Assembly (NCBI GenBank): GCA_947494975.1
Contig: CANLXA010000001.1
Coordinates: 744,001-808,000 of the forward strand
DNA from: an uncultured Roseicyclus sp.
GTDB taxonomy: Bacteria > Pseudomonadota > Alphaproteobacteria > Rhodobacterales > Rhodobacteraceae
Length of the DNA stretch: 64,000 bases
Direction: 5' to 3'
Below, piece after piece: positions 1 through 64,000 of this stretch. How positions within the stretch are numbered: the stretch's first letter is position 1; every line of letters begins with the position of its first letter. A model generated the notes under the pieces. That model was not told the origin of the DNA and ran no database searches. It saw only the letters and a program-made list of their open reading frames with translations. The position numbers were made by a program, and so were the translations under genes.

Positions 1-233
1 GCGCCACGAATTTCGAGATGAAGCACCTGATGCTGGGGCATGTATTCGCGTCAGTGCCCGAGGCGTGGTTTCACATCGCGCCCACCAATATCCGATCCCG
101 GAAGGCCACGGCCAAGCTCGGCGCCGAACGTGTGGAAGACCGACGGCTGGATCTGGGCACCGGGCCAGCAGATTGGGTGCGGATGCGGCTGAACCGGGCG
201 CGACGGACGGAGGTCAGCGCGCGGCACTCCTGA
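1..233 (+). CDS. GNAT acetyltransferase, C-terminal fragment (cut by window edge)
   Basis: The reading frame is open from the first bases of the window to a TGA at 231-233, so only the C-terminal part is present. The visible sequence has the NxxSRKATAKLGAE pattern that ends the acetyl-CoA-binding fold in RimJ/RimL-type N-acetyltransferases, followed by a short beta-strand tail. Such enzymes move an acetyl group from acetyl-CoA to an amine. The substrate cannot be read from this fragment. The convergent gene behind it is a frameshifted lipoprotein. Confidence 0.7.
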   Translation, partial: ATNFEMKHLMLGHVFASVPEAWFHIAPTNIRSRKATAKLGAERVEDRRLDLGTGPADWVRMRLNRARRTEVSARHS

Positions 234-248
234 CCTCGTCGCAGACCG

Positions 249-522
249 TTACGGCCCGGTGAGGCTGGCCTGACAATGTGCGTTTGCCGCGATCACGCGA
301 TCCAATTCGTCGCCGGGCTCCGCATCGGCGGCCATCTGCGCCGCCACCTCCGCAAGCCGTGCCGCGGCGGCGGCCCGTTCGGCAGGATCGGGGGACGTTT
401 CACAGAGCGAGAAATCGGCCAAGGCGCTCTGATAGGGCGTCACGTCCGACGTGCCGCCGCCGAGCGCACCGCAGGACGGCAGCGCGAGGAGAAGGCAAAA
501 GGGGCAGGATCAGACGCACCAT
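249..522 (-). pseudogene. Small lipoprotein gene with a frameshift in the signal peptide
   Basis: An ATG at 522-520 lies six bases beyond the phaR stop and opens a hydrophobic signal-peptide start (MVRLILP). The frame is then lost. One base further along, a second frame reads a good lipobox (LALPSC), a Gly-rich linker and an Ala-rich helical domain to the TAA at 249. Removing one base from the run of four G/C at 501-504 joins the two parts into a normal short lipoprotein of about 90 residues. Without that change the downstream frame has no start codon after an in-frame TGA. The gene is either a fresh pseudogene or a homopolymer sequencing error. The function of the mature part is unknown. Confidence 0.6.
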
Positions 523-527
523 CGCGA

Positions 528-1103
528 TTACATCTTGGACAGCTTGGTTTGCAGCTCCGCGAGCTGGCGCTTGATCGCGTCCAACTCCTCCTCCGGCGCA
601 GGGGCCTCGGCCGCCTGCGTATCCTCCCCCTCGGCATCATCGGGGTCTTTCCAGCCGCCCATCCCGCCCGTCATCGCCTTGAAAAACGCCTCTTGCTGCG
701 CGCGCATCGCGTCGAAGCCCGGCATGGAGGCCATCGGATTGATCACCGCCATATTGTCCAGCATCTTCGACTGCCCCTTTTTGAGCATCTCGAAGCTGGC
801 GGCCAGAAAGTCGGGCACCACCGATTGCGCCTGCGTGGTGTAGCTGCGGACCAGATCCGTCAGCACCGAGATCGGCAAAACCGATTCCCCGCGGCTTTCG
901 TGCTCGGCGACGATCTGCAGCAGGTATTGCCGCGTCAGATCATCGCCGGATTTCAGATCGACGATCTTCACCTCCCGCCCCTGACGGATAAAGCCCGCAA
1001 TATCCTCAAGCGTCACGTAATCGGAGGTTTCGGTGTTATACAGCCTGCGGCTGGCGTAGCGCTTGATGAGAAGCGGTTCTGACAGATCGATTTTCTTGGT
1101 CAT
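528..1103 (-). CDS. phaR: Polyhydroxyalkanoate synthesis repressor PhaR
   Basis: This 191-residue protein carries the PhaR N-terminal DNA/PHB-binding domain at about residues 12-70, with the characteristic IKRYASRRLYNTETSDYVTL segment. A PHB-accumulation regulator region follows, with an acidic tail and a C-terminal coiled-coil (EEELDAIKRQLAELQTKL). In the family, PhaR represses phaP and its own gene when no polymer is present and is titrated off the DNA by nascent PHB granules. The start is the ATG at 1103. The upstream region holds two TGC-rich PhaR-type sites, which suggests autoregulation. It sits next to phaP, phaC and phaZ, as in other Rhodobacteraceae. Confidence 0.95.
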   Translation of the reverse strand: MTKKIDLSEPLLIKRYASRRLYNTETSDYVTLEDIAGFIRQGREVKIVDLKSGDDLTRQYLLQIVAEHESRGESVLPISVLTDLVRSYTTQAQSVVPDFLAASFEMLKKGQSKMLDNMAVINPMASMPGFDAMRAQQEAFFKAMTGGMGGWKDPDDAEGEDTQAAEAPAPEEELDAIKRQLAELQTKLSKM

Positions 1104-1130
1104 TCGTCCGGGCCTCCCCTCGCACCGGCG

Positions 1131-1171
1131 TTGCAGTGCAGCATTGATTCGAACCTACGCTGCTTGCGCAG
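1131..1171. promoter_or_regulatory. Two probable PhaR operator sites upstream of phaR
   Basis: TTGC-AGT-GCAG at 1131-1141 matches the CTGC-N3-GCAG PhaR consensus at seven of eight fixed bases. CTGC-TTGC-GCAG at 1160-1171 is the same motif with a four-base gap. They lie 28-68 bases upstream of the phaR start, in the gap shared with the divergent acetyltransferase gene. The consensus is known for Paracoccus and Rhodobacter PhaR; autoregulation here is inferred from position. Confidence 0.55.
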
Positions 1172-1222
1172 AAAAGCAATGCGCGTTTTTGAGAGATATT
1201 CTTCTAGAACAATGGGCTGGAT

Positions 1223-1741
1223 ATGGATGGATTCGAGACCGGGCGGCTGGATGTCCGACATTGGGACACGGCGATATCGGAGGCAGGGCGTCGCGCGGCG
1301 TTGGCCGATGAATTGCGCGCGATCCTGACCAAGCCGGTGCTGGCCCATCTGCCGCCCGCGCTGCAGGACGCACGCGCGGATGTCGATGGATGGATCACGG
1401 CGCGGGCGGCGGAAAGCGACGTCTTCCTGGTGCGCGGCGCGGATGAAACGTTGATTGGCCTGCTGATCCTCGCCCGGATGGGCGCGGGGGAGCCGATCCA
1501 TATCGGCTATCTGCTGGCCGAGGCCGCATGGGGGCACGGCTATGCGACGGAATTGGTGCAGGGGTTGGCCGACACGCTTGCCGCACTGGCACCGCGCGAT
1601 CTCTATGCCGGTGTGGAGGTGGCCAATCCGGCATCGGCGCGGGTGCTGGAGAAGGTGGGATTTTCACGGATCCAACAGGGCGATACCCCGGGCCAAGCCA
1701 TGTACCACCTGCGCCTGAGCCGCTCGGGGCGCGCGCAATGA
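1223..1741 (+). CDS. GNAT family N-acetyltransferase
   Basis: This is a complete 172-residue GNAT protein of the RimJ/RimL type. The acetyl-CoA-binding core is visible around residues 95-115 (IGYLLAEAAWGHGYATE), followed by the VANPASARVLEKVGF motif near residues 133-147. It would acetylate a small amine or a protein N-terminus; the substrate is unknown. It diverges from phaR across a 119-bp gap that contains PhaR-like sites, so its expression could be affected by PhaR, though nothing links it to polymer metabolism. It ends directly in a hairpin shared with phaP. Confidence 0.8.
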   Translation: MDGFETGRLDVRHWDTAISEAGRRAALADELRAILTKPVLAHLPPALQDARADVDGWITARAAESDVFLVRGADETLIGLLILARMGAGEPIHIGYLLAEAAWGHGYATELVQGLADTLAALAPRDLYAGVEVANPASARVLEKVGFSRIQQGDTPGQAMYHLRLSRSGRAQ

Positions 1742-1776
1742 AAAAGGCGGGCCGCATGATGCGGACCCGCCTTTCC
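1742..1776. terminator. Bidirectional rho-independent terminator
   Basis: AAAGGCGGG-CCGCA and TGCGGACCCGCCTTT form a stem of about 14 bp with one bulge and a three-base loop. A-rich and T-rich ends serve both strands. It begins at the acetyltransferase stop codon and faces the phaP 3' end, so it probably ends both transcripts. Confidence 0.8.
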
Positions 1777-1838
1777 TTCGACCGGGACGCGGAGGGGAGG
1801 ACCCCGTTTCCCGATATCGTATCGCCAATAGGTCGCGA

Positions 1839-2288
1839 TTACTTCGCGGTTGCTTTCTTGGCAGCAGTCGTCACTTCGGCAGTCGCTTTCTTGACGGCGG
1901 CAGTTGCCTCTTCGGTGGCTTCTTTGCCAGCGGCCATCATCAGTTCAACCGTTTCCATCTGCACTTTTTTCGCAACTTCGGCGAAAGCGGCCATGGTCTC
2001 GGCGGCCATTTCGGCCTGCGAGGATGCGAAGTCGGTCATCGACTTGGTGTAGTCGGCGGGCTCGTCCTTGACGGAAGCCACATCACCCATCTTGGCGATG
2101 GTGTCTTTGGTCCACTTCGAGGAGATCTCGGTGGATTTCTCGGCTGCGTCGAGGGCAACTTTCGACATTTTCTCGGCAACGGCGGCCTGCGATTTGAAGG
2201 CGTCGGTGTACGAGGACATGTCGACGGGGAAGGAGCCCATCATTTCGGTCATGTATTTGGTGAAGTCGGGGGTGTGTGCTTTAGCCAT
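1839..2288 (-). CDS. phaP: Phasin (PHA granule-associated protein)
   Basis: This 149-residue, Ala/Lys/Glu-rich helical protein has the phasin pattern: a short N-terminus, a long amphipathic helical core with repeated heptad-like A/E/K segments, and a C-terminal tail of AAVKKATAEVTTAAKKATAK type. Phasins coat PHB granules and limit their coalescence. I chose the ATG at 2288 because GGAGA lies just upstream and the product starts MAKAHTPDF. A longer in-frame start at 2387 would run through the promoter and operator. The gene has its own strong promoter with two PhaR sites, so it should be induced when polymer sequesters PhaR. Confidence 0.93.
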   Translation of the reverse strand: MAKAHTPDFTKYMTEMMGSFPVDMSSYTDAFKSQAAVAEKMSKVALDAAEKSTEISSKWTKDTIAKMGDVASVKDEPADYTKSMTDFASSQAEMAAETMAAFAEVAKKVQMETVELMMAAGKEATEEATAAVKKATAEVTTAAKKATAK

Positions 2289-2336
2289 TGTCGTCTCCAT
2301 AAGTTGCCCGTGTCGGGCGTTGTCTTGATGGAGATG

Positions 2337-2365
2337 AATATGAATGCTGCAGTGCAGAAAGTCAA
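2337..2365 (-). promoter_or_regulatory. phaP sigma-70 promoter
   Basis: Read on the minus strand, TTGACT (2365-2360) is followed by a 17-bp spacer and CATATT (2342-2337). The predicted transcript starts near 2330, about 42 bases before the phaP ATG. One PhaR site fills most of the spacer and another lies just upstream of the -35 box, a good arrangement for repression. Confidence 0.75.
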
Positions 2366-2386
2366 GGTTTTTTCTGCACTGCAGCA
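2345..2386. promoter_or_regulatory. Paired PhaR operators at the phaP promoter
   Basis: Two exact CTGC-N3-GCAG sites are present, at 2347-2357 and 2374-2384, 27 bp apart from start to start. They are embedded in a larger inverted repeat with 16-bp arms (2345-2360 and 2371-2386). This is the published PhaR recognition pattern. One copy lies between -35 and -10 and the other upstream of -35. Confidence 0.85.
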
Positions 2387-2418
2387 AAAATTCTATGGCC
2401 CTGAAAATGCCAATAAAA

Positions 2419-4257
2419 TCAGGCTGCTTTGCCCTCTTTCACGTAAATCCCGGGGGCCGGGGCCAGAATCTCGCGGCCCTTGTCGCCGGGTTTACGGGCC
2501 GCAACCTTTGCCCCGGAGCGCTTCTTGAGCCACGCCTCCCAGAGCGGCCACCACGATCCTTCGTTGTAATCGGCCGCCTTGAGCCAATCGGCCGCCGCAC
2601 CGGTGACGTCCGGGTTTGTGTAGTGACCGTATTTCTTCTTGGAGGGCGGGTTCACGATACCCGCGATATGGCCCGATTCCGACAAGATGAAGGTCTTGTC
2701 CTTGGCCCCCATCTTTGTCACCCCGCGAAAGCTGTCGACCCAGGCGGCAATGTGGTCCGTCTCGCACGCAACCGCGCAGACAGGCACGGTCACGTCCTTG
2801 AGCGTCACGGTTTCGCCAAGCAGGTCGAAACCGCCATCGGCCAGCTGATCCCCCTGGCACAGGCCGCGCAGATATTGCTTGGCCATCTTGCCGGGCAGGT
2901 TGGTGCTGTCGCCGTTCCAGTAGAGCAGATCGAAGGCGGGCGGCGCCTCGCCCATCATGTAGCTTTTGACCGCGGGGCCGTAGATCAGATCCTTGGAGCG
3001 CAGGAACGAGAAGGTGCGCGACATGAAGGTGGAATTCAGCACGCCGTCCTGATCCACCTGCCGTTCGATGGCATCGACGAAATCATCCTGCAGGAACGGC
3101 GTGAACTCGCCCTGCTCGGAAAAATCGGTAAGCGTGGTGAAGAAGGTGGCGGATTTGACCGATTTGTCGCCGCGCTTCTTCAACAGCGCCAGCGTCATGT
3201 TGAGCGTGGTGCCCGCGATGCAGTAGCCGATCGCGTTGATCTGCTTTTCGCCGGTGATCGCCTTCACTTCCTCGATCGCCGTCAGGTAGCCGTCCTGCAC
3301 ATAATCCTCGATGCCGGTATCCGCATAGCTCGTATCGGGGTTCTTCCAGCTCACCACGAAGAGCGTATAGCCCTGATCGACGATCCATTTGATCAGGCTG
3401 TTCTGCGGCTTGAGATCGAGGATGTAGAACTTGTTGATCCAGGGCGGAAAGATCACCAGTGGCGTCTTGTGCACCTTTTCCGTGGTCGGCGCGTATTGGA
3501 TCAGCTCCATCATCCGGTTGCGGTAGACGACCGAACCCTCGGTCGTGGCGATATTGCCGCCGACTTCGAAAGCGGTCGGGTCGGCCAGCGTTGGCAGAAG
3601 CTCGCCGCCATGGGCCTCGATATCGCGCACCAGGTTTTCCAGCCCGTGCACAAGGCTTTCGCCATCGGTCTCCACGGCCTTTTCCAGCGCATCGGGGTTG
3701 GTCGCGAAGTAATTGGTGGGTGAGAACAGTTCGATCACCTGGCTGGCGAAGAACTCCACCCGCCGCTTGTCGCCGGTGTCCAACCCGTCCAGCTCATCAA
3801 CCGCCTTGCGGATCGCCTCCGACCCCATCACGTATTGGTGACGCACGAAGTTGAAATACGGATGCGTGCGCCAGAGCGGGTTGGCAAAGCGCTTGTCGGA
3901 GGGCAGATCGTCATCGTCCAGAAGCGGCATCTTGCCCTCGGCCAGCGCGTTCTGCATCTCCATGAAATGCGTCATCGCGGTGCCCCAATACTGGGCCTGC
4001 TGTTCCAGCAACTTGGTGGGATTCGACACGATATCAGCCCAGTAGGCCAGGCCCGCCTTCATGTAGAGGTCCTGACCCGGCCCCTGCAGGCCGGAATCGG
4101 ACGGCGCGCGCTGCCCCATCGCGGCCACCAGGCGTTTCGACAGCTCCTCCACCTTGGCAAGGTTTGCCTTCAGGCGATCCAGGGCCTCGGGGCTCTGCGT
4201 GGCTTCGGGTTGCGTGGCATCGCCACCCTCGCCCGTCGTCGTCTTGTCTTGTGACAC
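2419..4257 (-). CDS. phaC: Class I poly(3-hydroxyalkanoate) synthase
   Basis: This enzyme polymerises 3-hydroxyacyl-CoA into PHB on the granule surface. The 612-residue form has a variable N-terminus, the PhaC N-domain and an alpha/beta-hydrolase core. The lipase-like box reads GYCIAG with nucleophile Cys346. Asp501 (CETDH) and His530 (SGHIAG) complete the triad with spacing close to that of the Ralstonia enzyme. I prefer the GTG at 4257, which gives a start of VSQDKTTTGEG and a normal family length, with AGGA upstream. An ATG pair 30-36 bases earlier has no clear ribosome site. The box has Ala where most homologues have a second Gly. The gene diverges from phaZ and follows phaP. Confidence 0.95.
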   Translation of the reverse strand: MSQDKTTTGEGGDATQPEATQSPEALDRLKANLAKVEELSKRLVAAMGQRAPSDSGLQGPGQDLYMKAGLAYWADIVSNPTKLLEQQAQYWGTAMTHFMEMQNALAEGKMPLLDDDDLPSDKRFANPLWRTHPYFNFVRHQYVMGSEAIRKAVDELDGLDTGDKRRVEFFASQVIELFSPTNYFATNPDALEKAVETDGESLVHGLENLVRDIEAHGGELLPTLADPTAFEVGGNIATTEGSVVYRNRMMELIQYAPTTEKVHKTPLVIFPPWINKFYILDLKPQNSLIKWIVDQGYTLFVVSWKNPDTSYADTGIEDYVQDGYLTAIEEVKAITGEKQINAIGYCIAGTTLNMTLALLKKRGDKSVKSATFFTTLTDFSEQGEFTPFLQDDFVDAIERQVDQDGVLNSTFMSRTFSFLRSKDLIYGPAVKSYMMGEAPPAFDLLYWNGDSTNLPGKMAKQYLRGLCQGDQLADGGFDLLGETVTLKDVTVPVCAVACETDHIAAWVDSFRGVTKMGAKDKTFILSESGHIAGIVNPPSKKKYGHYTNPDVTGAAADWLKAADYNEGSWWPLWEAWLKKRSGAKVAARKPGDKGREILAPAPGIYVKEGKAA

Positions 4258-4366
4258 CTTGATTTCCCGTCCTCGATGCTGCATCTGCATAGTAGCGGGA
4301 CCAAGGTGAGGGGGTCCACGCGACGAAATGATCCGGGGCAACCCGGTCTCGGCGCTTGGAGTTATT
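4258..4366. promoter_or_regulatory. Divergent phaC/phaZ control region
   Basis: This 109-bp gap must hold both promoters. A TGC-rich stretch, TGCTGCATCTGCAT near 4279-4292, resembles a PhaR half-site cluster but does not fit CTGC-N3-GCAG exactly. The phaZ ribosome site (GGAG at 4358-4361) is clear. I could not pick convincing -35/-10 boxes for phaC. Confidence 0.4.
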
Positions 4367-5665
4367 ATGCGGTATATGCTCACCTATGATCTCATGGAAT
4401 CCATGCGGGTGACGAACCAGTGGATGGGCGCCTCGGCCCGCGCCATGTGTTCGTATCCGGCCCTGGGCCTTGTCGCTAACCCCTTGATTCAAATGACCGC
4501 CGCCTGGGGCGAAGTAACCGAACGCAGCTTTGCGCGAATGGCCGCGAAACCCGATTGGGGCATCAACTCGATCCCCGGTACGGACGGGCGCGATCACGTC
4601 GTGACGCAACATATCGTGGTGGAGCGCCCGTTCGGCGATCTGCTCCGGTTTGACGTGCAGGGCCGCGGACCGACGGGCCGCAAGGTTCTGCTCGTGGCGC
4701 CGATGTCGGGCCATTACGCGACCCTTCTGCGCAAAACCGTCCTGTCGCTTCTGCCCGATTGCGACGTCTACATCACCGATTGGCACAATGCCCGCGACAT
4801 CCCGGTCAGCAAGGGCAAGTTCGATATCGAGGATTACACGCTCTACCTCGTCGATTTCCTGCGCGAGATGGGGCCCGACACCCATGTGATCGCGGTCTGT
4901 CAGCCCGCGCCGCTGGCGCTGGCGGCAACGGCCTATCTGGCCGAGGAAGACCCCAAGGCACAGCCCCGCACGCTCACGCTGATCGGCGGCCCGATCGACC
5001 CCGATGCCGCCGCCACGGATGTGACCGATTTCGGCCGACGGGTGACGATGGGGCAGCTTGAAAAGTTCGTGATCCAGCGCGTCGGCTTCAAATATGCGGG
5101 CGCGGGGCGGATGGTGTATCCGGGCCTGCAGCAGCTGTCGTCGTTCATGGCGATGAATGCCGAGAAACACGCCAAGGCCTTCGCCGACCAGATCGTGCGC
5201 GCCTCCAAGGGTGAGGCATCGGACCATGACAAGCACAACGTGTTCTACGATGAATACCTCGCCGTGATGGATATGACGGCCGAGTTCTACCTCTCGACGG
5301 TCGAGCGGATCTTCAAGAACCGCGAGATTGCGCGGAACGTCTTCGTGGTCGATGGCAAACAGGTCGATATCGGCAAGATCACCACCGTCGCCGTGAAAAC
5401 GGTGGAAGGCGGCAAGGATGATATCTCGGCGCCAGGGCAATGCATCGCGGCGCTCGATATGCTGACGGGCCTGCCCGAAGAGAAGAAGGCCAATTACATC
5501 GAGCCCGAGGCCGGCCATTACGGCATCTTCGCGGGCAAGAGCTGGCGCAACAACATCCGCCCGCTGGTGCTTGAGTTCATCGACGCCAATTCCGACGCGA
5601 CGCCGCGCAAACGGACCAAGCCGCGCCTGGTCGAAGATCCGCCGGTCGCCAACGTCAATGTCTGA
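4367..5665 (+). CDS. phaZ: Intracellular poly(3-hydroxybutyrate) depolymerase
   Basis: This 432-residue protein hydrolyses stored PHB to release hydroxybutyrate units. It matches the intracellular PhaZ family, with a PMSGHYATLLRKTV oxyanion region, a cysteine nucleophile box (AVCQPA, Cys178) and a C-terminal catalytic His384 (EAGHYGIF). The start at 4367 has GGAG five bases upstream and gives the usual MRYMLTYDL N-terminus. An earlier in-frame ATG at 4328 has no ribosome site. It lies divergent to phaC, so synthesis and breakdown can be controlled from one region. The next gene overlaps its stop by eight bases. Confidence 0.95.
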   Translation: MRYMLTYDLMESMRVTNQWMGASARAMCSYPALGLVANPLIQMTAAWGEVTERSFARMAAKPDWGINSIPGTDGRDHVVTQHIVVERPFGDLLRFDVQGRGPTGRKVLLVAPMSGHYATLLRKTVLSLLPDCDVYITDWHNARDIPVSKGKFDIEDYTLYLVDFLREMGPDTHVIAVCQPAPLALAATAYLAEEDPKAQPRTLTLIGGPIDPDAAATDVTDFGRRVTMGQLEKFVIQRVGFKYAGAGRMVYPGLQQLSSFMAMNAEKHAKAFADQIVRASKGEASDHDKHNVFYDEYLAVMDMTAEFYLSTVERIFKNREIARNVFVVDGKQVDIGKITTVAVKTVEGGKDDISAPGQCIAALDMLTGLPEEKKANYIEPEAGHYGIFAGKSWRNNIRPLVLEFIDANSDATPRKRTKPRLVEDPPVANVNV

Positions 5666-6221
5666 GACGCAGGTTCCGTGGTCGTGCCGATGCGGCGCGA
5701 TCCACGGGCATATGCGCGTGGCGCGCGGGTCCGGCACCCCTGCGATATGCCATTGCGACAGCTGCGTGCGCGCGCAGCGGCATTTCGGGGTCGAGGCGAC
5801 GCAGGCTGAAGGCGTCGCCGTCTACCAGACCACCCCGGACCGGTTCGTGATCGACGCGGGCGCCGGGCATCTGGGCCTCGCCCGCCTGTCGCCCAAGGGC
5901 TCCTACCGCTGGTACGCCAAATGCTGCGGCACGCAGTTGGGCGTCAGCTCCACCACCCCGCGCTTCGCGTTTTTCAGCCCGGTCCAGTCCATCTTCGAGA
6001 CCACCGATGCCCTCGGGCCGATCCGCACCCACGCCCATGTGCCCCAGCCCGGAGGCGGGTTGAAGCACACGCGGCTGACCCCCGCGATCGTCGGCCTGAT
6101 GGCACGCTCCCTCTCCGCGCTGACATCCGGGCGCTGGCGGCAGACGCCGTTCTTCGACATCGAAACCAGGCAGCCGGTTGCGGAGGTCGAGATCCTGCCG
6201 AAGGATGCGGGGCGCGGCTAG
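5658..6221 (+). CDS. DUF6151 family, GFA-like zinc-binding protein
   Basis: The 187-residue product starts at an ATG inside the last codons of phaZ, so it is probably translationally coupled. It has a cysteine pattern like the Gfa/CENP-V fold: CRCG near the N-terminus, CHCDSC about 20 residues later and CCGT around residue 90. These residues would bind zinc. The family is common beside PHB depolymerase genes in Rhodobacteraceae, but no reaction is established. A role linked to PHB turnover is only suggested by the overlap. Confidence 0.75.
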   Translation: MSETQVPWSCRCGAIHGHMRVARGSGTPAICHCDSCVRAQRHFGVEATQAEGVAVYQTTPDRFVIDAGAGHLGLARLSPKGSYRWYAKCCGTQLGVSSTTPRFAFFSPVQSIFETTDALGPIRTHAHVPQPGGGLKHTRLTPAIVGLMARSLSALTSGRWRQTPFFDIETRQPVAEVEILPKDAGRG

Positions 6222-6305
6222 GCGTTTCGCGATCTATCCACAGGGATTTGGGGATGGATTAGAGATCCACATAGACGTTTCGCAATAATCCCACCATGGT
6301 CCGCG

Positions 6306-7001
6306 TCAGGCCCCCAGCCAGTCTTGCATCGCGGAATTGACCGCGTCGGGCTGCTCCAGCGTCGGCAAATGCCCGGCCCCGGGCACCACAACCAACCGCG
6401 CATCGGGGATCAGATCGGCCATCAATTCGTGCCGATGTAGCGGGCAAAGCGCATCGTGTGCGCCGCAGAGGATCAGGCTCGGCACCCGGACCCGTCGCAA
6501 CGTATCCTGTTGATCCGGGCGGCTCTGCAAGGCGCGGGATTGGGCGGTGAACACATCCGGCCCCAGACGACGCGCCATGTCGAGAACAAGGTCCAACACC
6601 TCCGCCCGGCCGGGGCCGGGGGCCAGGTAGTTCGGCTTCATCTCATCGCGCATCACACGGATCAGGTGCCCGGCCTGCACCGCGACGATCTGCGGCTCGC
6701 GCGCCGCCGCCACGGAGGCAATCTCGGCCTTCGGATTGGTGTCGAACAGCGCCAGACGCGTCACGCGCTCCGGCGCCTGGGCCATGATCTCCATCGCCAC
6801 GATCCCACCCATCGACAGCCCCGCAAGCGCAAAGCGCGCGGGCGCCTCCTCCAGCACCTGCGCGGCAAGGGCGGGCACGGTCGCGGCCCGCGTGATGTTG
6901 GCCAGATGCACCGCCCTGCCCCGCCCGAATTCGGTGATCTGCGGCCCGAACAGCCGCCCGTCACACATCAGGCCCGGGATCAGGACAAGCGGCTCAGCCA
7001 C
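6306..7001 (-). CDS. Alpha/beta hydrolase, last gene of the catabolic cluster
   Basis: The 231-residue protein has a full alpha/beta-hydrolase pattern: VLIPGLMCDGRLF near the N-terminus, the nucleophile elbow GLSMGG (Ser near residue 80), an acid in GAHDALCP and a final His in GAGHLPTLEQP. It probably cleaves an ester, thioester or C-C bond. I chose the GTG at 7001, which overlaps the stop of the upstream MetE-like gene (GTGGCTGA). The longer in-frame ORF has an implausible Arg-rich N-terminus. It closes an operon-like run, so its substrate is probably an intermediate of that pathway. Confidence 0.8.
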   Translation of the reverse strand: MAEPLVLIPGLMCDGRLFGPQITEFGRGRAVHLANITRAATVPALAAQVLEEAPARFALAGLSMGGIVAMEIMAQAPERVTRLALFDTNPKAEIASVAAAREPQIVAVQAGHLIRVMRDEMKPNYLAPGPGRAEVLDLVLDMARRLGPDVFTAQSRALQSRPDQQDTLRRVRVPSLILCGAHDALCPLHRHELMADLIPDARLVVVPGAGHLPTLEQPDAVNSAMQDWLGA

Positions 7002-8124
7002 GCGAGGCCGCCAGTTGCGCGCCCTGGGCCAGGGCCTCCAGCTTGGCGAAGGCAATCGCCGGGTCGACGGCACCAAAGCCCGCGAAGGTGCCGAACCCGC
7101 AATCGGAGCCCGCAATCACCCGGTCCGCCCCGACAATCCCGGTGAATTTCGCGATCCGCTCGGCCACCAGTTCAGGGTGCTCCACAAAATTCGTCGTCGT
7201 ATCCACAACGCCGGGCACGAGGATCTTGTCCTCCGGGATCTCGGCGGCGCGGTCGCGGAAGGTGGTCCATTCATGGGCGTGGCGGGGATTGGATGTCTCG
7301 AACAGAAGCTGGCTTGCATTCACCGACATGAAGGTGCTGAACACGGTATCCATCGGCACGTCGCAGATATGCGGGCCTTCATAATTCCCCCAACAGATAT
7401 GAACCCGCACGCGCGCCGGGTCGATCCCGGCCAGCGCGTGATTCAACGCCTCCACGTGCGACGCCGCGATCTTCACGAATTCCGCATCGCTCAGATCCGC
7501 GAACAGCATGTGGCGCGACAGCGCGAGGTCGGGGCAATCCAGCTGCACCATCAGGCCGGCCTCCACGATGGTGCGATACTCCTCCGCCATCGCATCGGCC
7601 AGCGCGGCCAGGTAGGCCTCCCGCGTCGGGTAGAAATCATTTTGCAAAAACAACGAGATCACACCGGGCGAGGCGGCATTCATGAAGCCCTCGCTGGCGC
7701 CATGCTTGGCCATGGCCGCCTTCAGGTTGTCGATATCCTTCTGCAACTCCCCCTGCCCCTTGGAGCGCACTTCCCCGGTGCACATCGGCCGCGCATAGGT
7801 GGGCGTGCCGCCATCATTGGCCAACCGTTCAAGGAAGGACGGAAACATCTTGAGGTCGGCGGGCGCATTGCGCGGGCTGTCCCCGGAAAAGCCGGTATAG
7901 CGGTCCTTCACATAGGTCGCGTAGGAAATCTTGGAGGTCTCGCCATCGGACACGATATCGATGCCCGCGGCCACCTGCTTGGCCACGGTCTCATCCACCG
8001 CCTCGGTCATGGTGGCGTCGAAGTCGGCCTGATCGAACGGCTGCTCCTTTTCGCGGGCAAAGATGAAATCCACAACCGTCTGGGTGCGGGGCAAGCTGCC
8101 GACATGGGTGGTGCGAATGGTCAT
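6994..8124 (-). CDS. MetE-like (cobalamin-independent methionine synthase II family) alkyltransferase
   Basis: The 376-residue protein equals only the catalytic C-terminal half of MetE. It begins TTHVGSLPRT and keeps the zinc site expected of the fold: HICWGNYEG around residues 240-250 and the late Cys in GSDCGFGTFAG. Family members of this size include epoxyalkane:coenzyme M transferase and many uncharacterised thiol methyl- or alkyltransferases. True methionine synthases are twice as long, so methionine synthesis is unlikely. It overlaps the upstream unknown gene by four bases and the downstream hydrolase by eight. I infer transfer of an alkyl or methyl group to or from a thiol during catabolism. 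Confidence 0.8.
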   Translation of the reverse strand: MTIRTTHVGSLPRTQTVVDFIFAREKEQPFDQADFDATMTEAVDETVAKQVAAGIDIVSDGETSKISYATYVKDRYTGFSGDSPRNAPADLKMFPSFLERLANDGGTPTYARPMCTGEVRSKGQGELQKDIDNLKAAMAKHGASEGFMNAASPGVISLFLQNDFYPTREAYLAALADAMAEEYRTIVEAGLMVQLDCPDLALSRHMLFADLSDAEFVKIAASHVEALNHALAGIDPARVRVHICWGNYEGPHICDVPMDTVFSTFMSVNASQLLFETSNPRHAHEWTTFRDRAAEIPEDKILVPGVVDTTTNFVEHPELVAERIAKFTGIVGADRVIAGSDCGFGTFAGFGAVDPAIAFAKLEALAQGAQLAASRG

Positions 8125-8897
8125 GGAACGTCTTTCGATACAGGTGGTGAGGGTGTGAATGGCCGGACCGCTGTGGTCTGCGGCAACAGCAAGTTTGGTA
8201 ATTTCGGATCGCCGGAGGCCAGATCCCGCAGAAGGTTCAATTTGATACCGCCCAGTTTCGGATCGTCACTCAACGCCGCTTCGGTGATTTTCGCGATGCC
8301 GTCCGACGCCTTGTAGAAAAGCGATGCATTGCTGAGATCCTTGTGCAGGCTCAGCCAAACAGGATCTTTTCCCGCGAGGATATCCTGAAAGGACGCAATG
8401 GCGATATGGGCCTCCATGATATCATCGGTCGGGCGACCGGCCCCTGAATTCAGCAAGGCCAGCGCGCCCAGTCCCGTCCGCGCCGCATCCAATGTCAGGC
8501 CAAGTCGGTCCTCCGTGTCGAGCTCTCCCCAGGACGACGACCATGTCTGGGCCAGCGAGACGCCCGAAAGCGTCACAAAGACCATATCGCCGGGCCGTTG
8601 CACGTAGTCGGGCAGAGATTTTCTCACAAGCCCCCAGATTTGTTGAACCGCAACCATGCCCGGCGTTCGCATGAAATCCGCGAAGGTCTGGCTATCCGGG
8701 TCCGGGCTATCCGCGAATGGACCAACCACAACTTTCTCGCGGCCATCCGCGCGCGTGAACGATGTCGCAAACCCGATCGACGGGGTTTCGGGAAGCGCGG
8801 CACCGGCGGCGTGGCGGGCGCGCGCGGACTTGTCCGCCGCCTCCCGCACGGCTTCGGCAATGCTCAGATGGCTCGGGCCTGTACGTTTGATCTTCAC
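8121..8897 (-). CDS. Conserved-looking protein of unknown function in the catabolic cluster
   Basis: The 258-residue product has no signal peptide or membrane segment. It starts MKIKRTGPSHLS, has an Ala-rich helical N-terminus and mixed alpha/beta composition, and ends in a Pro-rich tail. I recognise no domain. It overlaps the MetE-like gene by four bases (ATGA type), and its own start overlaps the end of the frame of the broken cupin gene upstream. That tight coupling argues it is a real partner of the MetE-like enzyme, possibly an activator or carrier. Codon use is like the neighbours. Confidence 0.6.
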   Translation of the reverse strand: MKIKRTGPSHLSIAEAVREAADKSARARHAAGAALPETPSIGFATSFTRADGREKVVVGPFADSPDPDSQTFADFMRTPGMVAVQQIWGLVRKSLPDYVQRPGDMVFVTLSGVSLAQTWSSSWGELDTEDRLGLTLDAARTGLGALALLNSGAGRPTDDIMEAHIAIASFQDILAGKDPVWLSLHKDLSNASLFYKASDGIAKITEAALSDDPKLGGIKLNLLRDLASGDPKLPNLLLPQTTAVRPFTPSPPVSKDVP

Positions 8898-9196
8898 CCG
8901 GGTCCCTCCTCCCCTGTTGCGTTTCTGCAGGGCATCAGCCAGCCCAGGTCACCCCCGCCGGATCGTCGGTGCCCACGATGTGGTACAGCGCGGCATCGCC
9001 CGTCATCGACGGATAGGCCGTGTGGTTGAGGTTGGCGGGAACGGACCCGGCATCTCGGCGGTTGCCCCGCCGCACCGATGATGGTGAAATTCTCCTTCCG
9101 GTCGCTGCCCGGCGTGTGGGCATCGATAAGGGCGGTGCGGCACGGTATCAGGTCGCCATATCGGACGATGCGGGCTTCCATTTCGGCAGGGGTCAT
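8894..9196 (-). pseudogene. Cupin-family gene remnant, internally deleted and frameshifted
   Basis: The first 41 residues from the ATG at 9196 (MTPAEMEARIVRYGD, then TPGSDRKENFTIIG) look like an intact cupin-type N-terminus. The frame then turns into low-complexity Arg-rich sequence. A second frame, ending at 8935, reads a C-terminal cupin-like strand pair (VPANLNHTAYPSMTG, then ALYHIVGTDDPAGVTWAG). The middle of the barrel with its metal-binding histidines is missing. Thus about 40 N-terminal and 35 C-terminal residues survive in different frames. The original frame still ends in an ATGA overlap with the next gene, so coupling to it may persist. The family assignment rests on recall of related sequences. 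Confidence 0.5.
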
Positions 9197-9206
9197 GGCG
9201 CCTCTT

Positions 9207-9752
9207 TCAACATTGGGTCAGGGCGGGACGCATGGCATCGAATACGGTGCGCGCGGTTCGATCCGTCACGTCCGGGTCGTCCCCCGCCGCGGTGACGCGG
9301 ATCGTGGCGCTTTGATCGCCGGAATGAATGCGAATGCGCGATTGGACCATACCGGCGAATGGGTAGCTGAAGATTGTCCCGACATAGCGATCGGTGATCA
9401 GGGTTTCGGCGCGGCAACCGGGGCGCTCGGCCGCACAATCCGCCTGAAGCGTGGCGCCGGTCAGCACACCGCCCCGCAGGCCCGCGGCTTCGGTCGCATC
9501 GGTCGTGCCAAGGAAAATCTCGATCTGCGAAAAGCCCGAAGCGGTGGACATGATCTGGACCATCCCCTGATCCTGAATGATCAATTGCGCCGTCGGGCCA
9601 AGCATGTCCGGCGACAGCGGCAGATCAGACACGCGGTCGGTGCAGAACCGCGCCTGCGCCGGTGCCGCCGCCACAACCGCGATGAGGGCGACTATCGGCG
9701 CTCCGGTGCCGGTCCGGCGCGGGGGGGCCATATGCGCGGCGAACCTGTCCAT
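9207..9752 (-). CDS. Exported protein of unknown function
   Basis: The 181-residue protein has a signal peptide: a positively charged N-terminus (MDRFAAHMAPPRRT), a hydrophobic core (APIVALIAVVAAAP) and an AQA cleavage site near residue 37. The mature part has four cysteines, which could pair in the periplasm, and beta-rich sequence. I do not recognise the family. The ATG at 9752 overlaps the stop of the RidA gene (ATGA), so it belongs to the same transcription unit. An exported product inside a catabolic operon might handle substrate or stress outside the membrane, but that is a guess. Confidence 0.65.
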   Translation of the reverse strand: MDRFAAHMAPPRRTGTGAPIVALIAVVAAAPAQARFCTDRVSDLPLSPDMLGPTAQLIIQDQGMVQIMSTASGFSQIEIFLGTTDATEAAGLRGGVLTGATLQADCAAERPGCRAETLITDRYVGTIFSYPFAGMVQSRIRIHSGDQSATIRVTAAGDDPDVTDRTARTVFDAMRPALTQC

Positions 9753-10144
9753 CACCCCTCGTGGCACCGGGCAATCACCCGGATTTCGATCATCGCACCG
9801 GCGGAGGCAAGCTCCGTCACGCCGATGGCCGTCCAGGCCGGGTAAGGCGCCGAGATGTGGCGATCTTTCACGCCCTTGAACGCGTCAAGATGGGCCTGCA
9901 ATCCGACATGATAGGTTGTCATCTCAACCACATCCGCCAGCGTCAGGCCGTCTTCGGCCAGAACCTCCGCGATGGTGCCGAAGGCGTTTTCAGCCTGTTC
10001 CGCCAGGGTATCCGGCATCTGCCCCGTCCGGCGATCCCCACCCGTGGCCCCCGACAGAAACACGAACCCGCCCGCCGCCACACCGGGCGAGAAGTGCCAG
10101 CTATCGTGGTAGTCGCGCTGCGCGTCGGGGATCAGCGGTGTCAC
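9752..10144 (-). CDS. RidA/YjgF/YER057c family protein
   Basis: This 130-residue protein fits the trimeric RidA fold, with AGGFVFLSGATG at the N-terminal strand, the helix EQAENAFGTIAEVL, and the C-terminal IEIRVIA motif. RidA proteins hydrolyse reactive enamine/imine intermediates or act as related deaminases. The C-terminal Arg (EIRVIA) that binds the carboxylate in active RidA is present. The GTG start at 10144 overlaps the stop of the SnoaL-like gene (GTGA). In this cluster it may clear an imine produced by the dehydrogenases, or act as a pathway deaminase. Confidence 0.85.
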   Translation of the reverse strand: MTPLIPDAQRDYHDSWHFSPGVAAGGFVFLSGATGGDRRTGQMPDTLAEQAENAFGTIAEVLAEDGLTLADVVEMTTYHVGLQAHLDAFKGVKDRHISAPYPAWTAIGVTELASAGAMIEIRVIARCHEG

Positions 10145-11130
10145 GACGCCGCCTCCTGAAGCAGGATCTGCTTCCAGACGGCGGTTTCATCGAACAATGT
10201 ATACTCCCGGCGCAGCATTGGCTCCGCCGTGCCCACCTGGCCGAACTCCGCATGGGTGATCCCGAGCACATAGACCATCGCGCCGGTGGGGCGGCCAAAG
10301 GCGCCCCAGCCCTCATGCTTGCCCCAAAGGCTCCAGCGGATGGCGGCCCGCGGCGGCATATGGGCATCGTCGCGCCCGATCTGGTGGTCGATGGAAAACG
10401 CCGCATTCGGGAAAGCGGCGCGCAGGCCCATCCAGAACGTGTCCGCCGCCGCAGGTCCATGCGCCGTGACATGGCCGGGATATTCCAAATGGCAGGCCCG
10501 GTCATAACCCTCTGGGATCGCGGCCATATCCGCCCCCATGATCCGCGTCAGCGTGTCGGCCAGCCGGATGCCCCACTCAGTGTCATTGCCGCGGCCTTTA
10601 TAGGGGCCGGGCCGGTCGATCTCCGGCGTCAATGGCTTGACGCAGGCCTCCGGCCCGCCCTCCCGCGCGATCAGATCGGCGGCGTAATCGCGCGGGCTCC
10701 ACCCCATCTGGCGCACAATCGCGCCCTGATCGCGGATCAGCCATTCGTCGTCGATCGTATTATCCTTGGCATGGCAATCGGCGAGGATCCGGTATTCGAG
10801 CCGTTTGCCCGTCGCCGCGCCATACACCCCATCCCCATTATGGGTGGCCTGGGAGATGATGCGGTGCGAACTGAGCATTCCGTCCTCCGGCGTCCCGGAC
10901 CAGATCACATCCTCCCCCAGCAACACCCGGTCGGGGAATTCGGCCAGCGTCGCCATCGTGGCGCCGATCACCGTGTCGTTGCCCACCACCACCGAACCGG
11001 GGGAGCGCACGACGATATCGGGCGCGTAATAGCGGTGCAGCGTGGCGATGCCGCGATCTTCCCAGATCTCCCTGGTGATCCCGATGATGTAGTCGGGGAA
11101 ATCGCGGAACTTGGCGTCAAAGCCCTTCAT
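10141..11130 (-). CDS. Double SnoaL/NTF2-like domain protein
   Basis: The 329-residue protein consists of two SnoaL/NTF2-like cone folds in tandem. The first, residues about 10-150, contains IATLHRYYAPDIVVRSP. The second, about 175-320, contains GRPTGAMVYVLGITHAEFG. SnoaL-like proteins include polyketide cyclases, ketosteroid isomerases and dehydratases. A second double-domain protein of similar size lies at 13027-13974 in the same cluster. It overlaps the LacI gene and the RidA gene by four bases each. The reaction is not known; isomerisation or dehydration of a pathway intermediate is plausible. Confidence 0.75.
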   Translation of the reverse strand: MKGFDAKFRDFPDYIIGITREIWEDRGIATLHRYYAPDIVVRSPGSVVVGNDTVIGATMATLAEFPDRVLLGEDVIWSGTPEDGMLSSHRIISQATHNGDGVYGAATGKRLEYRILADCHAKDNTIDDEWLIRDQGAIVRQMGWSPRDYAADLIAREGGPEACVKPLTPEIDRPGPYKGRGNDTEWGIRLADTLTRIMGADMAAIPEGYDRACHLEYPGHVTAHGPAAADTFWMGLRAAFPNAAFSIDHQIGRDDAHMPPRAAIRWSLWGKHEGWGAFGRPTGAMVYVLGITHAEFGQVGTAEPMLRREYTLFDETAVWKQILLQEAAS

Positions 11131-12167
11131 GGCGTGGATCCTTTGGCGGTGCGGGCCGAGGCGCGGACGATCAACTCGCCCTCGATCTCGGTGTTTGTGC
11201 CCGGCGGTCGGCCGGATTCGATCTCGGCCAGCAAGGTGTCGACCGTCGCTTCGACCATGCGATTGACCGGCTGGCGCAGCGTGGTGAGTTGGTAGGCGGG
11301 CCAGGCCGCCATCGGCACATCGTCATATCCGATGATCGAAACCGCACCGGGCACATCCACACCCATCTCGTGGCGCAACGTATCCATCACGGCCAGCGCC
11401 ATGTGATCATTGCCCACGAATATCGCGTCGGGCGGGTCGGCGGCCTCCATCATCTTGCGGGCCGCGGCGGACGCGGTTTCCCGCGAGAACATGCCATCGG
11501 CCTCCGCGTACAGATGCGCCCCGCGCGCCTCCAGCGCGGCCACGAAGCCATCGTGCCGATCGCGCCCGGTGGACGCGCCGAGCCAACCGGAGATATGGGC
11601 GATCCGCTGGTGCCCCGCATCCAGCAGCGCATTGGCCACCTTCGTTGCGCCCACCTGGTTGGCGGATGTCACCGAGGACAGGCCCGAACCCGCGATGCCG
11701 CGGTTGAACAGCATCACCGGTATGCCTTCTGCGCGGCACCGATCCGTCAACTCACCGCTCAGGTTGATGGAGGCCGTGATGATGCCATCCACCTGATAAT
11801 CCATGAGATCCTGGATCACCGCATCCACATCCTTGTCGGAGTTTCCGGCCATGAAGATCAGGATGTGATAGCCCCGTTCCTGCAACGCGGCGCTCAGCTT
11901 CTCCAACGCGTCGGGGTAGAACGGATTGTCGAGATAGGCGACCACCAGCCCGATGATGCGCGAGCGCCCGGTGATCAGCGAGCGCGCCAGAACGTTGGGC
12001 CGATAGCCCAGATCATCCGCCGCCTCGCGCACCCGCGCGGCCATCTTCTTCGACACGCTGGCCCCCGGCGTGAACACCCGGCTGACCGCCGATTGGCTCA
12101 CGCCCGCGCGGCGCGCCACGTCGATGGAGGTGATCTTGCGATCGGTGTTGTCCGGTCGGTCCGCCAT
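11127..12167 (-). CDS. LacI family transcriptional regulator
   Basis: The 346-residue protein has a LacI-type helix-turn-helix at residues about 12-60 (TSIDVARRAGVSQSAVSRVF, then the hinge RSLITGRS) and a periplasmic-binding-protein-like ligand domain up to about residue 335. It lies inside the catabolic cluster, four bases from the SDR gene upstream and overlapping the SnoaL-like gene downstream, so it is co-transcribed with its likely targets. A 14-bp palindrome with a central CG upstream of the first gene (15452-15465) is a good operator candidate. The effector is probably the pathway substrate. Confidence 0.9.
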   Translation of the reverse strand: MADRPDNTDRKITSIDVARRAGVSQSAVSRVFTPGASVSKKMAARVREAADDLGYRPNVLARSLITGRSRIIGLVVAYLDNPFYPDALEKLSAALQERGYHILIFMAGNSDKDVDAVIQDLMDYQVDGIITASINLSGELTDRCRAEGIPVMLFNRGIAGSGLSSVTSANQVGATKVANALLDAGHQRIAHISGWLGASTGRDRHDGFVAALEARGAHLYAEADGMFSRETASAAARKMMEAADPPDAIFVGNDHMALAVMDTLRHEMGVDVPGAVSIIGYDDVPMAAWPAYQLTTLRQPVNRMVEATVDTLLAEIESGRPPGTNTEIEGELIVRASARTAKGSTP

Positions 12168-12170
12168 GCC

Positions 12171-12926
12171 TTACCCCGCTGTCCATCCGCCATCGACCAG
12201 GATCGATGTGCCGGTCACCATCGCGCTGGCATCCGAGGCCAGGAACACGACCGCGCCCATGATATCCTCGATCTCCGCCACCCGCGGCAGCTTGATCTTG
12301 TCCTCGATCCATTTCCGCTTCTCGGGGTCGGCGAAGGTCGGCGCGGTCAGGGGGGTGCGGATGAAGGTCGGGCAGATCGTGTTCACCCGGATATTGCGCG
12401 CGCCCCATTCGATCGCCATGGCCTTGGTCATCCCCTCGACCGCGTGTTTCGTGCCGCAATAGACCGCCCGGTCAATGCCGCCCACATGACCCATCTGGCT
12501 GGAGATCTGGATGATCGAGCCGCCCCGCTCCATCCGCCGCGCGGCGTTGCGCGCCAGGAAATAGGCCGCGCGCACGTTCACATCGAAGACCGCGTCGAAA
12601 TCCTCGGGCGTGGTGTCAAGCGCGGCGCCGTGGCGCGCCAGCCCGGCCGAGTTGCACAGGATATCGATGGCGCCGATCCCGTCCATCGCCGCCTCCTGCG
12701 CCGCCAGATCGGTCACATCAAGCGGGATGCCGTCGGCCGAATATCCCGCCGCGCGCAGGTCGGCCACGGCCTCCTCCACGGTCGCGCCGCCCCGCGCCGC
12801 AACGATCACATGGGCACCCGCCTCGGCCAACGCGGCGGCACAGCCCAGGCCGATGCCACGGGACCCACCCGGCACGAAGGCGCGTTTTCCTCCGAGCGAG
12901 AGGGACGGTATACGCGGCAAGCTCAT
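12171..12926 (-). CDS. SDR family NAD(P)-dependent dehydrogenase
   Basis: This 251-residue short-chain dehydrogenase has the cofactor motif PGGSRGIGLG (residues 19-28, with Pro where most have Thr), the NSAG motif near 90, a catalytic Ser in ISSQMG and the YCGTK active-site motif near residue 155, and ends in the usual VDGGWTAG. It would oxidise a hydroxyl of the substrate. It is three bases upstream of the LacI gene and 100 bp downstream of a double SnoaL gene. It pairs with the histidinol-dehydrogenase-like gene, as in some sulfonate and polyol pathways, but the substrate is not evident. Confidence 0.88.
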   Translation of the reverse strand: MSLPRIPSLSLGGKRAFVPGGSRGIGLGCAAALAEAGAHVIVAARGGATVEEAVADLRAAGYSADGIPLDVTDLAAQEAAMDGIGAIDILCNSAGLARHGAALDTTPEDFDAVFDVNVRAAYFLARNAARRMERGGSIIQISSQMGHVGGIDRAVYCGTKHAVEGMTKAMAIEWGARNIRVNTICPTFIRTPLTAPTFADPEKRKWIEDKIKLPRVAEIEDIMGAVVFLASDASAMVTGTSILVDGGWTAG

Positions 12927-13026
12927 GTCAGATCACCTCTGGCAGGACGTTCGAAATCCGATAACAGGATCGGCAAATAGGTGGATAAACCTGTGAGTAA
13001 CGCAAAAAAGTATAAGCGCCCCATTC
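12927..13026. promoter_or_regulatory. Spacer inside the catabolic cluster with a possible operator
   Basis: This is one of the two larger gaps in the cluster (100 bp). It is AT-richer than its surroundings and contains CCGAT-N6-ATCGG at 12958-12973. It could hold a secondary promoter for the SDR-LacI segment. The repeat does not resemble the palindrome upstream of the first gene, so a LacI link is weak. Confidence 0.3.
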
Positions 13027-13974
13027 TCATCCCGTCACCTCCCGCATCCGTGCCAGCACATCCACACCCAGTTGATCATAGATGTGCAGCAGGTCCACGA
13101 GAACCCAATTCTCGGCTATTTTTCCGCCGTCGACCCGCCAGAAATCAAGGCTCCGCATCGCCAGCTCCTGCCCCGCGCCGGGCAGGCCAAGCCAGGTGCC
13201 CCCCGTCAGGGTGCAGGCCATGCCGGGCCAGGCCGTGAAGCCCACGTAATCCCCCTCGGCAAAGAAATGCCCCGCCTCCACAAGCGCCCGCCGATCGGGC
13301 ATGGCCTCCAGGAACGGTGCCTGATGGTGGCGGCGAAACCCGTCTATCCCCCGCGCCGTGCCGATGCCGGACGGCCCGTACCAGGAACAATCCTCGTGCC
13401 AATGCTGCGCCATCACCGCGCGCGGCGTCCCGGCCGGATCATTGCCAAGCGAGGCCAGCATGTCGCCCACCACCGCCAGTGCCGCGGCCCCGTCCCCGGC
13501 CACCCTCCGCCCATCTTGCGTCGCGGGCCCCGGCACCTGCCATTCCCGCCCCAGCGACGGCGCAAGCGGCCAGGCCCCGGCCTGCAGCATCAGCTCCGGC
13601 AGATCCCACAGCGATTGCATCTCGACCACGCGCGCCCCCTCGACCCGCACGAAATCGTGGAACCGCATCGCGGCCATGCGGCCTGTCGGTGGGATATCGA
13701 CAAAAGGCGCCGCGAACAGCCCGCAATAATACCCGCATTGCCCCACCCAAAGCTGGCCCGCGGCATCACGCCCGGCAATCTCGATGGTCACGCGCCGCTC
13801 CAGATCCGGGAACGCAATGGCCAGCGCCTCCATCACACCCTGATACCCGGCCAGATCCAGCGTCTCGAACGGATGCGCCAGATGGACAGGGCATGTCGCG
13901 GCCGCCACATCCGCCAGATGCCCATTGGCCCGAAACCCGCGCACCAGATCCTTCGCTCGCTGTTCTTCTGTCAT
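13027..13974 (-). CDS. Second double SnoaL/NTF2-like domain protein
   Basis: The 315-residue product again has two SnoaL-like halves, about residues 15-150 and 165-310, with the typical strand FRRHHQAPFLEAMPDRRALVE in the second half. It is a distant paralogue of the protein at 10141-11130, similar in architecture but not closely in sequence. I chose the ATG at 13974 (MTEEQRAKDLV). The longer frame upstream runs through a GC-rich hairpin and is Arg/Pro-rich, so it is not coding. Two such proteins in one cluster suggest successive dehydration or isomerisation steps, or a heteromeric complex. Confidence 0.72.
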   Translation of the reverse strand: MTEEQRAKDLVRGFRANGHLADVAAATCPVHLAHPFETLDLAGYQGVMEALAIAFPDLERRVTIEIAGRDAAGQLWVGQCGYYCGLFAAPFVDIPPTGRMAAMRFHDFVRVEGARVVEMQSLWDLPELMLQAGAWPLAPSLGREWQVPGPATQDGRRVAGDGAAALAVVGDMLASLGNDPAGTPRAVMAQHWHEDCSWYGPSGIGTARGIDGFRRHHQAPFLEAMPDRRALVEAGHFFAEGDYVGFTAWPGMACTLTGGTWLGLPGAGQELAMRSLDFWRVDGGKIAENWVLVDLLHIYDQLGVDVLARMREVTG

Positions 13975-13999
13975 CTTTGTTCCAGAACCATGCCGGGGG

Positions 14000-14061
14000 A
14001 GTCCGAAGGACGGGGGCTGGCCCCCAAAAGGGGTGGGCGGGCGGGCCCGCCCGCACCCAAT
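14000..14061 (-). terminator. GC-rich hairpins between the HisD-like and SnoaL-like genes
   Basis: Just after the stop of the HisD-like gene the minus strand forms a very stable hairpin (GGGTGCGGGCGGG facing CCCGCCCGCCCACCC, 14033-14059) followed by CCTTTT. A second GGGGGC/GCCCCC hairpin follows. This could be a partial terminator or an mRNA-stability element that reduces expression of the downstream genes. Confidence 0.5.
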
Positions 14062-14062
14062 C

Positions 14063-15394
14063 TCACTCCGCCGCGTCGCGGTAGGGCGCGCCCTCCCCAT
14101 AGGGCACGTTCACACCGCCATAACGCCGGACACGCACATTGCATTGCTCCGCATGGCCCACAAACCCTTCCAGCATACACAGCCGCGAGCCGTATTCCCC
14201 CACCAAAGTCGCCGCCTCATCGGTCACAACCCGCTGATAGGAATGGGTTTTCAGGAATTTCCCGACCCAGAGCCCGCCCGTATACCGCCCCGCCTTCTTC
14301 GTCGGCAGCGTGTGGTTCGTGCCAATCACCTTGTCGCCATTGGCCACGTTGGTGCGCGGCCCCAGGAACAGGGCGCCGTAATTGGTCATGTTGTCGAGGA
14401 ACCAATCATCGCGGTCGGTCATCACCTGGATATGCTCCGACGCGATCTCCTCGGACACCGCCAGCATCTCGTCATAGCTGTCGCACAGGATGATCTCGCC
14501 ATATTCCTCCCAGCTCACCCGCGCGGTCTCGGCGGTGGGCAGGATCCCCAGGATCCGGTCGATCTCCGCCATCGTCTCCTCGGCCAGCTTGCGGGAATTG
14601 GTGATCAGAACCGCAGGCGAGTTATAGCCATGCTCCGCCTGCCCCAGCAGGTCGGTGGCGCACATCTCGCCATCCACGGTCTCATCGGCAATCACGCAGG
14701 TCTCGGTCGGCCCCGCGAACAGGTCGATGCCCACGCGCCCGAACAATTGCCGCTTGGCCTCGGCCACGAACGCGTTGCCGGGGCCCACCAGCATATCGAC
14801 GGGCCTGATGCTTTCCGTCCCGATCGCCATGGCGCCCACGGCCTGCACCCCGCCAAGCACCAGGATCTCGTCGGCCCCGCCTTCATGCATGGCGGCCACA
14901 ATCGCCGGATGCGGCTTGCCACCGACCGGCGGCGCGGAGGCCACGATGCGCTTTACGCCCGCCACCTTCGCCGTCAGCACCGACATATGCGCCGAGGCCA
15001 CCATCGGGAACTTGCCACCGGGCACGTAGCAGCCCACGGAATTCACCGGGATATTCTTGTGGCCCAGGATCACACCGGGCAGCGTTTCCACCTCGATATC
15101 CGTCATCGAGGCCCGCTGCGCCTCGGCGAACCGGCGGATCTGGGCCTGGGCAAATCGGATATCGTCCATCTCGCGGGTCGAAACCTGCTGCATCGCCGCT
15201 TCGATCTCGGAGGCGGTCAGGCGGAAGGCCTCCGGCGAATAGCCATCGAATTTGGCCGACAGGTCCCGCACCGCCGCATCGCCGCGGGCCTCGATATCGC
15301 CAAGGATTCCCTCGACAATGCCGCGCACCTTCGCGTCGTCTTCGGCCCGCTCATCGGCCGGTTTGCCGCGTTTCAGATACTCTGCCATTGTCAT
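14063..15394 (-). CDS. Histidinol dehydrogenase family enzyme, first gene of the catabolic cluster
   Basis: The 443-residue protein is a HisD-fold NAD-dependent alcohol dehydrogenase. It has [14 protein letters not shown] near residue 125, [16 protein letters not shown] near 225, the GPTET motif near 250 and [11 protein letters not shown] near 275, with the zinc-binding residues of the family. It is not in a his operon. Related catabolic enzymes include HpsN, which oxidises dihydroxypropanesulfonate to sulfolactate. No sulfolactate genes are seen here, so that assignment stays open. It is the promoter-proximal gene of the cluster, with a promoter and a LacI-type palindrome upstream. Confidence 0.85.
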
Positions 15395-15415
15395 CCCTCC
15401 GCCGGTTCCAGCACA

Positions 15416-15443
15416 AGGATACGCGCGGGCCGGACCGCTTCAA
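15416..15443 (-). promoter_or_regulatory. Predicted promoter of the catabolic cluster
   Basis: On the minus strand TTGAAG (15443-15438), a 16-bp spacer and TATCCT (15421-15416) form an acceptable sigma-70 promoter. It would start transcription near 15409, about 15 bases upstream of the HisD-like ATG. GGAGGG lies before that start codon. Confidence 0.5.
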
Positions 15444-15451
15444 GGGAAAAC

Positions 15452-15465
15452 TGCATACGTCTGCA
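15452..15465. promoter_or_regulatory. Candidate LacI-family operator
   Basis: TGCATACGTCTGCA is a 14-bp palindrome with 6 of 7 bases matching between arms and a central CG, the classic layout of a LacI-family site. It lies just upstream of the predicted -35 box of the cluster that encodes a LacI protein. I saw no second copy in the cluster. Confidence 0.55.
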
Positions 15466-15519
15466 AAATGCCGCGATGCGGCATGGGCGGGCCGCATATC
15501 GCGCCCGTCGCGGCGGGCG

Positions 15520-16503
15520 CTACTGGAGGGTGTCGCGCAGCCAATCGGTGATGTCACCGGCCACCCGGTCGGTCAAGGCAGGGCTCAGGATGTCACCGGC
15601 AATCACGTGGCTGTCGGGATCGCCGCCCTCCTCCGGCACGGCCACCGCGATCAGTGTCGTCGGCCCCTCCCAGCGTTCCGCAAAGGCCCGGGTTGCGGGG
15701 GCAGAGACCACCTGATCGCTGTCGGAAAACAGGAACAGCGCGGGCGTGTCGATGCCGGAATAATCCCGCTCCCGCGTTTCGCGCAGAAGCGTGCCCATGG
15801 TGACGGTGGCGCTGGTCGGATAGGTTTGCGTCCAGAAGGTGCCATGGCGCTCGTTATAGGCCTCGAAGCTGCGCTCCGCGCCCGCGATCCAGGGCGTCCA
15901 GATCCGCGCCATCGGCCATTCCAGAAGCACACCCAGCGGGTTCACCACCTCGTAATTCGGCGACAGCAGGACAAGCGCCGCCACATCCTCGGCCATGTCC
16001 GGCTCCGCCATCAGGTAGGTCGCCAATGTGCCCCCGGTGGAGACGCCCATGATCACGACGCGGTCGCCGATCCCGCGCGCCAGATGCAGCATGGAGGCCG
16101 CCTCATCCACCCAATCGCCGACCCGCGCCTCCGCCAGCGCCTCTCCGGTGCGGCCATGGCCCGGCAGGCGCGCGAGGATCAGGTTCGCACCCAATCCCTC
16201 CGCCACCAGATCCGGCATCGGGCGCGTCTCTTCCGGCCCGGCGGAAAAGCCATGCAGGTAGAGGATCACGAGGTCGCTCGGCATCCCTTCGGGGCCTGCC
16301 CAGACGATCCGCGCCTCGTTGCCCGGCGTCAGGTCCTCAAGCGCCGCTTCCCGCGCGGCCAGCCAGCCTGCGGGATCGCTCAGATCCGGCATCTCCACCG
16401 CGCCGCGCTCCACGCCCTCTCGCGGGCCCAGGACCCAGAATGCGGCCCCCAAAACCACCAGAAGCAGGATCGCACGGCCGAGGACCCGCACCAGGCTACG
16501 CAT
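15520..16503 (-). CDS. Membrane-anchored alpha/beta hydrolase
   Basis: The 327-residue protein starts with an uncleaved signal-anchor helix (RAILLLVVLGAAFWVLG, residues 10-26). An alpha/beta-hydrolase domain follows, with the oxyanion motif LYLHGFSAGPEE, the nucleophile elbow GVSTGG (Ser near residue 155), an acid in FSDSDQVVS and a His in DSHVIAGD. It resembles carboxylesterases of the outer face of the inner membrane. Its start overlaps the end of the upstream hydrolase gene by eight bases, so the two are co-expressed. It lies 125 bp beyond the first gene of the catabolic cluster and is probably a separate unit. Confidence 0.8.
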   Translation of the reverse strand: MRSLVRVLGRAILLLVVLGAAFWVLGPREGVERGAVEMPDLSDPAGWLAAREAALEDLTPGNEARIVWAGPEGMPSDLVILYLHGFSAGPEETRPMPDLVAEGLGANLILARLPGHGRTGEALAEARVGDWVDEAASMLHLARGIGDRVVIMGVSTGGTLATYLMAEPDMAEDVAALVLLSPNYEVVNPLGVLLEWPMARIWTPWIAGAERSFEAYNERHGTFWTQTYPTSATVTMGTLLRETRERDYSGIDTPALFLFSDSDQVVSAPATRAFAERWEGPTTLIAVAVPEEGGDPDSHVIAGDILSPALTDRVAGDITDWLRDTLQ

Positions 16504-17245
16504 GGATCAGCACCTCCTCCACCGCACGCGTGATCGTGTCGAGGCATTCGGGCGTCGAGAACCGGTGATCGGCATCCTTGATCAGTTCCAGCCGGATATC
16601 CGGCCCCTCCAGATGGTCCAGCAGGCGCAGCGCCATCTCCTGCGGCACGTCCTTGTCGGCGGTGCCCTGCAGCATCCGCACCGGGGATCGGATCTCCAGC
16701 GGATCGGACAGAACCAGATGCTCCCGCCCGTCTTCGATCAGCTTTCTGGTGATCACCATCGCGTCGCCGTATTCCGACGGCAGGGCGATCTCCCCCTCCT
16801 CCATCACTGTCTTGCGCTCCGCCGCGCTCCATGCGTTCCAATAGCCGATCTCGGTGAAGTCCGGCGCGGCGGCGATGGTGACAAGGCCCAGAAGCCGCTC
16901 TGGCATCTTCTTGGCGATCAGCAGGCTGATCCACCCGCCCATGGACGAGCCGACCAGAACCTGCGGCCCCTCGGTGAGCATGTCGATCGCGGCCCAGGCA
17001 TCCTCGGCCCATTCGCCGATGGAGCCCTCGGTGAACTCTCCCGCGCTTTCGCCATGGCCGGAATAATCGAATCGCAGGAATTCGCGGCCCGACCGGCGCG
17101 CCCAGGCCTCCAGATGGACGGCCTTGGTGCCGCTCATATCCGACCGCAGCCCGCCCAGAAACACCACGCCGGGCCGCCGCCCCGAGAACAAATGATAGGC
17201 CAGACGCCGCCCGTTTGGTGTCTCGAGAAACGCCGGTTCTGCCAT
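16496..17245 (-). CDS. Soluble alpha/beta hydrolase, ABHD10-like
   Basis: This 249-residue hydrolase has the pattern GRRLAYHLF at the N-terminus, FDYSGHGES after the oxyanion strand, the elbow GSSMGG (Ser near residue 99), an acid in GTADKDVP and a final His in DADHRFS. It resembles the ABHD10 / acyl-protein thioesterase-like group. I chose the ATG at 17245, which has AAGGGG upstream. The frame to 17299 adds a basic stretch without a ribosome site. Together with the anchored hydrolase it forms a two-gene unit divergent from the ArsR-type gene. Confidence 0.8.
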   Translation of the reverse strand: MAEPAFLETPNGRRLAYHLFSGRRPGVVFLGGLRSDMSGTKAVHLEAWARRSGREFLRFDYSGHGESAGEFTEGSIGEWAEDAWAAIDMLTEGPQVLVGSSMGGWISLLIAKKMPERLLGLVTIAAAPDFTEIGYWNAWSAAERKTVMEEGEIALPSEYGDAMVITRKLIEDGREHLVLSDPLEIRSPVRMLQGTADKDVPQEMALRLLDHLEGPDIRLELIKDADHRFSTPECLDTITRAVEEVLIHA

Positions 17246-17342
17246 GATTTGCCCCTTCTTTTTCGGCGCCAACCTGCCCCGCGCGCCCGTCCGCTGCAAT
17301 CCTCCAACGGCCCCATGGGCGGAGCCTCGCCAAATTTTCTTT

Positions 17343-17383
17343 ACGTGACCATCTTGTCACGTGACTATGTAATCACCTATAGT
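17343..17383 (+). promoter_or_regulatory. Promoter and operator of the ArsR-SRPBCC gene
   Basis: A perfect inverted repeat ACGTGAC-N6-GTCACGT spans 17343-17362. TTGTCA (17354-17359) with an 18-bp spacer and TATAGT (17378-17383) forms a promoter, so the -35 lies in the repeat. Transcription should begin at or next to the ATG at 17390, giving a leaderless mRNA. The repeat is a natural site for autorepression by the ArsR domain. Confidence 0.65.
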
Positions 17384-17389
17384 CTCGCC

Positions 17390-18133
17390 ATGGATGCGAT
17401 TTTCAAAGCCCTGGGCGACCCCGCCCGCCGCGCGATCCTCGACAGCCTGCGCGCCGTCGACGGTCAGACGCTCACCGATCTCGAAGAGCAGTTCGAGATG
17501 ACACGCTTCGGGGTGATGAAACACCTCAAGGTGCTGGAGGAATCCGGCCTCATCGTCACGACCAGACGGGGGCGGTTCAAATACCACTACCTCAACGCGC
17601 TGCCCCTGCAGGAAATGCTCGACCGCTGGGTCGCGCCCTTCCTGCGCCCGCAGACTCAGGCGATTTCCGATCTCAAAACCAAACTCGAAAGGGCTCACAG
17701 AATGGGTAAACCCGATTTCATGATGCAGACATTCATCCGCTGCACCCAGGACGCGCTGTGGGAGGCGCTGACCCAGGCCGACCAGATGGCCGCCTACCAC
17801 TTCATGTGCAACGACGTGCGCGGCAATGCCAGCGTCGGCAACGTGACCGAGTTCATCCTGCCCGACGGCAACCCGATGCTGCGGCAGGTCACCACCGAGA
17901 TGGACCCCAAAACCCGCATCGCCGCCACGTTCGAGCCGATGTTCATGGGCCCCGACGCCCCCGCCTCACACATGGTCTACCTGATCGAACCCCAGGGCGA
18001 GCAGTGCAAGCTGACCATCGAACATTACGACCTGGCGCCGGGCCAAGAGGGCTTCGGCGAAGGCTGGGCGCGTCTGGCCTCCTCGCTGAAATCCTACCTC
18101 GAAACCGGCATAGCCCTGAAAGGAGCCGCCTGA
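17390..18133 (+). CDS. ArsR-type regulator fused to an SRPBCC (AHA1-like) domain
   Basis: The 247-residue protein joins an ArsR winged helix (residues 1-100, FKALGDPARRAILDSLR, MTRFGVMKHLKVLEESGLI) to an SRPBCC/AHSA1 ligand-binding domain (about 115-245). Such fusions are repressors that sense a hydrophobic ligand. No metal-binding cysteine pair is seen in the ArsR part. The start at 17390 lies six bases after the -10 box. The next gene, a MAPEG protein, starts within its stop codon (TGATG), so regulator and membrane protein form an operon. Confidence 0.88.
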   Translation: MDAIFKALGDPARRAILDSLRAVDGQTLTDLEEQFEMTRFGVMKHLKVLEESGLIVTTRRGRFKYHYLNALPLQEMLDRWVAPFLRPQTQAISDLKTKLERAHRMGKPDFMMQTFIRCTQDALWEALTQADQMAAYHFMCNDVRGNASVGNVTEFILPDGNPMLRQVTTEMDPKTRIAATFEPMFMGPDAPASHMVYLIEPQGEQCKLTIEHYDLAPGQEGFGEGWARLASSLKSYLETGIALKGAA

Positions 18134-18546
18134 TGTCCACCCTTCCCACCGAAATGGGCGTGCTTGTCTGCCTGACGCTGCTCGCCGCCTCCCTCTGGAT
18201 CCCCTACATCGTCGGCGTGAACATGACCGAACGCGAGGGCGTGAACCCGTTCCAGCGCCCGCCCGGCTATGACGGCTTGCCCGATTGGGTGGCCCGCGCC
18301 CACCGCGCCCATCTCAACTTGCTGGAACAGGCCCTGCCCTTCGCGGTGCTGATCCTGATCCTGCACGCCGCGAACGGCTTCACCGCGCTCACCTACTGGA
18401 CCGCCATCGCCTTCTTCTGGCTCCGCGTGGCCCACGCCGTCGGCATGATCACCGGCTACGCGCAAATGCCGCTCCGCCCGCTGATCTTCACGGCGGGCTG
18501 GGTCTGCATCATGATCCTCGGCGTCTCGGCCTTCATCGCGGGCTGA
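18133..18546 (+). CDS. MAPEG family membrane protein
   Basis: The 137-residue protein has four hydrophobic helices and the MAPEG signature region after the first helix (WARAHRAHLNLLEQALPFAVL type, here VARAHRAHLNLLEQ at residues 55-68). MAPEG proteins are membrane glutathione transferases/peroxidases or related enzymes. It is translated through a TGATG overlap with the ArsR-SRPBCC gene, which suggests that the regulator controls a detoxification or lipid-modifying activity. A strong terminator follows. Confidence 0.85.
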   Translation: MSTLPTEMGVLVCLTLLAASLWIPYIVGVNMTEREGVNPFQRPPGYDGLPDWVARAHRAHLNLLEQALPFAVLILILHAANGFTALTYWTAIAFFWLRVAHAVGMITGYAQMPLRPLIFTAGWVCIMILGVSAFIAG

Positions 18547-18568
18547 TCTGCACCGATTTGCGCAACGG

Positions 18569-18595
18569 AAGGGGGCCCAATGGGCCCCCTTTTCA
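18569..18595 (+). terminator. Rho-independent terminator after the MAPEG gene
   Basis: AAGGGGGCCCA and TGGGCCCCCTTTT make a near-perfect stem with almost no loop, followed by T residues. It ends the ArsR-MAPEG operon about 22 bases after the stop. Confidence 0.85.
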
Positions 18596-18719
18596 CGTCT
18601 GCGGAATTGCGAAACCGGGGTCCGGTTCGCGGGACTTAGCTCCCGTTCGGCACCTGCACAATTGTAACACTGCAATTCTAAGAACAGGCGACTAGTTACA
18701 TGTGATGCATGACGGTCGC

Positions 18720-19391
18720 TTAGTGTAAACCCATTGCTCTTGGGTCAAGCAACGGCGCGCCGTCATGATAGGGTAGACCTTGGACAAACACGACGGTCTC
18801 GAATTCACTCGGCATGGTCGGGTCTAGGTACAGGTAAATGGCCGTCGTCTCCACGACAAGAATATCCGAAATCTCGGTCTCACAATCCTGCAGGGACGGG
18901 AAAAGATGCCTGAAGGGCCAAGGCTGCGGATATGATTGCTCACATTGTTCGATCAGTGATCGGATGATTGGCACTATATCCGCCTCATCCAACAGGAACG
19001 GAAATCTATATCCATCCACTTCCAAGGTATGCGGTGGTCCCGAGGAGTCGAGGTAGGTCCCGGCACCTACGTAACGGTGATTTTCGTATTCATAATAACA
19101 CGGGAAGCTATGAACGATCAGGCGAAATTGAAACGGTTCTTCGAAAAAACCAACGGCTGGAGCCGCTACTGGGCCAAACTGCCAGAGACCATATCGGTAA
19201 CCTGAGCGTCTTCCTTCCTCCCAGGGGGATAGTTCGCCAAATACGTCTTCCCAACCCTCTTCAAAAGGACTTTGCCAACACACAGTGGACAAACCAAGAT
19301 CTTCAGACAACATGATCCGGTGTTCATCGGCAATGGCGGTTGTCGGTGATAGTGCGAGCAAAGAAGCGCAAAGATTCTTAATCTTTATCAT
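18720..19391 (-). CDS. Exported protein of unknown function, lower GC
   Basis: The 223-residue product starts MIKIKNLCASLLALSPTTAIA, a signal peptide cut after about residue 21. The mature part is rich in aromatic residues and has several cysteines. I recognise no family. Its base composition is clearly lower in GC than the neighbours, a sign of horizontal transfer. A longer in-frame start at 19490 would add 33 residues without a signal-like character, so the ATG at 19391 is preferred. It stands alone between the MAPEG operon and thrS. The 279-bp gap from 19392 to 19670 holds no other gene I can support. Confidence 0.6.
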   Translation of the reverse strand: MIKIKNLCASLLALSPTTAIADEHRIMLSEDLGLSTVCWQSPFEEGWEDVFGELSPWEEGRRSGYRYGLWQFGPVAAPAVGFFEEPFQFRLIVHSFPCYYEYENHRYVGAGTYLDSSGPPHTLEVDGYRFPFLLDEADIVPIIRSLIEQCEQSYPQPWPFRHLFPSLQDCETEISDILVVETTAIYLYLDPTMPSEFETVVFVQGLPYHDGAPLLDPRAMGLH

Positions 19392-19670
19392 CTGCAATGC
19401 TTCACATGGCGCATAACCCTTGGCAACCGAACCATAACGGGCAACGAGTACGGATTTTGCATCATCAGGCTTTCTGATCCATGATCTCATTTTTATCCGT
19501 TGTCTTTGTTTCGAGCTCGTATTGGGTGGGTGGTAACTCTGGGCTCAAACCCGCCCTCCCCGCCGTCCACCCCACCCGTTGACATTCCGCACCGCCAGCG
19601 CGAAAAGCCTGCCCACACATACCCGCAACCGGGCGTTTCGTAGGCGCCAAACCGACGAGGAGCCAGATAT

Positions 19671-21617
19671 ATGGCCCAGATTTCCCTGACCTTTCCCGAT
19701 GGCAATGCGCGTGACTTCGACGCCGGGATCACGCCCGCCGAAATCGCCGCAAGCATTTCCAACTCGCTCGCCAAAAAGGCCATTTCCGCCACCGTGAACG
19801 GCGAACACCACGATCTGCAATGGCCGATCGAGGGCGACGCCACGATCGCCATCCACACCATGAAGGATGACGATCAGGCGCTGGAGCTGATCCGCCACGA
19901 CCTTGCCCATATCATGGCCCGCGCGGTGCAGGAGATCTGGCCCGACGTGAAGGTCACCATCGGCCCCGTGCGCGACAATGGCTGGTTCTACGATTTCGAC
20001 CGGGCGGAGCCGTTCACCCCCGAAGATCTGGGCCAGATCGAAGATCGCATGAAGCAGATCATCAACGCCCGCGATGCCGTGCGCACCGAGGTCTGGGATC
20101 GGGACCGCGTCCGCGCCCATTACGAGGGCACGAACGAGCCCTACAAGGTGGAATTGCTCGACCGCATTCCGGGCGATGAGCCCATTCGCATGTATTGGCA
20201 TGGCGAGTGGATGGATCTCTGCCGCGGCCCGCATCTGCAGCATACCGGGCAGGTCCCGTCCGACGCGTTCAAACTGATGTCCGTCGCCGCCGCCTATTGG
20301 CTCGGCGACAATTCCCGCCCCATGCTGCAACGCATCTACGGCGTGGCGTTCAAGAACCGCGATGACCTGAAGAAATATCTCAATTTCCTTGAAGAAGCCG
20401 AGAAGCGCGATCACCGCCGTCTGGGCCGCGAGATGAGCCTGTTCCACATGCAGGAGGAAGCGCCGGGTCAGGTCTTCTGGCACCCCAACGGCTGGACCAT
20501 CTACACCACCTTGCAGGATTACATGCGCCGCAAGCAACGCGCCGATGGCTATGTGGAGGTCAACACCCCTCAGGTCGTCGACCGCAAGCTGTGGGAGGCC
20601 TCGGGCCATTGGGACAAGTATCAGGAACACATGTTCATCGTCGAAGTCGATGAGGAGCACGCCCAGACCAAGGCGATCAACGCGCTCAAGCCGATGAATT
20701 GCCCCTGCCATGTGCAGGTGTTCAACCAGGGCCTGAAAAGCTACCGCGACCTGCCGTTGCGGATGGCCGAATTCGGCTCCTGCTCGCGCTATGAACCCTC
20801 CGGCGCGCTGCACGGCATCATGCGCGTGCGCGGCTTTACCCAGGACGATGGCCACATCTTCTGCACCGAGGATCAGATCGAAAGCGAATGCGCCAAGTTC
20901 ATCACCTATCTGTCGGGCGTCTACCGGGATCTCGGCTTCGACGATTTCGAGATCGCCTTCGCCACCCGCCCCGAAAAGCGCGTGGGCAGCGACGAGAGCT
21001 GGGATCACGTCGAAGGGGCGCTTGAAAACGCCATCAAGGCAACCGGCAATTCCTATCGGCTGGAGGAAGGCGATGGCGCGTTCTACGGGCCGAAGCTGGA
21101 TTTCTACCTCACCGATGCCATTGGCCGGACCTGGCAGTGTGGAACGTTCCAGGTTGATCCCAACCTGCCCGACCGTCTGGACGCCAATTACATCGCGGCC
21201 GATGGGGCGAAACACCGCCCCTACATGCTGCACCGCGCCTGCCTTGGCTCGTTCGAGCGGTTCATCGGCATCCTGATCGAGAACTCCGAAGGCCGCCTGC
21301 CGTTCTGGCTGGCGCCGCGTCAGGTTGTGGTCGCCTCCATCGTGTCGGAGGCCGATGAGTTCGTGCACGAGGCCGTCGCGGCCCTGCGCGCGGCGGGCGT
21401 CCGCGCCGAGGCCGATATCCGCAACGAGAAGATCAACTACAAGGTCCGCGAACATTCCGTCGGCAAGGTCCCCGCGATCCTCGCCATCGGGCGGCAGGAG
21501 GTGGAAAACCGCACCGTCACCCTGCGCCGCCTGGGCCAGAAACAGACGGAGGTGCTTCCGCTCGATGAGGTGGTACAGAGCCTCGCGGCCGAGGCCATCG
21601 CCCCCGACCTGCGCTGA
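19671..21617 (+). CDS. thrS: Threonyl-tRNA synthetase
   Basis: The 648-residue class II synthetase charges tRNA-Thr. In order it has the TGS domain (1-62), the editing domain with [10 protein letters not shown] and its CRGPHL motif, the catalytic core with zinc ligand Cys344 (MNCPCH), motif 2 around [17 protein letters not shown] and a C-terminal anticodon domain (from about 545). Length is normal. The ATG at 19671 follows a GACGAGGAG ribosome site. It is monocistronic in this window. Confidence 0.98.
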
Positions 21618-21758
21618 CGGCATCGCGATCCCGGGTTAACGTAATCGTAATCCGAGATCGCGAAAACGCCCTATTTCCGACTGTATTACGCCCCGAGCGG
21701 TGCTGTATACAGGTTGCCGTTGGGCCGGAAGAATCGGCCGCCGAGTCAGGTAACGAGC

Positions 21759-22367
21759 ATGAACGCAGTGACCCCCTTCGCGCAGAATGCGACCGCATCA
21801 GCGCCCTTTCTGACGCCGCTTCCCGGTGTCGATCCGTCGTCCTTTCCGATCCGCCAGAGCCCGATGCCAGGCCTCTCCGCCCAGGCCGAGATCGCCACGC
21901 AAGGCGGCCCGAAAGCCGCCACCAGCCTGCGGCCCGGCGATCGCCTCGCCACCCGCGATGGCGGCACCGTGTCGGTGGTCGCCGTGCATCTGCACCGCGT
22001 CACGCCCGAAGACCTGCTCCACTCCTCCCGAAACGCGCCGATCCGGATCGAGCCAGGCGCCCTGCCGGGCGTCGACCTGCCCGAGGCGCAGCTCCTCGCG
22101 CCGGATCAGCATGTCTTGCTGGACGATCCCTCCCTGCCCACCGGCCCCTGCCTCGTGCCCGCCCGGGCGCTCTGCACCGGCGGCGCGATCCGTCGGGTAC
22201 TCCCCGAGGATGGCGTGATCTACGTGGAACTGACGGTCGAGGCGCCGCATCTCATCAATGCGGGCGGCCTCTGGGTGGAGGTCGGGAATGTGCAGGATGC
22301 ACCGCGCCACGGCACCCGCCCGGCGCAGGTCTGCCTCGACGATACCCGCGTCTTCACACCGCTCTAG
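21759..22367 (+). CDS. Hint-domain-like protein lacking the splicing cysteine
   Basis: The 202-residue product matches the Hedgehog/intein (Hint_2) domain seen in many Rhodobacteraceae: LRPGDRLATRDGGTVSV at about 58-74, LLAPDQHVLLDD near 115 and HLINAGGLWVE near the end. In active domains the block begins with a Cys followed by a PGT motif. Here that position reads GLSAQAEIAT, so self-cleavage is not expected. There is no signal peptide or RTX repeat. The start ATG at 21759 gives MNAVTPFAQ. The stop codon lies in a hairpin shared with the converging gene. Confidence 0.7.
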   Translation: MNAVTPFAQNATASAPFLTPLPGVDPSSFPIRQSPMPGLSAQAEIATQGGPKAATSLRPGDRLATRDGGTVSVVAVHLHRVTPEDLLHSSRNAPIRIEPGALPGVDLPEAQLLAPDQHVLLDDPSLPTGPCLVPARALCTGGAIRRVLPEDGVIYVELTVEAPHLINAGGLWVEVGNVQDAPRHGTRPAQVCLDDTRVFTPL

Positions 22368-22388
22368 GCGGCACGCTCCACCGCCTAG
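22364..22388. terminator. Hairpin containing both stop codons of two converging genes
   Basis: CTAGGCGG (22364-22371) and CCGCCTAG (22381-22388) form a perfect 8-bp stem with a 9-base loop. The TAG of the Hint gene lies in one arm and the TAG of the opposite gene in the other. No T-tract follows, so termination may be weak. Confidence 0.45.
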
Positions 22389-22753
22389 AAATGCGCCTTC
22401 TCTTCGTCCGGGCGCCCGGCCGCCACGGCCAGCACGCCGCCGAGCGCACAAAACGCAATCGGGAACATGGTGAACACGCCAAATCCGAACGCATAGAGGA
22501 TCCCCGCCGCCGCCAGCAGCATCAGCACACCGCCCCACAGCGCCCGGGCCCGCGCCATCGCGCCGCCCGCAATCGCCAGAAGCGGCGCCAAAAAGGCCAC
22601 CGTGCGGAACAATTCGGGGTTCTCCACCTGGTAGGCCAGGTCCGGCACCTCCCCGAACCAATCGATGAACACCGTGTAGCCATAGACGAAAAAGCCCACG
22701 ATCATGGCAAGAATGCCTCCGATCAGGCCAAGAACAAGGGCTGCATTGCGCAT
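22385..22753 (-). CDS. Small four-helix membrane protein
   Basis: The 122-residue protein has four hydrophobic segments (about residues 4-24, 50-68, 72-90, 92-112) and a short acidic tail. I recognise no named family, though similar small proteins are common in this group. The ATG at 22753 has CGGAGTG upstream; the longer frame to 22816 has no ribosome site. Codon use is typical. Confidence 0.6.
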   Translation of the reverse strand: MRNAALVLGLIGGILAMIVGFFVYGYTVFIDWFGEVPDLAYQVENPELFRTVAFLAPLLAIAGGAMARARALWGGVLMLLAAAGILYAFGFGVFTMFPIAFCALGGVLAVAAGRPDEEKAHF

Positions 22754-22865
22754 CAATTCACTCCGGTTAGGGCGTCTCGTGCCCTTACAGGTAGGCACAG
22801 CACCGCACCAACCCAAGCCCGCCGGTGCAGGTGAAACTCCGCCCGGTTTTCCCCCATGCCGCGCC

Positions 22866-23195
22866 CTACACGCCCAGGGCCGCCGTCACATCCGCACTCC
22901 AGCGCAGATGCAACGCCCCGTCCGCGCCCTCGATCACCGGGCGCTTCATCACCGAGGGATGTTCGGCCAGCATCTGCACGGCGGGCAGGCCCCGCGCCTC
23001 GTCCGACATCTGCCGCCACGTCGTCGACCGCCGGTTGATCAGCGCATCGCCGAACGCCGCCTCGAACCGCGCGATATCCTCCGCCGCCAGCGGATCCGCC
23101 CGCACATCCACCAACGTCACCCCGTGGCCCGCCGCCGTGAGCGCCTTCACCGCCGCCCGGCACGTATCGCAAGCCTTCAACCCGAAAACGCGCAA
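22866..23195 (-). CDS. ArsC/Spx family thioredoxin-fold protein
   Basis: The 109-residue protein has the ArsC/Spx/YffB fold with a redox motif CDTC at residues 9-12 (KACDTCRAAVKAL) and the RPVIEG motif near residue 86. YffB-like members of this family are probably glutathione-dependent reductases; true arsenate reductases carry a different active-site context and lie near other ars genes, which are absent. It stands alone between the membrane protein and the cold-shock gene. Confidence 0.82.
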   Translation of the reverse strand: MRVFGLKACDTCRAAVKALTAAGHGVTLVDVRADPLAAEDIARFEAAFGDALINRRSTTWRQMSDEARGLPAVQMLAEHPSVMKRPVIEGADGALHLRWSADVTAALGV

Positions 23196-23415
23196 ATATT
23201 CATCCTCCGCTCAATCCATCGGCAAAACCGTGCCACCCCCCGTTCCCGGGCCGGGCCACATCTTGTGTTCCGCCGCAAACTCCCCATCCTCAGGGTGTGA
23301 CGCAAGGTTAGACGTGAACCGCCCACTCAAGAAGGCCGCAATTTGGCACCCACCTGGCTGCACCGCACCGCCGCAAGGCCTGTGGGCGGGACTTGAGTAG
23401 GAAAGACACGGAAAT

Positions 23416-23628
23416 ATGCCGACTGGCACTGTTAAATGGTTCAATACCACCAAAGGTTACGGCTTTATCGCGCCCGAAGATGGCGGCAAGGACGTGTTCG
23501 TGCACATCTCTGCCGTGGAACGCGCCGGGATGACGGAACTGCCCGACAACATGAAGCTCAGCTACGAATTGCGCGAAGGCCGTGATGGGCGCGCCTCCGC
23601 GGTGGAGCTGGTGAAGATCGAGGGCTGA
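23416..23628 (+). CDS. Cold-shock domain protein (CspA family)
   Basis: This 70-residue single-domain nucleic-acid chaperone has the RNP1 motif KGYGFI (residues 13-18) and the RNP2 motif VFVHI (28-32), with TGTVKWFN at the N-terminus. It binds single-stranded RNA or DNA and acts in the cytoplasm. The gap from 23196 to 23415 has no gene and probably holds a long 5' leader, which is usual for this family. ACGGAAAT precedes the ATG. Confidence 0.95.
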   Translation: MPTGTVKWFNTTKGYGFIAPEDGGKDVFVHISAVERAGMTELPDNMKLSYELREGRDGRASAVELVKIEG

Positions 23629-23732
23629 AGGGCCCGCACGTCCCCTGAAACGATCCCCTGCGCCGCGATGTGGCGCAGGTCAATGGCCTGTTGTGGCGCC
23701 TTCGATGCGCGATCCGGCCATGCTTAACCCCG

Positions 23733-23754
23733 CCTTTACCTTGATCGTGGTAAA
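23733..23754. promoter_or_regulatory. Inverted repeat upstream of a small gene
   Basis: CTTTACC-N8-GGTAAAG lies in the 236-bp gap after the cold-shock gene, about 110 bp upstream of the next start. It could be an operator or a small hairpin. No T-tract follows. The rest of the gap shows nothing I can support. Confidence 0.3.
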
Positions 23755-23864
23755 GAGGGGCAATGTCATGAAACGGGAGGTGACGGCCGCTTTGATCGCG
23801 GAGGCCCTCCCGCTTCCGCGCGCTCCTCCCCCTGTCACCTGCCCCCGAACCAAGGAGCAGCGTG

Positions 23865-24158
23865 ATGCAGGAGTTCCTCGACCTTCTGGCGCTCTACTAC
23901 CTCTGCGATGCCACCGCCCTCGTCCGCCCCATGTCCGGCGCCGAGATTTCCGCCTGCATGGAGACCTACGACGCGGTGAAGGCCTGGTTCGCCCCCTTCG
24001 ACCTCGCCCCGCGCGGCTCGCTGGAGCGCCACGCCCAGATGTTGCAGGGCTATGCCGGGTTTCAGGACTGGCAGGCCGCCAACGGCGCACTCGTCGCCGA
24101 CATGCGCGGCGATGCCATGGCCCGGGCGCGTGGGTTGGTGGGCGTTCTGGTGCGATAA
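23865..24158 (+). CDS. Small protein of unknown function
   Basis: The 97-residue product (MQEFLDLLALYYLCDA) is predicted to be a soluble helical protein. AAGGAG lies seven bases before the ATG at 23865; a GTG directly before it would add one residue. The sequence keeps the codon bias of the chromosome, so it is likely real. No domain is recognised. Confidence 0.6.
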   Translation: MQEFLDLLALYYLCDATALVRPMSGAEISACMETYDAVKAWFAPFDLAPRGSLERHAQMLQGYAGFQDWQAANGALVADMRGDAMARARGLVGVLVR

Positions 24159-24229
24159 CCCGCAGGGCGGGACTGCCCCACATCCCAAACCGTGCGGTCG
24201 CCGGACCGGGGTTGGAATCACACCTTATA

Positions 24230-24245
24230 CGTGATACGTATCACG
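24230..24245. promoter_or_regulatory. Palindromic operator of the toxin-antitoxin pair
   Basis: CGTGATACGTATCACG is a perfect 16-bp palindrome that ends one base before the toxin ATG. TTATAC just upstream (24225-24230) may be the -10 box. In HigBA-type modules the antitoxin binds such a site and represses its own operon. Confidence 0.7.
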
Positions 24246-24246
24246 C

Positions 24247-24528
24247 ATGATCCGAAGCTTCGCCGACAAGGATACCGAGCGCCTTGCGCGTCGCGAAAGG
24301 GTCAGACGGTTCGTGAACTTCGAACGGGTAGCCCTGCGCAAACTTGCGATGGTGCAGGCTGCCCATGTGCTCGACGACCTCCGCGTGCCGCCGGGAAACC
24401 GGCTCGAAGCCCTCAAAGGCGACCGCGCGGGGCAACATTCGATCCGCATCAACGACCAATATCGCATCTGTTTTGTCTGGAAAGAGGATGGAGCCCATGA
24501 AGTCGAAATCGTCGACTACCATAGATAA
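24247..24528 (+). CDS. higB: HigB-like toxin (RelE/ParE superfamily)
   Basis: The 93-residue protein has the HigB pattern: MIRSFADKDTERL, an RKLAMVQAAHVLDDLRVPPGNRLEALKGD middle and a C-terminal HSIRINDQYRICFVW core strand followed by EVEIVDYH. HigB toxins cut mRNA on the ribosome. The toxin gene precedes the antitoxin gene, as in Hig modules, and the two overlap by 32 bases. The module stands at the edge of an accessory islet. Confidence 0.9.
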   Translation: MIRSFADKDTERLARRERVRRFVNFERVALRKLAMVQAAHVLDDLRVPPGNRLEALKGDRAGQHSIRINDQYRICFVWKEDGAHEVEIVDYHR

Positions 24529-24784
24529 TCTCGCCCCCATTCACCCCGGCGAGGTCCTGTCCGAGGAGTTCCTCAAGCCAATGGGCCTTTCCGCCAACGC
24601 GCTCGCCAAACAACTGGGCGTGCCGGGCAACCGCATCTCCATGATCGTGGCAGGCAAGCGGGCGATCACGGGTGACACCGCGCTCAGGCTCGCCGACGCA
24701 TTCGGGACGACGCCGGAATTCTGGATGAACCTGCAAATGGCTTGGGAATTGGAAACAGCGCGAGAGGCGATGAACGCCGCGTAG
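24497..24784 (+). CDS. higA: HigA-like antitoxin (XRE family)
   Basis: The 95-residue protein starts with a short tail and then the HigA signature PIHPGEVLSEEFLKPMG. A Cro/C1 helix-turn-helix follows (SANALAKQLGVPGNRISMIVAGKRAI), then the FGTTPEFWMNLQ motif. It neutralises HigB and should repress the operon through the palindrome at 24230. I chose the ATG at 24497, nine bases after AGAGG; the ATG at 24488 is only three codons earlier. Confidence 0.9.
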   Translation: MKSKSSTTIDNLAPIHPGEVLSEEFLKPMGLSANALAKQLGVPGNRISMIVAGKRAITGDTALRLADAFGTTPEFWMNLQMAWELETAREAMNAA

Positions 24785-24791
24785 GGCAAGG

Positions 24792-24889
24792 TGGGCGCGC
24801 GCGCCCAACGTCGTCCGGCAGGCGACTTTGCCTGCAAAGTCTGCCGAGAGGGTGCAAATTCATTGTGCACCGTCACCCTGTAGACAGGG
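24792..24889. other. Cluster of four hairpins after higA
   Basis: In under 100 bp the sequence forms TGGGCGCGC/GCGCCCA (24792-24807), GCAGGC/GCCTGC (24818-24835), GGTGCA/TGCACC (24851-24871) and CCCTG/CAGGG (24876-24889). None has a T-tract. They may end transcription in both directions, as the next gene converges, or be a structured RNA. Confidence 0.35.
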
Positions 24890-24932
24890 CATCGGCCCGG
24901 CTGCGCCCCCACTTGAACTTCGCTGCCTCCCA

Positions 24933-25625
24933 TCAATGCGTCTGAAGCACCTCAGCCCTATGCAGCGCCCATGCTTTGTCCATCTTCGCCTTCCGAAGCA
25001 ACTCGCGAAGATGATCGGATAGGAAGAACGAATTCCCATGGGTTTGCGAAACCTGACTCTCGCGCCATAGGTCTGGACCTTCCAAAGCACTGGATAACAC
25101 TGATGGTGTTTTGCGCGTGCCAATTGCAAAGACGTCTGGAAGTCTCGGAATCTCCCGCATCATCCCACGTTCGACCTCACCCTCAATATCCAAGGATTGT
25201 TTCGCATTGCGCACATGCAGTAGGTAGAGTTCCGGAAAGATCAGATGTTTTCGCGGGATGTCCCACACCTCAATCTGTAGAAAATCGGTTTCGCCAAGGT
25301 CAGCCTGTTCAAGCACCTCGCGGCACTCCGGCGTGACGGCGGGATAACTCCCAAGCGACATGATTGGCTTTGGGATGACATCGGTTTTGGACTGCGCCTT
25401 ATTGAAGCTCCATTTCGCGCCACGGACATCCTCTACCGTGATGGGATCAAAGCCCCAGAACTTTCTCCTAGCGCTCCTAATTTGGTCTCCCAACGCCTTG
25501 TCTTCTGCTTCGCTAAGCCCGACTTCGTCTTGCCAGCCCCAGCCGATTGGGCGCACGTCAAGGATCGTGGCGACAGTCAGGATATCACGCGCGTGCCAGA
25601 CGAAGTCGGATTTTTCAGCGCTCAT
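24933..25625 (-). CDS. Imm11/DUF1629-like candidate immunity protein, copy 1
   Basis: The 230-residue protein has the layout I associate with Imm11 (DUF1629): PITVEDVRGAKWSF near residues 61-74, ELYLLHVRNAKQSLD near 132-146, PDLWRES near 184-190 and a C-terminal NSFFLSDHLRELLRKAKMD. This family protects against polymorphic toxins. The assignment is from pattern recall and is moderate. The ATG at 25625 has GGAG seven bases upstream; an in-frame TTG lies 39 bases earlier. It differs from copy 2 mainly at residues 42-53 and 155-197. No toxin gene is in the window. The gene is AT-richer than its surroundings. Confidence 0.55.
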   Translation of the reverse strand: MSAEKSDFVWHARDILTVATILDVRPIGWGWQDEVGLSEAEDKALGDQIRSARRKFWGFDPITVEDVRGAKWSFNKAQSKTDVIPKPIMSLGSYPAVTPECREVLEQADLGETDFLQIEVWDIPRKHLIFPELYLLHVRNAKQSLDIEGEVERGMMREIPRLPDVFAIGTRKTPSVLSSALEGPDLWRESQVSQTHGNSFFLSDHLRELLRKAKMDKAWALHRAEVLQTH

Positions 25626-25677
25626 TCCACGACTCCAAAACTTCGGACTTTTGATTCCACTCAAATCCCTAACAAAC

Positions 25678-25741
25678 CCTTAACACCAGATTCTTTCCCC
25701 AACAAAACCAACCCCTTAACCCCCTTGTGCAAGCTTGCACA
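25678..25741 (-). promoter_or_regulatory. Palindrome plus TTAA-rich element upstream of Imm11-like copy 1
   Basis: TGTGCAAGCTTGCACA (25726-25741) is a perfect palindrome about 100 bp upstream of the gene. On the minus strand it is followed by GGGTTAAGGGGTTGGTTTTG and, 36 bases after the first TTAA, a second TTAA. A closely similar element occurs at 55189-55250. Confidence 0.5.
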
Positions 25742-25743
25742 TC

Positions 25744-25863
25744 TCAGCCAAACACCGCCTCGAACTCCCGCCATTCGCCCATGCTCATCCCCGAGCTCTC
25801 CTGCGTCACGGCCTCACCCGCCAGCCGCCGTTTCAGCACCTCGACGCCTTTCCCCGAGAGGGG
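25744..25863 (-). pseudogene. Remnant of a second thyX 3' end
   Basis: The minus strand encodes the last 38 residues of ThyX ([18 protein letters not shown] onward to [10 protein letters not shown] and a TGA) with exactly the same amino acids as the intact gene. The first 63 bp at the stop end are identical to thyX, while the next 54 bp differ at about 11 positions, all synonymous. It is cut off at about 25866. The pattern indicates that this piece came from a functional, slightly diverged thyX rather than from decay after a simple duplication. Confidence 0.8.
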
Positions 25864-25900
25864 CCCAGGTGCGCCACCACTCAAACTTCGTTGCCTCAGA

Positions 25901-26593
25901 TCAATGCGTCTGAAGCACCTCCGCCTTATGCAGGGCCCATGCCTTGTCCATCTTCGCCTTCCGAAGCAACTCGCGAAGATGATCGGATAAGAAGAACGAG
26001 TTTCCGCGGGACTGCACAACTAGGCTCTCCCGCCAGAGGTCTGGCCCGTCCAACGCACTGGGTAGAATTGACGGCGTTTTGCCCGGACCGATGGAGAACG
26101 ACCCGGCAAGGCCTGGATTCTCCCGTATGATCCCGCGTTCAACCTCACCTTCGATATCCAAAGACTGTTTCGCATTGCGCACATGCAACAGGTAGAGCTC
26201 CGGGAAGATCAAGGTCTTCCGGGGTATGTCCCAAACCTCAATCTGTAGAAAATCGGTTTCGCCAAGGTCAGCCTGTTCAAGCACCTCGCGGCATTCCGGC
26301 GTGACGGCGGGATAACTCCCAAGCGACATGATTGGCTTTGGGATGACATCGGTTTTGGACTGCGCCTTATTGAAGCTCCATTTCGCGCCACGGACATCCT
26401 CTACCGTGATGGGATCAAAGCCCCAGAACTTTCTACTGCTCAGCCTTACCGCATTTCCTTGCGCTTTCATTTCTGCTTCGCTAAGCCCGACTTCGTCTTG
26501 CCAGCCCCAGCCGATTGGGCGCACATCAAGGATCGTGGCGGCAGTCAGGATATCACGCGCGTGCCAGACGAAGTCGGATTTTTCAGCGCTCAT
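25901..26593 (-). CDS. Imm11/DUF1629-like candidate immunity protein, copy 2
   Basis: This is a 230-residue paralogue of the protein at 24933-25625, nearly identical at residues 1-41, 54-126, 128-154 and 198-230. It differs strongly at 42-53 (EMKAQGNAVRLS against EDKALGDQIRSA) and at many positions in 155-197. Such block-wise divergence is expected for immunity proteins adapting to different toxins, or for gene conversion between copies. The ATG at 26593 has the same GGAG ribosome site. A palindrome lies about 100 bp upstream. The 5' neighbour on the same strand is thyX. Confidence 0.55.
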   Translation of the reverse strand: MSAEKSDFVWHARDILTAATILDVRPIGWGWQDEVGLSEAEMKAQGNAVRLSSRKFWGFDPITVEDVRGAKWSFNKAQSKTDVIPKPIMSLGSYPAVTPECREVLEQADLGETDFLQIEVWDIPRKTLIFPELYLLHVRNAKQSLDIEGEVERGIIRENPGLAGSFSIGPGKTPSILPSALDGPDLWRESLVVQSRGNSFFLSDHLRELLRKAKMDKAWALHKAEVLQTH

Positions 26594-26692
26594 TCCACGA
26601 CTCCAAAACTTCGGACTTTTGATTCCACTCAAATCCCTAACAAACCCTTAACACCAGATTCTTTCCCCAACAAAACCAACCCCTTACCCCCT

Positions 26693-26708
26693 TGTGCAAG
26701 CCTGCACA
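26693..26708. repeat. Dispersed palindrome, copy 2
   Basis: TGTGCAAGCCTGCACA has one mismatch from the perfect palindrome. It lies upstream of the second Imm11-like gene and three bases after the thyX stop codon on the minus strand. It belongs to the duplicated unit. Confidence 0.6.
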
Positions 26709-26710
26709 CC

Positions 26711-27616
26711 TCAGCCAAACACCGCCTCGAACTCCCGCCATTCGCCCATGCTCATCCCCGAGCTCTCCTGCGTCACCGCTTCCCCGGCCAGCCGACGCTT
26801 CAGCACCTCAACGCCCTTGCCGGAGAGTTGCACACCCCCCATCCGGTAATCCTCGAACGCCCCATGGGCCGCGGGCACCCAATCCTTCACCATCTCGGCA
26901 ATCGCATCCGCATAGACCCGGATTTCATATTGCGCGTGCTCATCCGCGCGCAGCCGCAGGAAGTGGAACAGGTTGTGCAGGTCCACCTTCCAATACCATT
27001 GCGTGTAGACATTCGCGGGCAGGTTCATCCGCGCCAGTTCCCGCGCCAGCCCCGCCTGCCCGTCCTGCGACAGCATCGCCTCGTAATGGTCATAGGCCCG
27101 CCCCGCATCGTCCTTCAGCATCCGCAGAACCCGCTCGGCCTCCGCGCCCTGCAACGTCTCCCCCCGGCCCTGATTGTTCACGACCGATTGCGCCGCCAGC
27201 GCGTCGGGCTCGGGGATGTAGAATTCCCGGTCCAGGATCGAATAGCGCGCCGAATATTCGTTCACATTCGCCGTCCGATGCCGGATCCATTGCCGCGCCA
27301 CGAAGACGGGCAGTTTCACATGCAGCTTGATCTCGCACATCTCGAACGGCGTCGAATGCCAGTGCCGCATCAGGTAGCGGATCAACCCGCTGTCATCGCG
27401 GGATTTCTTCGTGCCTGCCCCGTAGGACACCCGCGCCGCCTGCACGATCGCCGCGTCGTCACCCATATAGTCGATGACCCGCACAAAGCCGTGGTCCAGC
27501 ACCGGTTTGGCCTCGTAGAGATGCTGCTCCATCCCCGGCGCCACGGCGCGCAGCGTCGGCTGAGGGTTGGCGCGGGACTGCTGGATATCCTGCAGTTGTT
27601 CAGGGGTCAGGGGCAT
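26711..27616 (-). CDS. thyX: Flavin-dependent thymidylate synthase
   Basis: This 301-residue enzyme methylates dUMP to dTMP using methylene-tetrahydrofolate and FAD. The ThyX signature RHR at residues 112-114, extended as [13 protein letters not shown] to residue 126, is complete. The start at 27616 ([13 protein letters not shown]) is preferred; the frame remains open far upstream only because of the GC-rich antisense of the next gene. The last 120 bp are duplicated at 25744-25863. It is divergent from the DUF817 gene. Confidence 0.96.
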
Positions 27617-27709
27617 GGCAATGGTCCTTGGCGGGGAATCGGTGAAAGCAGCGGCGTGAGGCCACATATTGCCCCACCGCCCGGCATGACCGCAAGATGA
27701 TGAGGGGAC

Positions 27710-28549
27710 ATGGCCGACGCAAGCGTTGCCAATCTGGAACGGACCTTGACCACCCGCCTGCCCGGACGCGCAGGGCAGGTCGTATTGTTCTTCGCCAAGC
27801 TGGGATGGGCCGCGGCCTTCGGCATCCTGATCCTGTCGGCGATCATCGTCACCCGCCTGATCTGGCACGACGATTGGGCGCTCGCCCGCTACGACGCGCT
27901 GGTGGTCTTCGCGCTGATCACCCAGATCCTGTTCATCCGCTTCAAGCTGGAGAGCTGGGAGGAAGCCAAGGTGATCCTCATCTTCCACATCTCCGGCACC
28001 ATCATGGAGATCTTCAAACTCTCCCAGGGATCGTGGGATTACCCCGATCAAGGGGTGCTGGAAATCGGGGGCGTGCCGCTCTTTTCCGGCTTCATGTATG
28101 CCTCCGTCGGCAGTTTCATCGCGCGGTCCATCCGCATCTTCCACGTCCAGATCGCACCTTATCCCGCCTTCTGGATGACGGCCCTTCTGGCCGTAGCGAT
28201 CTACGGGAATTTCTTCACCCATCACTACACGTACGATATCCGCTGGATCCTCTTCGCCGCCACGCTGATCCTGTTCTGGAACACGCGGATCTGGTTCTTC
28301 ATCGCCAGCACCCCGCGCTGGATCCCGCTGCCTCTCGGTGCGCTCCTGTCGGCCGTACTCCTCTGGATCGCCGAAAACATCGGCACCTTCACCCGGACCT
28401 GGACCTACGAGACCCAGGGCGATACCGGCCTTGTCGATATCGGCAAGTTCGGATCGTGGTATCTGCTGCTCTATGTCAGCTTCGTCACCGTCACGCTTGT
28501 GCTGCGCGACGCGTTGAAGCCGCACCCGGTCAAACCTGCCCCGAGGTAA
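27710..28549 (+). CDS. DUF817 family integral membrane protein
   Basis: The 279-residue protein has about eight membrane helices and the DUF817 sequence pattern ([17 protein letters not shown], then [14 protein letters not shown] and [14 protein letters not shown]). The function of the family is unknown. The conserved acidic and aromatic residues between helices suggest a membrane enzyme or transporter. It lies between thyX and gloA; a short Pro-Arg-rich tail ends it. Confidence 0.85.
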
Positions 28550-28625
28550 CAATCCCGCGCCCCGGGCTGTTCAAACCCCCCATGCTTGCTAAGCTACAAT
28601 CCAACCAACAAGGGAATCCCGCCCC

Positions 28626-29054
28626 ATGACATTGCGCTACCTGCACACAATGGTCCGTGTGAAAGACCTCGACGCCTCGCTGGCCTTCTACAAACTGCTC
28701 GGCCTGGAAGAGACCCAGCGGTTCGACCGTGAGAACGGTCGCTATACGCTGGTGTTCCTCAGCCCGCCGGGCCAGGACAACGCGGCGGTGGAGCTGACCT
28801 ACAATTGGGACGGCGATGACGGCCTGCCCTCCGACAGCCGCCATTTCGGCCACCTCGCCTACCGCGTGGGCAATATCTACGAGGTCTGCCAGCACCTGAT
28901 GGACAATGGCGTCACCATCAACCGCCCGCCCCGCGACGGCCACATGGCCTTCGTGCGCTCGCCCGACAACATCTCCATCGAGCTGCTGCAGGACGGCGAG
29001 CATCTGCCCCCGGCCGAGCCCTGGGTGTCGATGGAAAACACGGGCCATTGGTAG
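28626..29054 (+). CDS. gloA: Lactoylglutathione lyase (glyoxalase I)
   Basis: The 142-residue enzyme turns the methylglyoxal-glutathione adduct into lactoylglutathione. The four metal ligands are visible: His7 (LHTMVRV), Glu57 (VELTYN), His75 (HFGHLAY) and Glu near 119 (SIELLQ). Length and pattern match GloA. The stop overlaps the TTG start of the DUF1194 gene, so the two are co-transcribed. Confidence 0.95.
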   Translation: MTLRYLHTMVRVKDLDASLAFYKLLGLEETQRFDRENGRYTLVFLSPPGQDNAAVELTYNWDGDDGLPSDSRHFGHLAYRVGNIYEVCQHLMDNGVTINRPPRDGHMAFVRSPDNISIELLQDGEHLPPAEPWVSMENTGHW

Positions 29055-29764
29055 GGCGCAGACCCCTCCGGGCGCTTGGCGCCGCGCTCTGCGCCTTGGC
29101 CGGCGCAGGCACCGCCCATGGGCAGGAGCAATGCCGCCTTGCGCTGCAACTGGGCCTCGATGTCTCGGCCTCCGTCGATCAGGCCGAGTACCGGTTGCAG
29201 GTCGATGGCCTGGCCTCCGCCCTGCTCAATCCCACGGTGGTCGAGGCCTTCCTGACCGGCCCCGGCCCGGTGGCGCTCTCGATCTTCGAATGGTCCGGGC
29301 GCTTCCAGCAAGACGTGCTGATCGACTGGGTCATGATCGACAGCGAGGCCGATCTTCTCGAAGTCGCCGAAGCCGTCTCGCGCTCCACCCGCGGCCATCA
29401 GGATTTCCCCACCGCCCTCGGCTACGCGCTCGGCTTCGCCGCCACCCGCTTCCGCGAAGCACCGGCCTGCCTGTTCCAGACGCTCGATATCTCCGGCGAC
29501 GGCCAGAACAATGACGGCTTTCCCCCCGTCGCGGCCTATGAACATTTCCCCTTCGACGGGATCACCGTGAACGGCCTCGCCATCGGCGGCGCCAGCCGCG
29601 AGATCGAGGATTATTACCTGGCCGAGGTCATCCACGGCCCCGGCGCCTTCGTGGAATTCGCGGCCACCCATATGGATTTCGCCGAAACCATGCGCCGGAA
29701 ACTGGAACGGGAATTGCGTTCGATGATCCTGGGCGGCGCGCCCGGCGCGGAGGACGTGTTCTAG
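29048..29764 (+). CDS. DUF1194 exported vWA-like protein
   Basis: The 238-residue product has a signal peptide (RALGAALCALAGAGTAHGQ) and then a von Willebrand A-like domain with a MIDAS-like LGLDVSASVD start and the late FQTLDISGDGQNNDG motif. DUF1194 proteins are common in Rhodobacteraceae and have no assigned function; they are expected in the periplasm. The start is a TTG at 29048 inside the end of gloA. The vWA pattern suggests metal-dependent protein binding. Confidence 0.8.
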   Translation: MVGRRPLRALGAALCALAGAGTAHGQEQCRLALQLGLDVSASVDQAEYRLQVDGLASALLNPTVVEAFLTGPGPVALSIFEWSGRFQQDVLIDWVMIDSEADLLEVAEAVSRSTRGHQDFPTALGYALGFAATRFREAPACLFQTLDISGDGQNNDGFPPVAAYEHFPFDGITVNGLAIGGASREIEDYYLAEVIHGPGAFVEFAATHMDFAETMRRKLERELRSMILGGAPGAEDVF

Positions 29765-29934
29765 GCAATCCCGACGGGATACAGCGACAATTCGATTAAA
29801 ATTGTCCCCGCCCCCCGCCGCGCCCGTGCCCCGCCCGCCCCCGCGCTTGGCGCCTGATCCTGCACGCCGCCCGCTCTTTCATCTTGGCCGAAAAACTCAT
29901 CTTCGGGGGCCACATCGGCCGCAACCGCAACCGC

Positions 29935-30300
29935 TCAGGGATCCGCCTCAACGGCCAGCATCGCGGCGCCCACGCGTCGGCCCTCGGCCAGAAGCACGTT
30001 GTAGGTGCGGCACGCCGCGGGCGAGGCCATCACTTCCAGCCCGATCCCCGACGCCTCGACGGCCCGGCGGAACGCCATCGGCGGATGGGCGATGGTGCCG
30101 CCGGTGCCGATCAGCAGGAAATCCACCTCCGACGCCGCGGCCACCACCGGCTCCACCGCGTCATATCCGGCCCAGTCGAACACGCCCGACGGCAGCAGCA
30201 GAACGGCCCCCTGCCGCAGCTCGCCACCAACGCGAAAGAAACCGGGCCCATAACCGTCCACCGGGCGGCTGTCATCGAAATTCACCTCGTTCATGCGCAT
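29935..30300 (-). CDS. Mth938-like domain protein
   Basis: The 121-residue protein has the Mth938/NDUFAF3-like pattern: ending strands of SGVFDWA, DFLLIGTGG and the PAACRTYNVLLAEGRRVGAAML motif. Its relative NDUFAF3 helps assemble respiratory complex I, and in Rhodobacteraceae this gene usually follows secDF. It is the last gene of the yajC-secD-secF run, four bases after the TauE-like gene. An ATG at 30300 is chosen; 30294 is possible. Confidence 0.85.
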   Translation of the reverse strand: MRMNEVNFDDSRPVDGYGPGFFRVGGELRQGAVLLLPSGVFDWAGYDAVEPVVAAASEVDFLLIGTGGTIAHPPMAFRRAVEASGIGLEVMASPAACRTYNVLLAEGRRVGAAMLAVEADP

Positions 30301-30304
30301 CGCA

Positions 30305-31057
30305 TCACCCCCAGACCGGCAGGCCCATGACACCCGCCGCACCAATCAGGATATAGGCCGCCGCCTTGTAAAGGGAGGCCGCTTCGGGCCGGAACAGCCG
30401 CACACCGATGAGCCCGCCCAGCGCATAGGGCCCCAACAGGATCACGCCAAGCCAGAAGGCGCGCGCATCGACAAGCCCCTGCACCCACATCATCGGCATC
30501 ATGAAAAGCGAATTGAGCGTCAGGAAACAGGCCAGATTGCCGCGCGTCACCGCCACCGGCTGATCGGTGCCGAGATTGAACAGGATGATCGGCGGGCCGT
30601 TCAGGCCCGTCGACCCGCCGGTGATCCCGGCCAGCGCGCCCACCCCCAGTTGCAGCTTCCGCCCGCCCCGAAGCGGCACCTTCCACCCCGCCAAGAGGGC
30701 CGCCAGCGTGATCAGCGTCACCACGCAGACCGCCATGCGGATCGTCACCTCGGGCGCGATGCGGAGCAGGTAGATGCCAACGGGCATGAAGATCAGGGAC
30801 ATACCCACCATCATCAGCGTCTGCTTGCGGTCGGCATCCTTCCAGGCGCTCGGAAATACCGTGAAGAGCGATGCCAATGCCGAGAGCGAAAACGCCGCGA
30901 TGGCCAGCGGCGGCGGCAGAAAGATCGTCGCCAGCGGCATGAAGATGAGCGCCGAGCCGAAGCCCGCAAAGCCATAGACCAAAGCCGCCAGAACCGAGAT
31001 CGCCATAACCCAGATCAGCCCCGGCGTCGCCAGGGCCAGATCCAGGGCGTCAAGCAT
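30305..31057 (-). CDS. TauE/SafE family membrane transporter
   Basis: The 250-residue protein has about eight membrane helices and the two TauE repeats, with VYGFAGFGSALIFMP near the N-terminus and ITGGSTGLNGPPIILF in the second half. TauE/SafE proteins export sulfite or organosulfonates. The ATG at 31057 lies within the end of secF (ATGCTTGA overlap), so it is part of the Sec operon transcript. This insertion between secF and the Mth938 gene is not universal; no sulfur-metabolism gene is adjacent. Confidence 0.85.
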   Translation of the reverse strand: MLDALDLALATPGLIWVMAISVLAALVYGFAGFGSALIFMPLATIFLPPPLAIAAFSLSALASLFTVFPSAWKDADRKQTLMMVGMSLIFMPVGIYLLRIAPEVTIRMAVCVVTLITLAALLAGWKVPLRGGRKLQLGVGALAGITGGSTGLNGPPIILFNLGTDQPVAVTRGNLACFLTLNSLFMMPMMWVQGLVDARAFWLGVILLGPYALGGLIGVRLFRPEAASLYKAAAYILIGAAGVMGLPVWG

Positions 31058-32030
31058 CGATGTCGGCGAATTGCGTCCCGCCACCGCCACCGCCGCCGGT
31101 CGGCTTCGACCAATCGCGCTTCACGCCGATCATCAGCACCACGTTCTTGGCCACGTAGATCGACGAATAGGTGCCCACAATCACCCCCCAGGCGATGGCG
31201 AAGACAAAGCCGCGGATCACGTCGCCGCCCAGAACGATCAGCGCGATCAGCGCCAGAAGCGTTGTGCCCGATGTCATCAGGGTCCGGCTCAGCGTCTCGT
31301 TGGCGCTCAGGTTCATCACCTCGCGCAGGTCGCGCTGCTTGTACTTGATCAGGTTCTCGCGCAGGCGGTCGAAGATCACCACCGTGTCGTTGATCGAATA
31401 GCCCACGATGGTCAGAAGCGCCGCGATGGTGGCCAGATCGAAGCGGATCTGCAGCAGCGAAAACACCCCGATGGTCAGGATCACGTCATGGATCAGGGCC
31501 GCGACGGCGCCGACCGAAAACTGCCATTCGAACCGCAGCCAGATATAGACAAGGATCGCACCGAGCGAGGCCACAACCGCGATGATCGCGGTCTGGATCA
31601 GCTCCCCCGACACTTTCGGGCCGACGGATTCCACCGATGGAAACGTCATCTCGGGATCGACGGAGGCCAGAAGCGCGTCTTCGATGGCCTGGATGGTTTC
31701 GGGCGTGACAGCCTCGGCGCCGTCCTGCGCCTGGATCCGCACGGTGACGACGTGCTGATCCTCATCGAAATTGGGGTCGAACACTTCCGAGATCACCACA
31801 TCGCCCAGGTCCAGCGGCTCCAGCGCGGCGCGGTAATCGGCCACGTCCACCGCCACGGTGCTGTCGGTGCGGATCGTCGTGCCACCCAGGAAGTCGATGC
31901 CGAAATTCAGGCCGACCATCAGCCAGATCGCCAGCGAGGCGATGACGGCCACAACCGATGCGCCGAACGTCACCTTGGCATATTTGAAGAAATCGAAATT
32001 GGTTTCCTGCGGAACGAGACGGAGACGCAT
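31050..32030 (-). CDS. secF: Protein translocase subunit SecF
   Basis: SecF works with SecD and YajC at the SecYEG channel, using the proton gradient to pull exported proteins across the membrane. The 326-residue protein has six helices, the NFGIDFLGGT motif after the first, and the conserved GYSINDTVVIFDRLREN segment. The start at 32030 (MRLRLVPQET) is preferred to an in-frame GTG/ATG 48 bases upstream, which would overlap secD. The tail is Gly-rich. Confidence 0.97.
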   Translation of the reverse strand: MRLRLVPQETNFDFFKYAKVTFGASVVAVIASLAIWLMVGLNFGIDFLGGTTIRTDSTVAVDVADYRAALEPLDLGDVVISEVFDPNFDEDQHVVTVRIQAQDGAEAVTPETIQAIEDALLASVDPEMTFPSVESVGPKVSGELIQTAIIAVVASLGAILVYIWLRFEWQFSVGAVAALIHDVILTIGVFSLLQIRFDLATIAALLTIVGYSINDTVVIFDRLRENLIKYKQRDLREVMNLSANETLSRTLMTSGTTLLALIALIVLGGDVIRGFVFAIAWGVIVGTYSSIYVAKNVVLMIGVKRDWSKPTGGGGGGGTQFADIDA

Positions 32031-32034
32031 CGGA

Positions 32035-33708
32035 TCAGACCTCGATCGTTTTGGGGCGGCGGTACTCGAACCAGACAACGAGCAGCAGGCGCGTGACGTA
32101 GATGGCCGTGAAGACCGAGGTCACAATGCCGATCCCCAGCGTGACGGAGAAGCCGCGCACCGGGCCGGAGCCAAGCGTGAACAGGATCGTGGCAATGATG
32201 AAGGTGGTGATGTTGGCGTCGATGATGGCGCTCAGCGCGCGCTCATAGCCCAGTTCGATGGCCCGCGCGGGCCCGCGCGCCGTTTTCAGCTCCTCGCGGA
32301 TCCGCTCGAAGACTAGGACATTGGCATCCACCGCCATCCCGATGGTCAGCACGATGCCCGCAATCCCCGGCAGCGTCAGCGTGGCCCCGATCAGGGATAG
32401 CACCCCGAAGATGAGCCCCACATTCAGCACCAGTGCGACAGAGGCGAAGATGCCGAACAACCCGTAACTCAGGATCATGAAGACAAGCACCGCAACGAAG
32501 GCCACCAGCGCCGCGATCTGCCCGGCCTCGATGCTGTCCGCGCCCAGTTCGGGCCCAATGGTGCGCTCCTCCAGGAATGTCATCTCGGCCGGCAGCGCGC
32601 CCGCGCGCAGCAAGATCGCCAGTTCGGTGGAGCTTTCCACGGTGAAATTGCCGCTGATCTGGCCCGAGCCGCCGGTGATCGCCCCCCGGATCACCGGGGC
32701 GGAGATCACTTCCTCATCCAGCACAATGGCGAACGGCGCGCCGATATTGGCGGCGGTATATTCGCCGAAATCCCGCGCGCCGGACGGGTTGAAGCGGAAG
32801 GTCACCACCGGCTGGCCGGTCTGCTGATCGAAGGACGGCTGGCTGTCGACCAGATCATCCCCCGACACCACGGGCGTTTCTTCCAGGATGTAGAAGGTGC
32901 CACCCTCATCGGGGTCAATCGACGGCAACACGATCTGGCGCGCCTCCACATCCTCATCGGCGCTTCCCGCGCGCCCCACAACGGGGTGAAAGGTCAGCCG
33001 CGCGGTTGTCCCGATCAGTTCCTTGAGTTCCTGGGCCGACCCGATGCCGGGCACCTGGATCAGGATCCGGTCCGCGCCCTGGCGCTGGATCGTCGGCTCC
33101 CGCGTGCCCGCCTCATCGACGCGGCGGCGCACGATCTCGATCGACTGCTGCATCGTCCGGTCATTGGTCGCATCCTCCTCGGCCTCCGACAGCGAGATGG
33201 TCAGCACATCACCACTGCCCGACACGTCCAGCGTCTGCTCGGCAATACCCGTCAGGCCCACCACCGGCTGCGACAGGGCCCGCACCGCGGCCACGGCCTC
33301 GGCCATGCCCTCGGGCTGTTGGATCCGCACCTGCAGATTACCCGGCGCGGCATCAATCCGTTGGATCCCGCCAATGACGGGGCGCAGCTCGCGCAACGCA
33401 TCGCGCACCTCGGGCCACAGCGCATCCATCCGCGCCACGTACACATCTTCCACCCGCACCTCGGCCAGCAGATGCGCGCCGCCCCGCAGATCAAGGCCCA
33501 GATTGACCAATGTCGCGGGCAGGAAACCCGGCCAGGCCGCCACATCGGCCACCTGCTCCTCGGTCTGGGCGCCGGTCCGCTCGATCTCGGCAAGCGCATC
33601 GTTGTGCCGCTCAACCGTGCCGTAGAAGAAATTCGGCATCGCGAAGGACAGGCCAGTCAGGACGACCAGCACGATGAACAGCCGGTTCCAGAGCGGGATC
33701 TGCAGCAT
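32035..33708 (-). CDS. secD: Protein translocase subunit SecD
   Basis: The 557-residue partner of SecF has an N-terminal helix, the large periplasmic P1 region (LGLDLRGGAHLL at its start), and five further helices with the GMAVDANVLVFERIREEL motif near residue 465. Its length fits alphaproteobacterial SecD. It lies 38 bp downstream of yajC and four bases upstream of secF. Confidence 0.98.
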   Translation of the reverse strand: MLQIPLWNRLFIVLVVLTGLSFAMPNFFYGTVERHNDALAEIERTGAQTEEQVADVAAWPGFLPATLVNLGLDLRGGAHLLAEVRVEDVYVARMDALWPEVRDALRELRPVIGGIQRIDAAPGNLQVRIQQPEGMAEAVAAVRALSQPVVGLTGIAEQTLDVSGSGDVLTISLSEAEEDATNDRTMQQSIEIVRRRVDEAGTREPTIQRQGADRILIQVPGIGSAQELKELIGTTARLTFHPVVGRAGSADEDVEARQIVLPSIDPDEGGTFYILEETPVVSGDDLVDSQPSFDQQTGQPVVTFRFNPSGARDFGEYTAANIGAPFAIVLDEEVISAPVIRGAITGGSGQISGNFTVESSTELAILLRAGALPAEMTFLEERTIGPELGADSIEAGQIAALVAFVAVLVFMILSYGLFGIFASVALVLNVGLIFGVLSLIGATLTLPGIAGIVLTIGMAVDANVLVFERIREELKTARGPARAIELGYERALSAIIDANITTFIIATILFTLGSGPVRGFSVTLGIGIVTSVFTAIYVTRLLLVVWFEYRRPKTIEV

Positions 33709-33746
33709 GGGGAGGTCCTTAAACCTTTGGGGACGGCCTCGGCCGC

Positions 33747-34028
33747 TTAATCGTTGGCCGGTTCGGTCTTGGAGCGGACCTGCGCAATCGTCGGGCGCAA
33801 CACGCGCACCTTCACGTCCTTGGCCAGCTCCACCTCAACCTCGGTGTCGTCCTTGACCTTGGAGATCTTGCCGATCAACCCGCCCTGCGTGACCACCTCG
33901 TCGCCGCGCCGCAGCGCCGCCACCATCGCCTGATGCTCCTTCACCTTCTTCTGCTGCGGGCGGATCAGGAAGAAATACATGATCACGAGGATCAGGAGCA
34001 GCGGAACAACCTGGCCGAAGGCTTCCAT
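33747..34028 (-). CDS. yajC: Preprotein translocase subunit YajC
   Basis: The 93-residue protein has one N-terminal helix (VVPLLLILVIMYFFLIRPQQKK) and the cytoplasmic GDEVVTQGGLIGKISKV motif. It is an accessory subunit of SecDF. It heads the operon yajC-secD-secF-TauE-Mth938. The ATG at 34028 follows AAAGGA. The 208-bp gap to the divergent protease gene should hold the operon promoter. Confidence 0.96.
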   Translation of the reverse strand: MEAFGQVVPLLLILVIMYFFLIRPQQKKVKEHQAMVAALRRGDEVVTQGGLIGKISKVKDDTEVEVELAKDVKVRVLRPTIAQVRSKTEPAND

Positions 34029-34236
34029 GGGCGCGGTCCTTTGAGTTGGGTGGCGCCCGCAACGGGCAGCCCTGTTGAAAAGTTGCGGCACCCTAAGGGG
34101 GCCGTCGGGCGAGTGCAATAAGTGCTCTGATGCCAGATGGGCGCAGGGCCCAAGGTGCGCAAGGGCGGGGGCGCAAGGGCGGGGCGGGCCTCAGGGTCGG
34201 GCGAAGGCTTTGCAAGTGCCGGGCAAACACGGTTGG

Positions 34237-34995
34237 ATGGCGATCATGCCGCTCCTGCCCCCCTTCCTCCCCCGCGCCGCGTTGCTGGCCCTCGCGCTCG
34301 CCGCGCCTGCCCTGGCCGATCCGGCGGAGCCGCCCGCCATCGCGCCGCGCTACCTGGTCGCCGATCTGCCGGGGATCGTCCGGGTCGCGCGCAACGGATT
34401 TGCACCCCGCGGCTGCACCGGCGTGCTCATCACGCCCCGCCACGTCCTGACCGCCGGCCATTGCGCCAGCAGCCCCCGCGAACGGGTCGTCATCATCCGG
34501 CCCGACGGGGCCGGGGATCGGCTGGTGGCCCCCGTGGAGACCACCGCGCGCCATCCCGAGGCGCAGTCGCCCATGAGCATCGACACCATCGGGGCCGACC
34601 TCGCGCTACTCACCCTCGCCGCCGATCTCCCGCCCGACAGCGCCGTGCCCCTGCCCCTGGCCGAGCCCGATGCCGATCTGGGCCACCTGCTCGCGGGCTA
34701 CCCCAATTCCGCCGCCACCCTGCTCCACGCCCATTTCGATTGCCGCATCATCCCCCTCGAACCGGCTATCCTGGGCAGCAATTGCCGCGTCGTCTCGGGC
34801 CTGTCGGGCGGCGCCGTCCTGCGCGAGGTGGCTGGCGAATGGGCACTGGTCGCCATCATCACCGCCACCCTGCCCGATGCCAGCGGCGACCTCCGCGCGC
34901 TCGCCACCCGCATCGACCCCACCACCTTCCCCGCCCTCGCCGAGGCGCTGGAGGGCGCGCAGGTTTGCAATCCCACCGCCGACGCGCTTTGCTGA
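34237..34995 (+). CDS. Secreted trypsin-like serine protease
   Basis: The 252-residue protein has a signal peptide (LPRAALLALALAAPALA) and a chymotrypsin-fold domain. The catalytic His is in LTAGHC, Asp in GADLALLTL and Ser in SGLSGGAV, where most trypsins have GDSGG. Two cysteine pairs are likely. It would act in the periplasm or outside. It is followed after 28 bp by the membrane pentapeptide gene. A second, longer trypsin-like protease lies at 55334-56497; the two are not close relatives. Confidence 0.82.
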   Translation: MAIMPLLPPFLPRAALLALALAAPALADPAEPPAIAPRYLVADLPGIVRVARNGFAPRGCTGVLITPRHVLTAGHCASSPRERVVIIRPDGAGDRLVAPVETTARHPEAQSPMSIDTIGADLALLTLAADLPPDSAVPLPLAEPDADLGHLLAGYPNSAATLLHAHFDCRIIPLEPAILGSNCRVVSGLSGGAVLREVAGEWALVAIITATLPDASGDLRALATRIDPTTFPALAEALEGAQVCNPTADALC

Positions 34996-35023
34996 TCCCG
35001 GATTTCAGACAACCCGAGCGCCC

Positions 35024-36361
35024 GTGACCGACACCACCACCCTGCCCATCGCCCCGACGACCTTCTGGCTCCTCGTGATCCTTGTCGCACTTGTGCTGGC
35101 AATCCTCATCGCCGCCGTCGCAAAACCCGCTGACCCCACGGGCCCGTCCAGCAGCGCATGGTCCCGGTTTCTCACCCGCATCGGCCTCGACACGGTGCCA
35201 CCCGTCACAGCGCTCTTCGTCAGTCTCTTCTGGGCGGCGCTGGCCCTGACCCTCGCGGGGGGCATTCTCGCAACCATCTACGCGGTCCCATCGGCCCTCG
35301 CGACGTCCACAAGCAACCCCGACGACGCCACCCTGCGCTGGACCCTGCTGACCCTCACCGCCCTCACCGGTGCCCTGGGCGCCGTCGTCGCCCTGCCCTT
35401 CACACTCATCCGCATCCGCCAGACGCAGCGCCAGACCGACCTCCAGGATGAGGCGCTCTTCAACGACAAGATCAACGCCGCCGCAACGGACCTCGCCGCG
35501 CGGCGGCAGGTGACGCGCGTCCTGCACCAAGGCACCCCCGACGAATGCATCGCCACCGAATGGGAAGACGACCTCGTCATCCGCGCCGCCGCGATTGATC
35601 GGTTGGAGGGGTTGGCGATTGAAGCAATAGAACGAGAGGACTACCGGCCCGCCCAACGCATAGCCCGCATGCTGTCGATCTATGTTCAGGAACTCAGTCG
35701 AGCCTATCCTGCGATAGAGCCGCCGAAGGACGCGGAGCCAGACCTGATCCACGGCTGGGCGTGTTCGCTCAGCCCGGTTCGGCCGGATATGGAGCGCGCC
35801 GTTCAAAGCCTTGGGCGGATCAATCCAGAAGAGGAGGCCGTCAGAACGGCTTTCAATCCAGAATTCATCGACCTGCGCCGCTGCAACTTGCAAGCATTCG
35901 ATCTCCGCATTCTAAACTTGCAGGGAATTCAATTGGCGCATGGCCAGTTGCAGGGGGCCTACCTAGTCAGAGCTCAGTTACAAGGCGCAACCCTAATCGG
36001 GGCCCAATTGCAAGGCGCGACCTTCATAGGTGCGCAATTGCAAGGTGCGGACCTTTATGAGGCGCAGCTTCAGGGTGCAGAACTCGTCGGAGCCAACCTT
36101 TCGGAGGATACAGTTCTCGACGCCGCTATTCTCCAAGGCACTGCATTTAGGCTGCTGGAAGCCGCCACGCTGAAGCAGCTCCGAGCCTTTTGGGATGACA
36201 TCATCATGTTCGCCGACACCGTCCCGGACGACAGCCCCGACCACTGGGTCCACGTCGCCGACGACGATTTCGACTACGACACCTTCATAGCCCAATGGCG
36301 CGCCTGGGCCGCCACCCTGGACCCGCCCGTCACCATCGCCCCGGATTACCGCGGCGACTGA
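35024..36361 (+). CDS. Membrane-anchored pentapeptide-repeat protein
   Basis: The 445-residue protein has three membrane segments (about residues 8-30, 55-80, 100-125), a helical cytoplasmic region, then pentapeptide repeats at about 300-375 with the period LQGAx-LxxAQ, and a C-terminal domain. Pentapeptide repeats form a rigid right-handed beta-helix. The repeats use Gln-Leu-Gln-Gly-Ala, so the DNA repeats too. The GTG at 35024 is the likely start; an earlier frame overlaps the protease. The part encoding residues 200-390 is lower in GC than both ends, suggesting a mosaic origin. The function is unknown; such proteins may act as membrane scaffolds or in defence. Confidence 0.75.
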
Positions 36362-36393
36362 CCCAGATACCGGCGTCACCAGCCCCTCCTCGG

Positions 36394-36431
36394 GATATAC
36401 CGTGGATATCCTCCAGATATACCGGCTCTAT
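36394..36431. repeat. Dispersed 38-bp element with direct GATATACCG repeats, copy 1
   Basis: GATATACCG occurs twice, 22 bp apart (36394-36402 and 36416-36424), with GATATCC between them and CTCTAT after. An almost identical block lies at 58500-58537. This copy is 80-117 bp upstream of serS. Confidence 0.6.
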
Positions 36432-36510
36432 CTTCCCAAATCGGCCCCTTTCCCAGCCTCGCCGCCTCTGGCATACCCGCGCCACGACGACCTTGAGAGG
36501 AGGCCATTCC

Positions 36511-37803
36511 ATGCATGATATCCGCGCCATCCGTGACAATCCCGCCGCCTTCGACGCCGCGATGGCCCGCCGGGGCCTCTCTCCCATGTCGTCCGAGATC
36601 CTCGCCATCGACGAGGCCCGCCGCGCTGCCATCACCGCCGCCGAAACCGCCCAGGCCGACCGCAACGCGGCGTCGCGGGATGTGGGCAAGGCCAAGGCCG
36701 GCGGGGACGAGGCCGAGTTCAACCGCCTCCGCGCGCTCATGTCTGAAAAGAAAGACGAAATCGCGCGTCTGGAGGAGGAGGCGAAGGCCAGGGATGCCGA
36801 GCTGACCGCGATCCTCGAAGGGCTCCCCAACCTGCCCGCGGCGGATGTCCCCGACGGCGCGGATGAGGAGGATAACGAAGAGCTTCACCGCCGCGGCACG
36901 CCGCGCAGGTTCGACTTCGCGCCGCTGGAGCATTTCGACATTCCCGCCGTCAAACCGGGCATGGATTTCGAGACCGCCGCCAAGCTCTCCGGCAGCCGTT
37001 TCGTGCTCCTGTCGGGGGCCGTCGCCCGCCTGCATCGCGCTCTGGCCCAATTCATGCTGGATATTCATACACTTGAGAACGGCCTCACCGAAGTGAACGC
37101 CCCCGTCCTCGTCCGCGACGATACCCTCTACGGCACCGGCCAATTGCCGAAATTCGGCGACGACAGCTATCAGACGACCAATGGCTGGTGGCTCATCCCC
37201 ACCTCCGAGGTCAGCCTGACCAACATCGTCAACAACGTGGTGGTCGAGGAAAGCTACCTGCCCCGCCGCTACACCGCCCATTCCCTGTGCTTCCGCTCCG
37301 AAGCCGGCAGCGCGGGCCGCGACACGGCGGGCATGTTGCGCCAGCACCAGTTCGAGAAGGTCGAAATGGTCTCGGTCACCCATCCCGACGCATCAGACGA
37401 CGAACAGCTCCGCATGCTGGCCTGCGCCGAGGGTATTCTCGACCGCCTGAACATCCCCTACCGCACGGTCAAGCTCTGCACCGGCGATATGGGCTTCGGC
37501 GCCACGCGCACTTTCGATATCGAGGCCTGGCTGCCCGGCCAGAACACCTATCGCGAGATCAGCTCCGTCTCCACCTGCGGCGATTTCCAGGCCCGCCGGA
37601 TGAATGCCCGCTTCAAACCGTCCGAGGGCGGCAAGCCAGAATTCGTCCACACCCTCAACGGCTCCGGCCTCGCCGTGGGCCGCTGCCTGATCGCCGTGCT
37701 GGAAAACGGCCAGGAGGCGGACGGGTCCGTGACGCTACCAGAGGCGCTGCACCCATGGCTCGGCGGCAAGACCCGGATCGATGCGGATGGCGTGTTGGCC
37801 TGA
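36511..37803 (+). CDS. serS: Seryl-tRNA synthetase
   Basis: The 430-residue class II synthetase charges tRNA-Ser and tRNA-Sec. It has the N-terminal coiled-coil arm (about residues 30-100), motif 2 with [20 protein letters not shown] near 263-282 and motif 3 with [14 protein letters not shown] near 381-394. GAGAGGAGG precedes the ATG at 36511. Length is standard. Confidence 0.98.
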
Positions 37804-37820
37804 CGGACAAACTCATCGCA

Positions 37821-37849
37821 GGGAGGGTGCGCGCCCATCGCGCCCTCCC
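37821..37849 (+). terminator. Hairpin after serS
   Basis: GGGAGGG-TG-CGCG and CGCG-CCCTCCC form a stable stem 17 bases after the serS stop. There is no T-tract, so it may work with Rho or protect the mRNA end. Confidence 0.5.
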
Positions 37850-37896
37850 GCCCCCGCAGGTTGGGCGCAACCAACCGCCTCGATGAGGCACGGTGT

Positions 37897-38605
37897 TCAT
37901 GAGACGGGATACGAGGAGGTTTTCGCCAACGATCGCGAAGGCTCCCTTGTGTCGCAGATCAAATAGGGACGTCCGAAACCAGGGCCCCCGAAACTGTACC
38001 GGCCACGGGGGCTCTGATTGAGCACGCGAAATGCTCTGTTATCGCCGTTTGGACGGCGCCGCGGATTGCAAGTCCATTCAAGCGGGTCCGGACGTCGTGG
38101 CTCACTCACCGGATCACGGGTAACCTCCAGTGTCACCGAAAAAACCTCAACACCCTCGCCGAATATGTCGTCCAGATCCAACGGATCAACCTCGCGCAAG
38201 CTGTCCGCATCCCCCCATTCCAGAAACGTCAGCATGTCGGGACAGGCCTCTACCGGCAGGGTCACCGGCGCCCGCAGGCGGCGGGCGCGGCGTAAGCGGT
38301 CGCCATGGGTATCGAAATCCCCGGGCACCTCGGGCGCGCAGCGGTGGGCGTCGGCGAGGAACCTCTGGGGCAGAACGAACCGGTGGCGCTTGGGTACAAC
38401 CGCGACCCCCACCGCCTCGCCAGTCAAGTCCCGGAAGACATTGCCCGGGGGACCTCCGCTGCCCGGTCTTCGATGACCGATGTCCCGGACACAAGCCAGC
38501 GGCCGTGCGGACGGTGACGGTCACCCGCTCGTTCCATTCGTACTCTTCAGGGCCGCAGCCGAACAGCGTGCCAAGAAGGAATGTGAACAGCAGGGCGACG
38601 CGCAT
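37897..38605 (-). pseudogene. Frameshifted lipoprotein gene
   Basis: The N-terminus from the ATG at 38605 has a lipobox (LLGTLFGC) followed by GPEEYEWNERVTVTVRTAAG, a pattern seen in a Rhodobacteraceae lipoprotein family. Around 38490 the frame is lost; a different frame then reads VSGTSVIEDRAAEVP, and near 38440 the frame changes again to one that reads DLTGEAVGVAVVPKRHRFVLP and stays open to the TGA at 37897. The joined product would be about 230 residues. Two nearby shifts make a sequencing error less likely than a true pseudogene. Confidence 0.65.
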
Positions 38606-38763
38606 GGACTACCCGTCTTCCGGTCTGCGTCGCGAAAGCCGCCTGACGGGACGCCGTCCAGTCGAATGCACAATTTCGAAGCGAAAGACGTGCATCCCAA
38701 AGAGTCTTGATCAAAGGTTAATCAGAGCCGGTATTTGTATTTAAAACAGAGGTTTAGGAAGCT

Positions 38764-38779
38764 TGTGCAAGCGTGCACA
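38764..38779. repeat. Dispersed palindrome, copy 3
   Basis: TGTGCAAGCGTGCACA differs from the perfect palindrome at one base. It is 70 bp upstream of the TspO-like gene in a 243-bp gap that is lower in GC. The TTAA flank seen at 25678 and 55189 is only weakly kept here. Confidence 0.55.
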
Positions 38780-38848
38780 TGTCGCATTTCCTGTGCGGTT
38801 CCAAGGTCCGACGGGGAACTCCCTACCCGCCCCGCGCATTGCCCCTAC

Positions 38849-39580
38849 ATGACCTACATGCATGTGCCCGCCCAAACCGACCGCGCCCGCCTCTGGGCCA
38901 TCCTTTGCCTGACCGCCGCGGTGGCCTTTGCCATCGTCCCGTTCTTCGCCAGCCCCTTCTCCGGGTTCGAGCCGGGCCGCTTCCCGGTGCCGGTCGATAA
39001 TCCGCCGATCCAACCGGTGGGATGGGCGTTCTCGATCTGGGGCGTGATCTATCTCTGGCTTATCGCAGGCACCGGTTATGGCCTGCTGAAACGCGCCGAA
39101 GATGCGCGCTGGCAGGCGCATCGCCTCTGGCTCTTCATCTCCCTTCTGATCGGGGCGGCGTGGATCCCGGTCGCGAATGTCAGCCCGATCTGGGCGACGA
39201 TCCTCATCCTTGCCATGCTCGTCACCGCCGTGATGGCTCTGGCAAGGGCGCCGGTCATCGAACGCGCCTGGACACGGTGGCCCATCGGGCTCTATGCGGG
39301 CTGGCTCACGGCCGCCTCCTTCGTGTCGCTCGCCACCTTGGCGGCGGGCTATGGCCTTGCCTCGCCGGAGGTCGCCAGCTGGATCGCGCTGCCGCTGGCC
39401 TTGGGCACCGCCACGCTTCTGACCCTGCGCCACTGGACGCCGACCTATCCCGCCGCCGCGGCCTGGGCCGCCATCGGGATCGCCGTTGCCAACTGGCCTG
39501 CGCTGTACGGCTGGGCCGCGGCCGTCGGTGCCGTGCTTCTGGCCGCCCTGGTCGTCACCGCCGTCATCCGCAGGGTCTGA
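38849..39580 (+). CDS. TspO/MBR-related tryptophan-rich membrane protein
   Basis: The 243-residue protein has about seven membrane helices and the tryptophan-rich loop [19 protein letters not shown] near residues 48-66, typical of the long TspO-like family of this group. Classical TspO is shorter (about 160 residues, five helices) and binds porphyrins. Here the function is unproven. The ATG at 38849 ([11 protein letters not shown]) starts just after a short leader with a palindrome. It precedes surE by 113 bp on the same strand. Confidence 0.7.
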
Positions 39581-39693
39581 CCTCCGGCCTCCGGGCGGAC
39601 GCGTGCGGATGGCGCGCCGCCATCCGCCCGTCGCGATGCCACCGCCCACACCACCGCTTGCCGCCCATTCCCCCAACGGCTACACCCGCGGCC

Positions 39694-40485
39694 ATGCGTA
39701 TTCTCATCACCAATGACGACGGCATCAACGCCCCCGGCCTTGAGGTCCTGCACGACATCGCAACCGACATCGCCGGAGACAGCGGCGAGGTCTGGACGGT
39801 GGCCCCCGCCTTCGAGCAATCCGGCGTCGGGCACTGCATCTCCTACGTGCATCCCACCATGATCGCCGAGCTTGCGCCGCGCCGCTTCGCCGCCGAAGGC
39901 AGCCCGGCGGATTGCGTGATCGCTGCGATGCATGACGTCCTGAAGGACAATCCGCCCGACCTGATCCTGTCGGGCGTGAACCGGGGCAACAACTCGGCGG
40001 AAAACACACTTTATTCCGGCACCATCGGTGCCGCGATCGAGGGCGCGATCCAGGGCATCCCCGCCATCGCGCTGTCGCAATATTACGGGCCGGGCAACAT
40101 CAACCTGAAGGATCAGTTCGACGCCGCACGCTCCCACGGGGCGGCCACGATCCGCAAGATCCTCGGCGCGCCCGATGCCTTCACCAGCCGGCCCTACAAG
40201 ATCTTCTACAACGTCAACTTTCCGGCCTTCCCGGCCTCTGAGGTCAAGGGCATCCGGGCGGTGGCCCAGGGGTTCCGCGACGGCGGCACCGGGATGGGGA
40301 TGCGCGCCGATATCGCGCCGAACGGGCGCAAGTTCCTGTGGATCACCGGCTCGCCCCAAAACGTGCCGTCGGGCGCCGATACCGACGCCACCGTCAATCT
40401 CGATGGCTATATCTCGATCACCCCCATGCGTGCGGATCTGACGGCCCATGATCGGCTGGCCGATCTCAGGGCCGCCGTGGAATGA
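39694..40485 (+). CDS. surE: 5'-nucleotidase/survival protein SurE
   Basis: The 263-residue metal-dependent phosphatase acts on nucleoside monophosphates. The catalytic N-terminus [11 protein letters not shown] carries the metal-binding DD pair, and [21 protein letters not shown] at about 93-113 carries the second metal-site motif. It overlaps pcm by four bases (ATGA), the usual surE-pcm arrangement for stationary-phase survival and protein repair. Confidence 0.97.
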
Positions 40486-41147
40486 CCCACGGCGCGGAGA
40501 ACGGGGGCGGCTTCGACGGGGAACGCAAGATGCAGTTCCTGTTTCAGCTGCGCCAGAAGGGCGTCACCGACAGCCGCGTGCTGACCGCGATGGAAAAGAT
40601 CGACCGGGGCGATTTCGTGCGTGGCCATTTCGCCAGCCGCGCCTACGAGGATATGCCGCTTCCGATCAATTCCGGGCAAACCATCAGCCAGCCCTCGGTT
40701 GTCGGCCTGATGACCCAGGCGCTTGGCGTACAGCCGCGCGATACCGTGCTCGAAATCGGCACCGGCTCGGGCTACCAGGCCGCGATCCTCAGCCAGCTGG
40801 CCCGCCGCGTCTACACGATCGACCGCCACCGCAACCTGACCCGCGATGCGGAGGTGGTGTTCACCAAGCTGGGCCTCGTCAACATCACCGTGCTCACCCG
40901 CGACGGCTCCCACGGCCTGCCGGATCAGGGCCCGTTCGACAGGATCCTCGTGACCGCCGCCGCCGAAGACCCGCCGGGCCCGCTGCTGCAACAGCTCAAG
41001 ACCGGCGGCACCATGGTGGTGCCCGTGGGCCAATCCGACGCCGTCCAGACCCTGATCAAGGTGTCTCGCACCGAAACCGGGTTCGAATATGATGAGATCA
41101 TGCCGGTGCGCTTCGTCCCGCTGGTCGAGGGTACGGCGCGGGACTGA
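40482..41147 (+). CDS. pcm: Protein-L-isoaspartate O-methyltransferase
   Basis: The 221-residue enzyme methylates isoaspartyl residues in aged proteins with S-adenosylmethionine. The PCMT pattern is complete: [19 protein letters not shown] near residue 62 and the SAM-binding [11 protein letters not shown] near 88-98. It is translationally coupled to surE. A hairpin lies 23 bp after its stop. Confidence 0.97.
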
Positions 41148-41169
41148 CGCGGGGACGACCTAGAATGAA

Positions 41170-41199
41170 AGGGCGCGACACCTGTCGATGCCGCGCCCT
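41170..41199. terminator. Hairpin between converging pcm and CAP-RTX genes
   Basis: AGGGCGCG (41170-41177) and CGCGCCCT (41192-41199) form an 8-bp stem with a 14-base loop. It lies between two converging stops. No clear T-tract is present on either strand. Confidence 0.5.
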
Positions 41200-41231
41200 A
41201 GGGGATCGTCAAAGCGATCAATGCCGCCCGG

Positions 41232-42473
41232 TCAGCCCATGAACAGGAACACGTCGATGGAGGCCAGATCGGTCACGCCGTCCAGCGTCAGCGCATTGCC
41301 CTCCCCGAAATCGACACGGGTGTTGCCGTCCATCACCTCGGCCTTGTCGAAGAACGACGCCTGAACATCCATACCGTCGCCAAGAAGCGATGCATCGAGG
41401 AACAGCACATCTTCGCCGATGGTGAAGTCAGTGATCTTGTCGTCGCCGCCGGTGAAATCGAAGAAATCCTCCCCCAATCCACCGGTCATGACATCGTCAC
41501 CCGCATCGCCGGCGATGTAATCCATCCCGTCGCCGCCATCGAGCGTGTCGTTGCCATCGCCGCCGATCACGGCGTCATGGCCTCCGCCGCCGCTGATCAC
41601 ATCGTCACCGGCCTCACCTTCCAGGTAATTGGGTCCGTCCGATCCCGTGATCGTGTCATTGCCCGCATCGGCAAAGACCACGGCCCAATCGCCATCGGCC
41701 ACGATTTCATCATCCCCCTCGGTGCCGAATTGAATGCCTGACGCGTCGCACTCTTCCGGCTCGGGTTCCGGTGTCGGCTCTGGCTCGGGCTGCGGTTCGG
41801 GCTCCGGCTCGGGCTCGGGCGTGGGTTCGGGCTCCGGTTCTGGTTCCGGTGTTGGCTCGGGTTCCGGCTCCGGCGTCGGCTCGGGTTCCGGCTCCGGCGT
41901 CGGCTCCGGCGTGGGTTCAGGCACAGGTTCCGGGGCCGGTTCGGGCGCTGGTTCCGGTGCAGGCTCCGGCACGGGTTCCGGCGCGGGCTCGGGTGCGGGC
42001 GCGCCATCGGGTTCGATGGACCCCGACGTGTCTCCATCCGTCCGCGCAAAGTTCTGCGTCACGACCACCCCGTCATACCCTTTCAGGTTGCCGCGCTCGA
42101 TCCCGATGCCGATCTCGGTGAAATCGGGGTTCAGGATGTTGGCCCTGTGGCCGGGGCTGTCCATCAGGCCCTTATGCAGCTGGACCACATCATCGGCGAT
42201 CCCGTCCGCGCCACGCTCCGATTGCCAGGCGATGTTCTCCCCCGTCGACCAGGAGCCTTCGAACGGGTAGTTCGCTGCCTGCATCCGTTCGGTGGCCGAC
42301 GAACCGCCCTGCCCGGTATGCGAGAAGGTGTCGGTGTCGATCATCCAGTTGCTGTGATCTTCGCTGGACTCATTCAAAAGCGTGTTCAGCTTGAGAGGCG
42401 TCAGCCCCGCATTGGTCCGCTCCTGATTGATCAGATCGAGCATCTGTCGTTCTGCCGTGCTTGCAAGTGACAT
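41232..42473 (-). CDS. Secreted CAP-domain protein with Pro-Glu linker and RTX repeats
   Basis: The 413-residue protein has a CAP/SCP domain (residues 8-145, [26 protein letters not shown] and SPGHRANIL), a Pro-Glu linker (about 158-237) and an RTX block (about 255-345, [13 protein letters not shown] repeats). It has no signal peptide, as expected for type I secretion through C-terminal RTX repeats that bind calcium outside the cell. CAP proteins act extracellularly as proteases or lipid-binding factors. The ATG at 42473 follows AAAGG. It separates pcm from nlpD, which are usually adjacent. No type I exporter gene is in the window. Confidence 0.85.
41750..42003. repeat. Pro-Glu coding minisatellite
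   Basis: About 250 bp of imperfect 6- and 12-bp repeats (GGCTCG/GGTTCCGGCTCC units) encode the [10 protein letters not shown] linker. The repeat number is likely to vary between strains. It is expandable without shifting the frame. Confidence 0.85.
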
Positions 42474-42813
42474 TGGTCTGCCTTTCATTGCCGTACTGTC
42501 AGGCCTCCGACCAACTGCGCCCCGGCCGCCGCGCGCAATCTCCCGAAAGGCGGCGCCCTCAAACCAGCCAGCCCTTGCCGGAATCCCGCGATCCGGACCG
42601 CGGGACGTTGCTGAGGACGTAACCGGCCGGGATTATGCGGAAAGCTGCCGAGCCGCGCGCATCTCCGCCCACCCGGCGCTCGATCTTGCGGCGCGCAAAC
42701 CCTTGCCCATTGCCCGCCGCCCGCCCATCCCCCTTCCGCCAACCGCTTTTCCGGTGTAAACTCGTTTCCAAGAAGGCCCCCACGGCCCGTATTTTGAGGA
42801 AGGTTCGAGCGCC
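42474..42813. other. 340-bp divergent gap between CAP-RTX gene and nlpD
   Basis: The gap must hold the promoters of both genes. I see no coding sequence that I can support and no clear operator. The part next to nlpD is C-rich; GAGGAAGG at about 42797 is the nlpD ribosome site. Confidence 0.4.
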
Positions 42814-43965
42814 ATGCGCCTGATCAAGACGAGTTTCACCGCCCGTAGCCTGACGCTGCTGGCGTCATTTCTGTTGGCAGCCTGCGTCGGTAACCCGCCC
42901 GATCTGGATTTCGATTTCCGCCCCAACGCCCCGCGCGGCGAACCTGTCGTGGCCGACCGGCCCGATCCCGACAGCCGCGGCCTGATCTCCTATGAAAGCT
43001 ACCAGGTCGCCGTGGCCCGGCGCGGCGATACCGTGGCCGATGTGGCCACCCGGATCGGCCTGACGCCCGAGGAGCTGGCCTCGTTCAACGGGCGCACCGT
43101 GGGCGATCCGCTGCGCGATGGCGAGGTGCTGGCCCTGCCCCGCCGCGTCGCCGGTGGCGCGCCCGGCGCAGGCAGCGACATCGCCTCGATCGCCCGCGGC
43201 GCCATCGATGCCGCCGATGCGCGGACCGGCCCCACCGGGGCCGCGCCCCGGGGGCAGGGCGGCGAAGAACCCGTGCGTCACCGGATCGCGCGTGGCGAGA
43301 CGGCCTATTCGGTCGCGCGTCTCTACGGCGTCTCGGTGCGGGCGCTGGCGGAATGGAACGGGCTTGGCCCCGATCTTGCCGTGCGCGAAGGGCAATACCT
43401 GTTGATCCCGATCGTGATCGAAGCCGCGCGCACCGGCGATGACAGCCGCCCGGGCGACAGCGTGGCACCGCTGCCGCCATCGGCCGCCAACCCGCTGCCC
43501 GACGGCATCGAAACCGCAACCCTGCCGCCGCTGGAAGGCACCGGCACCGGCGCCACCGAAGGCACGGGAACGGCCGCCGCGGCCACACCCGCACCGGCGC
43601 CCGCGCCCGCGCAATCCAGCGCGCGCCTGATCCGTCCCGTCGAGGGCTCCGTCCTGCGCGGCTATTCCTCCAGCAACGAGGGTATCGATATCGGGGCCTC
43701 CACCGGCACCGCCGTGCGCGCCGCCGCCGATGGCACCGTGGCCGCGATCACGCAAGATACCGATCAGGTGCCGATCCTCGTGGTGCGCCATGCGGACGGG
43801 TTGCTGACGGTCTATGCCAATATCCAGAACATCCGCGTCAGCCGGGGGGATCGCGTCTCGCGCGGGGATACCGTGGCCGAGGTGGGCGGCGGCGATCCGT
43901 CCTTCCTGCATTTCGAAGTGCGGCGCGGGTTCGAGGCGGTCGATCCGGCCGACTTCCTGCCCTGA
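42814..43965 (+). CDS. nlpD: NlpD-like lipoprotein with LysM domains and degenerate LytM domain
   Basis: The 383-residue protein has a lipoprotein signal (LLASFLLAAC, Cys near residue 25), two LysM peptidoglycan-binding domains (about 63-107 and 152-197), a Pro/Ala/Thr linker and a C-terminal LytM/M23 domain (275-380). The zinc-ligand positions read NEGIDIG and TVYANI instead of HxxxD and HxH, as in E. coli NlpD, so it should not cut murein but activate an amidase at the septum. It is the third member of the surE-pcm-nlpD group. Confidence 0.85.
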   Translation: MRLIKTSFTARSLTLLASFLLAACVGNPPDLDFDFRPNAPRGEPVVADRPDPDSRGLISYESYQVAVARRGDTVADVATRIGLTPEELASFNGRTVGDPLRDGEVLALPRRVAGGAPGAGSDIASIARGAIDAADARTGPTGAAPRGQGGEEPVRHRIARGETAYSVARLYGVSVRALAEWNGLGPDLAVREGQYLLIPIVIEAARTGDDSRPGDSVAPLPPSAANPLPDGIETATLPPLEGTGTGATEGTGTAAAATPAPAPAPAQSSARLIRPVEGSVLRGYSSSNEGIDIGASTGTAVRAAADGTVAAITQDTDQVPILVVRHADGLLTVYANIQNIRVSRGDRVSRGDTVAEVGGGDPSFLHFEVRRGFEAVDPADFLP

Positions 43966-44189
43966 CAGGCTGAGATCACCGCGCGCGCACGGCCCACGTG
44001 CGCGCGCGTTCGCTGTACTTGCGCCCGTGCACCCGCCCGCTGGCGCAGTCCCGGCAGCCGCGGCACGGCACGGCCTCAGCCCCTTTTCGCCGATCACATC
44101 GCGTTCACATTCCTCCTATTTTGCACATTCCGGTTTTTGCGGCATAATCGTTAACGGTTCTGACCAGAGCAACGCAAAGGAGGCCGCCC
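43966..44189. promoter_or_regulatory. Upstream region of cfa with a sigma-70-like promoter
   Basis: TTGCAC (44121-44126), a 16-bp spacer and CATAAT (44143-44148) predict a start near 44155, 35 bases before the cfa ATG; AAAGGAGG is the ribosome site. A GC-rich inverted repeat (GCGCGCGCACGGCC/CACGTGCGCGCG, about 43980-44008) after nlpD may be its terminator. Confidence 0.6.
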
Positions 44190-45416
44190 ATGTGGGATCG
44201 CATCCTGAACCGAATGCTGCGGGATTTTATCCAACAGGGCGCCCTTGCCCTGACCTATCCCGATGGCACCCGTCACACCTATGGGCCCGCGCGGGACAAC
44301 CCCGTCGAGGTCACGCTGCACGATGACGCCCTGCCCCGGCGGCTGGTGCTCAACACCGATCTCGCGGTGGGCGAGGCCTATATGGATGGCAGCCTGACCA
44401 TCGCGGGGGACGATCTCGATGGCTTCCTGACCCTGGCCACCATCAACGCCGCGCAGGGCGACCGGGTCTGGTGGCGCAACCTGTCGGGCCGGATCCACCG
44501 GGCCCGGCGCGTGTTCGATCAGTGGAACCCGGCGCACAAGGCGCGCGAGAACGTGGCCCATCACTATGATCTGTCATCGCGCCTCTACGATCTGTTCCTG
44601 GATCAGGAGCGCCACTATTCCTGCGCCTATTTCTCCGATCCCGCCATGTCGCTGGAGGCCGCGCAGCGCGCCAAGACCCACCATATCGCGGCCAAGCTGG
44701 TGCTGGAGCCGGGGATGGAGGTGTTCGAGATCGGCTGCGGCTGGGGCGGCATGGCCCTGACGCTGGCGCGGGACTACGGCGCCAAGGTGCTCGGCGTGAC
44801 GCTCTCGGAAGAGCAGCACCGCTTTGCCACCGAACGCGCCGCGCGCGAGGGTCTGCAAGACCGCGTGCGCTTCGAGTTGAAGGATTACCGCCACGTCACC
44901 GGCCAGTTCGACAGGATCGTATCCATCGGCATGTTCGAACATGTCGGCGTGCCCCATTACCGCGAGTATTTCGACACGGTGCGCACGCGGCTGCGCGAGG
45001 ACGGCGTGGCGCTGATCCACACGATCGGGCGCGCCGACACGCCCGGCCACACCTCACCGTGGATCCAGAAATACATCTTTCCCGGCGGCTATTGCCCGTC
45101 GCTGTCGGAAATGGCGACGGCGGTGGAAAAGGCTGATCTCTACCCCACCGATATCGAGGTCTGGCGGCTGCATTATGCCGAGACGCTGCGGCACTGGTAT
45201 GCCCGGTTCACGGCCCACGAGGCCGAGGCCCGGATGCTCTACGATGAACGGTTCTGCCGGATGTGGCGCTACTACCTCAAGGCGTCCGAGGCCACGTTCC
45301 GCCACAACCGCCAATGCGTGTTCCAGTTCCAGATGGCCAAGCGGCAGGAGGCGGTGCCGCTCACGAGGGATTACATGCATCCCGCGCCCACGGGCCACAT
45401 ACAGGCCGCGGAATAG
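44190..45416 (+). CDS. cfa: Cyclopropane-fatty-acyl-phospholipid synthase
   Basis: The 408-residue SAM-dependent enzyme adds a methylene bridge to unsaturated acyl chains of membrane lipids. It has an N-terminal lipid-binding domain with VGEAYMDGSLTI, then AHHYDLSSRLYDLFLD, the SAM motif EIGCGWGGMA near residue 185, and the late EHVGVPHYREYF segment. Its length is standard. It has its own promoter. Confidence 0.95.
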   Translation: MWDRILNRMLRDFIQQGALALTYPDGTRHTYGPARDNPVEVTLHDDALPRRLVLNTDLAVGEAYMDGSLTIAGDDLDGFLTLATINAAQGDRVWWRNLSGRIHRARRVFDQWNPAHKARENVAHHYDLSSRLYDLFLDQERHYSCAYFSDPAMSLEAAQRAKTHHIAAKLVLEPGMEVFEIGCGWGGMALTLARDYGAKVLGVTLSEEQHRFATERAAREGLQDRVRFELKDYRHVTGQFDRIVSIGMFEHVGVPHYREYFDTVRTRLREDGVALIHTIGRADTPGHTSPWIQKYIFPGGYCPSLSEMATAVEKADLYPTDIEVWRLHYAETLRHWYARFTAHEAEARMLYDERFCRMWRYYLKASEATFRHNRQCVFQFQMAKRQEAVPLTRDYMHPAPTGHIQAAE

Positions 45417-45599
45417 ATCCACGCCACTGTCCGGTGATCTGCACCCATGGCCTGCCGGGTCAGCTGTCATGAACCCATTTGATACCCGGCGTACTTTCTT
45501 GATGGGCGCGCCGGTTGACCGGCGAATACCCCCCCACATAGCCTTGATATACGAGGCCCATCTCCGGGTGACGGTCCATTCCTTTATCAGAGCAGACCC

Positions 45600-46154
45600 A
45601 TGAAAAACATCCTGACATCTGCGCTTGCGCTTGCGGCGCTGACGATGCCCGCCGGCGCGGAGTCCTTCTCGGTGGAGCTTTTCGCAGGCAGCACGTTCGC
45701 AACCGAGTTCAATCTGAACGGAAACCTGTTCGATATCGCCTCAGATGACGTTGTCGGGATCCGGGGCCTCTACAGCGTCACTCCGAACATCGCCGTTGGC
45801 CTGGAATACAGACAGACGGCGGCGGTGTTCACGACTCTTTTCCAACGGTCCATGGACGTCGAAGCGCTCTCCGCAATTGCGCGATACACGATCCCGGTGA
45901 ACGACAGGCTTGGCGTCTACGGAACGCTCGGAGTGAGTCGCGTGTCAGTCCACTACATCAATACCATCTTTACGGACAGCGGCACGTTCGAAGGTGGAAC
46001 GCTCGCCCTGGGCGCCAGCTATGCGGTGACCGACACGGTCGGAGTGTTTGCGGAATGGTCCGCCTTGACGGTCTTTGGCGATTTCGAACTCCGGGGCGAC
46101 ATATTGGAATATACCGGCTCCTCCGTGAACCTCGGTGTCCGCGTCCGGTTCTAG
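45600..46154 (+). CDS. Outer-membrane beta-barrel protein, copy 1
   Basis: The 184-residue protein has a signal peptide (LTSALALAALTMPAGA) and alternating beta-strands, and ends with LGVRVRF, a C-terminal Phe strand recognised by the BAM machinery. It is an eight-stranded OmpA/OmpW-like small barrel. It is a paralogue of the protein at 47119-47676: both have FDxxxDDxxGIRGLY near residues 45-60. The 183-bp gap before it shows no other gene. Confidence 0.8.
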   Translation: MKNILTSALALAALTMPAGAESFSVELFAGSTFATEFNLNGNLFDIASDDVVGIRGLYSVTPNIAVGLEYRQTAAVFTTLFQRSMDVEALSAIARYTIPVNDRLGVYGTLGVSRVSVHYINTIFTDSGTFEGGTLALGASYAVTDTVGVFAEWSALTVFGDFELRGDILEYTGSSVNLGVRVRF

Positions 46155-46834
46155 GCCGCCGCGTTCACCAACCCGCAAAACACCGGCTCCAGCCGGTCGA
46201 CCACATGTTTGACATCCTCGGGGAAAGTCCGCCCGCGGGCCGCCTCACCCGGAAAGCCGACGCAGGTGATCTGGGCCGCCAGCGCGGCTTGCGCGCTTTC
46301 GGGCGTGTCCTCGATGGCAACGGCCTCCGCCGCGCTCAGGCTCAGATGCTGCAGCGCCAGCCGGTAGATCTCGGCCGAGGGCTTGCCCTCCGTCACCATG
46401 TCGCGGTCGCCGATGAACGCAAAATCGTCGCGCGCGATCTTCCCCTCAAGCCCCTCGAACAGAAGATCCACGGTGTCGGACCCCGTCGTCGTCACGAAAC
46501 CAAGGCGCACATCCGCGGCCTTCGCATCCGCGATCAGCTCCGCCACACCGGGGCGCGGATCCAGACCGTCCTCCTGCACCCGCGCGCGGAAATGGGCCAC
46601 CTTGGCCGCGTGCAACCGGCCCGCATCCACCTCAACGCCCGTCTTGTCCGCATAGTCCGCGATCCGGTCCTGGCCGCCGGGTTTGCGCAGCATCTCGCGG
46701 TATTCTTCCCGGCCCCAGGACCAATCCAGCCCCGCATCGCGAAACGCGGCATTGAAGGCCTGCCGCTGCAATTCGGAGGTTTCGGCGAGGGTGCCGATGG
46801 CACCAAAAAGGAGGGCTTTCGGGGAGGTGGGCAT
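46151..46834 (-). CDS. HAD-like protein of CbbY type lacking the catalytic aspartate
   Basis: The 227-residue protein has the fold of a CbbY/beta-phosphoglucomutase-like HAD phosphatase: helical cap, FVTTTGSDTVDLLF for motif II, GKPSAEIYRLAL around motif III and AIEDTPESAQAAL for motif IV. Motif I, normally DxDGTL, reads FGAIGTLAETS, so the nucleophile Asp is Gly and the acid Asp is Ile-Gly. Normal phosphatase activity is therefore not expected. Related sequences in this group seem to share the change, which suggests a conserved non-catalytic role. Its stop codon overlaps the stop of the barrel gene on the other strand. Confidence 0.8.
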   Translation of the reverse strand: MPTSPKALLFGAIGTLAETSELQRQAFNAAFRDAGLDWSWGREEYREMLRKPGGQDRIADYADKTGVEVDAGRLHAAKVAHFRARVQEDGLDPRPGVAELIADAKAADVRLGFVTTTGSDTVDLLFEGLEGKIARDDFAFIGDRDMVTEGKPSAEIYRLALQHLSLSAAEAVAIEDTPESAQAALAAQITCVGFPGEAARGRTFPEDVKHVVDRLEPVFCGLVNAAA

Positions 46835-47034
46835 GGCAGCGCCTTTCGATATGTCCGGGGGTCGCACGGGAAGAGAACATAGCGCGCCGCGAAAAGGTTC
46901 CACGCCCCCACCCCCCGGCCCCCATCGGATGGCGCAAAGCCATCCGGATCACGGGCGGCAGGTCGCGCAGCGATCCGCGGCGTTGCACGGATCCCACGCC
47001 GGAAAAACCTGCGGATTCCCGTAGGTGGATGCCG

Positions 47035-47063
47035 TTGACGGGTGATGGGCCCGCCCCTACGGT
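47035..47063 (+). promoter_or_regulatory. Predicted promoter of the second barrel gene
   Basis: TTGACG (47035-47040), a 17-bp spacer and TACGGT (47058-47063) form a plausible sigma-70 promoter, 55 bp upstream of the ATG. The rest of the 284-bp gap (46835-47118) holds nothing I can support. Confidence 0.45.
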
Positions 47064-47118
47064 GCAACCGCTGGCACAGTGCCAATAAAGCCCCTGTCCA
47101 CGAATTCAGAGAACCCCC

Positions 47119-47676
47119 ATGAAACACCTGATCATCGCGACGCTCTTCACCAGCTTTCTGGCCGCCCCGGCCATGGCACAGAATGTCTCGGCCGAACTCT
47201 TTGGCGGATACACGTTCGAGACGGAGCTCGATCTGAACGGCAATATGTTCGATGTCGATGCGGATGAGATTTTCGGGATCCGGGGCCTCTACAATCTCAC
47301 GCCCGAGATCGCCGTTGGCCTGCAATACACCCGATCCACCGCGGACTTTTCAACGTTGGCCGATCGGTTCCAGGATGTCGATGCGATCATGGTCATCGCC
47401 CGTTATTCAGCCCCCGTGACCGATATGGTCGAGGTGTACGGGACACTCGGCCTGGGCTCGATGCATATCGATTACACCCAGCTCGTCGGCGACGAGGAAT
47501 CGACAAACGTCACGGGCGCATCGGCGGCCATTGGCGCCGTCTATTCGGTATCGGACTCCATCGGTATCTTCGCGGAGCTTTACCATCAGGCCGCCCTGGA
47601 AGATTACGAATTGGTGGGCGACACGCTCGAATACCGCGCCACATCGGTCAATCTGGGCGTGCGCTTCCGGTTCTGA
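47119..47676 (+). CDS. Outer-membrane beta-barrel protein, copy 2
   Basis: The 185-residue paralogue of 45600-46154 has a signal peptide (LFTSFLAAPAMAQ), the same SAELFGGYTFETELDLNGNMFD start and LGVRFRF at the end. The mature proteins are acidic. The HAD-like gene lies between the two copies on the other strand. Its 3' end overlaps the ABM gene on the opposite strand by 29 bases. Confidence 0.8.
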   Translation: MKHLIIATLFTSFLAAPAMAQNVSAELFGGYTFETELDLNGNMFDVDADEIFGIRGLYNLTPEIAVGLQYTRSTADFSTLADRFQDVDAIMVIARYSAPVTDMVEVYGTLGLGSMHIDYTQLVGDEESTNVTGASAAIGAVYSVSDSIGIFAELYHQAALEDYELVGDTLEYRATSVNLGVRFRF

Positions 47677-48010
47677 TCGCAGCCTGCCGGGCCTCTGGCG
47701 ACGGTTGCTCCCCATGGCCTGACATCTCCTCATAGTGGTCGACAGAACAGCTGGTGATGAGGTGTTCCATGCCGGCTGGTATGTGAGGTCTGTCCCAATC
47801 GGGGCCGAGGGCCTTGGCCAACTGATCGCTCGATTGCCATGTCGAGACCATGACATATTCGTCGGCCGTATCGCTCAGGGGGCGGCCGATCATGACCTGG
47901 TCCATGCCGTCACAGGATCGCATGAATGGCACCGAGATCGCCTGATACTTGGTTTCGAAGTCCGCCACCTTGGCCGCGGCGACGGTTGCTCGGAATATTC
48001 TGATAATCAT
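47648..48010 (-). CDS. Antibiotic biosynthesis monooxygenase (ABM) family protein
   Basis: The 120-residue protein has a dimeric ferredoxin-like ABM fold: IIRIFRATVAAAKVADFETKY, then QVMIGRPLSDTADEYVMVSTWQS near residues 40-60. ABM proteins are cofactor-free oxygenases or haem-degrading enzymes; a quinone or haem link is possible since a globin gene is in the same unit. The ATG at 48010 is preferred over an earlier start with no ribosome site. It is the last gene of a three-gene run (globin, DUF1330, ABM). Confidence 0.72.
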   Translation of the reverse strand: MIIRIFRATVAAAKVADFETKYQAISVPFMRSCDGMDQVMIGRPLSDTADEYVMVSTWQSSDQLAKALGPDWDRPHIPAGMEHLITSCSVDHYEEMSGHGEQPSPEARQAAIRTGSARPD

Positions 48011-48109
48011 GTCTGACCTTTCCGCCGGGCCGCGCGGCCCTTCGTGCATCATCGTTTCGGTGCCGTGGCCCGGTGGCTGCTCCATATGTCCGCAGCCCGC
48101 CCAATCCGC

Positions 48110-48400
48110 CTAGGCGGCCCCTTCGACAATGAGAAAATCCGCGTCTGCATTCGCAACCCTGATCGCGCGGGCGGCCTGATATTCAGGGGATTGATAGCAG
48201 CGCATCGCCGTATCGAAATCCTCGAACTCGACGACGACGTTCCGGTCCCGGGCCTGCCCTTCCATGCAGGCGTATCTGCCGCCGCGCACCACAAACCGCG
48301 CCCCGAACGCCTCAAAGGCTGGGCGCGCCGCGGCCAGATAGTCCGGGTAGTTTTCCGCGTTCTTCACCGATACGCGCACAATCCAGTAACCGTTGGGCAT
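48110..48400 (-). CDS. DUF1330 family protein
   Basis: The 96-residue protein matches DUF1330, a dimeric alpha/beta ferredoxin-like fold: GYWIVRVSVKNAENYPDYLAAA type N-terminus, GGRYACMEG and VVVEFEDFDTAMRCYQSPEYQAA. Function in the family is unknown. It lies 99 bp upstream of the ABM gene and 37 bp downstream of the globin gene. Confidence 0.85.
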   Translation of the reverse strand: MPNGYWIVRVSVKNAENYPDYLAAARPAFEAFGARFVVRGGRYACMEGQARDRNVVVEFEDFDTAMRCYQSPEYQAARAIRVANADADFLIVEGAA

Positions 48401-48437
48401 TGTCTTTCCGCCATCTCAAAATCCCCGAGAGCCGGGC

Positions 48438-48851
48438 TCAGGCTGTTTGCGCTCTCCCGATCATGCAGCTGGATATGTAGCCATAGGCCTGCATCCAGGC
48501 CTCGCGTACATCGTCCGTCCAGGCGTCGCCCAAGCCCCTTTCCAGGGTCCAGAGCAACGCAGATCCCACCGTGTCGTAATGCGACTTCTCCACCCCGTAC
48601 CCGGCATGTCTGCGCCCGAGATCCTCCAGGCTCCGCGTCAGGGTGTCGGGATGTTCAAGATCGGCGATTGCCTGCGACACCGCCGCCGTCAGTTTCCGCT
48701 TTTGCGCCGTCATGTCCGTATGTCCGAACAGGCGCTCGATCTGCGGATCAAGCTTGAACAGGCGATCGTAGAACAGATCCGCCGCCGTGTCCGCGATTGG
48801 CACGACCTGTGCCCAGGTCGATCTTACGATCCGTTTCTGATCCGGTGTCAT
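48438..48851 (-). CDS. Single-domain globin
   Basis: The 137-residue protein has the bacterial globin pattern: TPDQKRIVRSTWAQVVPIAD (helix A-B), FYDRLFKLDPQIERLF (C-E) and the proximal His in LGRRHAGYGVEKSHY around residue 88. It probably binds haem and O2 or NO. The ATG at 48851 is chosen. It diverges from a LysR gene, with a LysR-type palindrome between, which suggests that the regulator controls the globin-DUF1330-ABM unit. Confidence 0.85.
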   Translation of the reverse strand: MTPDQKRIVRSTWAQVVPIADTAADLFYDRLFKLDPQIERLFGHTDMTAQKRKLTAAVSQAIADLEHPDTLTRSLEDLGRRHAGYGVEKSHYDTVGSALLWTLERGLGDAWTDDVREAWMQAYGYISSCMIGRAQTA

Positions 48852-48876
48852 CGGAGCCTCCGAATGTGTGCTGTTT

Positions 48877-48900
48877 GATCGGCAGTCGATATCTGCCATC
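48877..48900. promoter_or_regulatory. LysR-type binding site between globin and lysR
   Basis: GGCAG-N7-CTGCC at 48881-48897, extended by GAT and ATC on the outside, gives an imperfect 24-bp palindrome that fits the T-N11-A layout. It lies 26 bases from the globin start and 74 from the regulator start. Confidence 0.55.
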
Positions 48901-48973
48901 GCGATCACATAGCGACTCCTCGCGAATCAGAAAAATGAATAATAAGGATGATAATGATCTCCGGGAGAGATGG

Positions 48974-49843
48974 ATGGATCTGACGGAACTCAGGATCTTT
49001 ACCGCTGTCGTTCGCGAAGGCGGGATCACACGGGCAGCGGAGCGGCTGAACCGGGTGCAGTCAAATGTCACCACACGGATTCGCCAGCTTGAAGACCGGT
49101 TGGGGACGAGCCTGTTTGACCGGCGCGGGAAACGTCTTGTGTTGACGGCGGCGGGCCGAACGCTGCTGGACTATGCCGATCGGCTGCTCGCTTTGGCGGC
49201 CGAAGCCGAGGAAGCGGTACACGGGGACAGGCCCACAGGTGTCTTCCGCCTTGGCTCCATGGAAAGCACGGCGGCCGTTCGCCTGCCGCACCCCTTGTCG
49301 CAATTCAGCCGCCGCTATCCCGATGTCAGGCTTGAGCTGCACACAAACACACCCACCGAACTCGCGCGCGAGGTGCTGGCCGGTGAAATCGACGCCGCCC
49401 TGGTCGCCGAACCTGTTGCGACGGCCAAATTCGACTCGATGACGGCATTTGTCGAGGAACCCGTCATCGTGACATCGCAGGACCATCCGCCCTTCGACGA
49501 AACCGGCGGTGTTCCCCCGACAATGCTCGTGTTCGAACATGGTTGCCCGCATCGGCGCAGGTTGGAAGATTGGTATGCAGAACGCGACAGCCTTCCCGAT
49601 CGGACGATCGAACTCGGGTCCTATCATGCGATGCTGGGTTGCGTGCTGACGGGCATGGGCGCGGCGCTTCTGCCGCGCAGTGTCATCTCGACTTTCCCTG
49701 AACGCACGCGCCTGCGGATCATCCCTCTTCCCGAAGGACAGGACAAAATCAGGACCATGTTGATCTGGCCCAAGGGAGAGCGGTCGCCCAAGGTCGAAGC
49801 CCTGAGAAAGATATTGGAGGCGAATTGGCAGGCGAAACCCTAG
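48974..49843 (+). CDS. LysR family transcriptional regulator
   Basis: The 289-residue protein has an N-terminal winged helix (residues 1-60, LRIFTAVVREGGITRAAERL, VQSNVTTRIRQLEDRLG) and a LysR substrate-binding domain (about 88-285) with GMGAALLPRSVI near the end. GGGAGAG is the ribosome site. It is divergent from the globin gene and overlaps the next acetyltransferase gene by 19 bases. Confidence 0.93.
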   Translation: MDLTELRIFTAVVREGGITRAAERLNRVQSNVTTRIRQLEDRLGTSLFDRRGKRLVLTAAGRTLLDYADRLLALAAEAEEAVHGDRPTGVFRLGSMESTAAVRLPHPLSQFSRRYPDVRLELHTNTPTELAREVLAGEIDAALVAEPVATAKFDSMTAFVEEPVIVTSQDHPPFDETGGVPPTMLVFEHGCPHRRRLEDWYAERDSLPDRTIELGSYHAMLGCVLTGMGAALLPRSVISTFPERTRLRIIPLPEGQDKIRTMLIWPKGERSPKVEALRKILEANWQAKP

Positions 49844-50376
49844 AAATCCGCCCGGTTGAGCCGGATATGTGGCCAGAGTTCGAGCAGCTTTTCGAAGCGC
49901 GCGGCGGCCCGAAATCCTGTTGGTGCATGGTGTGGCGCGACTTTCAACGCAATGCCACGGCAAAAGACCAGGCCGATCGCAAGCGCGGTATGCAAGACCG
50001 GATAGAGCGCGGTCAAAAGGTCGGCTTGATGGGCTTTCTGGGCAGAGAACCGGTTGCGTGGTGCTCGGTGGCGCCTCGCCCGACGTTCAAGGCGTCGCTT
50101 GACGGGCTTTCCCAGGCCGAAGGATCGGAAAAGTGGTCTCTGACCTGTCTGTTTGTCAAGCGCGCTCATCGTGGAAAAGGGCTGTCCGGGACGTTGATTG
50201 ATGCCGCGGTGGACTATGCGCGGGCCCAGGGCGCAAGCGCGCTTGATGCTTACCCGGTGGACCCGGAATCTCCGAGCTACCGCTTCTGTGGCTTTGTATC
50301 ACAATTCGACAGCCGCGGGTTTGCAGCGGTTGGCTCGGTCGGAACACGCCGGCACCTCTTTACCCGACGGCTCTAG
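49825..50376 (+). CDS. GNAT family acetyltransferase
   Basis: The 183-residue protein has the GNAT core: CLFVKRAHRGKGLSGTLIDAAVDYA near residues 110-134, which binds acetyl-CoA, and a CWCMVW motif near residue 33. It begins at a TTG at 49825 within the lysR end, after GGAGG. Its substrate is unknown. The overlap suggests co-expression with the LysR gene. Confidence 0.8.
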   Translation: MAGETLEIRPVEPDMWPEFEQLFEARGGPKSCWCMVWRDFQRNATAKDQADRKRGMQDRIERGQKVGLMGFLGREPVAWCSVAPRPTFKASLDGLSQAEGSEKWSLTCLFVKRAHRGKGLSGTLIDAAVDYARAQGASALDAYPVDPESPSYRFCGFVSQFDSRGFAAVGSVGTRRHLFTRRL

Positions 50377-50531
50377 CTTTCCGAAAAGCTCAGGGGCCAT
50401 GAATCCGCCCCTGCCTGCACCGCACCGGCCGCTTTCGCCCCTTCCGCCCTTGCACCCCCGGCCCCTGCCCTTATAACGCCGACAGTTTGCCCGCTGCTCA
50501 GGTGGGGAAGGCCAATTCGTCGGGGGACACC

Positions 50532-53500
50532 ATGCCTAAAAGATCAGACATCAACTCGATCATGATCATCGGCGCGGGCCCCATCGTCATCGGTCAGGCC
50601 TGCGAATTCGACTATTCCGGCGCCCAGGCCTGCAAGGCCCTGCGCGAGGAGGGCTACCGCGTCATCCTGGTGAACTCGAACCCCGCCACGATCATGACCG
50701 ACCCCGAGCTGGCCGACGCCACCTATATCGAACCGATCACCCCCGAGATCGTCGCCAAGATCATCGAGAAAGAGCGCCCCGACGCGCTCCTGCCCACCAT
50801 GGGCGGCCAGACCGGGCTGAACACCTCGCTGGCGCTCGAGGAAATGGGTGTGCTGGAGAAATTCGGGGTCGAGATGATCGGCGCCAAGCGCCCCGCCATC
50901 GAGATGGCCGAGGACCGCAAGCTGTTTCGCGAGGCGATGGACCGGATCGGGCTGGAAAACCCCAAGGCCACCATCATCTCCGCCCCCAAGGGCGCGGATG
51001 GCAAATACGACATTCAGGCCGGTCTGAAGGAGGCCATCGACGCCATCGAATATGTCGGCCTGCCCGCCATCATCCGCCCCGCCTTCACCCTTGGCGGCAC
51101 CGGCGGCGGCGTGGCCTATAACCGCGCCGAATACGAGCATTTCTGCCGCACCGGCATGGAGGCCTCCCCCGTCGCCCAGATCCTCGTCGATGAAAGCCTG
51201 CTTGGCTGGAAAGAATTCGAGATGGAGGTGGTGCGCGACAAGGCTGACAACGCCATCATCGTCTGTTCCATCGAAAACGTCGACCCGATGGGTGTGCATA
51301 CCGGCGACTCGATCACCGTCGCCCCGGCCCTCACGCTGACCGACAAGGAATACCAGATCATGCGCAACGGCTCCATCGCCGTCCTGCGTGAGATCGGCGT
51401 GGAGACCGGCGGCTCCAACGTGCAATGGGCCGTGAACCCCGAAGACGGCCGCATGGTCGTGATCGAGATGAACCCCCGCGTCTCCCGCTCCTCCGCGCTG
51501 GCCTCCAAGGCCACCGGCTTCCCCATAGCCAAGATCGCCGCCAAGCTCGCCGTCGGCTACACGCTCGATGAGCTGGACAACGACATCACCAAGGTCACGC
51601 CCGCCTCCTTCGAGCCCACAATCGACTATGTCGTCACCAAGATCCCCCGCTTCGCCTTCGAGAAGTTCCCGGGCGCCGAGCCCCACCTGACCACGGCGAT
51701 GAAATCCGTGGGCGAGGCCATGGCCATCGGCCGGAGCTTCCACGAGTCGATGCAGAAAGCACTCGCGTCGATGGAAACCGGCCTCACCGGGTTCGATGAA
51801 ATCGACATCCCCGGCCATGGCGAAGACCCCGCCGCCATCACCAAAGCGCTCTCCCAACAAACCCCCGACCGGATCCGCGTCATCGCCCAGGCCATGCGCC
51901 ATGGCCTCAGCGACGACGATATCCACGCCGCCACCAAATTCGACCCCTGGTTCCTCGCCCGGATCCGCGAGATCATCGACGCCGAGAACCAGATCCGCGA
52001 GCAGGGCATGCTCGCCACACCCGAGGATTTCCGCCGCGTGAAGCAGATGGGCTTCACCGATGCCCGCCTCGCCACCCTCACCGGCCTCAGCGAGCACGAA
52101 ATCCGCAACGCCCGCCACGGCGCGGGCGTCATCGCGCAGTTCAAACGCATCGATACCTGCGCCGCCGAATTCGAGGCGCAGACGCCCTACATGTATTCCA
52201 CCTACGAGACCCCCGTGATGGGCGAGGCCGAATGCGAGGCCCGCCCGTCAGGCAAGACAAAGGTCGTCATCCTGGGCGGCGGCCCGAACCGGATCGGGCA
52301 GGGCATCGAGTTCGATTATTGCTGCTGCCACGCCTGCTTCGCGCTCAGCGATGCGGGCTACGAGACCATCATGGTCAACTGCAACCCCGAAACCGTCTCC
52401 ACCGATTACGACACCTCCGACCGCCTGTATTTCGAACCCCTCACGCTGGAACACACGCTCGAAATCCTCCGCGTCGAGCAGGATAACGGCACGCTCCACG
52501 GCGTCATCGTGCAGTTCGGCGGCCAGACCCCGCTCAAACTCGCCAATGCCCTGCAAGAGGCCGGCATCCCGATCCTCGGCACCACGCCCGACGCCATCGA
52601 CCTCGCCGAAGACCGCGAGCGCTTCCAGCAGCTTGTCCAGCGCCTGAACCTCAAACAGCCGGAGAACGCCATCGCCACCACCGATGCCGAGGCCAAGGAC
52701 GCCGCCGAAAAACTCGGCTACCCCCTCGTCATCCGCCCCTCCTACGTCCTCGGCGGCCGCGCCATGGAGATCGTGCGCGACACCGCCCAACTGGAGCGCT
52801 ACATCCGCGACGCCGTGGTCGTCTCGGGCGATAGCCCCGTCTTGCTGGACTCCTATCTCGACGGCGCGGTTGAGGTGGATGTCGACGCGCTCTGCGACGG
52901 CGAAAATGTCCATGTCGCGGGCATCATGCAGCATATCGAGGAGGCCGGGGTGCATTCCGGCGACAGCGCCTGTTCCCTCCCGCCCCACACGCTCTCCAAA
53001 GACATCCAGGACCAGATCATCACCCAGACCGAGGCGCTGGCCAAAGCGCTCCATGTCGTCGGCCTGATGAACGTGCAATTCGCCGTCAAGGCCGACGCGG
53101 CCACCGGAACCGACGAGATCTACCTGATCGAGGTCAACCCCCGCGCCTCGCGCACCGTGCCCTTCGTCGCCAAGGCCACGGATTCAGCCATCGCGAGCAT
53201 CGCCGCCCGCCTCATGGCCGGTGAGAAACTTTCCGATTTCCCCGCCGCCGCGCCCCACGTCCCCGTCGACGAGGACACCCCCATCAAGATCGGCGATCCC
53301 ATGTCGCTGGCCGATTTCCGCACGCCCTGGTTCTCCGTCAAGGAGGCCGTCCTGCCGTTTGCCCGCTTCCCCGGCGTCGACACGCTGCTCGGCCCCGAAA
53401 TGCGGAGCACCGGCGAGGTCATGGGCTGGGACCGCACCTTCCCCCGCGCCTTCCTCAAGGCCCAACTGGGCGCGGGCACGCAACTCCCCGACACCGGCAC

Positions 53501-53882
53501 CGCGTTCCTGTCGATCAAGGAGGCCGACAAGGTGCCCGAGCTTGTCGAAACCGCCCGGATGCTCAAAAGCCTCGGCTTCCACATCCTCGCCACCTCCGGC
53601 ACGGCGGCCTTCCTCGCCGATCACGACATCGAATCCGAGACCGTCAACAAACACTACGAAGGCGGCCGCACCATCGTCGACGTGATGAAGGACGGGCTGG
53701 TGCATCTGGTCATGAACACCACCGAAGGCGCGCAAGCCGTCGAGGATTCCCGCTCCATGCGCGCCGTCACCCTGATGGACAAGATCCCGTATTACACAAC
53801 GCTTGCGGGGTCACATGCAGCGGCCCAAGCCATGGTCAGCGCGCGGGAAGGGGAGACTGTGGTCAGGGCGTTGCAGGGGTGA
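50532..53882 (+). CDS. carB: Carbamoyl phosphate synthase, large subunit
   Basis: The 1116-residue subunit makes carbamoyl phosphate for arginine and pyrimidine synthesis from bicarbonate, ammonia and two ATP. It has two ATP-grasp halves (about 1-400 and 560-940), each starting with a [10 protein letters not shown] or [10 protein letters not shown] motif, an oligomerisation domain between, and a C-terminal MGS allosteric domain ([12 protein letters not shown]). carA is not in the window. The ATG at 50532 is chosen over one 45 bases upstream. Confidence 0.98.
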
Positions 53883-54777
53883 TTGAGCCGTAATCCGTCG
53901 TCACCGGCTCAAGCAGATACGCTTGGCGAAAGTCGAGCACTCCGAATACGACACCACACATGGCTTCGTATTCCGGCTCCATGACGCGCATCTGGCTCAG
54001 GGTCCGTGGGCCCAAATCATCCGCAAACGCTCCGCCATCGACGGTCAATACGACGCGTAGCGCTTCCCCAGCCAAAGTCGGAATGCGGCTTGCGGGCAAA
54101 CCACACTCCAGCAGGTGGACCTGCTCCCGCACCCAGAACGTCGCGACCAACCCAACGATCCGTATGCCCGGCCCGTCGGGCGGGATCACGGCGACGGAAA
54201 AGTGTCCCAGACGCTCCGGGCCTAGCTCTCCGACCGTCGGAACCAACGGCGGCTGATCCCAGCGCCCGTCCGCCGGGCCCGCGCCCTCGGAAAGACAGTC
54301 ACTTTCAAGATCGGCATACAAGAGGTCCACGCCATCGAAGCGAAGACCTTCACCCAGGGCAGCTTCTGCGCGCGACATGAAATCCGTTGATCCCTGATCC
54401 AGATCGGAAAGGATCTGCAGCGCTGCCTCGCGTTGACGTATGCCCGGATAAAGTCCCCCCGCCCGATGGAAAGCTTCTGCATCCCTGATCCGATAGCGCG
54501 CCCTCAGGTGCACCGGGCATCCGTCCATATCCAGAACATCCGATGTGATGTGTTCCGGGCTGCGCGCAAAATAGAAAACACGCTCCAGATTGCGCGGAAC
54601 CTCGAGGTTGCGGGTGCGGCGGGGCAGAATGTCAACGACGTCACCGTTGCGCAGCAAAAGGGTGACTTGGTTGGACGGCGTCGAGATGGTTCGGGTTGAG
54701 GCCGGTCCGAACTGGACAAACCAGATTGCGGCCAACAAAGCCGCCCCACTAATGGCGGCCAGGTTCGAACGCTTCAC
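53863..54777 (-). CDS. Membrane protein with an SPFH/HflC-like domain
   Basis: The 304-residue protein has one N-terminal helix ([19 protein letters not shown]) and then a region that resembles the SPFH/prohibitin domain of Hfl[50 protein letters not shown] (about residues 85-115). It would face the periplasm. The C-terminal third shows no known domain. The GTG at 54777 after AAGGGCAAGG is preferred; a GTG at 54819 is possible. It converges on carB and overlaps it by 20 bases. The assignment is tentative. Confidence 0.55.
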
Positions 54778-54829
54778 GCCCCTTGCCCTTGCACAACCGC
54801 CACTGCCCGCTTCAAGCACCGCGGCAGGT

Positions 54830-55072
54830 TCAGCAATGTTCTCGCATCCAAGGCTCCAACCTCCTCAAATCCTCTCCGGGGAACTGCAGCGCAAACCTAA
54901 ACCGCTCCGGCCCCGCGCCGCCAGAATCCTTCGTCTTTTGGCTCACCAATGTGTTCGCCTGACCAGCCGCGCAAGCCGACGCCCCACACCACAACACCTC
55001 TATCGTGTCCCAATTGCATGGCGCCACAATATCTCCGTTCTCTGATATGAATCCAAAGGCCCTCACTAACAA
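54830..55072 (-). CDS. Possible small protein upstream of the SPFH-like gene
   Basis: An 80-residue frame starts at a TTG at 55072, 13 bases after GGAGGTGATC, a near-perfect Shine-Dalgarno sequence, and ends 10 bases before the alternative start of the SPFH-like gene. The product (LVRAFGFISENGDIVAP, then VLWCGASACAAGQANTL and FALQFPGEDLRRLEPW) has balanced composition. An upstream frame ending CSTQWVDPGRTEVIEVVC overlaps its start, so this could also be a frameshifted longer gene. I do not recognise it. Confidence 0.35.
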   Translation of the reverse strand: MLVRAFGFISENGDIVAPCNWDTIEVLWCGASACAAGQANTLVSQKTKDSGGAGPERFRFALQFPGEDLRRLEPWMREHC

Positions 55073-55188
55073 ACCACTTCGATCACCTCCGTCCTGCCCG
55101 GATCAACCCATTGTGTGCTGCACGCATTACGGCCCGCGACCTGGCATTCTCCCACACCCAACACCCGCACCCAAAACGTAAACGTCAA

Positions 55189-55250
55189 GTTAACGCAAAC
55201 CTCTTTACCCGCAAAAACAACCACTTAACCCATATGTGCAAGCTTGCACA
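55189..55250 (-). promoter_or_regulatory. Palindrome plus TTAA-rich element, copy 4
   Basis: TGTGCAAGCTTGCACA (55235-55250) is a perfect palindrome. On the minus strand it is followed by GGGTTAAGTGGTTGTTTTTG and, 35 bases after the first TTAA, a second TTAAC. The layout matches 25678-25741 closely. It lies 85 bp upstream of the protease gene (plus strand) and 117 bp upstream of the small ORF (minus strand). Confidence 0.5.
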
Positions 55251-55333
55251 TTTCGCTCCACCCGCACACCCCTTGCCCCGCCTGCCTTCCTCCTCCTACC
55301 CTCGCCGCATCCGCTCAAACGAAGGCCCCGCCC

Positions 55334-56497
55334 ATGCGCCCCCTCCTCCTCATCGCCCTTGTTGTTCTCCCCACCCAAGCCCTCGCGCAGGACACCTCCC
55401 TGCCCCCCACCTTCGGCGAGGTTGCCCTCACCTCGAACTTCCAGCCCGATCCCAACCGTACCCAACTCCAGGCCGGCGGCGCGATCCGGGCCGAGTATAC
55501 CGACGCCGTCACCGGCACCCGCTGCGTCGGCCATTTCGCCGACGCGCCCGATCTGCGCCTGCAATTCACCACCGCCGATTTCGGCTTCCCCCTCTCCTTC
55601 TACGTCGACGCGCGCGAGGATACCGTCCTCCTCGTCGCCACGCCTGACGGCAGCTTCCACTGCAATGACGACAGCCTCGGCCTGAACCCCGCGCTCAGCT
55701 TCGAGGAGCCGCAGGCGGGCGAGTACAACATCTGGGTCGGCACCTATGCCGAAACCGGATCGGACTTTCCGCTGGCCGAACTGGGCATCACCGAGCTCGA
55801 CCCGCGCATCCAGAGCCTGGAGCGCGCCTTCTTCGGCCACGATGACCGCGTCATCATCGACGCCACAACCGCGCCGTGGAACATGATCGGCTTCGTTGAC
55901 CTGTCCGAGGCGAATTGCACCGGCACGCTGATCGGCCCCGCCACGGTCGTCACCTCCGCCCATTGCATCGCCGAGAACGGCGAAATCACCACGCCCCCGG
56001 TGGAATTCCTCGCCGGGTTCCAGAACGGCGAATTCGTCGCCCGCTCCGGCGTCTCCGGCTTCCACGTCGCCCCGGGCTACCTGGATGGCGAGCAGGAGGG
56101 CACCGATTACGCCTTCATCTACCTGACCGACCCGATCGGGGAGCAGCTCGGCTGGATGGATGTGGGCGTGCTGACCCCGACGGAAGTGTCCGAGCTTCAG
56201 GCCGGCCGCGGCCCCGATATCCTGCAGGCGGGCTACAGCTATGACCAGCAAGGCGTGCTGACCGGCAACCTCGATTGCCCCTTCATCGAACTGGGTGGCG
56301 AAAACACCCTGATCCACCAATGCGACACGCTGCAGGGCGACAGCGGCTCGCCGCTGTTCATCGCCGACGGGGACCGCTACCGCCTCATCGGCGTGGAATC
56401 GCGCACCGATGATCAGCCGGACCAGGAATTCGACCGCAACGTCGCCATGTATACGGATTACGTGCTGGAGGAACTCGCGACCCTCCCGCCGCGGTAG
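55334..56497 (+). CDS. Secreted trypsin-like serine protease with N-terminal accessory domain
   Basis: The 387-residue protein has a signal peptide (LLLIALVVLPTQALA), an N-terminal beta-rich domain (about 20-150, similar in position to pre-peptidase domains) and a trypsin domain (165-385). The triad is visible: His in VTSAHC, Asp in EGTDYAFIYL and Ser in LQGDSGSPLF. It acts outside the cytoplasm. The ATG at 55334 is chosen because it opens the signal peptide. Confidence 0.85.
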   Translation: MRPLLLIALVVLPTQALAQDTSLPPTFGEVALTSNFQPDPNRTQLQAGGAIRAEYTDAVTGTRCVGHFADAPDLRLQFTTADFGFPLSFYVDAREDTVLLVATPDGSFHCNDDSLGLNPALSFEEPQAGEYNIWVGTYAETGSDFPLAELGITELDPRIQSLERAFFGHDDRVIIDATTAPWNMIGFVDLSEANCTGTLIGPATVVTSAHCIAENGEITTPPVEFLAGFQNGEFVARSGVSGFHVAPGYLDGEQEGTDYAFIYLTDPIGEQLGWMDVGVLTPTEVSELQAGRGPDILQAGYSYDQQGVLTGNLDCPFIELGGENTLIHQCDTLQGDSGSPLFIADGDRYRLIGVESRTDDQPDQEFDRNVAMYTDYVLEELATLPPR

Positions 56498-56699
56498 GGT
56501 GAGTGGGTGAAGACGGGTAGTCCCCGGGGGCCACGTTCGCATCACGCCTGAAGCAGCGGCGATGGCCGATTTGACGTGGCCGTAGGCGCTATAGGGGTGG
56601 GCGAACGATTGGAGGTTAATATTCCAAATCGGCGCGTCGCACCTGGCTAAAGGTCAGTCTACCTGCGGCGTTTTCACAGGCACCACTCTGACTTATTTT

Positions 56700-57488
56700 T
56701 CATATTAGGTCCGACGGCTTGGGCGGTATTGTTGGCCAAAGACGCGCAATCTGTTGAGCTGCCGCAATAACCGTCTTCTCGCGCGTTCGATGATCACTTG
56801 GATACTCGATAGCCTCTCGCAGGCGTACGTCCCAGACCACCGACCGTTTTCGATCGAAATGCTGCAGGGCTAACCCTTGCCGCTCCATTAACATCCAACC
56901 CATTACCAGCAAATATCTTGCCGTTTCCCGCCTAAACGTCTCGCGCCTTTCTCGAGTTTCGGGTCGAGCACAGTCATCGGGGTTCGGCGCCTTTTGAGCT
57001 CTGATAAACACCACGCCGGTCTTCCCGTCCGAGGTTCCCGGATGGCCGCCAATAAGGAGATCAGGCTGTACGGACAGCGTGAGTCCAGAAACGTCGAACC
57101 TATCAAACCTTGAAGCGGTACTTAAAGGCAGTGAATCTACCCCCCAGACTTGTTTGTTTGCCCAAAACAAATCCAGAACTTCGACGCACCGAGCCGCTTC
57201 ATCTCGCTGGCCATCAGTCCAAACTGAGTTGTTGGATTTATCTTCAAGTGCCTCACGTCCTCTGACAAATGCTTTCGCATCCCTGCTCATATCTGCGGCG
57301 TAATGCCGGATTACGTTCAGGGCCTCAGTGTTCTTAGGTGTGACAATTCTGTTCTGAAAGCGCTGGTCATGAAGGACGCTGCCTTGCTGGACCGGATTGG
57401 ACACGATAAATTCGGCCAATCCATAAGCGCTAACCTGGGGGTTCAACCGCTCCCGAATGTCGGGACGCAACAGGTGGGGCTTAGCCAT
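56700..57488 (-). CDS. Protein of unknown function, lower GC, head-to-head with a small gene
   Basis: The 262-residue protein (MAKPHLLRPDIRERL) is soluble, with a central region VQPDLLIGGHPG about 15 residues before a VVFIRAQK strand, which is loosely like a PD-(D/E)XK nuclease core but lacks the usual ExK. I would not assign function. The gene is AT-richer than its neighbours, a sign of transfer. Its ATG at 57488 overlaps the ATG of the plus-strand gene by two bases; AAAAGG lies eight bases upstream. The 202-bp gap after it (56498-56699) holds nothing I can support. Confidence 0.6.
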   Translation of the reverse strand: MAKPHLLRPDIRERLNPQVSAYGLAEFIVSNPVQQGSVLHDQRFQNRIVTPKNTEALNVIRHYAADMSRDAKAFVRGREALEDKSNNSVWTDGQRDEAARCVEVLDLFWANKQVWGVDSLPLSTASRFDRFDVSGLTLSVQPDLLIGGHPGTSDGKTGVVFIRAQKAPNPDDCARPETRERRETFRRETARYLLVMGWMLMERQGLALQHFDRKRSVVWDVRLREAIEYPSDHRTREKTVIAAAQQIARLWPTIPPKPSDLI

Positions 57489-57729
57489 GAATGATACCTT
57501 TTCTGCCTCGGTGGATGAGTTTAGAACTCTTTATCTGACAGAAATTAGCAGGAGAACGTTCGAAGAACAATGTTTGGAATCTTTGGATAACGATGGAGGC
57601 CTTTTCGTTGTCTTAGAGGACGTTCGGACTCGCTCGTTTCAGGTATTGGCCAAAGCAAATTGTTGGTCCTCTGGCGCGGCTTTAATAGAGATGATGACAC
57701 GGGCTAACGGCAAACTATCTGCGGTTTAG
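57487..57729 (+). CDS. Small protein of unknown function, head-to-head partner
   Basis: The 80-residue protein (MNDTFSASVDEFRTLYL) is acidic and helical, with a mixed C-terminus. AGGTGG lies nine bases before the ATG. Its codon use is as AT-rich as the divergent gene. The shared start site means that its promoter must lie inside the other gene, and the reverse is true as well. The two may be a transferred pair, but no family is recognised. Confidence 0.5.
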   Translation: MNDTFSASVDEFRTLYLTEISRRTFEEQCLESLDNDGGLFVVLEDVRTRSFQVLAKANCWSSGAALIEMMTRANGKLSAV

Positions 57730-58035
57730 CTTTCCGGTGCTGTTGGTGTTTAGGTGAGCGCCAGCCCGCGGGGTAGCGCATGCAACATCTGTTACACCCA
57801 CTTTACCCCAGCCAACCCCGTCCCCGCCCAATCCGACATACTACACCTGCAAAAGCGCCACCCTGATGGGGCGGGCTGGCGCTGGCCTGGACGCGCTTTA
57901 GCGCGGGAACCGGCAGCGCATCTCCTTTGAGATGCGTGAGAGGCGGCGCCTTCGGCTTGAGTCCGGGCTGATCATCGCTCGTCTCGTGGGGTGGGACCTG
58001 TCGCCGGATCTCGATCAAGGACGACGTCAATCCCC
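57730..58035. other. 306-bp gap without a supported gene
   Basis: The sequence returns to high GC. It contains a hairpin GCATCTC/GAGATGC near 57918-57935 and a plus-strand stretch (SFEMRERRRLRLESGLIIARLVG) that vaguely resembles the N-terminus of IS30-type transposases. The match is too weak to call a remnant. Confidence 0.3.
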
Positions 58036-58428
58036 TCACTCCTCCCGCGCCCGCGCCATGTCGCCCCACTCGGGCCGTCTGCTGCCTTCGAACATCGGGT
58101 CGCGGAACATGTCGAGCGTCTCGTCGCCTTGCAGCAGCCCCATCAGTTTCGCATGCATGAATGATCGCAGCACCGCGTTCATGCGCGGTTGATATCCCGG
58201 CCCCATCGAACGGAACCATTTCAGGACATCCTCATCGACCGAGAAGCAGATCTTCGTCTTTGCGCTTTCCCGGCGCGACGCGATGTCGTGCCACGCGGTC
58301 GGCACCCGCCCGTTCATCGCGATGGCGTTGTGCATGTCGTATTCGAACCGTCGCATCGCATCGACCATGTAGTAATGGTGATGCCGCTCGGTCTTGTTCG
58401 GTGATTTGTCGACGAATTTGGTGTGCAT
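58036..58428 (-). CDS. Orphan BrnA-like antitoxin-domain protein
   Basis: The 130-residue protein has the BrnA/CopG-like ribbon-helix-helix signature SVDEDVLKWFRSMGPGYQPRMNAVLRSFM at about residues 62-90. BrnA normally follows the toxin gene brnT and represses the operon. No brnT-like frame is found within the upstream 100 bp, where proS ends. An N-terminal extension of about 55 residues is unusual. It may be an antitoxin that lost its toxin, or a DNA-binding regulator. A 38-bp repeat element lies 72 bp upstream. Confidence 0.72.
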   Translation of the reverse strand: MHTKFVDKSPNKTERHHHYYMVDAMRRFEYDMHNAIAMNGRVPTAWHDIASRRESAKTKICFSVDEDVLKWFRSMGPGYQPRMNAVLRSFMHAKLMGLLQGDETLDMFRDPMFEGSRRPEWGDMARAREE

Positions 58429-58499
58429 CTGTCCGGCCCCTCAACCCTCAAGGCGGCCAGACTCTCGCAACTTTCTTAAAATTCGATGGATGTCGCGCA

Positions 58500-58537
58500 G
58501 ATATACCGGAGATATCCTTCAGATATACCGGTTCTAT
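58500..58537. repeat. Dispersed 38-bp element with direct GATATACCG repeats, copy 2
   Basis: GATATACCG at 58500-58508 and 58522-58530, again 22 bp apart, with GATATCC between and TTCTAT after. It matches 36394-36431 at all but about five positions. It overlaps the proS stop codon and lies upstream of the BrnA-like gene. Confidence 0.6.
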
Positions 58538-59892
58538 ACCGCCGCATTTACCGGTTTGTGGGCCTCGTAAACCTCCGCCACCCGCGCCACTGCGGCCTCG
58601 GGTGACAGCTCCTCGCTCTCCCCCGTCCGGCGGCTCGTCAGCTCCACCACGCCGTTTTTCAGGCCCCGCGGCCCCACGGTGATCCGCCACGGCAGCCCGA
58701 TCAGGTCCATGGTCGCGAACTTGCCGCCCGCCCGTTCGTTCCGATCGTCGTAGAGCGGCTCTAAACCGTGTGATTCCAAGGCTTTATAGAGCGCCTCACA
58801 GGCCGCATCGGCCTCCGCATCGCCCTGTTTCAGGTTCACGATCCCGCAATGGAACGGCGTCACACCCTCGGGCCAGATGATCCCGTTCTCGTCGTGGCTG
58901 GCCTCGATGATCGCGCCCATCAACCGGCTCACCCCGATCCCGTGGGAGCCCATATGCACAGGCACTTTGTTGCCATCCGCATCCTGCACCGTGGCGTCCA
59001 GCGGATCCGAGTATTTCGTCCCGAAATAGAAGATCTGCCCCACCTCGATCCCCCGCGCAACCCGTTGACGTTGCTCGGGAATTTTCGCGAACTCCGCGGC
59101 GTCATGGGTCTCGTCGGTGCGCGCATAGCGGCTGGTGAACTCGTCCAGAACAGCCCGGCATTGCTCCACGGAATCGTAGTCGATCTCCCGGTCGCCGAAT
59201 TTCAGATCGGTGATCTGGGCGTCATAAAACACCTCCGACTCGCCGGTATCCGCCAGCACCAGGAATTCATGGGTATCATCACCGCCAATCGGCCCGGAAT
59301 CCGCCCGCATCGGGATCGCCTGCAGCCCCATCCGCTCATAGGTCCTGAGATACGACACAAGGTGGCGATTGTACGCGTGCAGCGCGTCTTCCTTCGTCAA
59401 ATCAAAGTTGTATCCGTCTTTCATCAGGAACTCACGCCCCCGCATCACGCCAAACCGCGGCCGCATCTCGTCCCGGAATTTCCATTGGATGTGGTAGAGC
59501 GTGAGCGGCAGATCCTTGTAGCTCGACACATGGGCCCGGAAGATGTCGGTGATCATCTCCTCATTCGTCGGACCATAGAGCATATCGCGATCCTGCCGGT
59601 CGCGGATCCGCAGGAGCTCGGCGCCATAGGCATCGTAGCGTCCGGATTCCTTCCACAAATCAGCCGGTTGGATCGTCGGCATCAGCATCGGGATATGGCC
59701 CGCGCGGATCTGTTCCTCATGCACGATCCGCTCGATCTTGCGCAGAACCTTGTAGCCCATCGGAAGCCACGAATAGATCCCCGCGCTCGACTGTTTGATC
59801 AACCCCGCGCGCAGCATCAACCGGTGGCTGACAATCTGTGCCTCGGCGGGCGTTTCCTTGAGGACAGGCAGAAAATAGCGGGAGAGGCGCAT
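58534..59892 (-). CDS. proS: Prolyl-tRNA synthetase, short alphaproteobacterial form
   Basis: The 452-residue class II synthetase charges tRNA-Pro. It begins [19 protein letters not shown] and has motif 2 at [21 protein letters not shown], the HEFLVL segment, and [15 protein letters not shown] for motif 3. It lacks the roughly 180-residue INS editing domain of E. coli ProRS (572 residues), which is normal for alphaproteobacteria; a separate ProX would then edit alanine errors. It follows the micropeptide operon by 58 bp on the same strand. Confidence 0.96.
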
Positions 59893-59950
59893 TGTGGCGG
59901 TACCCTTGGGAGATCAACGTTTCCGCCGGTCTACGCCAAAGAAAATGGGC

Positions 59951-60154
59951 TCACAAGTTCTCACGGCCCGACGCGCCGCCGGTCTGGAATTCGTCAGGTG
60001 CGGGGGGTGCAGGGCGGTCAATGCCCCAACCGCCGGTCGGGGTGCCAAACACGCCCGCATCGGCCAGCGGTGTGGAAGCCAGAAGGATCGCCATTGCGAA
60101 GGCGAGTGCCCCGAACGTGCCCATGGTAAGGAAGGTGATCCGCTCAAGGGTCAT
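59951..60154 (-). CDS. Small exported or membrane protein with GGWGIDRPAP motif, copy 1
   Basis: The 67-residue product has one hydrophobic segment (FGALAFAMAILLAST) ending in an ADA site near residue 33, which would allow signal-peptide cleavage. The predicted released peptide of about 34 residues starts GVFGTPTGGWGIDRPAPPAP. The motif is shared with the next gene upstream. I know no family for it. It lies three bases after that gene and 58 bp before proS. Confidence 0.65.
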   Translation of the reverse strand: MTLERITFLTMGTFGALAFAMAILLASTPLADAGVFGTPTGGWGIDRPAPPAPDEFQTGGASGRENL

Positions 60155-60157
60155 GGC

Positions 60158-60343
60158 TCAGGCAAGGCCTCCCCGTGTGGGGCCGGGGCCATGTGTTTCA
60201 GGCGTGGGCATAGGGGCGGGCCGGTCGATCCCCCAGCCGCCCACAGGCGTCTCCATCAGCCCGGCCTGCGCCAGGCCGATACCGGCTAGCGTGACCAGAA
60301 GGGCCAGCGTGGCAATCAGATGGAGGCGTCCGGGTGTCGTCAT
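60158..60343 (-). CDS. Small exported or membrane protein with GGWGIDRPAP motif, copy 2
   Basis: The 61-residue product has a signal-like helix (LIATLALLVTLAGIGLAQA) with an AQA site at residues 25-27, then GLMETPVGGWGIDRPAPMP and a Gly/Pro-rich tail. It is a tandem paralogue of the protein at 59951-60154: TPxGGWGIDRPAP is identical but for one residue. Its ATG lies one base after the TAG of the upstream gene, so translation is coupled. Confidence 0.65.
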   Translation of the reverse strand: MTTPGRLHLIATLALLVTLAGIGLAQAGLMETPVGGWGIDRPAPMPTPETHGPGPTRGGLA

Positions 60344-60344
60344 G

Positions 60345-60524
60345 CTAGAGGTCTTCCGAAATATCATCCATCGCGTCCGGCGCGGTCACCGCGCTGACGG
60401 CGGTGGGCGCAACCAGCGGAACCGATGCAGCGGCATTCGCGGAACGCATCCCGAAGAACACCGCCAATCCGGCCCCGACGATCAAAAGCACAAGCGTGGC
60501 AGTCAGGATGTTCATGGTCGACAT
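60345..60524 (-). CDS. Small single-helix membrane protein
   Basis: The 59-residue product has an N-terminal helix (ILTATLVLLIVGAGLAVFFG), an Ala/Val/Pro-rich middle and an acidic C-terminus (DAMDDISEDL). GGAG and AGGAGCTG precede the ATG at 60524. It heads the three-gene micropeptide operon. The motif AATCCCTACC (minus strand GGTAGGGATT) lies 69 bases upstream of its start. Confidence 0.65.
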   Translation of the reverse strand: MSTMNILTATLVLLIVGAGLAVFFGMRSANAAASVPLVAPTAVSAVTAPDAMDDISEDL

Positions 60525-60593
60525 TGGGGCAGCTCCTTCTCTCTCTCCGATGAACCCATCATAGGCGCCCGCGCAGAGCCGCGACAGGCAGGC

Positions 60594-60603
60594 AATCCCT
60601 ACC
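60594..60603 (-). promoter_or_regulatory. Shared GGTAGGGATT motif upstream of the 59-residue gene
   Basis: On the minus strand GGTAGGGATT ends 69 bases before the ATG at 60524. The same ten bases end 72 bases before the ATG at 60825. A TTAA lies 9-11 bases further upstream in both places. Equal spacing suggests a common promoter element. Confidence 0.45.
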
Positions 60604-60620
60604 TTCGGCACCTTAACCAA

Positions 60621-60651
60621 CAGAAAAAAGCGGCCCCAATGAAGGGGCCGC
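60621..60651 (-). terminator. Rho-independent terminator after the 32-residue gene
   Basis: GCGGCCCC-TTCATT-GGGGCCGC followed by TTTTTT on the minus strand is a textbook terminator, 75 bases after the stop at 60727. It makes the 32-residue gene a separate transcription unit. Confidence 0.92.
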
Positions 60652-60726
60652 GAGGGAAGGGAACAAGGGATCGGTGCAGCGGGACTAAGGGACAAAAGCC
60701 CGCCGCACCTTCAGGGACAAGTAGCG

Positions 60727-60825
60727 TCAGAACGCTCCGTTGGAGACGGGGGTTGTCAGCATGACCGAAAACATCACGAGGATCACCAGAATGGCAGAAC
60801 AAGCGATGTAATTCAGGGCGGTCAT
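60727..60825 (-). CDS. 32-residue membrane micropeptide
   Basis: A 33-codon frame starts at the ATG at 60825, preceded by GGAGGAGACC, and ends with TGA. The product MTALNYIACSAILVILVMF then SVMLTTPVSNGAF is a single membrane helix. The gene is too short for usual gene finders, but it has a strong ribosome site, a perfect terminator and an upstream motif shared with the operon at 60524. I infer a real, separately transcribed membrane micropeptide. Confidence 0.7.
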   Translation of the reverse strand: MTALNYIACSAILVILVMFSVMLTTPVSNGAF

Positions 60826-60897
60826 TGCAGGTCTCCTCCGAAGCGTTCTTCCGCGAAACCATAGCTAGGCCAGGCGCGTGCTGAACTCTATTGCGGG

Positions 60898-60907
60898 AAT
60901 CCCTACC
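60898..60907 (-). promoter_or_regulatory. Shared GGTAGGGATT motif upstream of the 32-residue gene
   Basis: This is the second copy of the motif at 60594-60603, 72 bases before the ATG at 60825 and a few bases after the ppx stop. The sequence around it reads TTAACCAAAGGGTAGGGATT on the minus strand. Confidence 0.45.
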
Positions 60908-60913
60908 CTTTGG

Positions 60914-62458
60914 TTAAGCGGCGATCCGAACGACGGGCTCGCAATCCATGGCCGACGCGAGGCCCTTGAACCGCGCCTCCACAACCTCGCCGAAAAGGTT
61001 GCGGCCCTGCTCGGATGTCAGCGTCAGGATCAGCTCATGCCGTTTCGGGCGCAGCAACAGACGGCCATGATCCACAGGGTTTTCGACCGCGAACATCGCA
61101 CCAAACCGCATCGCGCGGCCGAGGATCTCGGCCTGGCGCACCTGAGCTTCGGGAAGCAGCGTGAGCAAATCGGCGTTGAAGCCGGTCCCGTCGCGGTTGG
61201 ACTTGTAGCGGTGCAGCAGGGCAAGGCCGAGGAACACGCGCTCCCCATGAGTCAGCCCGCCCAGATTGGCCCGGGTGGCGTTGTCGAAACACACCTCGGC
61301 CCGGTAATCGGGATGCGCGCGCCAGCTCACATCGTGGAGCAGACAGGCGGCGCGGATCAGGCGCTTCTTGTCCGGCGCAGCGCGAGGGAAAAGCGGCTCC
61401 ACGAACCGGTAGAGCGCACGGCCAAAGCCCGGCTCCCGCGCAGAGGACGCCTCGGCATGGCGGGCGGCTTCGATCAGCGGGTCACGCTGGCGCAGGGTGG
61501 CGGACATCTGATCATAGAGCAGCCCCTCGCGCAGCCCGTAGCTGGAGATCGCAACCTCCTGCGGCTTCACCTGACGCACCAGCTGTTTCAGAACCTGGCT
61601 GGCCCAGGGCACCAGCCGCATCCGTTCCGCCGATGTGCCCGTGCCGGCGCGCAGCTCATCGGTATCGGAGGCCGCGATATGCTTGATCGTGGCCATGATC
61701 GCCTTTGGCGTCATGCGGTATTCGTGCAGCACCTTGAGGGGGTAATCCTGCCGGATCATGTCGATCCGCGCGATGGCCCGCCACGACCCCCCCACCAGAA
61801 ACAGGCGCTTGGGCCGTGTCGGGAAATCGGCGCAAAGCTCCGCGATCTGCGCCTCGATCTGGGCGCGGATGGCCTTCTTGCCACCCTTGATCCCCATCAG
61901 TTTCAGGGGCCCGAGATCGGACGTACGCCGCTCCCCCACCACGCCGTCACCCATCAATTCGGCCAGTTCCATCGACGACCCGCCGATATCGCAGATCAGG
62001 CCCTCCGCCCCCGGCCAGCCAAGAAGCACACCCTGCGCCGACAAGCGCGCCTCTTCCGCGCCGTTGAGGATGCGGATTTCAAGGCCAGTTTCAGACAGCA
62101 CTTCCGCCCGAAAGGCCGGGCCATCATCGGCATCGCGCACCGCCGCGGTGGCGACGGTGACCAGCGGCGTCACATCCATCGTCTTCGCCAGCGCTGCGAA
62201 CCGGCGCAAAGCCGTCAGGGCGCGCACCTTGCCTTCGGGGTTCAACTGCCCGGTTTCGGCGAACCCGGCGCCCAGGCCGCAGAGGATCTTTTCGTTGAAA
62301 TAGTAGGCGGGTGACCGGGCCGCGCCGTCAAAAACCACAAACCGGACGGAGTTGGACCCGATATCGATCACGCCCACGCGTTTCAGCCGCCGCGCTTCCG
62401 GGCCATCGAACAGGGGCAATCCGAAGGGGCCGAACTCGGCCTGCTGTTCCGCGTTCAT
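60914..62458 (-). CDS. ppx: Exopolyphosphatase (Ppx/GppA family)
   Basis: The 514-residue protein has the ASKHA fold of Ppx/GppA phosphatases: VIDIGSNSVRFVVFD near residue 30, TAAVRDADDG, NGAEEARLSAQGV, then CDIGGSSMEL near 160 and a C-terminal HD-like region (LLHDVSWRAHPDY). It removes terminal phosphate from polyphosphate or hydrolyses pppGpp. It lies 58 bp downstream of ppk1 on the same strand, so synthesis and degradation of polyphosphate are coupled. Confidence 0.94.
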   Translation of the reverse strand: MNAEQQAEFGPFGLPLFDGPEARRLKRVGVIDIGSNSVRFVVFDGAARSPAYYFNEKILCGLGAGFAETGQLNPEGKVRALTALRRFAALAKTMDVTPLVTVATAAVRDADDGPAFRAEVLSETGLEIRILNGAEEARLSAQGVLLGWPGAEGLICDIGGSSMELAELMGDGVVGERRTSDLGPLKLMGIKGGKKAIRAQIEAQIAELCADFPTRPKRLFLVGGSWRAIARIDMIRQDYPLKVLHEYRMTPKAIMATIKHIAASDTDELRAGTGTSAERMRLVPWASQVLKQLVRQVKPQEVAISSYGLREGLLYDQMSATLRQRDPLIEAARHAEASSAREPGFGRALYRFVEPLFPRAAPDKKRLIRAACLLHDVSWRAHPDYRAEVCFDNATRANLGGLTHGERVFLGLALLHRYKSNRDGTGFNADLLTLLPEAQVRQAEILGRAMRFGAMFAVENPVDHGRLLLRPKRHELILTLTSEQGRNLFGEVVEARFKGLASAMDCEPVVRIAA

Positions 62459-62516
62459 CGATCGCTGGCCCTTCTACGGCGTTCGGCAAATGTGTGACAC
62501 GGCCGCTGCCGCGCGG

Positions 62517-64000
62517 TCAATCATGGCTGTGGGTCAGCTCCGGCACATCCTTGGCCCCCGCCGAGCCGCGCCCGGAAAGTGAGGGGTTTTCCATGAAGAA
62601 GCGGTGGCAGTTGAACGGGTTTTCCAGCGCCGCCGGATCGGGGCGGAGGTAATTGCCGTCGGGCTGTAACACCCAGCTTTGCGCCACGTCGGCCAGGTTC
62701 GCCGCCATGATCTGCCCCACGATCTGCGCCTTCACGGTGGGGTTGGTGCATTCCACCAGCGTCTCCACACGGCGGTTGAGGTTGCGGCCCATCCAGTCGG
62801 CGGAGCTGATATAGACCCGCGCCTTTTTCGCGGGCAGGCCGTGGCCGTTGCCGAAACAGACGATGCGACTGTGCTCCAGGAACCGGCCGACGATGGACTT
62901 GACCCGGATTGTCTCGGACAGGCCCGTCACACCGGGGCGCAATCCGCAGATGCCGCGGATCACCAGGTCAATCTGCACGCCCGCCTGGCTGGCCGCATAA
63001 AGCGCGTCGATCACGTCTGGCTCGATCACCGAATTCATCTTGGCCCAGATCATCGCAGGCTTGCCCGCGAGGGCATGCTCAGCCTCGGCCGCAATGCCTT
63101 CCAACAGCCGCTTCTTCATCGAAAGCGGCGAGATGGCGAGGTTCTCAAGGCTGTCGGGCTCCGCATATCCGCCCACATAGTTGAAGACCTTCGTGGCATC
63201 CCGGCCGAGGGCGGCGTCGCAGGTAAACAGGCTCAGATCGGTGTAGATCCGCGCGGTGATCGGGTGGTAATTACCGGTCCCGTAATGGGTGTAGGTAACC
63301 AGCCGGTCGCCTTCGCGGCGCACCACGGTGCTGATCTTGGCGTGGGTCTTGTAGTTGATGAACCCATAGACGACATGGGCGCCGGAGCGTTCCAGCTTGC
63401 GCGATTGCCGGATATTGGCGGCCTCATCGAAGCGCGCCTTCAACTCGACCAGCGCGGTCACGGATTTGCCCATCTCGGCGGCCTCGCAGAGCGCATCCAC
63501 GATGGGGGATTCATTGGACGTCCGGTAGAGCGTCTGCTTGATCGCCACCACGTTCGGGTCCCGCGCGGCCTGGGCCAGAAACCGGATCACCATGTCGAAG
63601 GTCTCGTAGGGGTGGTGCAGCAGCATGTCCTTCTGGCTGATCGCCGCGAACATGTCGCCGTCATGGTCCTGCACCCGCTCGGGCACGCGGGGGGTGAAGG
63701 AGCGCCACAGAAGCTCGGGCCGGTCATCGAGCACCAGCTCCTTGAGGCTGACGAGGCCGATCATGCCTTTGACCTGCACGATCTCATCCCCCGACACGTG
63801 GAGCTGTTCGATGATCTCGTCGGCCAGATCCTCCGGCGCACCATCGCTGATCTGCAAGCGCACGACCTCGCCCCTGCGGCGGCGCTTCAGGGCGGTTTCG
63901 AACTCGCGGACCAGATCTTCGGCCTCTTCCTCCACCTCCAGATCGCTGTCGCGCAGCACGCGGAACATGCACGACCCCGTCAGCTTGTAGCCCGGGAACA
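62517..64000 (-). CDS. ppk1: Polyphosphate kinase 1, C-terminal part (cut by window edge)
   Basis: The frame is open to the right edge. About 494 residues are visible, with the middle and C-terminal catalytic domains of PPK1: [21 protein letters not shown], the autophosphorylated His in [11 protein letters not shown], and the late [19 protein letters not shown] motif. PPK1 reversibly makes polyphosphate from ATP at the membrane. The N-terminal part lies outside the window. Next is ppx. Confidence 0.97.

Follow-up and report, generated by a model that had tools for sequence, protein, structure and literature searches.

Four micropeptide genes, designated A to D, lie between ppx and proS in an uncultured Roseicyclus, a member of the genus Roseicyclus/Roseibacterium in the Roseobacter group, on the minus strand of the 64-kb stretch of DNA analyzed here (64,000 nt; hereafter the window), in the order ppk1, ppx, A, B, C, D, proS (table 1). 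They form two transcription units, one consisting of A and the other of B, C, and D. The start of B is an internal ATG within a longer open frame and C is read from its second ATG; 1 nt separates the stop codon of B from the start of C and 3 nt separate the stop codon of C from the start of D. A preliminary description of this DNA had proposed four minus-strand micropeptide genes at this position, three of them in a coupled operon and A separately terminated. All of this was confirmed, with A present genus-wide, the frames apparently under selection, stop-start gaps consistent with coupling and an intrinsic terminator with a T-run 3′ of A. Downstream of proS the window also encodes a protein of the BrnA antitoxin family (58036–58428, minus strand; Pfam 5e-12), and a frame judged by eye to be similar lies behind proS in Roseibacterium persicicum KMU-115.

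Table 1. Genes and sequence features of the ppx–proS region in the window (↓, putative cleavage site)
Feature	Position	Strand	Description
ppk1	62517 onward	minus	Pfam identification
ppx	60914–62458	minus	Pfam identification
A promoter motif	60895–60907	minus	GGTAGGGATTCCC; putative activator site
A −10-like element	60862–60867	minus	TAGCTA; 40 nt from motif start
Gene A	60727–60825	minus	32 aa; hydrophobic, uncharged
Hairpin after A	60673–60709	minus	17 nt past A stop codon; loop with GUCCCUU
Intrinsic terminator of A transcript	60624–60651	minus	Hairpin 60651–60630 plus T-run; terminator scan
B-C-D promoter motif	60591–60603	minus	GGTAGGGATTGCC; exact
B-C-D −10-like element	60558–60563	minus	TATGAT; 40 nt from motif start
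Gene B	60345–60524	minus	59 aa; membrane or signal segment and acidic tail
Gene C	60158–60343	minus	61-aa precursor; AQA↓GLMETPVGGWGIDRPAP
Gene D	59951–60154	minus	67-aa precursor; ADA↓GVFGTPTGGWGIDRPAP
proS	58534–59892	minus	Pfam identification

In the proposed frames, pooled pairwise pN/pS came to 0.36 in the 13 A sequences, to 0.35 over the first 30 codons of B (the B leader, 13 sequences), and to 0.47 in the stretch of codons flanking the joint between leader and mature part of the motif peptides (15 copies), and in-frame stops were absent throughout (0/13, 0/13, and 0/15, respectively). The other two sense frames of these regions gave ratios of 0.91–2.84, one of them being interrupted by stops in 13, 13, and 5 sequences. 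Ratios similar to those of the sense frame (0.36, 0.49, and 0.47) were obtained for the antisense frame with coinciding third positions, as that coincidence would lead one to expect; this frame contains stops in 4 of 13 A sequences but is open in all B and joint sequences, and for the latter two the pN/pS test does not by itself discriminate against it. Chance open reading frames lying on a conserved stretch of regulatory RNA or DNA could account for that antisense result and for a hairpin and promoter motifs conserved as nucleic acid, but with in-frame ratios of 0.35–0.47 and frames free of stops in all sequences we regard such an origin as extremely improbable. The comparison supports selection on the genes at the protein level.

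The two units have matching promoters. The motifs upstream of A and B are the sole sites with zero or one mismatch in 64 kb, both exact, which bears out the shared upstream motif noted previously; 0.42 sites at ≤1 mismatch were expected over this length, and 8 of 100 shuffles had two or more. When the best-scoring site per promoter was compared across the 14 A and 14 B promoters of 14 genomes, the sequence common to both sets, GGTAGGGAWWSCC, was exact in 21 of 28, differed at one position in 6 and at three positions in 1 (the B promoter of G008). Over the 13-nt motif, A promoters matched at 13/13 positions in 13 of 14 cases and at 12/13 in one, and the 14 B promoters comprised 8 exact matches, 5 at 12/13, and 1 at 10/13. 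A TA dinucleotide stands exactly 27 nt behind GGTAGGGAWWSCC (+40 from the motif start) in 28 of 28 promoters, the next best TA offset being shared by 11 of 14 A and 5 of 14 B promoters. The exact 13-mer was counted 37 times over the 13 genomes, with 19 occurrences at this locus; a reversed control pattern was counted 8 times. No sigma-70 consensus promoter was found at A or B, making activator-dependent promoters the likely reading.

A variant of the motif, GGTAGGGAAACCC with TA at +42, is found upstream of globin-like frames in G006, G007, and G008 (L271, L254, and L270). The G008 protein has a Pfam Globin match (7e-5), the G007 protein has no such match and is 45% identical to that of G008, and the short G006 frame was called globin-like by eye. 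In G008 and G007 the motif runs on into a palindrome, GGTAGGGAAACCCTACC. We treat these sites as a lead toward the regulator and not as a result.

The hairpin and terminator that follow A were found in all 13 genus genomes, the hairpin starting 12–17 nt past the A stop codon and comprising 11 pairs (10 in two genomes), followed by a mostly pyrimidine-rich linker and then the terminator; the hairpin was not found in KMU-115. The hairpin region was stabler than shuffles in all six sequences tested of the 13 (z −2.3 to −4.6). Covariation is weak: a single compensatory pair was seen, shared by two closely related genomes, and sliding the hairpin by +3 columns raises the covariation score (0.170 vs. 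0.138), although only 65% of the cells then pair compared with 98.6%. A hairpin model, which matches positions 60624–60729 in the window, returned 73 matches at E ≤ 0.1 under strict filters over 394 family genomes; those above 100 bits were confined to G000 and G007, both of the same genus, and the next match scored 29 bits. There was thus no strong match outside the genus among the 394, two of which are genus members. Among the 29 matched sequences listed, 2 were those of G000 and G007, 12 belonged to another element and 15 resembled the hairpin in layout at most.

No Rfam family matched the RNA region after A at thresholds. The covariance model of the suhB/mmgR small RNA (RF00519) matched the A unit weakly, along the linker and terminator, at 18.6 bits (E 1.9); its gathering score is 41, and membership was rejected. 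Separately, a near-invariant element of ∼75–85 nt, ACTGCTCGATAGGTTTCTTGCCTGTATGAAACCTGCCTCAATAACTT plus a terminator, was observed in 12 genomes of 12 other genera, near positions 1501–1585 of L278, L281, L282, L284, L285, L288, L289, L290, L291, L295, L298, and L300; it had no Rfam match at the gathering threshold in the 11 loci scanned and is possibly a conserved small RNA.

A CIN1/cuckoo RNA locus is marked by a DUF1127 protein, an RpoHI/RpoHII promoter, and the loop motif CCUCCUCCC. This loop motif is absent from the element containing the A hairpin and has its sole window match at 8905–8913. No Pfam family, DUF1127 included, was found for A, and none came near the cut-off for B, C, or D. 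On these two grounds the A unit was not assigned to the CIN1/cuckoo RNA type. The CIN1 locus of Rhodobacter sphaeroides encodes the DUF1127 small protein CcaF1 together with the CcsR sRNAs (PMC10253847). The A unit is similar to CIN1 in having a small-protein gene followed by a structured RNA and a Rho-independent terminator, and differs in having one hairpin with a GUCCCUU loop as opposed to the four sRNAs of CIN1.

With its 32 uncharged, hydrophobic residues and a hairpin past the stop codon, A could be viewed as a type I toxin with a structured message. We find this highly unlikely for a gene that every one of the 13 genus genomes keeps at a single housekeeping locus and that is apparently co-regulated with B-C-D. 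A scan of both strands for sigma-70 consensus promoters found none, and so none for an antisense RNA, although the promoters of the locus misfit that consensus too.

Peptides exported by the Sec pathway and cleaved by signal peptidase I have a positive n-region, a hydrophobic h-region, and small residues at positions −3 and −1. C (MTTPGRLHL...GLAQA↓GLMETPVGGWGIDRPAP...) and D (MTLERITF...PLADA↓GVFGTPTGGWGIDRPAP...) conform to this arrangement, as do peptides of the E type and three relatives outside the genus. The preliminary description had considered C and D to be paralogues with possible AxA cleavage sites, and we found support for this, the AxA-like joints being such that cleavage would give mature parts of 34 residues. 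Among 17 collected peptides, which include the block-less B of G005 as a deliberate contrast, position −3 is A or V in all 17 and a positive charge is present within the first ten residues in 14, the other three being B leaders; A at −1 is demanded by the leader/tail split itself. These calls were made by inspection and simple counts, with the h-region judged by eye. The putative mature part is 25–37 residues long and typically begins with the block G[VFL]xxTPxGG[WFL]G, from which the tail of the E peptide of G001 departs (AVLEAPAGGFR). Leaders are short in the relatives from other genera, that of G277 reading MRITAILLTLLLATPVQA↓GVYQTPAGGWG..., and the joint in G086 and G332 is ...A↓GFFGTPTGGWG.... 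A and B, without a positive n-region, show the Sec/signal peptidase I features in part; the A peptide of the window has N instead of A at the would-be −1 position and no charged residue, and is therefore probably uncleaved.

The B, C, and D types are one modular family in which leader and tail can have different relatives. In hand-picked pairs, C of G001 and D of G005 are 19% identical in their leaders and 92% in their tails, C of G001 and C of G005 are 56% and 46% identical, and B of G004 and B of G005 are 81% and 18% identical, respectively. At the nucleotide level the values point in the same direction less sharply, with leader/tail identities of 65/83% for the first of these pairs and 81/51% for the last. 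In the case of the G001 C peptide, a deletion between neighboring copies would explain the discordance. A break in relationship at the AxA joint is as expected if the two parts work separately.

Alternatively, all four products could stay uncleaved in the membrane, spanning it once and modulating a membrane protein, with the Gly/Pro-rich tail as an arm in the periplasm or cytoplasm. A is uncharged and ends approximately three residues past the would-be joint, the B leaders have no positive n-region, and an AlphaFold2 model of C from the single sequence has one helix (residues 4–30) followed by coil, with a pLDDT of 52–65 over the block, although this prediction adds little. We nonetheless consider uncleaved peptides at all four genes doubtful, if deserving serious attention, in view of the positive n-regions of the C, D, and E leaders and of the three outside relatives, the coincidence of the A/V-x-A joints with the beginning of the conserved block, and the break in relationships at those joints. 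In their n-region, hydrophobic core and A/V-x-A joint, the C, D, and E types and the outside relatives resemble other small proteins exported by Sec and signal peptidase I; they differ from the usual members of that class in having a mature part of merely 25–37 residues with no known domain and, for some paralogues, a leader and mature part with different relatives.

All 13 genus genomes contain A (E 5e-21 to 8e-16), each with B adjoining it. The two are also adjacent in strain KMU-115, where the assignment of A relies on its position and on a loose pattern. Motif peptides were present at E ≤ 0.01 in 8 of the 13, with one to three copies each. In four genomes (G002, G006, G011, and G012) they are absent and B is followed directly by proS, and in G008 there is a mere decayed-looking remnant below threshold. 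These absences, together with the off-block tail of the G001 E peptide, suggest that motif peptides are dispensable or changing fast. A second E-like leader with a repeat-like tail (TISRPASGSISRPSTGP) was noted in G003 (L009, 1499–1924, reversed locus), perhaps representing a motif peptide that is decaying or diverging. In G004 and KMU-115 the motif tail is fused directly onto the B leader; these two genomes fall apart in an unrooted tree built from concatenated nucleotide stretches of ppx and proS, so the fused B is either ancestral or has arisen twice. The GGWGIDRPAP motif of the preliminary description holds up as a peptide type in 8 of 13 genus genomes; the exact string is far narrower, occurring among the collected peptides only in this genome, its near neighbor G010, and KMU-115, the other genus peptides having GG[WFL]G, mostly one further residue, and then IDRP or a variant. 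A pattern search of the named genome collection matched 45 stretches, 4 of which encode relatives (three uncultured Roseicyclus contigs and one from R. persicicum KMU-115).

Outside the genus of the window, relatives were recognized in two other genera. A genus-only profile identified motif peptides in G277 (E 2.4e-15, G277 being excluded from the profile) and G086 (1e-5), and a profile containing the G086 peptide identified one in G332, of the same genus as G086 (1e-9); the motif peptide is present in one of two genomes of G277’s genus and in both genomes of G086’s. The genus-only profile matched 10 of 294 other-genus genomes at E ≤ 0.01, of which G277 and G086 were kept and eight dropped as chance (8.7e-4 or worse). 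A profile containing both of these sequences matched 35 of 294 at E ≤ 0.05, and its remaining matches outside the genus, the best at 0.0027, were likewise taken as chance. Matches to the A profile in 6 of 294 other-genus genomes (E ≤ 0.05) were weak, with a best E of 0.0127, and were treated in the same way. A short hydrophobic frame, MTALALVCGLILVAI..., lies between ppx and proS in G120, a close relative judged by proS (L112, 2421–2510); it has no Pfam match and is perhaps a relative of A.

Attenuators of aminoacyl-tRNA synthetase genes consist of a short leader peptide and a terminator/antiterminator before the synthetase gene. Pro-rich peptides sensing prolyl-tRNA and attenuating proS would fit the short Pro-rich peptides just upstream of proS here, where the Pro-rich tail ends 58 nt before that gene, and the retention of a motif peptide directly before proS in G086. 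However, scanning the minus strand from D to proS (59951 to 59892) revealed no terminator-like site, and the four genus genomes without a motif peptide keep the A-B-proS order. The outside relatives are variously placed, the G277 peptide being near proS and cut off from it by an inverted FAD oxidoreductase gene and the G332 peptide preceding a malic enzyme gene, which makes a proS leader role unlikely. A survey upstream of proS found the motif peptide only in the window and G086 among the 103 loci read of 130, the remaining 27 having no start by a simple search; the set included one locus that is not a proS region (L142) and one of just 138 bases (L156). The peptides also differ from synthetase attenuators in their long signal-like leaders. 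With no terminator-like site found and inconstant proS linkage, we rejected this mechanism as highly unlikely. A phosphate role, previously suggested by the ppk1-ppx neighborhood, likewise found nothing in its favor beyond that adjacency, and one of the relatives from other genera has its peptide at a different location.

The products of A to D had no match near a cut-off in Pfam, NCBIfam, PHROGs, or PADLOC-DB, nor did the motif family in Pfam, PHROGs, NCBIfam, or PDB sequences, nor the B family in PDB sequences, the best E in all protein-family searches being 0.036. A literature search recovered no paper on the locus, and the string GGWGIDRP was absent from the papers searched. Together with the Rfam result, these searches agree with the earlier statement that no described family was known to its author. 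Secreted weapons or signals, bacteriocin- or pheromone-like and diversifying between strains in their C-terminal part, would be compatible with a copy number of 0–3, with varying, discordant tails behind a fairly constant N-terminal block, and with the patchy spread over few genera. A Pfam scan of five neighboring proteins (ppk1, ppx, proS, the BrnA-type antitoxin, and one without a Pfam match) revealed no immunity, modification, or exporter family, however, and neither viral contigs, where none of the 15 stretches fitting the DNA pattern was confirmed, nor plasmid records queried with one motif peptide yielded relatives; we judge this function to be unlikely. We regard the group as a family of small, probably exported peptides distinguished by matched promoters and an unusual modular history.

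The interpretation that we favor, and consider rather likely, is a locus for membrane-inserted or exported peptides expressed from two co-activated promoters, with C and D as Sec precursors. An activator would bind GGTAGGGAWWSCC just upstream of two weak promoters and turn both units on together. C, D, and their relatives of the C, D, and E types, with some B peptides, would be Sec precursors. Signal peptidase I would cut off the hydrophobic leader at (A/V)-x-A↓G to leave a mature peptide of ∼34 residues, rich in Gly and Pro and probably unfolded. The N-terminal end of this peptide, a block that changes rather little and typically reads G[VFL]xxTPxGG[WFL]G(V)IDRP, may bind a partner in the periplasm or outside the cell, while the C-terminal part varies. 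A, and B peptides without the block, would remain small membrane peptides, and the hairpin 3′ of A may stabilize the A message or be freed as a small RNA. We infer from sequence that the exported peptides would act in the envelope or outside the cell.

A more elaborate and, in our estimation, distinctly speculative proposal is a peptide cassette system at one chromosomal site. Modules for signal peptides and for mature peptides would be interchangeable, recombination between them would fall on the codons that encode the signal peptidase joint, and all would be controlled by one dedicated activator. Species-specific sets of exported peptides might result, and the same activator might also fire a membrane-peptide message with a regulatory-RNA hairpin end and, in some species, a globin-like gene.

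Beyond the preliminary description, the present analysis adds the hairpin 3′ of A, the fixed spacing between motif and TA, the break at the AxA joint, and the finding that motif peptides are absent (4) or reduced to a remnant below threshold (1) in 5 of 13 genus genomes. Micropeptides of this kind tend to escape annotation, and the locus offers a compact example that can be tested. Several independent signs from sequence comparison indicate that the genes are real: the rigid promoter signature of both units, conservation of the hairpin, selection on the coding frames, and leaders and tails whose relationships disagree at the predicted cleavage joint. The promoter site offers a direct handle on the regulator, and if the peptides are exported, they would constitute a new peptide family in the Rhodobacterales.
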